Assembly (NCBI GenBank): GCA_012960315.1
Contig: DUBN01000005.1
Span: 4,490-42,557 of the forward strand
Source: Acidimicrobiia bacterium
Lineage (GTDB): Bacteria > Actinomycetota > Acidimicrobiia > Acidimicrobiales > Poriferisodalaceae
Direction: 5' to 3'
Length of the DNA stretch: 38,068 bases
Shown: one piece after another, positions 1-38,068 of the stretch
Layout of the letters: each line of letters starts with the position of its first letter
Numbering within the stretch: the first letter of the stretch is position 1
The notes under the pieces: model-generated
Database searches by the model: none
What the model saw: the letters and a program-made list of their open reading frames with translations, nothing else
What the model was told of the DNA's origin: nothing
Made by a program: the position numbers and the translations under genes

Positions 1-592
1 ACGGGCTCCAGAAGACCGTTTCCCAGCCGCGGTCGAAGACGCATGGGCGGCGGTCCAATGGGTTAGCCAGCATGGCGGCCAGATTGGCATCGACACTAAA
101 CGCGTAGCAGTGGGAGGTGACTCAGCAGGCGGCAACCTTGCCGCAGTAATGGCGTTAATGGCACGCGATGCTGACATTGACCTCAAGCTACAAATGCTCG
201 TCTACCCAGCAACTGACGCCTCGCAACACCACGATTCGTTTGACGAAAACAAAGATGGTCCCCTTCTGACAATAGAAGTAATTGACTGGTTCTGGTCCCA
301 CTATCTAGGTCCTGAACCAAGTGAAGAGATACTCAGCGACTGGAGGTTCTCTCCCGCCCAGGCCTCTAGTCACAGGGGTGTGGCTCCTGCCTATCTGGCA
401 ACTTGTTCAGCCGACCCGCTCCGCGACGAAGGAAATGCGTATGCCCAACTTCTTAGGTCAGCAAAAGTTCCTGTTAGCCACTCAATGTTCGAAGGTGAAC
501 CGCACGTCTTATTTCAACTGTTCAACGTCTGTGAGGGCGCAAAAACTCTGATCGCAGAGTGCGCCGCGGCACTGACAAAGGCCTTCGAATGA
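1..592 (+). CDS. alpha/beta hydrolase (HSL-type esterase/lipase), 5' truncated
   Basis: This is the C-terminal part of a hormone-sensitive-lipase-type esterase. The frame is open from base 2, so the true start lies before the window. It begins with RAPEDRFPAAVEDAWAAV, the conserved stretch between the oxyanion-hole region and the nucleophile. Then follows the nucleophile elbow GGDSAGGN, with the serine encoded near base 121. The acid is probably the Asp in CSADPLRDEG and the base the His in EGEPHVLFQ. The internal ATG/GTG near base 110 is not the start, because family sequence continues upstream. The stop overlaps the next gene start by four bases (ATGA), so the two are probably cotranscribed and translationally coupled. 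The substrate is unknown; a short-chain acyl ester is typical of the family. Confidence 0.9.
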   Translation, partial: RAPEDRFPAAVEDAWAAVQWVSQHGGQIGIDTKRVAVGGDSAGGNLAAVMALMARDADIDLKLQMLVYPATDASQHHDSFDENKDGPLLTIEVIDWFWSHYLGPEPSEEILSDWRFSPAQASSHRGVAPAYLATCSADPLRDEGNAYAQLLRSAKVPVSHSMFEGEPHVLFQLFNVCEGAKTLIAECAAALTKAFE

Positions 593-2799
593 GTAGCACC
601 GTGCGACGGGATAACTGGGGGATCGCGCACGTCGAATCCACAGACGCGACTGCAGCTTTCGAAGCTCAGGGTTGGGTAGCGGCCTCCGACCGGATCTGGC
701 AAATGGATTCTGACCGACTTAAGGCCCTTGGCAGATGGGCTGAAATCGTTGGCCCCAAAGCGCTAAAAGAGGACGCATTCTTCCGAAGGCTGGGGCTGGC
801 GCAAGTAGCCCAAGCCGATTGGGCTGCACTGAGCCCACAAGCACGCGATATGACCGAGTGCTACACAAAGGGTGTCAACCGGTGGTTGGAGGAACACTCC
901 AAAGGTCTTCCTGCCGAGTACGCGCATCACCCAGCACCGCCGGAGCCCTGGGAGCCCTGGCATTGCGTAGCGGTGTACAAGCTCCGTCACATCTTCATGG
1001 GCACCATGCATCGCAAATTGTGGCGCGGTTACCTCTTGGCCAAAACAGGGCCAGATGTGGTAGCTGCAATGAAAGGAGACCCAAATCAAACATCGGTTAT
1101 TGCTCGCGGAAACGGACCGCACTTAGATCTCCTAGCTGATCTTTCTCCCCTCCTCAACTCCCAATCAGAGCTTCTGAAAGCCTTGGTTGATATCGATGGC
1201 GGGTCCAATTCATGGGCCGTTCATGGCTCGCGAACCGTCAAGGGGAAGCCGCTGTTGGCTGGTGACCCCCACCGGGGGATTGAATTCCCCAACGTGTATC
1301 ACCAATTTCACATGGAATGCCCTGAATTCAACGTGATTGGGCTTGCTTTCCCTGGAGTCCCAGCATTTCCTCACTTTGGACACAACGACGACGTTGCCTG
1401 GTGCATCACCCATGGAATGGCGGACGACACAGATGTTTTCATTGAGACTGAAAGCCTTGAAGCGATTGAATGGAATTCTGAACTGGTTCGAGTCCGAGGC
1501 GATGGAGACGTTGAGGTATTTTGTGGCTCCACAGATCGCGGCCCTGTCGTAATCGGTGACCCGGCCGACGGCATGGCGCTCTCAGTCGCATGGACTGGCC
1601 TAATCGGGCAAGACACAACTTTCGAAGCTCTGCAACCAATGTTGGCTGCATCAACCTGCGAAGCACTCGAAAATAGTGTCCGACCTTGGGTGATTCCCGT
1701 CAACAACCTTTTGACCGCTGACCGTGATGGAAATATTTCCTTCAAGATCAGAGGACGCGTACTTCAACGACCGACGAGCAACCGTTGGACCCCAGTCCCG
1801 GGCAATGCCGAACATGCTTGGTCCGGAATCGAACCCGTGCCTTTCGAACAACTGCCAGGATTACGAAACCCCGAGAGGGGCTTTCTGGTGACTGCGAACA
1901 ATCGCATTAGCGATACTGAACCGTACATTTCACTCGATTTCGCCGGTCCTGCCCGTTACGACCGGATCGTCGAGCTTCTTGACGAACTTCCGAACGCATC
2001 CGGGGAAGATATGAAACGAATTCACGGCGACGTACTCTCCTTGAAGGCGCCTCCTATTGTTGAACTCTTAATATCGCGAGCAACTCGGTTTATGCATCCG
2101 CGAGGCAAATGGCTGGTGGACTCCTTATCGAATTGGGACTTCCAGGTGACTGAAGATTCGGTGGAGGCTTCGCTATTTGCAGTGATACGCCGTCGATGGT
2201 GCGAAAGTGTCGGAGAAAGACTGGGAGTGTCTACTGCTCAGTTCGGGGCACCGAGCTGGCCTTCACCTGAAGTCGCAAGTCGAATGCTTTTCGAAGCGGC
2301 AACGACATTGCTCTTCAACGATGCTTGGAAGTGCATACCAGGGCTCGAAACAGATGATGATCTTGATGGGGCATTGTCGGCTTGTATTGACGAGACTTTG
2401 GAAGAACTTGAGCTTCGCCTCGGGGAAAACACCTCTGAGTGGACGTGGGGTCAACTACACAGGATGGCCTCACCTCATCCTCTCGCTTCGGCTTTAGAGG
2501 AAGCGAGACATCTGCACCCGCCTTTAGACAGCTGCCCGGGCGACGGAGACACTGTTAGATGCGGAGCAGTGATTCCTGAGACTGGAGAACGAGCGGCCGC
2601 CGCGTCGGTAGCTCGATATGTCTTCGACCTAGCTGATTGGGACTCTTCAGGATGGATTGTCCCTCATGGAGTATCAGGCGTGCGCGAGTCTGGACATGAC
2701 ATGGATCAGCGCTCTAAATGGCTCGACTGCGAACTGCTACCTATGACGTTCACTAAAGCATCGGTGTTATCTGCTACTCAAGAACAATTCGACTTATAA
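589..2799 (+). CDS. penicillin acylase (penicillin amidase) family N-terminal nucleophile hydrolase
   Basis: A 736-residue Ntn-hydrolase of the penicillin/acyl-homoserine-lactone acylase family, which cleaves amide bonds. These enzymes are made as one chain and cut autocatalytically into alpha and beta subunits. The beta chain would begin at Ser206 in GGSNSWAV, matching the family SNxW nucleophile motif. Next come the conserved GKPLLAGDPH and FGHNDDVAWCIT segments, the latter around the oxyanion/substrate region. NNRIS lies further on. The ATG at 589 overlaps the esterase stop and starts immediately before the conserved N-terminal STVRRDNWGIAHVES stretch; an in-frame start at 559 would only add unsupported residues. 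I see no clear signal peptide, so the protein may act in the cytoplasm, unlike many periplasmic relatives. The substrate could be an N-acyl amino acid, a lactam or an acyl-homoserine lactone; the sequence does not decide. Confidence 0.93.
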   Translation: MSSTVRRDNWGIAHVESTDATAAFEAQGWVAASDRIWQMDSDRLKALGRWAEIVGPKALKEDAFFRRLGLAQVAQADWAALSPQARDMTECYTKGVNRWLEEHSKGLPAEYAHHPAPPEPWEPWHCVAVYKLRHIFMGTMHRKLWRGYLLAKTGPDVVAAMKGDPNQTSVIARGNGPHLDLLADLSPLLNSQSELLKALVDIDGGSNSWAVHGSRTVKGKPLLAGDPHRGIEFPNVYHQFHMECPEFNVIGLAFPGVPAFPHFGHNDDVAWCITHGMADDTDVFIETESLEAIEWNSELVRVRGDGDVEVFCGSTDRGPVVIGDPADGMALSVAWTGLIGQDTTFEALQPMLAASTCEALENSVRPWVIPVNNLLTADRDGNISFKIRGRVLQRPTSNRWTPVPGNAEHAWSGIEPVPFEQLPGLRNPERGFLVTANNRISDTEPYISLDFAGPARYDRIVELLDELPNASGEDMKRIHGDVLSLKAPPIVELLISRATRFMHPRGKWLVDSLSNWDFQVTEDSVEASLFAVIRRRWCESVGERLGVSTAQFGAPSWPSPEVASRMLFEAATTLLFNDAWKCIPGLETDDDLDGALSACIDETLEELELRLGENTSEWTWGQLHRMASPHPLASALEEARHLHPPLDSCPGDGDTVRCGAVIPETGERAAAASVARYVFDLADWDSSGWIVPHGVSGVRESGHDMDQRSKWLDCELLPMTFTKASVLSATQEQFDL

Positions 2800-2848
2800 C
2801 TTTCGTTGTCAGACCGATCCGCTGGGCTTGGGAGGTCTGAGACGCGAG

Positions 2849-2854
2849 TAGCTT
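2849..2854 (+). promoter_or_regulatory. -10-like TANNNT element (TAGCTT), likely leaderless start for the AhpD-like gene
   Basis: TAGCTT ends 6 bases before the ATG at 2861. There is no convincing Shine-Dalgarno sequence immediately before this ATG. The spacing matches about eleven other starts in the window and the actinobacterial leaderless-promoter arrangement. Confidence 0.5.
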
Positions 2855-2860
2855 CCAGTA

Positions 2861-3955
2861 ATGGCATTAACCGAATACGAAAGCGAACTAGATATCGACC
2901 CGATGTTCGCTACCACTCACAGGGAAGTATGGCAGCGTCTTGGGGAGTGTGGGACTTGGTGGACAGGAACTCAACGCGTTGCAGCGATGAGCGAGGTTCG
3001 TGCCGCGTTTGAATGTCAATTGTGTTCGGAACGTTCAGATGCCCTTAGCCCGTCAATGATCGAAGGAACGCACGACTCTGTGTCGGAGCTTCCCAGACAA
3101 GCGGTTGACCTAGTCCACAGATTGACAACCGATCCAGGTCGTTTAACCCAAGAATGGGCGAACGCCACCATCAACGCTTTAGGCGAAGAGCGTTATGTGG
3201 AACTAGCGATAATTGTTTGCACCCAATACGTGATCGAAAGTTTTGCTAAATGCCTCGGCTTGGCTCTTCTGGAACTGCCTACGCCAGGTGACGGAGCTCC
3301 CAGCCAAGTCCGACCGACAGATGTTGGAGACGTTGGCGCCTGGGTCAGTCAAACATTGGACAAAGCTTTGGCAAATGTCTCGCGAGCCGGATCTTTGGTT
3401 CCCGACACCGAAGTTCTCTGGCGCGACATCGTCCAATGTCATTACAGCCGAGGACCAGAATTCGCTGAACTCGTCTGGAACCGTGCGCTTAGTCGACCTC
3501 AAACAGAGCTGGTGGCGTCCACTGTTTCCTTACTTAACGAGTGTTTCTACTGAACGGCGGCCCATGTATCGCTGCTCCGTGCGAGTAGCGAAGCCATCAA
3601 CACTGATGTCAAAATTGAACAACTTGAGAACGGGGCGAACGTTGAGCACGGATCGGCTCTGGTGCGATACACCGAGTCCGCAGTGCGGCTAGACAGTGAT
3701 CTCGCCGAATCCCGCAAGCATTTGCTGCGAATCGCCGGCTCGCAGGCCTTAGTCGAGGCAGCCGCGACAGTGTCTGCATTTGAAGGGCTCAATCGCATCG
3801 CTGATGTGACAGGTATTCAATTGGATTCCGGATTAGCCGACGAATCAGCTGACTTCAGGTCCGAGCTTGGCCTTGATTCTTACGCGGGTGCCACGAGCAC
3901 AAAGTCAAACGGATCCGCTCAACGAGCCGGCAACGTCATCGGTATCTTTCGCTGA
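2861..3955 (+). CDS. AhpD-like two-domain redox protein, predicted selenoprotein (CxxU active site; in-frame UGA at 3551-3553)
   Basis: Read straight through, this frame encodes 364 residues with one TGA at codon 231. Upstream of it is LLNECFY and downstream TAAHVSLLR. With TGA as selenocysteine the active site reads C228-F-Y-U231-T-A-A-H235, and E216 lies twelve residues before C228. This reproduces the spacing of catalytic Glu, CxxC and His in AhpD (E118, C130, C133, H137 in the M. tuberculosis enzyme), with Sec at the second, peroxide-attacking cysteine. The downstream 133 codons are open in the same frame and look like protein (LVRYTESAVRLDSDLAESRKHLL). A second motif, CQLC (C52, C55), lies in the N-terminal half after WWTGTQRVAA. 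A SECIS-like hairpin follows the TGA. The likely role is a thiol-dependent peroxidase or related peroxide defence. Alternatives are a nonsense mutation or a sequencing error. The Sec machinery is not in this window. A conventional gene caller would split this into a 230-residue protein and a fragment starting near 3662. Confidence 0.82.
3569..3591 (+). promoter_or_regulatory. candidate bacterial SECIS element
   Basis: The nine-base arm 3569-3577 pairs with 3583-3591, including one G-U wobble. The apical loop is CGUGC at 3578-3582. The loop starts 24 bases after the UGA codon, and G is its second base, as expected of bacterial SECIS elements read by SelB. A GGC/GCC pair at 3559-3561 and 3593-3595 could extend the stem after an internal loop. 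It lies inside the coding sequence, as bacterial SECIS elements do. Confidence 0.7.
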
Positions 3956-3986
3956 CACTTAAGCGACTAGTCGAGCAAATATCGTC

Positions 3987-5114
3987 TTAGTCACTTGTGA
4001 TTTGGGGCTCCCTTGGCAGACCCAAAAGTCGTTCTCCAATAATGTTTCGTTGAATCTCGCTGGAACCGCCAGCGATACGCATGCCAGGGGAGTAGAGCAA
4101 AGCTTGGATCGATGCACTGGTGAGCATTGAATGGGCACCGTGCAATGACGCGGCTAACTGAGCTTCGTCGTAACCCAATTCGCTGTTCATCAACTTAGCT
4201 ATCGGAGCTATACGTGAGTCGCCACCCCTGCGTTCCATGAGCGATTGAAGTGCCTTCCCACGATTGAGGATCTCTATAAGACCGTCAATTTGCAGCGGAT
4301 TGACATCACCGGCGCCTCGGATCATGTCCTCCAGACGGCGACGGAGACTGATGACGCCCGAGGCGCCAGCGCCACCGCGTTCGTCTTGCAACACCGCCAT
4401 AGCCACCGCCCATCCGCCGTTGACGTCACCTAAGACAGCATCAGAGGGAACTAACACATCGGAAAAAAACACTTCACAAAACTCGCTTTCGCCGGTCATT
4501 TGTTTAATCGGCCGCACCTCAACGCCGTCGAGTGCCATATCAAGCAAAAAGAAAGTGATGCCCTTGTGTTTTGGCTGTACGAAATCGGTTCTGGCCATGA
4601 GAATGCCAAACTGCGCCAGCTGAGCGTTTGAGGACCAGACTTTTTGACCATTCAGAACAAAGTGATCTCCATCAAGAATCGCGGAGCTTTGTAGCCCTGC
4701 TAAATCAGACCCTGCTCCAGGCTCACTGAACAACTGACACCAAAGAATGTCGTTACGCAACGTCGAGCGAAGAAAGCGCTCACGCTGGCTCTCAGTTCCG
4801 GACCGCATAATGGCTTCGCCTGCAAGCACCAGCCCTTGCAGGTTCAGGTACGGCGACACCTCCGCAGTCGCGCATTCCTCATGCCAAACGACGTTGTGCT
4901 CGGGCGTCAAACCCATGCCACCGCATTCACTTGGCCAGTGCACCCCAGCCCACCCATGGTCGAAGCAGAATCGCTGCCAATGCATCGCCTCCATGTGCAG
5001 GTCCGGAGGCAAAATCGCCCCATAGGCCGGACAAGCATCGCCCGAAGCAACGGCTTGCGTAATGAAGAGTGCTACCTCGTCCCGAAACTTGTCGAGATGA
5101 TGATCGTTACGCAC
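3987..5114 (-). CDS. acyl-CoA dehydrogenase family protein
   Basis: A FAD-dependent acyl-CoA dehydrogenase of about 375 residues, which oxidises an acyl-CoA to an enoyl-CoA and passes electrons to ETF. The middle domain carries WCQLFSEPGAGSDLAG and the FAD/substrate strand VLNGQKVWSS; KQMTGESEFCEVFF follows. The C-terminal region has AGGSSEIQRNIIGERLLGLP. The position of the classical medium-chain base Glu (EGTSEIQR) is Gly here, as in many FadE paralogs that place the base elsewhere. A TTG at 5120 is another possible start, but GTG at 5114 is preferred because TACGGT lies 7 bases before it. It is convergent with the AhpD-like gene, 31 bases away, and divergent from the M20 peptidase. The substrate is not predictable; steroid side-chain or branched acyl chains are possible given the neighbouring terpenoid-like genes. 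Confidence 0.93.
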   Translation of the reverse strand: MRNDHHLDKFRDEVALFITQAVASGDACPAYGAILPPDLHMEAMHWQRFCFDHGWAGVHWPSECGGMGLTPEHNVVWHEECATAEVSPYLNLQGLVLAGEAIMRSGTESQRERFLRSTLRNDILWCQLFSEPGAGSDLAGLQSSAILDGDHFVLNGQKVWSSNAQLAQFGILMARTDFVQPKHKGITFFLLDMALDGVEVRPIKQMTGESEFCEVFFSDVLVPSDAVLGDVNGGWAVAMAVLQDERGGAGASGVISLRRRLEDMIRGAGDVNPLQIDGLIEILNRGKALQSLMERRGGDSRIAPIAKLMNSELGYDEAQLAASLHGAHSMLTSASIQALLYSPGMRIAGGSSEIQRNIIGERLLGLPREPQITSD

Positions 5115-5121
5115 AGACAAG

Positions 5122-5127
5122 ACCGTA
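5122..5127 (-). promoter_or_regulatory. -10-like TANNNT element (TACGGT) for the leftward acyl-CoA dehydrogenase
   Basis: On the minus strand TACGGT ends 7 bases before GTG at 5114. This supports GTG rather than TTG at 5120 as the start and suggests a leaderless transcript. Confidence 0.45.
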
Positions 5128-5164
5128 GTAGTCGCTCATACTGGCCGCGGGCTCACTTCTTACC

Positions 5165-5170
5165 TAGCAT
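5165..5170 (+). promoter_or_regulatory. -10-like TANNNT element (TAGCAT) for the M20 peptidase
   Basis: TAGCAT ends 7 bases before the ATG at 5178. No ribosome binding site is visible, consistent with a leaderless message. Confidence 0.5.
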
Positions 5171-5177
5171 CACCTCT

Positions 5178-6542
5178 ATGAGCGACCTAAGTCACACTGA
5201 CACAAACCGCACCCATGAAACTGTTGAGTTGTTGCAACAACTCATCCGAAACGAATGCGTCAACACCGGAGAGAGCGACTCAGGTGAGGAGATTCGTAAC
5301 AGCGATCTGTTGGAAACCTTTCTTGAGGGGCCAGGTGTAGAAGTAGAACGTTACGACTGCCTTCCCGGTCGCCGGTCAATGGTCGCGCGAATTCAAGGAA
5401 CCAACCCCTCGGCACCGTCACTCTGCCTGATGGGCCACACGGACGTGGTCCCAGTCAGCCCTGACGGGTGGAGCCGCGAGCCTTTCGGCGGGGAACTCAT
5501 CGATGGTGAGGTTTGGGGACGAGGCGCTGTCGACATGCTCAATCTGACCTCATCAATGGCTGTGGCATTTCGCCACGTCGCTCGCAGTGGGTTTCGCCCA
5601 CAAGGCGATTTGCTCTATTTCGGTGTGGCTGATGAAGAAGCTGGAGGAACTTACGGGGCTAAGTGGATGGCTGAAAACCATTGGGACGCGATATCAGCTG
5701 ATTACGTATTGACCGAGTTTGGGGGACTCCCAACTGATACCCCCGACGGCAAAAAAATTACTTTGGCAGCCGGGGAAAAGGGTTTGGGGTGGCGACGGTT
5801 GACGGTGAAAGGAACACCAGGACATGGATCAATGCCATTTGGTGCAGATAACGCTGTCCTTAAAGCGGCTGAAATAATTCGACGCCTAGGAGAGTACCGA
5901 CCGGATGCCAAACTCACGGAGATGTGGCAGCACCAGGTGTCCACTCTTGACCTTGAATCGGACGTAAAGGCCGCGCTCCTAGACCCAGCGTCGGTGTGGG
6001 ATGCCATTTCGCAACTGGAATCACCTGCGCTCGCGCGGCACTTGCACGCATGCACCCATACGACGTTTTCGCCCAATGTGGTCCACGGCGGCGTTAAAAC
6101 CAACGTCATTCCTGACTCGGTTGAAATCGACGTCGACATTCGAACCGCCCCCGGGGATAGCGGCCAGGTCGATGATCATCTTCGTGACGCGCTTGGTGAG
6201 CTATTCGACGAGGTGGAGGTTCGAGCCATTCACGACGATCCGGCGACCTTTTCCTCGACTGACACACCAATGTGGCGCCTTTTGCAAGAGTTAATGCAGA
6301 AGGCACACCCAGGAGCGCCTCTCATTCCGTCGCTAATCGTAGGTGCAACCGACGCTCGCTTTTATCGAGAAAAGGGATCGATCGCCTACGGTGCTGGGCT
6401 ATTCAGCGATCGTGTCAACTCTTCAGACTTTATGGCCCGGTTCCACGGACATGACGAACGTGTCGACGTCGATTCGCTCGCGTTGACGACACAACTCTGG
6501 GTTGATGTCGCGTCGAACTTTTGGGACAGGGCGAATAGTTAA
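5178..6542 (+). CDS. M20/ArgE/DapE-family zinc metallopeptidase
   Basis: A 454-residue M20-family hydrolase that probably removes an acyl or amino-acid group from a small peptide or N-acyl amino acid in the cytoplasm. Visible metal-site residues are H87 and D89 in MGHTDVVPV, D119 in WGRGAVDM, and the E153/E154 pair in FGVADEEAGG. The dimerisation lid begins near GEKGLGWRRLTVKGTPGHGSMPFG. The last metal His is probably in the C-terminal region around FMARFHGHDERV. The open frame extends back to 4836, but that part lies over the opposite-strand dehydrogenase and is unlike the family. ATG 5178 fits both family length and the TAGCAT box. The exact substrate is not determined; members near D-aminoacylases often act on dipeptides or N-acyl amino acids. 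Confidence 0.93.
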   Translation: MSDLSHTDTNRTHETVELLQQLIRNECVNTGESDSGEEIRNSDLLETFLEGPGVEVERYDCLPGRRSMVARIQGTNPSAPSLCLMGHTDVVPVSPDGWSREPFGGELIDGEVWGRGAVDMLNLTSSMAVAFRHVARSGFRPQGDLLYFGVADEEAGGTYGAKWMAENHWDAISADYVLTEFGGLPTDTPDGKKITLAAGEKGLGWRRLTVKGTPGHGSMPFGADNAVLKAAEIIRRLGEYRPDAKLTEMWQHQVSTLDLESDVKAALLDPASVWDAISQLESPALARHLHACTHTTFSPNVVHGGVKTNVIPDSVEIDVDIRTAPGDSGQVDDHLRDALGELFDEVEVRAIHDDPATFSSTDTPMWRLLQELMQKAHPGAPLIPSLIVGATDARFYREKGSIAYGAGLFSDRVNSSDFMARFHGHDERVDVDSLALTTQLWVDVASNFWDRANS

Positions 6543-6556
6543 CGGAAATTAGCTAA

Positions 6557-7249
6557 TTATTCAGAGCAACCAATTTTTGGTGTCACATGAGGAAGTCGAC
6601 CGGTGCGCAATGAGGTAACCATCCCAGCGGCATCCAACTCCCAGATCACACGCATGCCCTTGTCACCATCGGTGACTGGCACGAACGTCACGAAATCACC
6701 AGCTTCAGATTCTTCAATCTTGGAGCCGAACGCTGATTTGATAGCGTCTTTGGTTGAACCTATTCCGTAACCAGATTTGGTTGTGATCGGGCCGCTCGAG
6801 ATATCGACCCGAACGACTTCTCCATTCACCACCATGAAGGATGCCCCCGTCGCACCAGCAGCAGGGGTGTAGTACTGACACGCCTCGCTTCCGGTTGACG
6901 CCGCGATGAGTTCGACACCGGCTTCAGATTGAGCTTTTTCGAGCAGCTGTCCTATCCGAACAGGCCCCAGTCCAGCGGTGGTGACTGTGTCAGCGTTCGT
7001 CAGAATGGGCACCAGAGTGGTTGCACTCCCGTAACGCTCAGCGGCGCTTTGAACAACCCCAGTTGTTGAACTTGATTGTTCAGCATCCGCGCTGTGAGAA
7101 GAAGTAGCTGCCGAAGTGGTGACGGTCGGCAGGGTTGTTGTCGAATCAGCGGAATCAGTCGAGCCGATCGAACATCCTGCGGATATCAATACAAGGACTA
7201 TCGACCCAGCAAGAACCGCAAAAAATTTTGATGTTCGTATTACGCTCAT
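6557..7249 (-). CDS. putative secreted lipoprotein of unknown function
   Basis: A 230-residue protein beginning with a lipoprotein signal: basic residues (R5, K8), a hydrophobic run, then ISAGC with the lipidated Cys at about residue 26. A low-complexity Ser/Thr linker follows to about residue 75, typical of actinobacterial exported proteins. The folded part starts with GLGPVRIGQLLEKAQSEAG and contains CQYYTP, a strand-rich segment, then GYGIGSTKDAIKSAFG. This resembles the small lipoprotein domains that recur in actinobacteria with a G[LI]GxxxxxxxxAxxxxG signature. A GTG directly precedes the ATG; I chose ATG 7249 because GGAGAG sits four bases before that GTG-ATG pair. It is convergent with the M20 peptidase. 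The function is unknown. Confidence 0.85.
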   Translation of the reverse strand: MSVIRTSKFFAVLAGSIVLVLISAGCSIGSTDSADSTTTLPTVTTSAATSSHSADAEQSSSTTGVVQSAAERYGSATTLVPILTNADTVTTAGLGPVRIGQLLEKAQSEAGVELIAASTGSEACQYYTPAAGATGASFMVVNGEVVRVDISSGPITTKSGYGIGSTKDAIKSAFGSKIEESEAGDFVTFVPVTDGDKGMRVIWELDAAGMVTSLRTGRLPHVTPKIGCSE

Positions 7250-7469
7250 CACTCTCCACCCCTTGGCAATGTCGATAAAAGCACGGCCTAGTCTCCGTCG
7301 ATCGACTTATGGACGAGGGTAGCGCTGTTCGGCTCGATGTGTCGGCGGGGCTACTGAGTTAGTCTTGAAAGCAAGTAATTAGTGTCACTACGCGGCTAAA
7401 GCGCCGCTAACACATCAGAACAGTGGCGATCGATTCCTTCGGGAGGATTCGCCAAACGGAGGGTCTTAA
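7250..7469. other. 220-base divergent intergenic region
   Basis: This is the longest gene-free stretch in the window, lying between the lipoprotein and the D-aminoacylase gene. It holds a small GC hairpin (GCGGC at 7392-7396, GCCGC at 7403-7407, six-base loop). A strong Shine-Dalgarno sequence, GGAGGG at 7458-7463, lies six bases before the GTG start at 7470. I see no small ORF or RNA gene that I can support. Confidence 0.6.
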
Positions 7470-9194
7470 GTGTCTGGTCCAGAATTTGATGTAGTCATTA
7501 GAGGAGGCGCAGTTGTTGACGGCATCGGCTCGCCAATCAAAGAAGCCGATGTTGCAATTTCAGGAGATCGGATTGTTGCCGTAGGCGAGATCAAAGGCTC
7601 AGGCCTTCGCGAAATTGACGCCTCTGGGCGCATCGTGACTCCGGGCTTTGTCGACATCCACACTCACCTTGATGCCCAGTTAGCTTGGGATCCAATCGGT
7701 TCGAGTTCTTGCTGGCACGGAATCACTTCAGTAGTAATGGGTAATTGTGGAGTGACATTCGCCCCGGTTCGCACCGAAGACATCGTCTACCTAGCTGAAG
7801 TGATGGAGTCTGTTGAGGACATCCCCAGAGAAGCAATATTGGAGGGGTTGCCATGGGATTGGCGAACATTTGGTGAATATCTTGAGTTTTTGGATCAGCT
7901 ACCCAAAGGCCTAAATGTCGGTGGCATGGTTGGGCACGTAGCGGTCCGCTGGAACGTTATGGGGGAGGACAGCCTTGATGAAGAACCCGCGTCGGTGGAA
8001 CAAATCGAAGCCATGTGTGACCTTGTTGATGAAGCGATGGGATCAGGAGCTCTCGGGTTCTCTACCTCTCGTACCCTGCTGCATCGAACTCCCGACGGCC
8101 GTCCGATACCCGGAACGTTCGCCGATGACGATGAGCTGTACGCCTTCGCCGATGTGCTGGGTCGCCATGGAAGAGGGGTGTTTGAATCCGCGCCGCGATT
8201 CGAAAAAGCTGGAGCGGACTGGGCTGGTCTGAAACATGAGATCCGAACACTGGGAGAGATCACCCGGCGAAGCGGGCGACCATCAACTTTCGGACTTGTG
8301 TACAACGCGGTACGCCCAGACATGAGCGACGTGGCGCTTGCAGAAGTTGCGTCAGAGAACTCAAATGGGGCAGCCCTACGGCCGCAAACTACTTGTCGTC
8401 CAATCGGCGTGGTTTTGGGTATTCAACACCGCACCCCATGGGCGCGCGCCGGCGCAACGTGGAAGTCGATGCAGCACATGGACCTCGCCGGCCGGCTAGC
8501 TCTCGTCAGAGACCCGGACAGCCGTAGACGTCTTGTCGAGGAGGCGAACAGTCCCGAAGAAATTCATGGGAGGGGCAGCGCCATGATTGACCTAAGCCGG
8601 CTATTCCTTCTGGATGCAGAAGACCCGGATTACAGAGTAGGACCCGAAGGGACCTTGGAAGCCAAGGCAGCTCGGGCCGGCGTTACACCGGTCGAATTGT
8701 TCCTTGATGAAACGGATCGTTCAGATGGTTCGGTGATGCTTTCTCTCCCGATTCTGAATCAGGACTACGAAGCGATTGAAACCATGCTCCGTGACGATTC
8801 AATAGTGATGGGACTTGCTGATGCTGGCGCACACGTCGGGCAAATCATGGATTCCAGCCAACCTACCTATTTCCTTAGTCACTGGGTACGAGATACCGGC
8901 TTCTTCTCTCTTGAAGAAGGAGTACGCAGAATCACTTCCGACACCGCTGATTTATTTGGACTCGTGGACCGCGGACGTATAGTTGAGGGCGCGTATGCCG
9001 ACATTAATGTCATCGACTTCGATCAATTGTCATTAACTGGGCCTGAGTACGTCCATGACTTTCCTGGTGGAGCAGGCCGGTACATTCAGCGCGGGGCAGG
9101 CTACGACGCCACAATCGTTAACGGCCAAGTTTTCATGGAACACGGGGAACACACAGGTGCTTTGGCGGGTGTAACGCTTCGCTCAACAGACTAA
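7470..9194 (+). CDS. N-acyl-D-amino-acid deacylase family amidohydrolase
   Basis: A 574-residue amidohydrolase-superfamily enzyme, probably hydrolysing N-acyl-D-amino acids or related amides. The N-terminal beta-sandwich is followed by the metal motif H64-x-H66 in DIHTHLDAQLAWDP. C93 in MGNCGVTFAPV corresponds to the cysteine metal ligand of D-aminoacylases. GMVGHVAVR and the catalytic-Asp region MGLADAGAHVG follow. The C-terminal part returns to the sandwich (GRIVEGAYADINVIDF). It is somewhat longer than the roughly 480-residue classical D-aminoacylase, which is common in this subgroup. The start is GTG with an excellent ribosome binding site. The related N-acyl-glutamate or hydantoin-like substrates cannot be excluded. 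With the nearby M20 peptidase and penicillin acylase it fits scavenging of amide-linked nitrogen. Confidence 0.92.
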   Translation: MSGPEFDVVIRGGAVVDGIGSPIKEADVAISGDRIVAVGEIKGSGLREIDASGRIVTPGFVDIHTHLDAQLAWDPIGSSSCWHGITSVVMGNCGVTFAPVRTEDIVYLAEVMESVEDIPREAILEGLPWDWRTFGEYLEFLDQLPKGLNVGGMVGHVAVRWNVMGEDSLDEEPASVEQIEAMCDLVDEAMGSGALGFSTSRTLLHRTPDGRPIPGTFADDDELYAFADVLGRHGRGVFESAPRFEKAGADWAGLKHEIRTLGEITRRSGRPSTFGLVYNAVRPDMSDVALAEVASENSNGAALRPQTTCRPIGVVLGIQHRTPWARAGATWKSMQHMDLAGRLALVRDPDSRRRLVEEANSPEEIHGRGSAMIDLSRLFLLDAEDPDYRVGPEGTLEAKAARAGVTPVELFLDETDRSDGSVMLSLPILNQDYEAIETMLRDDSIVMGLADAGAHVGQIMDSSQPTYFLSHWVRDTGFFSLEEGVRRITSDTADLFGLVDRGRIVEGAYADINVIDFDQLSLTGPEYVHDFPGGAGRYIQRGAGYDATIVNGQVFMEHGEHTGALAGVTLRSTD

Positions 9195-9215
9195 GGCCTT
9201 TCACCTCGGCACCGC

Positions 9216-9221
9216 TAAGGT
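9216..9221 (+). promoter_or_regulatory. -10-like TANNNT element (TAAGGT) for the cyclophilin gene
   Basis: TAAGGT ends 6 bases before ATG 9228. It also lies within a GCACC/GGTGC inverted repeat (9209-9223), but the promoter reading explains the site better because the same box recurs before other genes. Confidence 0.5.
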
Positions 9222-9227
9222 GCTGGC

Positions 9228-9704
9228 ATGGCCTCACCACCACAAATGAACATCGATGAACGGCTGATTTATCGTGTCACTCTTGAAACAAACAAGGGGA
9301 CGATCGTGATGGATTTAGACCCTAAATTGGCGCCCAATAGTGTCAATAACTTCGTAAACCTCGCCCGTGACGGTTACTACACCGGCTTGACTTTCCACCG
9401 TGTGGTGCCTGAGTTCGTGATCCAGGGAGGTTGCCCAGAAGGCACTGGAACTGGCGGCCCCGGTTATCAATTCGACGACGAACCAGTCACGGGTAACTAC
9501 ACGTTAGGTGCCGTAGCCATGGCTAACGCTGGGCCGAACAGCAACGGCAGTCAATTCTTTATTTGTATTGATGACTGTCAATCTAAATTGGCTCCGGCTT
9601 ACAACCTCTTTGGTCATGTGACTAGCGGTATGGAAATAGCGTTGGGGATCGAAGTAGGCGACGTAATGGAAACTGTCGACATTGAGGAGATCGACGCTTC
9701 TTAG
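9228..9704 (+). CDS. cyclophilin-type peptidyl-prolyl cis-trans isomerase
   Basis: A 158-residue single-domain cyclophilin that isomerises Xaa-Pro bonds and assists folding. The signature residues are present: FHRVVPEFVIQGG (catalytic Arg, Phe and Gln) and AMANAGPNSNGSQFFI; the usual active-site Trp region reads KLAPAYNLFGHV instead. The N-terminal NKGTIVMDLDPKLAPNSVNNFVNLARDGYY is typical of bacterial cytoplasmic forms. No signal peptide is present. ATG 9228 is supported by the TAAGGT box; ATG 9246 is an alternative that would lose only non-conserved residues. It stands alone, 67 bases before the next gene. Confidence 0.96.
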   Translation: MASPPQMNIDERLIYRVTLETNKGTIVMDLDPKLAPNSVNNFVNLARDGYYTGLTFHRVVPEFVIQGGCPEGTGTGGPGYQFDDEPVTGNYTLGAVAMANAGPNSNGSQFFICIDDCQSKLAPAYNLFGHVTSGMEIALGIEVGDVMETVDIEEIDAS

Positions 9705-9771
9705 ATCAGCTATGAATCAATGTCGCTGTGAAAGCTATGGTGGGCTCCTCCACAGGGATAAGAGGGAACTA

Positions 9772-10566
9772 ATGAGTGACACAGTTCTGTACGAAGAAAT
9801 CGATGGGGTGGCTTTGGTGACCCTTAACCGACCCGAACGCTTGAACTCTTGGACTGGTGAGTTGGGTTCCGCGTACTTCGATGCTCTGGATCGCGCCGCT
9901 GCCTCTAGCGATGTGAAGGCAGTAGTGGTCACTGGCGCGGGCAGAGGGTTTTGCTCCGGAGCCGATATGGACATGCTCCAGGGAATAGGCGCTAGCAAAG
10001 GCGGGGAAGAATCACCACAACAATTGAGAGACGAGAGACATGACTACGCTCTCACGATCCCAAAGCCCGTGATCGCTGCCATCAATGGGGCATGTGCTGG
10101 CCTGGGTTTTGTTCACGCCATGATGTGCGACATTCGATTCGCTGCTGAGGGAGCGAAATTTACTAGCGCATTCTCGCGGCGAGGCTTGATTGCTGAACAT
10201 GGTGTTTCTTACATGCTCCCGAGAGTCGTTGGTCCCTCGAATGCGCTCGATATTTTGATGTCTGGCCGTGTTTTTCTGGCGGATGAAGCGAAAGAGATGG
10301 GCGTAGTGAGTCGAGTACTACCTCCAGACGAGCTACTTAACGTAGCTGTCGAATACGCACAAGAATTGGGTCGGTACAGCGCACCGTGGTCGATGGCGCA
10401 GATGAAGCAGCAAGTCTGGAGTCAGATGGATATGGCTCGCACGGATGCATTAAATCAATCGAATCAAGTTATGGCGCAATCCTTGAAGCGGTCAGATTTT
10501 AAGGAAGGCGTCGCGAGCTTCGTGGAGAAACGCGATCCGTCTTTTGAGCCAATCACCGGTTTGTAA
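9772..10566 (+). CDS. enoyl-CoA hydratase/isomerase family protein
   Basis: A 264-residue crotonase-fold protein acting on acyl-CoA thioesters. The N-terminal strand VALVTLNRPERLNSW is followed by the oxyanion-hole segment TGAGRGFCSGADMDML and the second oxyanion region INGACAGLGFVHAMMCDIRFAA. The usual catalytic Glu pair of hydratases is not both evident: the segment reads FTSAFSRRGLIAEHGVSYMLPRVVG, a subgroup pattern with one candidate acid (AEHG). It may therefore be a hydratase variant or an isomerase. ATG 9772 is chosen over the in-frame upstream start at 9682 because AGAGGGA precedes it and the protein then begins at the family position. Close paralogs lie at 12299 and 22182. Confidence 0.93.
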   Translation: MSDTVLYEEIDGVALVTLNRPERLNSWTGELGSAYFDALDRAAASSDVKAVVVTGAGRGFCSGADMDMLQGIGASKGGEESPQQLRDERHDYALTIPKPVIAAINGACAGLGFVHAMMCDIRFAAEGAKFTSAFSRRGLIAEHGVSYMLPRVVGPSNALDILMSGRVFLADEAKEMGVVSRVLPPDELLNVAVEYAQELGRYSAPWSMAQMKQQVWSQMDMARTDALNQSNQVMAQSLKRSDFKEGVASFVEKRDPSFEPITGL

Positions 10567-10604
10567 ACCATCACCAAGGTTGCCATAGAGGGAGCAACGG
10601 GTTG

Positions 10605-10610
10605 TATCGT
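10605..10610 (+). promoter_or_regulatory. -10-like TANNNT element (TATCGT) for the antiporter gene
   Basis: TATCGT ends 8 bases before ATG 10619. TTGCCA at 10580-10585 resembles a -35 box, although the 19-base spacer is long. Confidence 0.45.
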
Positions 10611-10618
10611 CATCGGCG

Positions 10619-12229
10619 ATGACTGAGACCCTTGGAGCCTTCGCAGTCTTAGCGTGGCTGGCGTATCTGGCCAGTCGACTCTTAGCGAGTCGTCACTTGC
10701 CTGAATTGGTTGGTTTCTTAATTGTTGGCGCCGTCTTAGGACCTTCGGGAATTGAATTAGTGAGTGAGCATGAACTTGCCTCTCTACGTCCCCTTACAGA
10801 AATCGCCTTAGCGGTGCTGATGTTCATTATCGGCCAGAGGGTATCCACCCGCGCTCTTCGCGCAGCGCGATGGACCCTCACCACTGGCGTAACTCAATAC
10901 GTGCTGTGCGCAGTCTTCGTTTTCTTAGCAACCCGTGCAGTCGGAGCCGACAGAGATGTTGCTTTGGTACTCGCCGCGCTCGCCGGCGCCGGTGCTCCAA
11001 TGACAATTGCCCATATCGTCAGTTCAGTTAAGGCATCGGGCAGCTACGCGATAGGAGTGGTGGGCACTCACGCGGTATCGGACGCCTTAGCGACGACCAC
11101 ATTTGCTGCAGTGCTTCCCATCGCCACAGTGTTGGCGGACCAAGACCCTGACATTCCAGCGGCGGTGTTGAATTTCGTACAACTAGGTATAGGAGGCGCA
11201 GTCCTAGGTTTGTTAGGCGGATGGTTTATCTCGCGTTTAGGCTTTCAAATCGAAACTTCAGGTGAACTGCTCCTTTTCTTCTTAGTCCACGTTTTACTTG
11301 GCTGGGCGATCGCTGACTGGTTCAATATTTCGCTACCTCTTGCGGCACTCATGGCTGGAGCAACCGCAGCTTCGGTGTCACCGGAAGCTTTCTCACAGCG
11401 ACTTTTCCGGACTATTCGAAGCATCGAACAACCGTTGTACCTTCTGTTCTTTGCGCTTGCCGGTGCCTCAATTCATATTCGAGATTTGGGAGGCGTTGGA
11501 GTCGTTGGGCTGGTGTACATAGGAGTCCGGGTAGGGGCAAAGATCATTGGTGGATTGACGGGAGGCCTGTTAGGCGGACTTGGTTGGAAGACAGCGCTTC
11601 GTCTGGGAGTGAACCTGACTCCACAAGCTGGCGTCGCTGTCGGTCTTGCGGTTTTGGCGAGTGAGGTGCTGGGCCCCTCAGGAGCTGAAGCGGCAACGGT
11701 AGTTCTTGGTTCCGTCGTCTTGTTTGAACTCATCGGACCGCTCCTAGTGGCCAAAGATCTACATGGGTCGGACGATGAGAGCGTTGCAGGGTCAACTGAT
11801 TCAACTCAAGTGGAGTTGCCAGCCCGGGTGCTAATTGCCTCTTCAATGCCGGTGACGATCCCTGAATGGCTCATTGATCTTGCAGCACGATGGCGTTCCC
11901 AGCTCGTTGTGTATCAGCCAGGCGAAGCAGACTCCGAACACGTGGTGCAGTTGTTGTCTCGCTGTGCGAGCCGAGACGTTGATGTGGAATTTCGGAGTCT
12001 GAGGAATGAAAGTTTCACTGGCTCTGTCGTAAGAACGAGGGCGGAAGTCCAGGCGGACATGGTTGTCCTGTTTGCCGGTAGGCCACAAGGTGTTACTTCG
12101 CGGCTGGTTCTTTTCCCATCCGAACGAATTGCTCGCGAACTTTCGGTCCCGGTGTTGACCTTCCCAATCACCACCGAGGGTCCACCAGAGCCACAACTTC
12201 GAATCCGCCGTTGGCCCTGGCAAAGTTGA
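10619..12229 (+). CDS. CPA2-family cation:proton antiporter with C-terminal Usp-like domain
   Basis: A 536-residue membrane protein with about 11-12 hydrophobic segments over residues 1-385, typical of the Na+/H+ exchanger (PF00999) CPA2 group that includes KefB and related exchangers. HLPELVGFLIVGAVLGPSGIEL is the classic first repeat. The central unwound-helix region reads GAGAPMTIAHIVSSVK and is followed by GTHAVSDALATTTF, with the Asp of SDALA in the ion-binding position. The soluble tail, about residues 400-525 (ARVLIASSMPVTIPEWLIDLA to ELSVPVLTFP), resembles a universal-stress-protein fold rather than a TrkA-N domain. Likely role: K+ or Na+ exchange for pH or osmotic control. It is monocistronic by spacing. 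Confidence 0.9.
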   Translation: MTETLGAFAVLAWLAYLASRLLASRHLPELVGFLIVGAVLGPSGIELVSEHELASLRPLTEIALAVLMFIIGQRVSTRALRAARWTLTTGVTQYVLCAVFVFLATRAVGADRDVALVLAALAGAGAPMTIAHIVSSVKASGSYAIGVVGTHAVSDALATTTFAAVLPIATVLADQDPDIPAAVLNFVQLGIGGAVLGLLGGWFISRLGFQIETSGELLLFFLVHVLLGWAIADWFNISLPLAALMAGATAASVSPEAFSQRLFRTIRSIEQPLYLLFFALAGASIHIRDLGGVGVVGLVYIGVRVGAKIIGGLTGGLLGGLGWKTALRLGVNLTPQAGVAVGLAVLASEVLGPSGAEAATVVLGSVVLFELIGPLLVAKDLHGSDDESVAGSTDSTQVELPARVLIASSMPVTIPEWLIDLAARWRSQLVVYQPGEADSEHVVQLLSRCASRDVDVEFRSLRNESFTGSVVRTRAEVQADMVVLFAGRPQGVTSRLVLFPSERIARELSVPVLTFPITTEGPPEPQLRIRRWPWQS

Positions 12230-12298
12230 AATTGAATAGCAATTGATCCACTGGCTCCGTACCGAGCAGACTGGGTTTGTACGAGGAAAGAAGTAGTG

Positions 12299-13096
12299 AT
12301 GTCCGATCGTGTTTTAGTAAACGTCAATGATGGTGTCGCCGACGTTCGGTTGAACCGGCCAGAAAAGCTGAATGCTCTCGATGGCGCGATGTTCAAAGCC
12401 CTAGCAGACGCGGGGGAGAGTCTAAAAGAACGATCAGATGTTCGAGCAGTGGTCCTCAGCGGTGAAGGTAGATCGTTCTGCGCAGGACTAGATTTTTCTT
12501 CATTCCAAGAAATGGGTTCATCGCAAGAGAAGAACGAAACAGATCCTGAGGATGCTCTCCAAGGTCGAATCACTCATCTTGGGCAACAAGCTGCGTGGGT
12601 ATGGCAGGAGCTTGAGGTTCCAGTTATAGGCGCTATCTCAGGACATGCCCTCGGTGCGGGTTTTCAGATCGCGATGGGCCCTGACATTCGATTAGTTCAT
12701 CCGGACACAAAGATGTCAGTTCTTGAAATTAGGTGGGGCTTAGTGCCAGATATGGGGGCTTCAGTCTTACTGCCCCCATTAGTAGGTTTAGACGTCGCCA
12801 AAGAGCTGTATTTCACAGGGCGAATGATCTCGGGAACTGAAGCCGCGCAGCTAGGCATAGCCACTCGTGTGAGTGAAAATCCGCGTGCTGATGCCTTAGA
12901 ACTGGCTGCAGAAATAGCGGAAAAGAACCCTGAGGCCATCAGACGGATGAAAACAATCCTGAACGGAATAGGCGGACGTAGTACCGCCCAACGGTTTGCA
13001 GCCGAGCGCGAACACATAGGCGCATTGATCGGGTCACCTAATCAAAAGGAAGCAGTCTCGGCGTTTTTCGAAAAGCGAACCCCGAAGTTCACCTGA
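12299..13096 (+). CDS. enoyl-CoA hydratase/isomerase family protein (second copy)
   Basis: A 265-residue crotonase-superfamily protein. It contains VRLNRPEKLNALDG, the oxyanion segment SGEGRSFCAGLDFSSF, and ISGHALGAGFQIAMGPDIRLVHP. Both acidic positions seem to be kept: the Glu of SVLEIRWGLVPDMG and the Asp five to ten residues later, so this copy is more likely a functional hydratase or isomerase than the neighbour at 9772. GTG 12296 directly precedes ATG 12299; AGGAAAG at 12284-12290 is correctly spaced for ATG. It is followed 29 bases later by the phosphatase gene and may be cotranscribed with it. The substrate is unknown; a family role in beta-oxidation is assumed. Confidence 0.93.
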   Translation: MSDRVLVNVNDGVADVRLNRPEKLNALDGAMFKALADAGESLKERSDVRAVVLSGEGRSFCAGLDFSSFQEMGSSQEKNETDPEDALQGRITHLGQQAAWVWQELEVPVIGAISGHALGAGFQIAMGPDIRLVHPDTKMSVLEIRWGLVPDMGASVLLPPLVGLDVAKELYFTGRMISGTEAAQLGIATRVSENPRADALELAAEIAEKNPEAIRRMKTILNGIGGRSTAQRFAAEREHIGALIGSPNQKEAVSAFFEKRTPKFT

Positions 13097-13125
13097 CGTC
13101 TGTTGGCATCTGAAACACTGGCTAC

Positions 13126-13908
13126 GTGACTTCAACCATCGATTCTCTACTAGCTGAAGCTTGTGAACTAGCAGAAGCGGCAGGATCGTTGACTCTGGAA
13201 TGGTTCCGTCAGCCCGAGCTGGATATAGCAATCAAGGCAGACGGGACTGAAGTCACCCCTGCGGATCGCGCTGCCGAGCGATTCATTCGCGAAGAGCTAG
13301 CCCGTCGGCATCCGCGGCACGCTGTTCTCGGCGAAGAAGAAGGTGGAGCAATTACGTCGAGTGGGCTTTCGTGGATAATCGACCCCATTGACGGAACGCG
13401 TGGTTTCGTCCGCGGCGTCCCCTTATACGCGACGCTTCTTGCGGTGGTCGACGATGAAGGACCGCTGATAGGTGTGATTCACATCCCAGCATTGCATTCC
13501 ACAATCGGGGCTGGCCGTGGTGCCGGCTGCTGGCTCGACGGCCAGCGATGCGTGGTGAGCGAGCGACCTGGAATAGCTGGTTCGCTCGTGAATACGAGTA
13601 GCTACGAAACGTTTTCTAACGAAGCTCTCCTTGGTCTCAAGGAATCCGGAGCACTTATGAGGACCTGGGGAGATGCATACGGTTACTACTTGGTGGCAAG
13701 TGGACAAGCTGAAGCGATGGTCGATCCGGTTTGCTCCCCTTGGGACCTTGCCCCTATGCCCGTGATCATTGGGGAGGCAGGCGGAACATTTACTGACCTC
13801 AACGACGCCAGGGAACTTGATCTACGAGCTCCCGCGGACTCGGTTAACGCAGTCGCTTCCAACGGATTGATCCACGACCAGTTGTTAGACGCCTTGAGGT
13901 ACCGATGA
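13126..13908 (+). CDS. inositol monophosphatase family phosphatase (possibly histidinol-phosphatase)
   Basis: A 260-residue Mg2+-dependent phosphatase of the inositol-monophosphatase fold. Metal-site residues are visible: E70/E71 in GEEEGG, D86 and D89 in WIIDPIDGTRGFVRG, and the third-site Asp in SPWDLAPMPVIIGEAGG. The DGTRGF-VRGVP variant is characteristic of the HisN branch of histidinol-phosphate phosphatases found in actinobacteria, so histidine biosynthesis is a reasonable guess, but inositol-1-phosphate or PAP phosphatase activity cannot be excluded. The start is GTG with neither a clear ribosome binding site nor a TANNNT box, consistent with readthrough from the upstream gene. It overlaps the next gene by four bases (ATGA). 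Confidence 0.9.
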   Translation: MTSTIDSLLAEACELAEAAGSLTLEWFRQPELDIAIKADGTEVTPADRAAERFIREELARRHPRHAVLGEEEGGAITSSGLSWIIDPIDGTRGFVRGVPLYATLLAVVDDEGPLIGVIHIPALHSTIGAGRGAGCWLDGQRCVVSERPGIAGSLVNTSSYETFSNEALLGLKESGALMRTWGDAYGYYLVASGQAEAMVDPVCSPWDLAPMPVIIGEAGGTFTDLNDARELDLRAPADSVNAVASNGLIHDQLLDALRYR

Positions 13909-15026
13909 TGAAAGAAAATCAAAGAATGCCGAGATGGGTCCCACGAGCCACGGCGCTGTTCCTTGGTGGCGCAGCATTGCTTGGCGCTGCTGTTTGGATA
14001 CTGATTCGAATTCGTTCCCTGATCATCGTGATCCTCGTATCACTATTTCTTTCCTTCGCTATCGAACCAGCCGTCAACTGGCTCGCGAGGCGAGGATGGC
14101 GTCGCGGGGTGGCAACACTCGCGATGTTCACCCTTATTCTTCTAGCGCTTGCCGGATTTTTGTTCGCCATGGGTTCAGTTTTGGCCGACCAGATAACAAA
14201 GCTGACAAATGAAGCTCCCGGATACATATCTCAAATAGAGAGATGGCTGGAAGACCAGTTCGGAATTGTCTTAGAGACTGATTCGTTGATCGCGGAGTTC
14301 TCGACTGGCGGGAGCGCAGCGCGTCTCGCATCTAACGTCGCAGGCGACCTGGTTTCCATCGGCACAGCGTTAATGTCACTGATCTTCCAAACGTTGACAG
14401 TCTTGTTGTTCACCTTCTACCTCGTGGCTGACGGACCGAAGCTTCGACGGTTTCTGTGCTCAGCTCTGCCACCCTCAAAACAGACACTCATGCTGAAGGG
14501 CTGGGAAATAGCGATTGACAAGACCGGCGCATATATCTATTCCCGAACCCTGCTTGGCCTCGCGGCATTCTTTGTTCATTGGGTCGTCTTCGCCCTCTTG
14601 GAGGTTCCTTCACCCGTTCCACTAGCCCTTTGGGTGGGGATCATGTCGCAATTCGTTCCGGTGGCCGGCACGTATCTTGCCGGCCTCTTGCCGATACTCA
14701 TTGCGTTGCTACATCAACCAGTCAGCGCCTTGTGGGTCTTAATAGCGATTACGGTCTATCAGCAGCTAGAGAACTACGTTTTTGCTCCGAGAATTACCGC
14801 GCAAACGATGAATATCCACCCAGCTGTTGCTTTTGGAACTGTGATTGTTGGGGCATCACTACTTGGTGTTGTAGGCACCTTATTAGCGGTGCCAGTTGCT
14901 GCGACGGTCCAGGCATTCGTATCGACTTACATCCGAAGACACGAATTAGTTGACTCCGAGCTCCTCGATGATGTGGAGCCTGACGATCCAGTAGACGGAG
15001 AAGACCTAGAGGAAGAACCTATTTGA
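13905..15026 (+). CDS. AI-2E family transporter (PerM/YdiK-type membrane protein)
   Basis: A 373-residue polytopic protein of the PF01594 family. Two helices near the N terminus (ALFLGGAALLGAAVWILIRI and IIVILVSLFLSFAIEPAVNWL) are followed by a third, a soluble loop of about 60 residues, and then a block of five helices. The hallmark late region is ENYVFAPRITAQTMNIHPAVAFGTVIVGASLLGVVGTLLAVPVAAT. The acidic C-terminal tail (DDVEPDDPVDGEDLEEE) is probably cytoplasmic. The family contains AI-2 exporters but also Na+/H+ antiporters and permeases, so the substrate is open. The start codon overlaps the phosphatase stop. Its end is convergent with DUF4031, 21 bases apart, with no clear terminator. 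Confidence 0.92.
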   Translation: MMKENQRMPRWVPRATALFLGGAALLGAAVWILIRIRSLIIVILVSLFLSFAIEPAVNWLARRGWRRGVATLAMFTLILLALAGFLFAMGSVLADQITKLTNEAPGYISQIERWLEDQFGIVLETDSLIAEFSTGGSAARLASNVAGDLVSIGTALMSLIFQTLTVLLFTFYLVADGPKLRRFLCSALPPSKQTLMLKGWEIAIDKTGAYIYSRTLLGLAAFFVHWVVFALLEVPSPVPLALWVGIMSQFVPVAGTYLAGLLPILIALLHQPVSALWVLIAITVYQQLENYVFAPRITAQTMNIHPAVAFGTVIVGASLLGVVGTLLAVPVAATVQAFVSTYIRRHELVDSELLDDVEPDDPVDGEDLEEEPI

Positions 15027-15047
15027 GATCGATCAAGAACCGGTCTT

Positions 15048-15599
15048 TCACTCTTGACCGATAATCATTTCAACCACGTGGCGCTCGTGGGCATAGGTGT
15101 AATTGAGTAAATCGAGTCGTTCGCTGTCCACATGTGGAGCGTCGTGGAATTCAAGGACCAACGCCATGAGATCGACGCGCTCAACAAGTAGCACTCCAAC
15201 GATTTTGACTAGCGGAGACACCGATTGAAGGGCTTCCGTAAATCTTGCCCGCCTCGTTTTCTCAGGGATAGCGATCGCCAACACTTCAACTATTTCAGGC
15301 AGATAGTGAGAGCGGTCTGACTGATAAACGATGTTCCAACCCGGTTTCTTCGATCTATGTCGCAGACCCGCCTTTCGGAGTCGCCGCACGAGTTCCCGAC
15401 TGTCAACGTTTACAGCTCCGGCCTCTAGCGCCCGCTCATGTTCAGCACCGCTCAGGTCGTAATGGTCGCCTTGGAAGCCAATGCGTCTCTTGCCAAGTTT
15501 CCTAGCGAAATCATGTAGTTCTTCGATTGAGCTATCCGACACGAGGTGACCCCAGACCTGCCCTCTCCAGATCCAACGCGGCGTGTCGACCAGAATCAT
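15048..15599 (-). CDS. DUF4031 domain-containing protein
   Basis: A 183-residue protein. Its first 95 or so residues match DUF4031: MILVDTPRWIWRGQVWGHLVSD, then ELHDFARKLG, FQGDHYDLS, and AGAVNVDSRELVRRLRKAGL. The remainder (about residues 96-183) is an extra domain ending in NYTYAHERHVVEMIIGQE, seen in longer actinobacterial versions. The family has conserved His, Asp and Trp residues but no established biochemical role that I know of. The open frame reaches upstream to 15659, but ATG 15599 begins the conserved motif at residue 1 and overlaps the glycosyltransferase stop by four bases (ATGA). The tight coupling suggests a joint function with the glycosyltransferase. Confidence 0.85.
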   Translation of the reverse strand: MILVDTPRWIWRGQVWGHLVSDSSIEELHDFARKLGKRRIGFQGDHYDLSGAEHERALEAGAVNVDSRELVRRLRKAGLRHRSKKPGWNIVYQSDRSHYLPEIVEVLAIAIPEKTRRARFTEALQSVSPLVKIVGVLLVERVDLMALVLEFHDAPHVDSERLDLLNYTYAHERHVVEMIIGQE

Positions 15600-16684
15600 G
15601 ATCGGGCCGCAATCATGTCGTCGATCAGGCCGTCGTATTTCGGCGCCAACTTGGACCAACTAAAGGCCGCAACGTGGGCCATTGTCGTTGACCGATGTTG
15701 GTGAAGTAGTTCTCGGGGGGTAGTCAGAACAGACCGGAGCGCTTCTATGAGGCCGGTTTCGTAGAGAAGAGTTGCTTGCAAGGCCTCTGGCACGATCTCA
15801 GGGTAGGCAAGTCGCTGGGGCAATAACGGTCTCGCTCCAGCCGCTATTGCCTCTGCTACTGCCAGTCCGAAAAAGTCATGCTGAGCGGAAGAAACCACTA
15901 AATCGCTTCGACACAACGCACCCAAATAAGCGTCTTCTTCTTGGTAGCCACAGAGAATCACTCGGTCGTTCAACCGATTGAGCAAGCGTTCGTATGCTCG
16001 CCGCCCGCTGCGTTCCACTTCACCCAAGGCATACACATCGAATTCGTGGCCTTCTCCGGCAAGTACTGATAGGGCGTGCGCAAATTCGCCTGGACCTTTG
16101 TCGTAAGACCAGCGGTGGTTCCACATTACTTTGAGCGGGCCAGTAACCGTGGTTGGCGCTAAGCGCGACGTATCGATCCCGACGGGCAAAAGTTCGATGT
16201 TGGACAGCTTGTTCTCCAACTTTGCCCCGGCTCCTTCAATCAACTGTTCTACGAAGGGAGGCATTTGTTTCATCAACACGTTTTCATGGAAGCGTGTCGC
16301 AACCGCGACCCTGTCAGCGGCGAAGATTGACCTCCAATCGTTGATAATTCCTCCATGAGCCCGTCCTCCTTTAGGTCCGGGGGGATAACCAATTTGGCTT
16401 TCGTGCATGTAGAGAAGCGTTGGGGGACGCGAAATGCTTGGATCTAAGAGCCCCATTACCGTTGCCAGGTCGATTGGTGTGCTTGCCACCAGCGCGTCTA
16501 TCTGTGCGGAACTCTCCGCAATTGCCTCGGCGAAACGTGCCGGAGAAATCAGGAGTGAACGCCGCCAGCCAGTATCAGGACCTTCAATAATGTTGATCTG
16601 ATGTTTACTTGTGGAGCGCCATCCGTCTAGCCATTTACGGTGTGATCCTCGGTACCAGGGTTCGAGCACCAAAATATTTGCCAC
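15596..16684 (-). CDS. DUF3524 GT-B glycosyltransferase, tRNA-queuosine mannosyltransferase (QTMAN/GTDC1)-like
   Basis: A 362-residue GT-B-fold glycosyltransferase. The N-terminal half is DUF3524-like: ILVLEPWYRGSHRKWLDGW, VASTPIDLATVMGLL, and PTLLYMHESQIGYP. The C-terminal half has MWNHRWSYDKGPGEFAHAL, GYQEEDAYLGALCRSDLVVSSAQHDFFGLAVAEAIAAG and RLAYPEIVPEAL, closely parallel to vertebrate GTDC1/QTMAN (HRWEHDKDPESFF; AKHEFFGVAMLEA; YPEIFPAEYLY). QTMAN mannosylates queuosine in tRNA-Asp using GDP-mannose. By analogy this protein may modify queuosine or another acceptor; that is inference, because DUF3524 is broader in bacteria. The open frame runs to 17002 across the opposite gene; GTG 16684 is chosen because it starts at the family N terminus and has TAGCGT 7 bases upstream. 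Confidence 0.85.
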   Translation of the reverse strand: MANILVLEPWYRGSHRKWLDGWRSTSKHQINIIEGPDTGWRRSLLISPARFAEAIAESSAQIDALVASTPIDLATVMGLLDPSISRPPTLLYMHESQIGYPPGPKGGRAHGGIINDWRSIFAADRVAVATRFHENVLMKQMPPFVEQLIEGAGAKLENKLSNIELLPVGIDTSRLAPTTVTGPLKVMWNHRWSYDKGPGEFAHALSVLAGEGHEFDVYALGEVERSGRRAYERLLNRLNDRVILCGYQEEDAYLGALCRSDLVVSSAQHDFFGLAVAEAIAAGARPLLPQRLAYPEIVPEALQATLLYETGLIEALRSVLTTPRELLHQHRSTTMAHVAAFSWSKLAPKYDGLIDDMIAARS

Positions 16685-16691
16685 GAAGGCG

Positions 16692-16720
16692 ACGCTACAT
16701 GGGTCCTTCACTTCGGTGAA
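16692..16720 (-). promoter_or_regulatory. promoter with overlapping palindrome for the glycosyltransferase-DUF4031 pair
   Basis: On the minus strand TTCACC (16715-16720) as -35, a 17-base spacer, and TAGCGT (16692-16697) as -10 precede GTG 16684 by 7 bases. A five-base inverted repeat with a four-base centre (TTCAC-N4-GTGAA, 16707-16720) overlaps the -35 and could be an operator. Read on the plus strand it forms a C(UUCG)G hairpin in the leader of the M23 gene. Confidence 0.45.
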
Positions 16721-16743
16721 ATAAACAGGCAGACTTGCGCACC

Positions 16744-18099
16744 ATGTTGAAGATATGGTTGCTCTCGTTGTTGGCGGGATCCTTGGCGTTGGTCGTCTTC
16801 GCTTCGACACCGGCGGCGGCCGCCAAAGTCGAAGCCGTCGGGGGAGCCACGACTTATGGGGCACCGGACGGTGAATCGCTCGCGTCGCCCGTTGCAGCGA
16901 TGGTGTCCCAGGCAGATGGTGCCGGGTACTGGATAGCGACACGAGCCGGAGTCGTAACCAACTTCGGACAAGCGCAGCACTTTGGTGATATGGCCGGAAC
17001 ATCGCTTAATCAACCCATTGTCGGAATGGCTGTCACTCCGACAGGAAACGGCTATTGGCTCGTAGCAGCCGACGGCGGTATCTTCTCGTTCGGCGGAGCA
17101 CATTTTCACGGTTCGACCGGACAGTTGACGCTCAACAGTCCAATTGTTGGGATGGCCACCAGCTTCGATAACGGTTATTGGCTCGTAGCAGCCGACGGTG
17201 GCGTCTTCTCGTTCGGTGGAGCGACCTTTTATGGATCGATGGGGGCGACGGCGCTTAACCGTCCGATAGTCGCAATGCTTCCGAGCGGCTCCGGCCTCGG
17301 GTACTGGCTACTCGCCGAAGACGGTGGGATATTTACTTTCGGTGACGCTAGTTTCTACGGCTCGGCCCCTGGAAAGGGTTACGCGGGCCCTTTCGTTGGG
17401 ATGATCCCTGTCAGCGATGGACGCGGCTATGCCCTAGTTCACAGCCACGGCCGCATCACTCCCTTCGGCATGTCGATCCTTCGTAACGACCCAGCCTGTG
17501 ATGCATGGCCAGTTGTCGACGTATCGGTGGCCGGTACCGGCGCAGTGCTGCTGCGAACCCCAAACCGTCAGCCCAACGACTCGCCAACGAACCTTTCAGG
17601 AAAAATCGACGGCGAATACTTACGCGAACTGATCATCCATTCCCAATCGTGTCAAACGCCTAACGAACCAGAGTTCGTCGAGTTTTCGCTCCCCCTCAGT
17701 CAACCCGTTCAAACATCGTCGTTTGGTTGGAGACGACACCCCATATGGGGCGATGTCTCCATACATACCGGAAGTGATTTCATTGGCCCGAACAGGACAT
17801 CAGGTGGGCCAGCTCTCGCTGTAGCGGATGGAACTGTGCTAGCGGTACTCGATCTAGTTGCCTACGGAAAGACGATTGTTTTAAATCACGGTGGCCAAAT
17901 TGCGACGGTGTACGCGCATCTGAGCTGGGTGAGTGTCGCGGCGGGAGATGTACTGGAAACAGGACACGCTCTCGGCGGGGTCGGATCCACGGGTCTTTCT
18001 ACTGGGGTTCATCTTCATTTTGAGCTGCGAGTAAACGGAATCGCGAGGGATTCAAGCGCTTATTTGAATCTCCCTGATTCCTTACCTTCTGCGGGATGA
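16744..18099 (+). CDS. secreted M23 (LytM-type) metallopeptidase with N-terminal GYW repeats
   Basis: A 451-residue exported protein. A signal peptide (MLKIWLLSLLAGSLALVVFA, cleavage likely near TPAAAA) is followed by about five repeats of roughly 41 residues, residues 40-250. Each has a core like GYWLVAADGGIFSFGGAxFxGS and a spacer ending PIVGM; this is a beta-propeller-like repeat common in acidimicrobial and other actinobacterial surface proteins. The C-terminal peptidase domain (about 310-440) has SFGWRRHPIWGDVSIHTGSD with the HxxxD zinc pair, YAHLSWVSVAAGDVLETG, and the HLHFE motif with the last zinc His. The likely role is cleaving peptidoglycan cross-links at the cell surface. ATG 16744 places the basic residue and hydrophobic run correctly; an in-frame TTG at 16735 is less likely. 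Confidence 0.93.
   Translation: MLKIWLLSLLAGSLALVVFASTPAAAAKVEAVGGATTYGAPDGESLASPVAAMVSQADGAGYWIATRAGVVTNFGQAQHFGDMAGTSLNQPIVGMAVTPTGNGYWLVAADGGIFSFGGAHFHGSTGQLTLNSPIVGMATSFDNGYWLVAADGGVFSFGGATFYGSMGATALNRPIVAMLPSGSGLGYWLLAEDGGIFTFGDASFYGSAPGKGYAGPFVGMIPVSDGRGYALVHSHGRITPFGMSILRNDPACDAWPVVDVSVAGTGAVLLRTPNRQPNDSPTNLSGKIDGEYLRELIIHSQSCQTPNEPEFVEFSLPLSQPVQTSSFGWRRHPIWGDVSIHTGSDFIGPNRTSGGPALAVADGTVLAVLDLVAYGKTIVLNHGGQIATVYAHLSWVSVAAGDVLETGHALGGVGSTGLSTGVHLHFELRVNGIARDSSAYLNLPDSLPSAG
17047..17225 (+). repeat. near-identical internal coding repeats of the GYW module
   Basis: Two DNA copies, starting near 17047 and 17170 (period 123 bases, 41 codons), are almost identical over about 55 bases, differing mainly at third positions. 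The flanking copies, near 16920 and 17300, are more diverged. This points to recent duplication or gene conversion within the propeller-like region. Confidence 0.8.
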
Positions 18100-18116
18100 A
18101 GCCAGCGACCTCGGAT

Positions 18117-18794
18117 TTAGAAAGCCTCTAAGTGTTCTAAAACGGCATCAATAAAACCGAAGTTCTTAGGAGTCGCGAAGTGATCGCATCCCCTCAACTC
18201 GGTGTAACTGGAGTCCGAAAGAGCATCGATCAAAGGATCGGCAGGACCAGCGAAATCTTCGCTGCCTAACACGACCCGCACTGGATGAGTTATTTGCTCG
18301 AATTGTGCGGACCCCAGAGGGTAGTGACTTCGACGCATGAAGGCCGCCAACGCTTGCCCATCTTGATCAGGTTCCGAAGCGTAGCGAGCAAAAGTTTGAG
18401 CATGGACGTCGTCATCGGCTGCTTCGCCTTGTACCCCTCGAGCGATACGTTCGGCCTGCTCTTCATCTCTTTCGAAAAGGTTCCGCCCAACACCTGCAAC
18501 GACAAGCTTGCCAAACTTTTCTGGGGCGATAGATGCCATACAAAGCAAAGTTCTCGCACCCATCGAAAACCCGACCCCATCAAAGATTCCATCAGGCAGT
18601 CGGTCAACTAACCCTTGTTCCATGTCTGCATAACCAGCAGGATCGTGATGTTTTTCGGCTGACCCGTGACCCGGGAGGTCCCAAGCGATCACTTCTCGCC
18701 CGGCCTCACTCAAGAGTTCGATGATGCCTGTAGGGGTCCAAGTAGATTGAACTGAACCGGTAAATCCGTGCAATAGCAAAACAGGGTTGCTCAT
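18117..18794 (-). CDS. alpha/beta hydrolase (MenH/BioH-like)
   Basis: A 225-residue alpha/beta-hydrolase. It opens with NPVLLLHGFTGSVQSTW, which carries the HGF oxyanion motif. The nucleophile elbow is GVGFSMGARTLL, with Ser in GFSMG. The acid is likely in VVLGSEDFAGPADPL and the base His in ELRGCDHFATP. The small size and GFSMGAR elbow recall the MenH group (GYSMGGR) of menaquinone synthesis, but the evidence is insufficient to assign it. ATG 18794 is preferred to the in-frame start at 18830 because the protein then begins right before the first strand. It is convergent with the M23 peptidase (17 bases) and divergent from the AtuA gene. Confidence 0.9.
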   Translation of the reverse strand: MSNPVLLLHGFTGSVQSTWTPTGIIELLSEAGREVIAWDLPGHGSAEKHHDPAGYADMEQGLVDRLPDGIFDGVGFSMGARTLLCMASIAPEKFGKLVVAGVGRNLFERDEEQAERIARGVQGEAADDDVHAQTFARYASEPDQDGQALAAFMRRSHYPLGSAQFEQITHPVRVVLGSEDFAGPADPLIDALSDSSYTELRGCDHFATPKNFGFIDAVLEHLEAF

Positions 18795-18858
18795 GTACCG
18801 AGTCTGGCAGAGGATGCTTGGCCTGTGCATGTCGGTGTCGAAAGGTAAGTGAGTTGCG

Positions 18859-18882
18859 TGGTTCGATTACCGTAAGGAACCA
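18859..18882. promoter_or_regulatory. inverted repeat, candidate operator upstream of the AtuA gene
   Basis: TGGTTC (18859-18864) and GAACCA (18877-18882) form a perfect six-base inverted repeat with a 12-base gap, in the 110-base divergent region between the alpha/beta hydrolase and AtuA genes. No regulator gene is adjacent, so the role is open. Confidence 0.3.
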
Positions 18883-18904
18883 GTCTCTCGACAGAAGAGG
18901 AAAC

Positions 18905-20677
18905 ATGTCGCGCTCAGCCGGCCAACCCATTCGAATAGCCAACTGCAGTGGTTTTTTCGGAGACCGATTAGCTGCCGCTAAAGAGATGGTGGAGGAGGGA
19001 CCGATTGATGCTCTGACTGGTGATTGGCTGGCCGAACTGACCATGCTCATCCTGTCGCGTATTCAGGCAAAAGCGCCTGGGCGCGGATATGCACGCACAT
19101 TTGTCACTCAAATGGAAGACGTCATGGGTGAATGCTTAGACAAAGGGATCAAAGTCGTTTCGAATGCCGGAGGTCTCAACCCGGAGGCTTGCGCGGATGC
19201 AGTTCAAGAGGTAGCAGACCGTTTCGGGTTGCAACCCACCATCGCCTACGTGGCCGGAGACGATCTTTCCGATCGGCTGCCGGATTTAATAACCGCTGGA
19301 ACCGATTTCGCTCATCTCGACACTGGACAACCTTTAGGTGACCTGGCGGATCGCATAGTTACCGCCAACGCATATATCGGATGCTGGGGAATTGTTGAAG
19401 CGCTCAACCAGGGAGCGGACATAGTCATCACCGGAAGAGCGACAGACGCCGCGGTCGTTGCGGGCCCTGCAGCTTGGTATCACGGGTGGGGGCGCGAGGA
19501 CTGGGATGCCCTAGCTGGGGCGATCGTCGCTGGACATGTGATCGAATGTGGCGGGCAAGCTACCGGAGGCAACTACTCGTTTTTCACTGAAATTGAAGAT
19601 CTCACCTATCCGGGGTTTCCCTGGGCTGAAGTGTTCGCGGATGGAAGTTCGATCATCGGCAAGCACGACGGAACTGGGGGAGAAGTATCAATCGGAACGG
19701 TCACCTCTCAGCTTCTCTACGAGATTCAAAGCGAGCGATATTTCAATCCAGATGTAGTGAGCAGATTTGACACCATTCAGCTCGAGCAAATCGAAAAAGA
19801 TCGCGTCAAAATTTTCGGGACGCGCGGAGAACCGGCGCCAGAAACCCTCAAAGTGGCCATGAACTACCAAGGCGGTTTCCGTAACCAAATCTCAATAGGT
19901 CTGACTGGCCTCAATGTGGAAGAGAAGGCAGAGCTGATAGAGCGTCAATTCTGGAATAGCTGCCCCTACGGTCCTGATGACTACGAGACCGTGGTCCGGA
20001 AATTCCTCCCGACACACAAAGAGAACCCGGCAACCAACGAAGAAGCAGTAGCTGTCTACAAGATCATTGTCAAAGATCCTGATGAGCGAAAGGTCGGAAG
20101 GGCATTCTCAAATGCTGGGACAGAAATCGGGCTCTGCTCCATTCCTGGAATGTTCGGTACTGGAGGTGGCCCCGGCCCCGGCCAGCCGTTCGGTGTTTTT
20201 TGGCCAGCTTTATTGGATTCGACTCTTGCGCCGATGGAAGTCGTCGTAGGAGGTAAACGCACGTTCGTGGACAACACTGCCTCCACTACTGCGCCCGCCG
20301 TCGAACCATTAACAGTTTCACTTCCGGATGGACCTGACGGTCCCACACGGCCGGTTCCCCTAGGGGCACTTTTCGGCGCGAGATCAGGAGATAAAGGCCC
20401 CAACGCAAACTTAGGTATTTTTGCTCGCAGTGCTGCTGCCTTCGTTTGGTTGAGCGACTTCTTAACCGTTGATTGTCTCAAGTCACTAATGCCAGAAGCA
20501 GCAGATCTGGATGTCGACCGTTACGACTTCCCTAACCTATGGAGCCTCAATTTTATTTTTCACGGCTTGCTTGAAGAAGGTGTGGCTGCGTCCACCCGAC
20601 AGGACCCTCAAGCGAAAGCACTTGGAGAATATCTCCGTGCGAAAATCGTTGATATCCCTGAAGTTCTTTTGCGTTAG
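18905..20677 (+). CDS. acyclic terpene utilization AtuA family protein (DUF1446)
   Basis: A 590-residue protein matching the AtuA/DUF1446 family. The N-terminal domain (to about residue 440) begins IRIANCSGFFGDRLAAAKEMVEEG and contains VSNAGGLNPEACADAVQEVA, ADIVITGRATDAAVVAGP and HVIECGGQATGGNYSFF. The C-terminal AtuA-like domain (about 485-590) starts LGALFGARSGDKGPNANLGIFARS. AtuA is required for citronellol/geraniol catabolism in Pseudomonas, but its reaction is not defined, and many soil and marine homologs sit in other acyl-CoA pathways. AGAGGA four to five bases before ATG 18905 sets the start; the open frame from 18818 is not used. The stop overlaps the convergent FAH-family gene by three to four bases. 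Confidence 0.92.
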   Translation: MSRSAGQPIRIANCSGFFGDRLAAAKEMVEEGPIDALTGDWLAELTMLILSRIQAKAPGRGYARTFVTQMEDVMGECLDKGIKVVSNAGGLNPEACADAVQEVADRFGLQPTIAYVAGDDLSDRLPDLITAGTDFAHLDTGQPLGDLADRIVTANAYIGCWGIVEALNQGADIVITGRATDAAVVAGPAAWYHGWGREDWDALAGAIVAGHVIECGGQATGGNYSFFTEIEDLTYPGFPWAEVFADGSSIIGKHDGTGGEVSIGTVTSQLLYEIQSERYFNPDVVSRFDTIQLEQIEKDRVKIFGTRGEPAPETLKVAMNYQGGFRNQISIGLTGLNVEEKAELIERQFWNSCPYGPDDYETVVRKFLPTHKENPATNEEAVAVYKIIVKDPDERKVGRAFSNAGTEIGLCSIPGMFGTGGGPGPGQPFGVFWPALLDSTLAPMEVVVGGKRTFVDNTASTTAPAVEPLTVSLPDGPDGPTRPVPLGALFGARSGDKGPNANLGIFARSAAAFVWLSDFLTVDCLKSLMPEAADLDVDRYDFPNLWSLNFIFHGLLEEGVAASTRQDPQAKALGEYLRAKIVDIPEVLLR

Positions 20678-21516
20678 AGAAGTTGGGTGTTTGGTTCGCT
20701 GATTACAGGATTGGTGAGTGTCCCTATCCCGTCGATAGTGATCGAAACTTCGTCGCCCGGCGTCAGCATCTTGGGCGGATCCCAGAACAGGCCAACGCCG
20801 GCTGGTGTACCGGTTGCTATCACCGTTCCAGGTTCCAATGTAAAAGCGGTCGAGAGATGGTGGACGATGTCAAAACAATCGAAAATCAAATCATCGGTGT
20901 TGGAGTCTTGACGAATTTCCCCATTCACACGCGTGGTGAGTTGCAGGTTGTGTGGATCAAGTGAGGCGCCAGTGACCATCCATGGTCCCAAGGGCCCATG
21001 AGTGTCCCAAGATTTACCCATGAGCATTGTTGGACTAGCGCGCTGCCAATCACGAACACTGACGTCGTTCATGATGCTGTAACCGGCGATTACTTCGTGC
21101 GCTCGGTCTTTTGGAACGTGACGACAGCGGCGGCCAATGATGATCGCCAATTCACCTTCGTAGTCCACCATCTCCGACGCGACCTGCGGAACGTGGATTC
21201 CCGCTCCCGGCCCAATGATGCAATTGTGGTGTTTTGTAAAAATAACGGGGGTAGTAGGCACGTCTCTGCCGCCTTCCTCAACATGAGCGCGGTAGTTCAA
21301 CCCCACGGCAAGGATCGCAGGAGGAGACCCAACTGGGGGCAGAAGATGAGTTTGCGACAAGGGCATCCGCTCACCAGAAACCAGTTCTTCTATCGGTACG
21401 TTAGAAGCCAATAACTCGGGGAGATCATCATGATCGGTGATTAGGTTGACCAGTTCGTCCCCGTCTACCACAGCGATGCGAACAGAACCTTCGTGAAGAT
21501 GTCGCGCGATAATCAT
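20674..21516 (-). CDS. fumarylacetoacetate hydrolase family protein
   Basis: A 280-residue FAH-superfamily enzyme, a metal-dependent group that includes fumarylacetoacetate hydrolases, 2-keto-4-pentenoate hydratases and acylpyruvases. The catalytic domain contains AVGLNYRAHVEEGG, the metal ligands in VDYEGELAIIIGRRC (two Glu) and IMNDVSVRDWQ (Asp), and the terminal GTVIATGTPAGVG loop. The N-terminal 65 residues (ARHLHEGSVRIAVVDGDELVNL) form the small lid domain of the two-domain members. ATG 21516 is supported by TATGGT six bases upstream. Convergence with AtuA, with overlapping ends, leaves no room for a terminator. The substrate is uncertain: ring-cleavage products or acylpyruvates. Confidence 0.93.
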   Translation of the reverse strand: MIIARHLHEGSVRIAVVDGDELVNLITDHDDLPELLASNVPIEELVSGERMPLSQTHLLPPVGSPPAILAVGLNYRAHVEEGGRDVPTTPVIFTKHHNCIIGPGAGIHVPQVASEMVDYEGELAIIIGRRCRHVPKDRAHEVIAGYSIMNDVSVRDWQRASPTMLMGKSWDTHGPLGPWMVTGASLDPHNLQLTTRVNGEIRQDSNTDDLIFDCFDIVHHLSTAFTLEPGTVIATGTPAGVGLFWDPPKMLTPGDEVSITIDGIGTLTNPVISEPNTQLL

Positions 21517-21522
21517 GTAGGG

Positions 21523-21528
21523 ACCATA
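21523..21528 (-). promoter_or_regulatory. -10-like TANNNT element (TATGGT) for the FAH-family gene
   Basis: TATGGT on the minus strand ends 6 bases before ATG 21516. It sits within GGGAC-N4-GTCCC (21520-21533), an inverted repeat that could be an operator over the -10. Confidence 0.5.
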
Positions 21529-21622
21529 GTCCCGGCTTGTTGTGATGGGCGTGCTCTGGCACTCTTGCTCAACAGGTCACTCTCGCTGCGAGAGTGGCTG
21601 TGCGACTAGGAGCAAAGCCTCA

Positions 21623-22129
21623 ATGCGTGGACCTGAGACCAGCGCCGACTCAATCATTGAAGCCATCACGGGCTTACCTGATGGCCGAGTGTTTGCGGTC
21701 ATGCTTGAACGCAAAGTCGCATTAGCTCGTCGGACTTTAAAACCTGTGTCCGTTATTTTCTTCGAAATCGACGAATTTGACTCTTTCGCCCCCTATATCC
21801 GCGAACACGCAATGAGGGTGATCTCAAGAGTCATCACTAACACTCTTCGAGAATCCGACACGGTGTGTGGTATCGGCGCCGGCGCACTTGGAGTCCTGTT
21901 AGATGACACATCAGAAGCAGGTGCTATATGGGCGGCAAACAGGATCCGACAAGCCAACGCTGAGGCTCCTTCAAGCGATGTTGTAAGCCTCTCGGCGGGA
22001 GTTGCTTGTTATCCGACTCACGCTATGGATGGCGATGACCTGATCGACGCGGCCCGAGCAGCTTGTGAGAGGGCGTTAGAACATGGTCCAGGCCGGATCC
22101 AGGTGGCCGCTGGCGCAGAGAGCCTCTGA
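21623..22129 (+). CDS. degenerate GGDEF-domain protein
   Basis: A 168-residue protein that aligns with diguanylate cyclase domains from start to end: GLPDGRVFAVMLERKVALARR, PVSVIFFEIDEFDSF, VISRVITNTLRESDTVCGIGAGALGVLLDDT, then VVSLSAGVACYPTHAMDGDDLIDAARAACERA. The catalytic signature RYGGDEF is replaced by IGAGALG, so GTP condensation is very unlikely. It may bind GTP or c-di-GMP, or act through interaction. The open frame reaches 21542, but ATG 21623 has AGGAG at 21608-21612 and begins just before the domain. There is no receiver or PAS domain and no membrane segment. It lies between the FAH gene (divergent) and the third enoyl-CoA hydratase. Confidence 0.82.
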   Translation: MRGPETSADSIIEAITGLPDGRVFAVMLERKVALARRTLKPVSVIFFEIDEFDSFAPYIREHAMRVISRVITNTLRESDTVCGIGAGALGVLLDDTSEAGAIWAANRIRQANAEAPSSDVVSLSAGVACYPTHAMDGDDLIDAARAACERALEHGPGRIQVAAGAESL

Positions 22130-22181
22130 AGTCGCGCCTTTCCCGGAGTATTGTCCAACCTGAGACGAGAAAAGCGAGATT

Positions 22182-22997
22182 ATGGAACACTCCTACGAAA
22201 ATGTCGTTATCGACTCCCCCGAACCCGGAGTCGCTCGAATCACGTTGAACCGACCTGAACGCCTCAACGCCCTCACCTATGACCTCGTCAGTGATCTACA
22301 CCAAGCGTTGGACCTAGTTGACAGCCATCACGACACGAGGGCAATAATCATCACCGGCGCTGGACGAGGCTTCTGCGCGGGGCTCGATCTAACGGGATTT
22401 GGTGTAATACCTGGCACTGAAAAATTTGGACGGCAACAGCAAGGCATGGCGGTACAGCAATACATTGCGGAGCTTGTGCACCACATGCGAGACGTGCGCC
22501 AGCCGATTATCGCGGCCATAAATGGCGCGGCGGCAGGTGGCGGCTTCGCAATCGCTTGTGCCAGTGACATCCGATACTGCGACACTTCGGCAAAATTTGG
22601 CACTGCCTTTGTCCGGCTTGGCATATCGGGTTGCGACATTGGTGTCAGTTGGATGTTGCCACGACTAATTGGAGCATCTCGCGCTTGGGAACTGATGCTG
22701 ACAGGTCGCGTAATTACCGCAGACGAAGCCGACCGAATCGGACTTGTGACCAATGTCGTGACCGATGAAGAGCTGATCGAAACATGCCTAGGCGTAGCCG
22801 CCGAGATTGCCAGCAATAGCCCGTTCGGGGTTTGGATGACCAAAGAAGTTATGTGGTCAAATCTTGAAATCCCGAGTCTGCGTGCTGGAATCGATATGGA
22901 AAACCGAACACAGATATTAGCGTCAGGTACTGAGGACAGTAGGGAAGCCATGGCTTCTTTCCTCACCAAATCCCAAGTGGAATGGAAAAATCGCTGA
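22182..22997 (+). CDS. enoyl-CoA hydratase/isomerase family protein (third copy)
   Basis: A 271-residue crotonase-superfamily protein. ARITLNRPERLNALTYDL, the oxyanion segment ITGAGRGFCAGLDLTGF, and INGAAAGGGFAIACASDIRYCD are all present. The catalytic region reads FGTAFVRLGISGCDIGVSWMLPRLIG, close to the paralog at 9772 (FTSAFSRRGLIAEHGVSYMLPRVVG), so these two belong to one subgroup lacking the standard first Glu. The C terminus (REAMASFLTKSQVEW) follows the family rule of a terminal sxxFxek-like helix. The start is ATG 22182 with a weak purine-rich stretch before it. Isomerase or hydratase activity on a bulky or branched acyl-CoA is possible; no substrate can be assigned. Confidence 0.93.
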   Translation: MEHSYENVVIDSPEPGVARITLNRPERLNALTYDLVSDLHQALDLVDSHHDTRAIIITGAGRGFCAGLDLTGFGVIPGTEKFGRQQQGMAVQQYIAELVHHMRDVRQPIIAAINGAAAGGGFAIACASDIRYCDTSAKFGTAFVRLGISGCDIGVSWMLPRLIGASRAWELMLTGRVITADEADRIGLVTNVVTDEELIETCLGVAAEIASNSPFGVWMTKEVMWSNLEIPSLRAGIDMENRTQILASGTEDSREAMASFLTKSQVEWKNR

Positions 22998-23151
22998 TCC
23001 CATGACGTTCACGCAGCAATAATCGAAAAGTAGGTCAAAAATTTAGATTGCGTCGCTGATATTGGACGGGATAGACCTCTCAGAGAGATGCTTCCTTACC
23101 GGATTGAGTAATGAGAACGACCTGGGTCACCAGTTGGGGTTGGTCAAGTTT
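22998..23151. other. 154-base convergent intergenic region
   Basis: It lies between the stops of the enoyl-CoA hydratase gene and the leftward gamma-glutamyltransferase gene. I see no clear U-tailed terminator, RNA gene or repeat in it. Confidence 0.5.
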
Positions 23152-24741
23152 TCAATATCCGGCAGATGCACCAATCAACGCCCGAGGTTCAGCTGCTCCA
23201 GCCAATCTCCCGTCCTGCACCTCAATGATGTGAGCGTGCCCGAACGCGCTATTAAACGCGGACGTTGTTCGGATGCTGTGACCCAACTGTTTGAGAGCAG
23301 ACTCGGCTAAAGCCGCAGAACCTTCGAGTTCAAGCACGACTTCTCCGGGATCGGCCCAAGTATGAAAACCCGTTGGATTAGAGCCAGCCAGACGCCATCG
23401 AGGAGCCGACAAAGCCTCAGAAGGGCTTTGCCCAAACAGAAGCAGTCTGGCTAACAACTGAAGGACTATCTGTGGTTGAGAATCCCCACCCATCGTTCCA
23501 ATCACTGCTTTCAGACTCCCGTCGAAATTTTCTACCAACGTCGGAGCGAGCGTGTGTGGAGGTCGGCGCCCCGGGCCATAAGCCGACAGGGAATTTGGGT
23601 CCGTGGAAAACCCGATGCCTCTGTTATGAAGGGAAATTCCAGTTTTCGGCATAAATGCCAAAGCTCCCCAGCCTGACGCGTTGGACTGGATTAGCGAAAC
23701 CCCCATACGGTTTTGGTCCACAGCATTCAAATAAATCGTGTCCCCAGGGTTTATCCCGGTTGCAACACTCGAGACTTGATCGCGGCGTATGGCGTTGGAA
23801 CGCGGAGCCAGCCGCTCTTCTTTCAACAAATCACTGCCGTTGGCGTGTTCATGAAGCATTTCGGGCCGGTCGAAACCGGCCTGGAGAGCGGACTCAGCCA
23901 GCAGATGTATAAAAAGCGGATCGCTCACATCCTCGGGGAGTTCCAGTTGGTCGGCAATCCACGCTGCCGATAAGCAAAGGTAACCCTGGGAGTTGGGCGG
24001 TGGACTCCAGATGCGATGGCCAAACGCATCAACCGAGATTGGATCCACCCAATCTGATTGGGATTTTGTTAGGTCTTGCTCTGAGTACTCTCCTGCGCCG
24101 AAACGGATTAACTCATCCCCGAAATCGCCTTGATAGAACGCTTCTCTGGCACCCGCCGCTATCTCTTTGAGTACTTGGGCTATTCCTGCTCGGCGGATGA
24201 TGGTCCCTGCTCGTGGTGTGCCATTCTGGAAGTAATCTTCAGTGTTTTCGACGCCGCTGAGCAGGCGAGTGGCCTGGGCGCACTGCGAACTGATGGGGAA
24301 GCCTTCTTCTGCAAGTCCAATAGCGTCCTGCAGCACCTCCTGAAGAGTTAACTGACCAAATTTCTTGTGCAAAGTGCACCAACCATCGACACAACCTGGA
24401 ACAGGGACACTTCGAGGGTCATTACGGAACGGCATCTCGGTAAAACCGTCTCGCTTCAATTGTGCAAGATCGGCACCGCTGCCCGACCGGCCGCTTGCAT
24501 TTAATGCGTACGGTTGCTTTTCTCCAGGCACGTGTACCAGTGCCCAAAGATCTCCTCCCAACCCGCACATATGTTGGCTAGTAACTGCCAGTACCGCTGA
24601 AGCAGCAATCGCGGCGTCGACGGCATTGCCGCCTTTTCGCATAGCAGCGATGCCGGCGCCGCTTGCGAGGTGGTCAATCGTGCACACCATTCCGTTGCTG
24701 GCGTGACGCGTGACAAAAGGAACATGGTGATCGGGTGACAT
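23152..24741 (-). CDS. gamma-glutamyltransferase family protein
   Basis: A 529-residue Ntn-hydrolase of the gamma-glutamyltranspeptidase family. The alpha part includes HLASGAGIAAMRKGGNAVDAAIAASAVLAVTSQHMCGLGGD, and the segment before cleavage is INPGDTIYLNAVDQNRMGVSLIQSN. The nucleophile is probably the Thr of GDTIYLN, which would head the small subunit (the classical enzyme has TTHFS). GPGRRPPHTLAPTLV and GTMGGDSQPQIVLQLL follow. The N terminus lacks a signal peptide, unlike secreted GGTs, so a cytoplasmic role similar to YwrD-type or glutaryl/cephalosporin-acylase-like members is likely. Its ATG overlaps the preceding stop by one base (TAATG), so it is coupled to the FAD-linked oxidase. 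Confidence 0.92.
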   Translation of the reverse strand: MSPDHHVPFVTRHASNGMVCTIDHLASGAGIAAMRKGGNAVDAAIAASAVLAVTSQHMCGLGGDLWALVHVPGEKQPYALNASGRSGSGADLAQLKRDGFTEMPFRNDPRSVPVPGCVDGWCTLHKKFGQLTLQEVLQDAIGLAEEGFPISSQCAQATRLLSGVENTEDYFQNGTPRAGTIIRRAGIAQVLKEIAAGAREAFYQGDFGDELIRFGAGEYSEQDLTKSQSDWVDPISVDAFGHRIWSPPPNSQGYLCLSAAWIADQLELPEDVSDPLFIHLLAESALQAGFDRPEMLHEHANGSDLLKEERLAPRSNAIRRDQVSSVATGINPGDTIYLNAVDQNRMGVSLIQSNASGWGALAFMPKTGISLHNRGIGFSTDPNSLSAYGPGRRPPHTLAPTLVENFDGSLKAVIGTMGGDSQPQIVLQLLARLLLFGQSPSEALSAPRWRLAGSNPTGFHTWADPGEVVLELEGSAALAESALKQLGHSIRTTSAFNSAFGHAHIIEVQDGRLAGAAEPRALIGASAGY

Positions 24742-26129
24742 TAAGAATCTTCCGAGGGGAGCAGGACGTGGGGATTTAATATTTGGCGAGGGTCGAGGGC
24801 GTGTTTGATGGATCGGAAGGCAAATAACTCCGCACTCGTCCGATTGAGGTGCAAGAACTCTTTCTTGGCAGTACCAATACCATGTTCGGCAGAGATACTG
24901 CCCCCGAGTTTCGCTGCGTATTCGAGAACTGCCACATCGACTGCCTCAGGCGGTTCATTCCCGCCGCTCCCCAACACATTGACGTGGACGTTACCGTCAC
25001 CTAAATGGCCGAACATGTAGACAGAGGAGCCTCTATCGATTGCCGAAATGATTGACGGAACCTGGGTAACGAAATCGGCGAGCTTAGAGGCTCCTAAGGT
25101 CACGTCTAGCTTGTGGGGAGTTCCCTTGGCAGAGATGGCTTCGGTTACTTTTTCTCTGTACTGCCATAAGTTGTTTCGGCTGGAGCTATCAACACCAACC
25201 CCAACGTCGGCCACGAGCCTTCCTAGGGAGTCGATGGCGACCGCGAGTTCTTCAGTTGGATCGCTCGAAGCAGCTGCCTCAACGATTAGCCACGCTTCAC
25301 TATTTGTGCCGACGGGGACAGCAGAATTGATGTGCTGGGACACTAAATGCATGGCATCACGGAAAATAACCTCCACTGCATGAAGAGACGTAACGGAACG
25401 CCTTAGGGCAGAGGTCGCTGCCACTGCGTCCCCCACGCTGTCGAAAGCGAGCATTGCAGTGCAACGATCCGTCAGATGAGGGTGAAGCCGCAGACGCGCT
25501 CTCGTGATGATTGCCAACGTTCCTTCGCTTCCCGCCAATAACGATGGAAAGTGGTAGCCCGTATTGTCCTTCTCCAAGCCCTCGAGATGACTGATAACTG
25601 ACCCGTCAGCTAGCACTGCCTCTACGCCAAGCACCTGTTCTCGCATGGCGCCATAGCGAAGGACGTTGATCCCTCCTGCGTTGGTCGCAATCATCCCTCC
25701 GATGGTGCAGCTATCGCGTGCTGCGAGATCGACACCAATATCAAGGGAGGCAGAAGCGACGTGTGTTTGGGCTCGGGCCAGCGTGACTCCAGCCCCACAG
25801 GTGACTTGCTGAGCAAGTTGATCAACGGGTTCACAGTCGTTCAAGCGCATCGTTGATAAGACAACCTCGCCATTGAGCGGGACGCTTCCTCCAACCAGCC
25901 CTGTGTTGCCGCCTTGGGGTACGATCGCAAACCCCGCTTCCGCTGTCAGCATGACGACCTCAGCTACTTCAGCGGTGTTGGCTGGTCGAATGACTAAAGG
26001 CGTGTGCCCTTGAAACCTGCCCGTCCAGTCAGTGGAATAACCAGCGGTGAGGTCCGTATCTCGCAGAAGGTGATTATCGCCGACAACACCCTTGAGTTTG
26101 CGAACAAGCCCTGAAACTCTATCACTCAT
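24741..26129 (-). CDS. FAD-linked oxidase (D-lactate / D-2-hydroxyacid dehydrogenase, GlcD-like)
   Basis: A 462-residue VAO-type flavoprotein. The FAD-binding PP loop region is AIVPQGGNTGLVGGSVP; SCTIGGMIATNAGGINVLRYG and SLLAGSEGTLAIITRARLRL follow. The C-terminal cap has FGHLGDGNVHVNVLG (metal/substrate His residues) and AEHGIGTAKKEFLHLNR, then a terminal ALDPRQILNPHVLL. It is closest in pattern to the D-2-hydroxyglutarate / D-lactate dehydrogenase group that passes electrons to quinone, cytochrome or ETF. It starts within the end of the glycerophosphodiesterase gene (8-base overlap) and is coupled to the gamma-glutamyltransferase, forming a three-gene unit. It is distinct from the glcD at 35815. 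Confidence 0.92.
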   Translation of the reverse strand: MSDRVSGLVRKLKGVVGDNHLLRDTDLTAGYSTDWTGRFQGHTPLVIRPANTAEVAEVVMLTAEAGFAIVPQGGNTGLVGGSVPLNGEVVLSTMRLNDCEPVDQLAQQVTCGAGVTLARAQTHVASASLDIGVDLAARDSCTIGGMIATNAGGINVLRYGAMREQVLGVEAVLADGSVISHLEGLEKDNTGYHFPSLLAGSEGTLAIITRARLRLHPHLTDRCTAMLAFDSVGDAVAATSALRRSVTSLHAVEVIFRDAMHLVSQHINSAVPVGTNSEAWLIVEAAASSDPTEELAVAIDSLGRLVADVGVGVDSSSRNNLWQYREKVTEAISAKGTPHKLDVTLGASKLADFVTQVPSIISAIDRGSSVYMFGHLGDGNVHVNVLGSGGNEPPEAVDVAVLEYAAKLGGSISAEHGIGTAKKEFLHLNRTSAELFAFRSIKHALDPRQILNPHVLLPSEDS

Positions 26130-26901
26130 TCAGATTTCCCTTGTTGGGCCAAATACCACGTCGACGGAATACCTCTAAAAGGGTCGCTGGGACATCGGTC
26201 ATTATGCCGTCGACCCCCAGATCAAGTAGCGAATCCATTTCCTCCACCTCGTCGATGGTCCACACGTGAACAGCGATATCAAGATCGTGGCATCTGGTAA
26301 CGAATCTTGCATCAACTATTGGAAAGGGTCCTTGACGAATTGGTACCTGAGCGGCCCGCCCACGGAATCGATGCAGGGGAAAATTCCAGGAAGCCAACCG
26401 GGCACGAAATACTTCAACGGGGCCCATGCTAAGACACACTGTCTCTCCGAACTCATCGTGGATTCTCTTTAGGCGGGCATCGGAGAAAGCGCCAATACAG
26501 ACTCTGTCGAGCGCTTTCAATTCCCGGAGTTCACGGATTAAAGGCTCCACAGCGGTGTTCGCTTTTGGGTCAATGTTGACCCGTAAATCTGGAAAAGTAA
26601 GCATCAATTCGCTGAAACGGGGGATGGGCTCGCGCCCGTCAACCAAGGCTTGGCTGACTTCGCTCCAAGTCAACTGGGAGATGCGTCCGATTGAATTAGT
26701 CACCCGATCGAGACGGTCATCGTGAAAGGCAACGAGAACTCCATCTGCAGTAGCGTGGACATCTGTTTCCACGTAACGAAAACCCAGATCAACGGCTCCT
26801 TGAAACGCTGGCATGGTGTTTTCAGGCCAAGAACCCGCGCCCCCGCGATGTGCGATAGGGATCGGAGACGATGCGTCGAGATAAGGATGTGTAGCAGCCA
26901 T
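26122..26901 (-). CDS. glycerophosphodiester phosphodiesterase family protein
   Basis: A 259-residue TIM-barrel GDPD-domain protein which hydrolyses glycerophosphodiesters to glycerol-3-phosphate and an alcohol. The catalytic set is visible: IAHRGGAGSWPENTMPAF (His-Arg and Glu-Asn), YVETDVHATADGVLVAFHDDRLDRVTN (Glu, Asp and the second His) and VHVWTIDEVEEMDSLLDLGVDGIMTDVP at the end. No signal peptide is present, so it is likely cytoplasmic. It heads the leftward unit with the FAD-linked oxidase, whose ATG lies eight bases inside this gene. The region upstream to 26961 is a divergent promoter for this gene and the SirB1-like gene. Confidence 0.95.
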   Translation of the reverse strand: MAATHPYLDASSPIPIAHRGGAGSWPENTMPAFQGAVDLGFRYVETDVHATADGVLVAFHDDRLDRVTNSIGRISQLTWSEVSQALVDGREPIPRFSELMLTFPDLRVNIDPKANTAVEPLIRELRELKALDRVCIGAFSDARLKRIHDEFGETVCLSMGPVEVFRARLASWNFPLHRFRGRAAQVPIRQGPFPIVDARFVTRCHDLDIAVHVWTIDEVEEMDSLLDLGVDGIMTDVPATLLEVFRRRGIWPNKGNLNE

Positions 26902-26960
26902 GGGTAGCTAGTATTACGGTTCACCGCTTCGTTGGATAGCCGAGCTACTCTCCGCGTCTA

Positions 26961-27749
26961 GTGTCTTCCTCTTTTCCTCCACTTCAACGTTTCCAAGACG
27001 CCTTGAGTGAATCGCCCCTACGGCTTGATATCGCCGCATTATCCATTGGCGCGCACTGTGCTGAAACACCTATGGATGTCGAGAGCGAGTTATCAAAAAT
27101 TGACCGTCTCGCTGAGAAAATCTCTGACCACACGCTTCCCGGGGTTATCCAGTTCTTGTTCCAAGACCAAGGTTTCGGAGGAGAGAAGGATGAGTACTAC
27201 AACCCGGCCAATAGTTACATCGACCAGGTACTTCAGCGCAGACGGGGCATACCTATTTCCTTGGCGATCATCACCATCGAAGTGGCACATCGGTGCGGTG
27301 TCCCTCTCTTTGGTGTGGGAATGCCTGGACACTTTCTCGTTGGACATAGAGAGGCCGAGGGAGTATTTGTTGACCCGTTTGAAGGCAAAATCATTGACAA
27401 ATCAGCTGCTCGGGATCTTTTTTTGGTACTCCACCCAGGGCAAGAATTCAGGACAGAATTTTTGAGCGAGACTGCACCGGACGTCATCGTTTTGAGAATG
27501 CTCAACAACCTTCGGATGATTTATTTAAGAAATGGGGCTGTCTCAGAGTTAACGTCAGTTCTCGAACTGTTGGTCTGTCTTGATGACTGCCCTATAGATG
27601 AATTTCACCGCCTTGCTTCAGCGTTAGATGCCTTAGGCAGAACCGATGAAGCAGCGCGACACCTTGACAAAGCAGCTGACCAGTACAGCGGAACCGATGC
27701 CGACCAACTGAGAGCTCGAGCGACTCACCTGTGGGCGCGTTTGAACTGA
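26961..27749 (+). CDS. SirB1-type transglutaminase-like protein with TPR-like tail
   Basis: A 262-residue protein of the SirB1 N-terminal (PF13369) family, a transglutaminase-like fold of unknown activity. Conserved segments are GFGGEKDEYYNPANSYIDQVLQRRRGIPISLAIITIEVAHRCGVPLFGVGMPGHFLVG and FVDPFEGKIID. The Cys of HRCGV and His of PGHFLVG are candidates for a catalytic pair. The C-terminal 70 residues form helical repeats (LVCLDDCPIDEFHRLASALDALGRTDEAARHLDKAADQY) like tetratricopeptide units. The start is GTG 26961; TACTCT lies nine bases upstream, a weaker version of the leaderless box. The role in the cell is not known to me. Confidence 0.9.
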   Translation: MSSSFPPLQRFQDALSESPLRLDIAALSIGAHCAETPMDVESELSKIDRLAEKISDHTLPGVIQFLFQDQGFGGEKDEYYNPANSYIDQVLQRRRGIPISLAIITIEVAHRCGVPLFGVGMPGHFLVGHREAEGVFVDPFEGKIIDKSAARDLFLVLHPGQEFRTEFLSETAPDVIVLRMLNNLRMIYLRNGAVSELTSVLELLVCLDDCPIDEFHRLASALDALGRTDEAARHLDKAADQYSGTDADQLRARATHLWARLN

Positions 27750-27797
27750 CGCTCGAACCGCGCTGCGACTCAGCCACTAGTTCTGGCGGAAGTCAGA

Positions 27798-27811
27798 TGA
27801 TCGAAAGATCA
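27798..27811 (+). other. short hairpin with GAAA loop
   Basis: TGATC-GAAA-GATCA lies 48 bases after the SirB1-like stop. The stem is only five base pairs and there is no U-tract, so terminator function is doubtful. Confidence 0.3.
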
Positions 27812-27859
27812 CAATACGATCGGAGACGGGCCCCACTCATCAGAGAATTCCGACGCAGG

Positions 27860-27888
27860 GCTACGGTGCCGCTACGGTGGCGTTACGG
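27860..27888. repeat. three 11-base-spaced copies of G(C/T)TACGG
   Basis: GCTACGGTG at 27860 and 27871 and GTTACGG at 27882 are spaced exactly 11 bases apart, about one helical turn, ending just before the ribosome binding site of the acyl-CoA dehydrogenase gene. They could be regulator-binding sites on one face of the helix. Confidence 0.5.
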
Positions 27889-27896
27889 GAGGATTA

Positions 27897-29093
27897 ATGA
27901 CGCTTACAACGGAAGAAAAGCATCTTGACGGTCTGGTCCAGCAGCTGCTGAAAGAGCATGACCCCGCTGGTGAACGCGTTGAATTCCTTGAAGCACAGTT
28001 TGATGTAGGTCTTGCTTGGGTGCATTTCGACGAGGGGTATGGCGGTCTGGGTGTAGCCCCGAAACTCCAGAGTCGAGTCAACACACAATTGGGCGACGTT
28101 GGCGCTCCGATGTGCTGGCCCTTCAACCCGATTGGTTACGGCATGTGTGGGCCAACGGTCTATACCCACGGGAGCGAAGCACAAAAGAACCGCTATCTGC
28201 GCCCACTCTTCACTGCAGAAGAAATCTGGTGCCAACTGTTCTCTGAGCCATCGGCAGGCAGTGACGTAGCAGGCCTTACTAGTCGAGCGGTACGAGACGG
28301 CGATGAATGGGTAGTCAATGGACAAAAAGTTTGGACGAGCTTGGCACACGTGTCGCGATGGGGATGTCTAGTGACCCGAACTGACCCTGAGGCACCTAAA
28401 CACAAAGGATTGTCCTATTTCGTCGTTGATATGAAGCAAGAGGGAGTCGATGTTCGACCCTTGCGGCAGATGACTGGCGAAGCGGAATTCAACGAGGTGT
28501 ACTTCACTGATGCGCGCATCCCTGATGCTGAGCGACTAGGAGAAATCGGTGATGGCTGGCGAGTCGCGCTAACCACGTTGATGAATGAGAGAGTAGCGAT
28601 CGGCGGGGGACAGGCGCCTCGCGGTTCAGGTCCTATCGCCGAATCAGTTCGACTATGGGGTGCGATAGCGGAGCACCGCAAAGACCTCGCCACCCAAGAC
28701 CGTCTGATGCGCTTATGGAGTAAATCAGAAGTCACCCGTTTAACGAATATTCGGGCGAGTCAGAATAGAGGGAAAGGCGTGCCCGGCCCAGAAGGGTCTA
28801 CAGGGAAACTTGCGTTCGCTGAAAATAACAAAGCCATACGCGAATTCAATATGGAGTTATTGGGTCCCCAGGGGATGCTCTACGATCCCAATCGAACCGA
28901 ACATCAGACGGTTGATAGAGCTACCAATACCTACGGGAGTGTGCAGAAACATTTCTTGCGGTCAAGAGCTAACTCAATTGAGGGCGGAACGTCGGAAGTA
29001 ATGAGAAACATTTTAGGAGAACGAGTGTTGGGTCTCCCTGGAGATATTCGCACCGACAAGGATCTTCCCTTTAGCGAAGTTCCAAGAAGCTGA
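27897..29093 (+). CDS. acyl-CoA dehydrogenase family protein (second copy)
   Basis: A 398-residue FadE-like acyl-CoA dehydrogenase. It contains WCQLFSEPSAGSDVAGLTS, VVNGQKVWTSLAHVS, LRQMTGEAEFNEVYFTD and C-terminal RANSIEGGTSEVMRNILGERVLGLPGD. The N-terminal helical domain is shorter than usual, because the dehydrogenase body (GLAWVHFDEGYGGLG) begins by residue 40. In the first dehydrogenase the corresponding motif is AGGSSEIQR. Here it is IEGGTSEVMR, so the Glu of the classical base position (EGTSEIQR) may be present one residue earlier. An ideal Shine-Dalgarno sequence (GGGAGGA) precedes ATG 27897. It is convergent with the histidine phosphatase. The substrate is unknown. Confidence 0.94.
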   Translation: MTLTTEEKHLDGLVQQLLKEHDPAGERVEFLEAQFDVGLAWVHFDEGYGGLGVAPKLQSRVNTQLGDVGAPMCWPFNPIGYGMCGPTVYTHGSEAQKNRYLRPLFTAEEIWCQLFSEPSAGSDVAGLTSRAVRDGDEWVVNGQKVWTSLAHVSRWGCLVTRTDPEAPKHKGLSYFVVDMKQEGVDVRPLRQMTGEAEFNEVYFTDARIPDAERLGEIGDGWRVALTTLMNERVAIGGGQAPRGSGPIAESVRLWGAIAEHRKDLATQDRLMRLWSKSEVTRLTNIRASQNRGKGVPGPEGSTGKLAFAENNKAIREFNMELLGPQGMLYDPNRTEHQTVDRATNTYGSVQKHFLRSRANSIEGGTSEVMRNILGERVLGLPGDIRTDKDLPFSEVPRS

Positions 29094-29104
29094 CCCAGCA
29101 CGCG

Positions 29105-29725
29105 TTAGTCGCGGATTGAGAGGTGAGGCGACCCGCGAAAGTGGGTTGTTTCGTTAACAGTCCTAACGCTGCGGTGGCCTTGACTTGAGGCCAAAACGCG
29201 GGTCACCGAGCTGTAGTCGACGTCGAACTTCATGAAAGCATCTGAATTAAATTTGAGGCAGTGAGCCAAATAGGCGTTAATAACCCCGCCGTGACATACG
29301 ACGCCCACGCGCTGACCGGCATGGTGTTCAACGATTTCCTCTAAAGCTGCCACGACATCCGAAGACCAAGTCGTCAACGAACGAAACGACTCTGACATTT
29401 GTCCCGACGCAAAACGTTCCCAAGCGGGTCGATTGACCTCTTTTAGTACTTCCATTGGTACATAAGCGCTTGAGTCACGATCAAACTCGCTGATCTCTTC
29501 CCGAACATTTGCTACCAGACCACACAGTTCCTCCAACGGCATCGCTGTTTGGCGGGCTCGCCGCATCGGGCTGCTGTAGAGATAATCAATTTTCTCCTCG
29601 CTGAGCCAACGAGCAACTGCAGCGGCCTGTTGGTGGCCAATCTCGGCCAAAGGGGGATCTGCAGGGCTTCCATCACTCGTTTCGATGTGCTCAGGGCGGC
29701 CGTGTCGTACAAATATCAATTCCAC
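29105..29725 (-). CDS. histidine phosphatase superfamily protein (phosphoglycerate-mutase-like)
   Basis: A 206-residue protein of the histidine phosphatase fold. The phospho-acceptor motif VRHGRPEH (R7-H8-G9) is at the N terminus. SSPMRRARQTAMPLEEL carries the second Arg, EISEFDRDSSAYVPMEV the acid region, and GVVCHGGVINAYL the second His. It could be a broad phosphatase or a phosphatase of sugar or cofactor pathways; it lacks features of cofactor-dependent PGM. The open frame extends to 29899, but GTG 29725 puts the motif at the normal place and has TAAGGT eight bases before it. It is divergent from pyruvate kinase. Confidence 0.88.
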   Translation of the reverse strand: MELIFVRHGRPEHIETSDGSPADPPLAEIGHQQAAAVARWLSEEKIDYLYSSPMRRARQTAMPLEELCGLVANVREEISEFDRDSSAYVPMEVLKEVNRPAWERFASGQMSESFRSLTTWSSDVVAALEEIVEHHAGQRVGVVCHGGVINAYLAHCLKFNSDAFMKFDVDYSSVTRVLASSQGHRSVRTVNETTHFRGSPHLSIRD

Positions 29726-29733
29726 TTTCGATG

Positions 29734-29739
29734 ACCTTA
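29734..29739 (-). promoter_or_regulatory. -10-like TANNNT element (TAAGGT) for the histidine phosphatase gene
   Basis: On the minus strand TAAGGT ends 8 bases before GTG 29725. It supports this start over longer versions of the frame. Confidence 0.4.
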
Positions 29740-29830
29740 GAAGATTCAGAGCCCCAAAGTGACTCAATAAACGCTGTTGACGATCTGGTGAACACTCAGA
29801 AATCTTGCTGGCCTTTTTCTTACCTCTCGG

Positions 29831-29836
29831 TACCGT
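29831..29836 (+). promoter_or_regulatory. -10-like TANNNT element (TACCGT) for pyruvate kinase
   Basis: TACCGT ends 7 bases before ATG 29844. GGAG at 29837-29840 is only three bases from the ATG, too near to be a good ribosome binding site, so a leaderless transcript is plausible. Confidence 0.45.
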
Positions 29837-29843
29837 GGAGCAA

Positions 29844-31277
29844 ATGGCACGACGTACCAAGATCATCGCGACAATCGGTCCTGCGTCGCAGGACAACACG
29901 ACTTTGCGAAAAATGATCGAAGCAGGAATGGATGTCGCTCGAATCGGACTAGCTCATGGCACGCTGGACGAGCAGGTAGAGAAATTTCAGACGGTGAGAA
30001 CTGTTGCAGCTGATCTCGGTCGCCATGTCGGAATCATTGTTGATTTACCGGGTCCTAAAATCCGATGCGCTCCGTTCGCCGATGGCGGATTCGAGCTTCT
30101 AGAAGACACACAAATATCTCTAGGGGTTGATGGATCTGAAAGTTCAGGGGACCTTATCAACGTCGATTATCCCGACCTGATCAACGACGTCCAGCTCGGT
30201 GACACACTTTCATTCGCTGATGGGAAAGTGATCCTAACTATCGAAAATCGCGAAGGAGACCGGCTAAAGGCTCGCGTCTTATACGGCGGAAAACTTGAGG
30301 GGAGACCCGGATTACATGTCCCGTCGGACCGGCTCCGTCTGACCTCGCCGACAGACGACGATCTGGCATTGTTGGACACTTTTGTCGAGTTAGGGACAGA
30401 CATGGTCGCTATATCCTTCGTTCGTTCGGCCCACGACATCCGTCGACTTGGGGTAGAGCCAGCCCCTAGAGGCCCGTTGGTCATCGCAAAAATTGAAACC
30501 AAAGCTGCCATTCAAAATCTTGAAGGAATAATCGAAGCTTCCGGGGCGGTCATGGTGGCGCGAGGAGACCTTGGTTCTGAGGCCGATATCGAAGAACTGC
30601 CCCACTTACAAAAACACATTATTCAAGAATGCATAGCGCTTGGACGACCCGCCATCACAGCAACGCAAATGCTTGAATCGATGGTTTTTGCTCCCACTCC
30701 GACCCGAGCCGAAGCATCTGATATAGCGAACGCCGTCTTTGATGGCACGTCTGCGGTAATGCTGAGCGGCGAGACCGCAATCGGTAGAGATCCGATCAAC
30801 GCGGTGAGAACAATGGCCACAATCACAGCGCGGGCAGACGAAAAGTTCAACTACGAATCATGGGTGGACCGTATCCAGGCGCTTCGACGCCGCTCGAAGA
30901 CCGCTGCGACATACTTGCGGGTGACTGACGCCTTGACCATGGCGGCTGCGCGAACTGCTACAGAGACAGACGCAGCGGCAATTATTTGTTTGAGTCGTTC
31001 GGGGTTCACCGTTCGCAGCGTCGCTCGGTTCAGGCCAACGGTTCCGTTGTTTGGTATGACTTTCGATGATCGCACAGCGAACCAACTTTCTCTTTCGTGG
31101 GGAACCCGACCTCTGATTTTCGATGAGCAATCAACTCCAGCGGGGACGGCGCAAGAGGCGTTAGATAGTGCTGCAAGGATGGGCGTAGTCCGCTCTGGCG
31201 ATACCGTCGTCGTTGTCTCCGGCTCTAGTGCTGAAACTCACGCGACAGACACCCTCAGGGTGCTGCGAGTCCCTTAA
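29844..31277 (+). CDS. pyk: pyruvate kinase, atypical K+/nucleotide site
   Basis: A 477-residue pyruvate kinase which makes ATP and pyruvate from phosphoenolpyruvate and ADP. Core motifs are VIAKIETKAAIQN (K216, E218), VARGDLG, TATQMLESM, and DGTSAVMLSGETAIGRDPINAV. The C-terminal domain starts near AATYLRVTDALTMAAARTATETDAAAI. Oddly, the N-terminal segment reads ARIGLAHGT at residues 32-40, where typical enzymes have ARLNFSHG: Arg33 is kept, but the Asn and Ser that contact K+ and nucleotide are Gly35 and Ala37. DLPGPKIR replaces the usual DxxGPKIR with Pro. It may be K+-independent or regulated differently, or a paralog. ATG 29844 is chosen over the frame start at 29805 by homology and by the TACCGT box. 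Confidence 0.9.
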   Translation: MARRTKIIATIGPASQDNTTLRKMIEAGMDVARIGLAHGTLDEQVEKFQTVRTVAADLGRHVGIIVDLPGPKIRCAPFADGGFELLEDTQISLGVDGSESSGDLINVDYPDLINDVQLGDTLSFADGKVILTIENREGDRLKARVLYGGKLEGRPGLHVPSDRLRLTSPTDDDLALLDTFVELGTDMVAISFVRSAHDIRRLGVEPAPRGPLVIAKIETKAAIQNLEGIIEASGAVMVARGDLGSEADIEELPHLQKHIIQECIALGRPAITATQMLESMVFAPTPTRAEASDIANAVFDGTSAVMLSGETAIGRDPINAVRTMATITARADEKFNYESWVDRIQALRRRSKTAATYLRVTDALTMAAARTATETDAAAIICLSRSGFTVRSVARFRPTVPLFGMTFDDRTANQLSLSWGTRPLIFDEQSTPAGTAQEALDSAARMGVVRSGDTVVVVSGSSAETHATDTLRVLRVP

Positions 31278-31280
31278 TTC

Positions 31281-32039
31281 GTGGTGCCTTATCAGCAAAA
31301 GGTCAGAGAGCTAGCCGTCTATCGAAGTGGCACAAACGATCCCGATTTGCAGATCGTTTTGGTCCACGGCGCCATAGACAGAGCAGCCGGAATGATTCGG
31401 ATTGCGCGCCGCCTCAAACAACATGAAGTAATTAGATACGACCGACGCGGTTACGGCCGCTCTGCGAACGCGCCAGCGACGGAGTCCTTTTCTCAACAAA
31501 TCGATGACTTGCACGCGGTCGTGGCAGACCGGCCCACTGTCGTCTTTGGTCACAGCTATGGAGGGGTTATTGCTCTTGCTTTGGCAACTCAACGAAACTC
31601 CGCCCTGAGGGCCGTTGTGACCTTTGAAGCGCCGAGAGCTTGGGAGAAGTGGTGGCCGGCACCTCCACCTGACGATGTAAACCCGGCGGATGCAGCAGAA
31701 CATTTGTTGCGAGGCGTGATTGGTAATGAACGTTGGGACGGCTTAGGTGAAGTGGTGCAGCAACGAAGACGCGCCGAGGGAATGTTGATGGTTGAAGAAC
31801 TTCGCGCGCAAGTGACACGTCGCTATGACGCACAACAGATCGACATTCCGTTGATTGTCGGTGTTGGCCAACAATCCGGTGATCGTGCACAGCGCGCAGC
31901 GTCTGCCACAGCCATCGAGGGGGCAAATTCCCGTTTGGTTACCATCGCTGGCGCCGGTCACGCTGCGCCTATGACTCATCCTGAAGCTGTAGCCGGCCTG
32001 ATCCGTATAGCAATTACTGATGCGGGGATCACCAATTAG
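31281..32039 (+). CDS. alpha/beta hydrolase
   Basis: A 252-residue alpha/beta-hydrolase. It has LVHGAIDRAAGMIRIARRL (oxyanion region), VIRYDRRGYGRS, the nucleophile elbow VVFGHSYGGVIALALA (Ser in GHSYGG) and the base His in IAGAGHAAPMTHPEAV. The pattern resembles epoxide-hydrolase or haloperoxidase-like esterases. GTG 31281 follows the pyruvate kinase stop by only three bases, so it is probably cotranscribed and coupled. GTG 31284 is an equally possible start. I cannot infer the substrate. Confidence 0.9.
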   Translation: MVPYQQKVRELAVYRSGTNDPDLQIVLVHGAIDRAAGMIRIARRLKQHEVIRYDRRGYGRSANAPATESFSQQIDDLHAVVADRPTVVFGHSYGGVIALALATQRNSALRAVVTFEAPRAWEKWWPAPPPDDVNPADAAEHLLRGVIGNERWDGLGEVVQQRRRAEGMLMVEELRAQVTRRYDAQQIDIPLIVGVGQQSGDRAQRAASATAIEGANSRLVTIAGAGHAAPMTHPEAVAGLIRIAITDAGITN

Positions 32040-32052
32040 TAGAAGGCATCGC

Positions 32053-32058
32053 TAAAGT
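32053..32058 (+). promoter_or_regulatory. -10-like TANNNT element (TAAAGT) for the DUF3151-mobA genes
   Basis: TAAAGT ends 6 bases before ATG 32065, with no Shine-Dalgarno sequence in between. It probably drives DUF3151, mobA and perhaps the genes beyond. Confidence 0.5.
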
Positions 32059-32064
32059 CACCGT

Positions 32065-32505
32065 ATGTCTGAGCATTCCATTCATCTGACACCAACAGGT
32101 CCACCCGAGACGATTATCGGACCCTATGACGCCGAAGCATTGAGTGCCTTGTCGGAGGTGCTCAATACGCCAGCATCAGACCAGCAGGAGCGTGTGGCAG
32201 AAATCGTTTCGCGGTGGCCCAGATTTTTGGATGGCTGGGTGGCCATGGGTCAGTTGGCCCATGGGCCAGTGGAGGCGTACGCGTACTTCCGAGTGGGCTA
32301 TCACCGAGGATTAGACACGCTACGTGCTGCTGGTTGGAAGGGCAGTGGATACGTTCGGTGGTCAGAAGAAACGAATCATGGCTTCCTGCGTTCACTATTA
32401 GGGCTTCACCGCGCTGCTACCGCCATTGGAGAAATTGATGAACAAGAACGATGCGCTCAGTTTTTAATGCAACTTGACCCATCGGGAGTGCCTGACGACG
32501 AATGA
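32065..32505 (+). CDS. DUF3151 family protein
   Basis: A 146-residue protein of the actinobacterial DUF3151 family. It is marked by ETIIGPYDAEALSAL, WPRFLDGWVAMGQLA, AYAYFRVGYHRGLDTLRAAGWKGSGYVRW and FLRSLLGLHRAATAIGEIDEQERCAQFLMQLDP. The helical, TPR-like pattern is conserved, but the function is unknown. It is one of the strongest lineage markers in the window. The stop overlaps the mobA start by four bases (ATGA), so the two are coupled; this may tie it to cofactor metabolism, but the link is only positional. Confidence 0.92.
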   Translation: MSEHSIHLTPTGPPETIIGPYDAEALSALSEVLNTPASDQQERVAEIVSRWPRFLDGWVAMGQLAHGPVEAYAYFRVGYHRGLDTLRAAGWKGSGYVRWSEETNHGFLRSLLGLHRAATAIGEIDEQERCAQFLMQLDPSGVPDDE

Positions 32506-33053
32506 GGATTACCGGGGCAGTGCTGTGTGGCGGAACATCAAGTCGCATGGGTCGCGATAAGGCCACATTGGACCTCAGGGGTCGCCCCATGGTCCAGTGG
32601 GTCGTAGACGCAATGAAGGAAGCTGGTGCGACAACCGTTGTTGCCCTGGGTGACCGCCCCGACCTGCAACTACCGGTGCTGGTTGATCGCGAGCCAGGCA
32701 GCGGGCCGCTCGGCGCCATAATCGGTGCCATTGAACAATTCGGCACACTCCTGGTCTGCCCATGCGACGTCCCTATGGTTTCATCCCAACTATTAAGAGA
32801 AATCATTTCAAGTGCTGGAGCAGCGAAAGAGTCAGTTGTCCTGGCACACGGCGGACATTTGGAGCCGCTGATCGGCCTCTACAAGGAAGAATCACTAGAA
32901 CTCTTGAAGGTTGGCTACAGCAAAGGGGCTCGCGGCCCAAAGACGGCGCTCAAGGTTCAGGACTACCACACAATCCAGGTTGCGCCCGAATGCGTGCAGA
33001 ATGTGAACACTCCGGAAGATTTGCAGTCTTTATTTTCGAAATTTGAGGTATAG
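32502..33053 (+). CDS. mobA: molybdenum cofactor guanylyltransferase
   Basis: A 183-residue nucleotidyltransferase that attaches GMP (or a related nucleotide) to molybdopterin. The N-terminal signature AVLCGGTSSRMGRDKATLDLRG (residues 6-27) binds GTP. LVCPCDVPMVSSQLL carries the metal Asp, and EPGSGPLGAIIGAI matches the PGPLaGi loop. The C terminus ends VNTPEDLQSL, the usual N-T-P-eDl motif. It is shorter than E. coli MobA by about ten residues but complete. CTP-type paralogs such as MocA cannot be excluded by eye, although GxSxRMGxDK favours MobA. It implies molybdenum enzymes elsewhere in the genome. Confidence 0.9.
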   Translation: MRITGAVLCGGTSSRMGRDKATLDLRGRPMVQWVVDAMKEAGATTVVALGDRPDLQLPVLVDREPGSGPLGAIIGAIEQFGTLLVCPCDVPMVSSQLLREIISSAGAAKESVVLAHGGHLEPLIGLYKEESLELLKVGYSKGARGPKTALKVQDYHTIQVAPECVQNVNTPEDLQSLFSKFEV

Positions 33054-33098
33054 AGCGCCACGGCAACGACCTATCCTTTGACCTCGAAAGGTAATCGA

Positions 33099-33416
33099 GT
33101 GGAACTCCCTGAGATTAGCGTCGACCAATTGGCTCCCGAACTGGCATCAGGAGCCAGGCTCCTTGATGTGCGAGAAGTTGAAGAATGGCAGGACGCGAGA
33201 GTCCCAGGCGCGAAGCTGCTGCCCCTCGGTGAAGTAGTCGATCGATTGACTGAAATCTCGACCAACGGACGGCTGTACGTGATCTGCAAAAGCGGGGGGA
33301 GAAGCGCAAACGCTTGCGAATTTCTTCGCATGAGCGGTATTGATGCTGTCAACGTTACGGGCGGGACGCTTGCCTGGATCGAATCAGGTCGAGAAGTCGA
33401 CTCAGGATCCGTGTGA
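33099..33416 (+). CDS. rhodanese-like domain protein
   Basis: A 105-residue single rhodanese domain. LLDVREVEEWQDARVPGAKLLPL is followed by the active loop VICKSGGRSANAC with the sulfur-accepting Cys63, and then GIDAVNVTGGTLAWIESG. It probably carries persulfide sulfur in thio-cofactor or cyanide metabolism. GTG 33099 is used because AAAGG at 33087-33091 is well spaced; a TTG at 33078 is possible but would only add seven unsupported residues. The stop overlaps the RNase D start by four bases (GTGA). Confidence 0.92.
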   Translation: MELPEISVDQLAPELASGARLLDVREVEEWQDARVPGAKLLPLGEVVDRLTEISTNGRLYVICKSGGRSANACEFLRMSGIDAVNVTGGTLAWIESGREVDSGSV

Positions 33417-34654
33417 CTTTTCGTCGCCGCCGATTAGGTGGCCAACCCTCTACGCCTCAATCTGTATCGACGCCTGGCTCAGAAGCGGCGGATTACGAAT
33501 GGGTGGACAACCAAGATGTGTTCAACGATCTAGTTACCCACGCGTTATCAGCAGAGCGAATTGCAGTTGATACGGAGTTTCACCGCGAACGGACATATTG
33601 GCCCAGAGTCGCTCTTCTGCAGATCGCAGTCGAAAATAATATTTTTCTTGTTGACCCTTTAGAAGTCGATCTTAAGCCGTTAGAAGCAGTCCTCGATAGC
33701 GACGTTCTTTGGGTTATGCATGCGTCTTCGCAAGATCTCGAAGTGATGGAACGGGCGTGCGGTGTCATTCCACGCCACTTGTTTGACACTCAAATCGCTG
33801 CTGGCTTCGCGGGTATGTCGACCCCATCACTGTCTGCACTTGTTGAACGGTACGTCGGTCATCGCTTACCTAAAGGTGACCGGTTAACCGATTGGTTCGA
33901 ACGACCCCTGCGACCCACCCAACGCGACTATGCGGCTAGTGACGTGCTGTACCTCTTTGAACTGCATGACCGTTTGACGGCCGATCTTGAGCAACGAGGG
34001 CGCTTGGATTGGGCCACAACTGAATCTGATCCGTCGAGTTGGTACACAAAACCAACTTTGCCAGTCGAGCTCGCATGGACCCGAATTAAAGAAGCCCGCC
34101 ATCTCCGAGGCTCGGCCCGTTGCGTAGCATCGGTTCTGGCAGAGTGGAGAGAGCGAACTGCGCAAAATAAAGACTTGCCGACTCGGTTCATTCTCTCGGA
34201 TCTAGCGTTGGTAGGAGTAGCGCAGCGCGCTCCGAAAAACTCTGAGGAGTTAAAGGGAGTACGGGGCTTAGACGGCCGGTACATGAAAGACCGTGCAGCT
34301 GACGAAATACTTTCCCTAGTAGCCGAAGGATTGAGACGACCTTCGGAGGATGTTCCCACACTTGATATTGAAGAGGGACCCAAGCTAGATAAAGAACTCC
34401 GAGCTGCGGTAACCCTGGTATCGGCTTGGGTATCTCAAGTAGCGAAGGACGAGTCACTTGACCCAGCGTTACTCGCCACGCGCGCAGATATTACTGACTT
34501 ATTAAGGGGATCTAAAAATGCCCGGCTATCTACCGGATGGCGAGTGGATCTGGTGGGGAACCGCATCCAGGATCTTGTGACGGGTCGAGCAGCCGTGGCG
34601 TTCGATCCCCGAGGAGGACTGGTTCTCGAACCCCGCGTTCGGCGAGAAAATTAA
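33413..34654 (+). CDS. rnd: ribonuclease D (DEDDy exonuclease with HRDC region)
   Basis: A 413-residue RNase D homolog, a 3'-5' exoribonuclease for tRNA and stable RNA maturation. DEDDy motifs: D53 and E55 in IAVDTEFHRERTYWPRVALLQIA, Asp in MHASSQDLEVME, and the Tyr/Asp pair in RDYAASDVLYLFELHDRL. An HRDC-like region lies around residues 215-300 (LAEWRERTAQNKDLPTRFILSD), and a second helical domain ends the protein. The first 30 residues are basic and low in complexity, as in actinobacterial versions. The start is GTG 33413, coupled to the rhodanese gene. Family members in actinobacteria lack RNase T, so this may be the main tRNA trimmer. Confidence 0.93.
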   Translation: MTFRRRRLGGQPSTPQSVSTPGSEAADYEWVDNQDVFNDLVTHALSAERIAVDTEFHRERTYWPRVALLQIAVENNIFLVDPLEVDLKPLEAVLDSDVLWVMHASSQDLEVMERACGVIPRHLFDTQIAAGFAGMSTPSLSALVERYVGHRLPKGDRLTDWFERPLRPTQRDYAASDVLYLFELHDRLTADLEQRGRLDWATTESDPSSWYTKPTLPVELAWTRIKEARHLRGSARCVASVLAEWRERTAQNKDLPTRFILSDLALVGVAQRAPKNSEELKGVRGLDGRYMKDRAADEILSLVAEGLRRPSEDVPTLDIEEGPKLDKELRAAVTLVSAWVSQVAKDESLDPALLATRADITDLLRGSKNARLSTGWRVDLVGNRIQDLVTGRAAVAFDPRGGLVLEPRVRREN

Positions 34655-34795
34655 AAGAAACGAAAATTCGACCGCTATGGACTCAAATTCTTGCGCGTAA
34701 ATCTGATAGAACGAAGGGGTCGCAATGCGTTGATTTAGGTAGCTAACTCAGTTGCTGCGCGACGAAGAAGGCGATTTGGAGACGAGGAGCCATCC
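34655..34795. other. 141-base intergenic region
   Basis: It lies between RNase D and a small acidic protein gene. It contains the strong ribosome binding site GAGGAG at 34784-34789 for the next gene. I see no tRNA, terminator or repeat; a promoter is presumably present but I cannot place it. Confidence 0.5.
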
Positions 34796-35029
34796 GTGAA
34801 GAAGGGTCGGCATCGCCGGTACGAAGAGGCGCGTAAATTCCAACGGGAAAATGCTGAAGCTTCTTTTACCGTGGAAGACTTTGATTTCGAAGAGCCAGAT
34901 CTGTTTTCTAAAGACAAAGAAGACGATCCGGATGACCAATATGGAGACGTAGCCGAAAAATACGATGACTACTCCGAGTTGGCGGCAAAATACGCAGACT
35001 TCGACGAAAGCGACGAAGAGAAAACTTAA
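34796..35029 (+). CDS. small acidic protein of unknown function
   Basis: A 77-residue protein starting at GTG with an ideal GAGGAG ribosome binding site six bases upstream. The N terminus is basic (KKGRHRRYEEARKFQRE). The rest is very acidic, rich in Asp, Glu and Tyr (VEDFDFEEPDLFSK, DDQYGDVAEKYDDYSELAAKYADFDESDEE). No fold, Cys or membrane segment is evident, and it may be largely disordered. The charge split suggests a nucleic-acid- or ribosome-associated or partner-binding tail. I do not recognise a family. It is convergent with the cysteine-cluster gene, 10 bases apart. Confidence 0.7.
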   Translation: MKKGRHRRYEEARKFQRENAEASFTVEDFDFEEPDLFSKDKEDDPDDQYGDVAEKYDDYSELAAKYADFDESDEEKT

Positions 35030-35039
35030 GCCCGCGAAA

Positions 35040-35786
35040 TTAGCGTCGCCTAACGGTGGGGTGCGGTAACAGCGAGCTTCGAGTCCGTCGTTTGTCTAGT
35101 TCGGCGCGTAGCCAGCCGTACACCACAGACCCACAGATGGCGGACAGTTCCTGCTCCATCTGGAGGTAGACGGCGTGCTCACCAACATGAGCTTGGTCTT
35201 CACTTGTGCACCACCACCACACGTCGGTTTCTTCGCCACCCCAGTCGCGCCGCTCCCATTCACGCACCATTGTGTATATGTGCCCTGTCACCGTTTCGTG
35301 ATCTTCGCGACGAAGTGGCGCCTGCCAACAGATTTCTGGCTTGGTTCTCATCGGATGAGAATCGGATTGAATTGCGAGATGATGAAACGCGCAACCTGCG
35401 CCATTGCCATGGTCTGGTCGATTTTGGAAAATACACGCCCCGTCTACGACGCGAGTTCGCCACCAGCCCGCTTCGTCTTGCCATAAACCGCCACCGAGAC
35501 TTTCGGCTGTATTGCGGTGTTGCCAGAGATCACCTGTCAACCTTTCAATCTGATTTCTCACGTGTTCTAAGTCTTCGGCATCTGAAATATAAGCACCATG
35601 AGTGCAGCAGCCCAGTTGTTGTTCAGGAGCGGGTTCCGCTGCAGTCCCTGGGCATCCTGCCCCGTAAATACAAGTCCAGTTGCTAGCGAGGAAAGTAATA
35701 TCGAATAGCCAAGTGCGGTGCTCGCCGGGATCCTCGAACGATAACCATTCGCGATCATGACTAGAAGACGTTAAGGGCGTCGCCAC
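35040..35786 (-). CDS. cysteine-cluster protein of unknown function
   Basis: A 248-residue actinobacterial-type protein with a set of conserved cysteines: C39 and C45 (CIYGAGC), C60-C61 (GCCTHGAY), C118 (GACIF), C132 (GCAFHH), C153 (EICWQ) and one in WWWCTSED. The framework WLSFEDPGEHRTWLFDITFLASNWTC and VYGWLRAEL is also distinctive. The cysteine pattern resembles zinc- or iron-chelating YkgJ/DUF3109-type proteins and suggests a metal or Fe-S site. The function is not known to me. GTG 35786 is the only good start and has TAGGCT six bases before it. It is divergent from glcD, with only 25-28 bases between start codons. Confidence 0.8.
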   Translation of the reverse strand: MATPLTSSSHDREWLSFEDPGEHRTWLFDITFLASNWTCIYGAGCPGTAAEPAPEQQLGCCTHGAYISDAEDLEHVRNQIERLTGDLWQHRNTAESLGGGLWQDEAGWWRTRVVDGACIFQNRPDHGNGAGCAFHHLAIQSDSHPMRTKPEICWQAPLRREDHETVTGHIYTMVREWERRDWGGEETDVWWWCTSEDQAHVGEHAVYLQMEQELSAICGSVVYGWLRAELDKRRTRSSLLPHPTVRRR

Positions 35787-35792
35787 GGACCC

Positions 35793-35798
35793 AGCCTA
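35793..35798 (-). promoter_or_regulatory. -10-like TANNNT element (TAGGCT) for the cysteine-cluster gene
   Basis: On the minus strand TAGGCT ends 6 bases before GTG 35786. It overlaps the plus-strand TACGAT (35797-35802) that could serve glcD. Confidence 0.45.
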
Positions 35799-35801
35799 CG
35801 A

Positions 35802-35807
35802 TACGTT
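35802..35807 (+). promoter_or_regulatory. -10-like TANNNT element (TACGTT) for glcD
   Basis: TACGTT ends 7 bases before ATG 35815 and 4 before ATG 35812, so the spacing rule favours 35815. An alternative TACGAT lies at 35797-35802. Confidence 0.4.
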
Positions 35808-35814
35808 CATCATG

Positions 35815-37251
35815 ATGCCGCGACCTGTAGAGAAGCCTCTTCTTGACGAACTTCAAACACTTCTAGGAGACCGCGCTCGAGCTGAAGATTTTGAGCTAGG
35901 TCTATATGGCAAAGACGGCTCGGTTCTTGAGGGTCGCCCGGCGGTACTTTGTTTGCCCGTAAACAGTGAAGAAGTCCAACGTATTGTTGAGATTTGTGGA
36001 AAATATGAACGGCCATTTACCGCACGAGGATCTGGAACCGGCTTAGCCGGAGGGGCTGTTCCAGTTGGCGATCCGGTAGTAATCGCAACCGCGAAGATGA
36101 ACAAGATCATCGAAGTTGATTTGGACAATCGCATTGCTTGGGTGGAGCCTGGGGTACTTAATCTTGATCTAAGTACCCAACTGAAACCTTTAGGGTTTCA
36201 CTTCGCCCCGGACCCGTCCAGTCAACAAGTGTGCTCGATCGGAGGAAATGTCGCGAACAACAGCGGAGGACCTCACTGTTTGGCGTATGGCGTGACCAGC
36301 GCCCATGTTGCAGCTATCGAAGTTGTTCTTCCCGATGGAACAGTCACGGTCTTGGGTGACCTGTCCGCAGAGCCGTCAGGGTATGACTTACGAGGTCTGT
36401 TTATCGGTTCGGAAGGGACCATGGGAGTCGCGACCAAAATCGCGGTTCGCTTGACCCAGAACCCACCCGAAGTGCGTACTTTGCTGCTGGATTTTGCTGA
36501 CGTAAGGGATGGCGCAGCGGCGGTCTCGGCGATCATTGCTCAAGGCCTCATACCCGCAGCGTTGGAAATGATGGACCATCGGGCCATTGAAGTAGTTGAA
36601 GCGTTCGTCAACGCTGGCTACCCAACTGAAGCTGACGCTGTGCTCTTAGTGGAACTGGACGGTCTTCCTGGGGGTGTTGAAAATGGGGTCGACATAGTTC
36701 GACGAGTCGCAGAAGCTCATCATGTTGGCACGGTGCGACTTGCAGCGGATGAAGCTGAAAGAGCGCTGCTCTGGAAAGGTAGGAAGAATGCTTTTGGCGC
36801 CGTCGCACGCATCAAACCTGACTATTACCTCCATGACACGGTCGTGCCGCGAGGAAAGCTAGTCGAAGTACTCGAGAAGGTTTATCGAATCGCCGACGTG
36901 TACAACCTGATTGCTATCAACGTGTTCCATGCTGGAGATGGCAATCTGCATCCAATTCTGGCGTACGACAGTCGCGAGCCTGGTGTTCTGGAGCGGGTGC
37001 ACGCAGCGGGGAGAGCAATCATCACTGCATCGATCGAGGCTGGAGGCGTGCTGAGTGGTGAGCATGGGATAGGTCTTGAGAAGCGCGATTACATGGGCAT
37101 GCTTTTCAGCGAACATGATATGGCTACGCAAGATTTGATTCGCGAGGCTTTTGACCCAGAGGGTTTAGCGAACCCTCTAAAGGTTCTCCCGTCAGGTTCT
37201 CGATGTAGCGATTCATTTGGGCAGCACGTCCCGGAAGGCGCGTGGGTGTGA
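35815..37251 (+). CDS. glcD: glycolate oxidase subunit GlcD
   Basis: A 478-residue FAD-dependent subunit of glycolate (D-lactate) oxidase, which oxidises glycolate to glyoxylate. FAD-binding motifs: FTARGSGTGLAGGAVPVGDP, SSQQVCSIGGNVANNSGGPHCLAYG, and LFIGSEGTMGVATKIAVRL. The cap domain has NVFHAGDGNLHPILAYD and SGEHGIGLEKRDYMGMLF, followed by EAFDPEGLANPLKVLP. ATG 35812 immediately precedes this ATG; the spacing of the TACGTT box favours 35815. It overlaps glcE by four bases (GTGA), the normal glcDE order, and glcF is expected beyond the window. The substrate pair suggests processing of algal or photorespiratory glycolate, if the host is marine. Confidence 0.94.
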   Translation: MPRPVEKPLLDELQTLLGDRARAEDFELGLYGKDGSVLEGRPAVLCLPVNSEEVQRIVEICGKYERPFTARGSGTGLAGGAVPVGDPVVIATAKMNKIIEVDLDNRIAWVEPGVLNLDLSTQLKPLGFHFAPDPSSQQVCSIGGNVANNSGGPHCLAYGVTSAHVAAIEVVLPDGTVTVLGDLSAEPSGYDLRGLFIGSEGTMGVATKIAVRLTQNPPEVRTLLLDFADVRDGAAAVSAIIAQGLIPAALEMMDHRAIEVVEAFVNAGYPTEADAVLLVELDGLPGGVENGVDIVRRVAEAHHVGTVRLAADEAERALLWKGRKNAFGAVARIKPDYYLHDTVVPRGKLVEVLEKVYRIADVYNLIAINVFHAGDGNLHPILAYDSREPGVLERVHAAGRAIITASIEAGGVLSGEHGIGLEKRDYMGMLFSEHDMATQDLIREAFDPEGLANPLKVLPSGSRCSDSFGQHVPEGAWV

Positions 37252-38068
37252 ATACGCAGCACTTCATCGAGGAACCGATTCTCCAATTTGCGTCTGATGT
37301 CGGATCGGTAGGTCCAGTAACCGTCGTTGGCGGCCGAACCCAATGGGAAGTAGGGGGACTGCCCCTCCTCGGTTCGCGCGAAGTTCGCGCGCCCACCGGC
37401 GTTTGGTCACATGAGCCGGAAGAAATGACCGTCCGGTGTGGAGCTGGGACTTCGATTAGGGAGTTGAACGAGAAATGTGCACAATTCGGACAGATGGTGC
37501 CTTTCGACTTGAACCCCGAGGCGACCGTTGGCGGAGCGCTTGCTGTGGGGCGGACCGGTTTTCGACGTCTTCGGTACGGACCCATTCGAGACTTCGTACT
37601 TCGGATTAGACACATAGACCACAGTGGACTGCTGGTGACCTCGGGTGGGCCGACGGTAAAGAACGTCTCGGGTTACGATCTGTGCCGTCTCCTCGTCGGG
37701 TCACTAGGTAAATTGGGCTGTATAGCCGAGGTGATCTTGCGATGTTTGCCGATCCCCGAGACGACCCAATGGCTTACCGGAACGGGTGACCCCTTCAAAA
37801 TTTACAACCAGTTGTATCGGCCCTCTTCGATCCTATGGAACGGAGACCAGGTGTGGGTTTGCCTCGAAGGCGTAAAGTCCGATGTTGAGTCCCAGGCGGC
37901 TCTCCTTGGTTTTGAAGAAGTGAGCTCGCCGCCCAGCTTTCCGACCCGCGGAAGAATGTCGCTTGAACCGAAAGCGCTTCGAGGTCTCGTCGACGATTCC
38001 AAAGATTGGCTTGCTGAAATCGGTGTGGGCGTCGTTCACTGCGCCGAGACGCAAACCCCAGTACCACT
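37248..38068 (+). CDS. glcE: glycolate oxidase FAD-binding subunit GlcE, 3' truncated
   Basis: An open frame runs from GTG 37248 to the window end (273 codons so far), so the gene is cut on its right side. It shows the GlcE pattern: APTGVWSHEPEEMTVRCGAGTSIRELNEKCAQFGQMVPFDLNPEATVGGALAVGRTGFRRLRYGPIRDF, and the classic KNVSGYDLCRLLVGSLGKLG region. GlcE is a second flavoprotein-fold subunit that joins GlcD and the Fe-S subunit GlcF. Its start overlaps the glcD stop by four bases (GTGA), giving translational coupling. The extent of the missing C terminus is perhaps 100 residues, judging by family length. Confidence 0.92.
   Translation, partial: MNTQHFIEEPILQFASDVGSVGPVTVVGGRTQWEVGGLPLLGSREVRAPTGVWSHEPEEMTVRCGAGTSIRELNEKCAQFGQMVPFDLNPEATVGGALAVGRTGFRRLRYGPIRDFVLRIRHIDHSGLLVTSGGPTVKNVSGYDLCRLLVGSLGKLGCIAEVILRCLPIPETTQWLTGTGDPFKIYNQLYRPSSILWNGDQVWVCLEGVKSDVESQAALLGFEEVSSPPSFPTRGRMSLEPKALRGLVDDSKDWLAEIGVGVVHCAETQTPVP

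Follow-up and report, generated by a model that had tools for sequence, protein, structure and literature searches.

The plus-strand frame at 2861-3955 of the window, i.e., of the whole 38,068-nucleotide stretch of DNA analysed here, is broken by a single internal TGA at 3551-3553 (codon 231) before its terminal TGA at 3953-3955, and the question it raises is whether this codon ends a gene or is translated, and as what. With codon 231 read as selenocysteine (Sec), the frame yields 364 residues. Standard-code ORF calling (Table 11) gives 2861-3553 (230 aa) and 3662-3955 (97 aa), i.e., the two truncated genes that the original prediction had expected from a standard annotation. That prediction described an AhpD-like selenoprotein with a CxxU active site, and its coordinates and residue numbers (TGA 3551-3553; E216, C228, U231, H235) were correct on re-reading. 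Its central claim is borne out by the conserved TGA, the Sec machinery of the genome, a hairpin past the codon, the dN/dS values, and the invariant residues. On the strength of these sequence comparisons, the gene almost certainly encodes a bacterial selenoprotein of family NF041238, consisting of two fused AhpD-like domains with Sec231 in the redox site.

The translated frame matches the NCBIfam model NF041238 (AhpD_rel_CFYUT, "alkylhydroperoxidase-related (seleno)protein") at 367 bits (cut-off 175), and the alignment covers positions 3-356 of the 357 in the model. It carries the CFYUT motif of the family as NECFYUTAAH, with the predicted Sec at U. A 2026 review (PMC13188914) describes NF041238 as an AhpD-related selenoprotein family with CxxU and equates it with "hypothetical protein 1" from the Sargasso Sea survey published in 2005 (PMC1088965). 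In comparison with NF041238, nothing sets the protein apart: the match is full-length, and CFYUT, CxxU, and the predicted Sec site are the same. The match to PF02627 (the CMD / AhpD-like superfamily; 29.6 bits) is above the Pfam gathering cut-off of 23, and that to the AhpD core domain TIGR00778 (23.7 bits) is under the cut-off of 27.8; the protein is therefore filed as AhpD-related rather than as AhpD. It also scores under the cut-off of the peroxidase-related family TIGR01926 (34.6 bits; cut-off 81.8), whose members share CxxU in the AhpD core but have about 200 aa and a single AhpD domain. The same CxxU is shared with the AhpD-like 1 and AhpD-like 2 selenoproteins of the GOS survey (PMC2398784). 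The two-domain form in an actinobacterium had been singled out as noteworthy, but it is the standard form of NF041238 (model length 357), known since 2005. As the family was reported in 2005 and is curated at NCBI, the gene is an ordinary member rather than a discovery; it belongs to an already known family and leaves existing ideas on selenoproteins unchanged.

Table 1. Features of the window and related loci (prefix L) outside it
Feature	Position	Strand	Evidence or remark
NF041238 selenoprotein gene (predicted), complete, 364 aa	2861-3955	+	367 bits vs cut-off 175; putative Sec at UGA 3551-3553
In-frame UGA codon, predicted Sec231, second place of the C228-x-x-U231 dyad	3551-3553	+	TGA in all full-length homologues found
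SECIS-like hairpin, 9 bp, 5-nt loop CGUGC	3569-3591	+	fold energy, published criteria, covariation
N-terminal AhpD-like helical domain (predicted), aa 1-164, degenerate site	2861-3352	+	structure matches; C52xxC55 present
C-terminal AhpD-like catalytic domain (predicted), about aa 157-334, E216/C228/Y230/U231/H235	3329-3862	+	PF02627, AF2, alignment
Penicillin amidase family gene, upstream neighbour	559-2799	+	syntenic in relatives
Acyl-CoA dehydrogenase, downstream, convergent	3987-5120	-	syntenic in relatives
NF041238 paralogue	L071:2851-3885	+	TGA at CFYU
NF041238 paralogue	L072:3109-4161	+	TGA at CFYU
NF041238 paralogue	L073:2142-3245	-	TGA at CFYU
Single-domain AhpD-like selenoprotein candidate, CHYU motif, TIGR01926	L072:2439-3047	-	same genome
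Single-domain CHYU candidate in a relative	L074:1623-2201	-	counterpart of L072:2439-3047

When 99 related genomes were searched, the closest hits, with identities between 94% and about 31%, all contained one internal TGA. Where the codons were read directly, the CFY-TGA context was present in every full-length member examined and a Cys codon in none; with TGA in the same motif of all full-length homologues, its position is not due to chance. The TGA agrees in 20 loci of a second, named collection (assemblies labelled Acidimicrobiales, Acidimicrobiaceae, Acidimicrobiia, Ilumatobacteraceae, Microthrix, and the like), which overlaps the first for several loci and hence is not fully independent of it. 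No Cys-containing full-length member was found among the relatives and a phylum sample of 396 genomes. In comparisons with congeners, the part before the TGA has a dN/dS of 0.09-0.14 and the part after it 0.08-0.24, i.e., roughly 0.1 in both, and substitutions downstream of the TGA cluster at third codon positions; translation thus continues past this codon in frame. That the TGA is a genuine stop, arising by nonsense mutation or assembly error and leaving a pseudogene or two ORFs, agrees with the two fragments of standard ORF calling but has practically no chance of being true, being refuted by the recurrence of this TGA in independent assemblies and by selection as strong after it as before, and opposed also by the full Sec machinery of the genome.

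The window holds seven long in-frame TGA junctions, of which only that at 3551-3553 lies in a CxxU redox motif. The others appear to be chance occurrences, none of them being in a CxxU or UxxC motif. AhpD proteins with several Sec residues were likewise considered, as some hits contain up to four in-frame TGA codons (e.g., G022:C93, G019:C104), and dismissed: in these hits, a single Sec codon (NECHYU) precedes a normal TGA stop, and what follows is read-through past the end.

All four components whose presence in the genome had been posed as a check were found. Of the conditions named beforehand as refuting the prediction, neither homologues devoid of both Cys and Sec at the site nor a genome lacking selB or tRNA-Sec was encountered. 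The tRNA-Sec scores 65 bits, above the family cut-off, and has the anticodon tca; selA is directly adjoined by selB; and selD (L050) has an in-frame TGA of its own, so that it is probably a selenoprotein as well. In the phylum sample of 396 genomes, NF041238 is above its cut-off in four, and all four contain a strong selB match (E-values 1.2e-84, 9.4e-80, 3.2e-81, and 1.7e-97). Alternatively, UGA might be reassigned genome-wide or read by a near-cognate suppressor, residue 231 then being Trp, Gly, or Cys. This is very improbable. Nothing specific speaks for it, and against it stand the use of TGA as an ordinary stop, which terminates 12 of the 26 window genes tested and the NF041238 gene itself, the presence of tRNA-Sec, selA, selB, and selD, a conserved SECIS-like hairpin past codon 231, and a Cys at the equivalent position of AhpD.

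This hairpin starts 15 nt past the UGA, with its apical loop 24 nt past it, and its 23 nucleotides fold at -13.2 kcal/mol (z -4.1); the fold of a longer 76-nt stretch around it is unexceptional (z -1.0). The bacterial SECIS model (PMC13188914) specifies a loop of 3-9 nt with a G within the first two positions, a stem of 4-16 bp, a distance of 16-37 nt after the UGA, and a minimum free energy of at most -7.5 kcal/mol. On all four criteria of that source the hairpin lies within the limits, given G as the second loop nucleotide, 9 bp, 24 nt, and -13.2 kcal/mol. Among 44 distinct homologues, the pairing is retained in 88.9% of cells, compared to at most 58% for slid partners, and five of the nine pairs have compensatory changes, altered on both sides. 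RNAalifold recovers the inner seven pairs unprompted; the outer two are weak, and several changes are one-sided, involving G-U pairs. A subgroup of homologues (L071, L073, and L047-L049) has the apical loop GGUCU in place of CGUGC, presumably similar to the SECIS loop of E. coli fdhF. A scan of the window for Rfam families and tRNAs found none.

Three more NF041238 paralogues were identified in the same genome, each matching the family model and each interrupted at CFYU by a single in-frame TGA. One of them is adjoined divergently by the single-domain CHYU candidate, and a second genus of the family retains this pair. At the locus itself, the penicillin amidase and acyl-CoA dehydrogenase neighbours are retained in closer relatives, which fits vertical inheritance of the NF041238 gene; we do not claim a functional link. 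Phage and plasmid collections contained no relatives.

An alignment of 36 sequences shows no variation at the active-site residues E216, C228, and H235 or at position 231; Y230 is located inside the dyad. In M. tuberculosis AhpD, the corresponding residues are Glu118, Cys130, Cys133, and His137 (PMC3141380). The 12/3/4 spacing is identical, as the original prediction had it, with Sec at the second Cys. The prediction called this site the peroxidatic cysteine: the dyad position is right, and it is better named the second dyad cysteine (Cys133 in M. tuberculosis AhpD). The Glu-x11-Cys-x2-Cys/Sec-x3-His relay and the helix-turn-helix core are common to this protein, M. tuberculosis AhpD, and the P. 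aeruginosa AhpD-like protein PA0269, and the Tyr inside the dyad is shared with PA0269. Unlike both, it has Sec for the second Cys and two domains fused in one chain.

These observations suggest the following scheme. SelB and Sec-tRNA(UCA), guided by the hairpin just past the UGA, would insert Sec at codon 231, an event that, judging from the sequence, very probably takes place. The folded protein would comprise two AhpD-like domains joined in one chain. An AhpD-type proton-relay site (E216, C228, Y230, U231, H235) would lie in the C-terminal domain, with Sec in place of the second CxxC cysteine. A thiol/selenol oxidoreductase function is most likely. By analogy with established AhpD chemistry, a Cys-Sec selenenylsulfide route would probably serve for the reduction of organic hydroperoxides or of a disulfide partner.

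Confidence in the AF2 model is high (pLDDT 92, pTM 0.92). Its best solved whole-length structural match is human Sestrin2 (Z 16.4 over 237 residues, rmsd 3.5, 11% identity). Matches to single-domain AhpD proteins cover residues from about 157 to 333 at Z 7-12; unrelated rows score 3.9 or less. The N-terminal 164 residues alone retrieve only AhpD-like proteins, at Z 5.5-7.9, a modest range for a helical domain, before the scores drop from 5.5 to 2.6. The model hence predicts two AhpD-like domains in tandem, the second of which holds the Sec site, a minor addition to the description of the family, for which the two-domain length is the norm. The N-terminal domain is without equivalents of the relay Glu and His. 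To judge from helix boundaries, C52 and C55 appear to be placed as C228 and U231 of the second domain; conservation of these two cysteines does not extend to the paralogues, and a CxxC at the equivalent place is kept in only part of the family.

The likeness to sestrins underlies the better-surviving alternative, namely, that the AhpD-like fold has been kept for a mainly regulatory or ligand-binding role, as in sestrins, and not for peroxidase activity. Sestrin2 as the best whole-length match and the loss of Glu and His from the N-terminal domain speak for it. We nevertheless consider it unlikely, because the E-C-Y-U-H site is complete and invariant and Sec, a costly residue, has been retained, both of which indicate redox catalysis; regulation could be a further role. 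Fused AhpD pairs of bacteria in which the C-terminal half is catalytic are already related to sestrins in PMC11429811, whose passages on these pairs do not mention Sec. Sestrins are defined (PMC4674687, PMC11429811) by a catalytic Cys in the N-terminal domain and a C-terminal domain containing DDYDY. Our protein as predicted, sestrins, and the bacterial fused proteins of PMC11429811 all have AhpD-like domains in tandem, of which one is catalytic and the other degenerate. The catalytic site, however, is in the C-terminal domain here and at the N-terminal Cys125 in Sestrin2, and DDYDY is absent from the translation; thus, two AhpD-like domains in one chain are present in the predicted fold, but the Cys/DDYDY arrangement of sestrins is not. 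It remains a tentative idea, less probable than not by a wide measure, that NF041238 selenoproteins are bacterial sestrin-like fused AhpD pairs in which the C-terminal Sec site is catalytic and the degenerate N-terminal half is resolving or regulatory.

For NF041238, a family for which we found no tests of enzyme function in the literature, the analysis adds a large set of conserved sequences. These marine Acidimicrobiales very probably decode UGA as Sec, and in this genome four paralogous enzymes would be truncated at their active sites by a gene caller that does not handle Sec.
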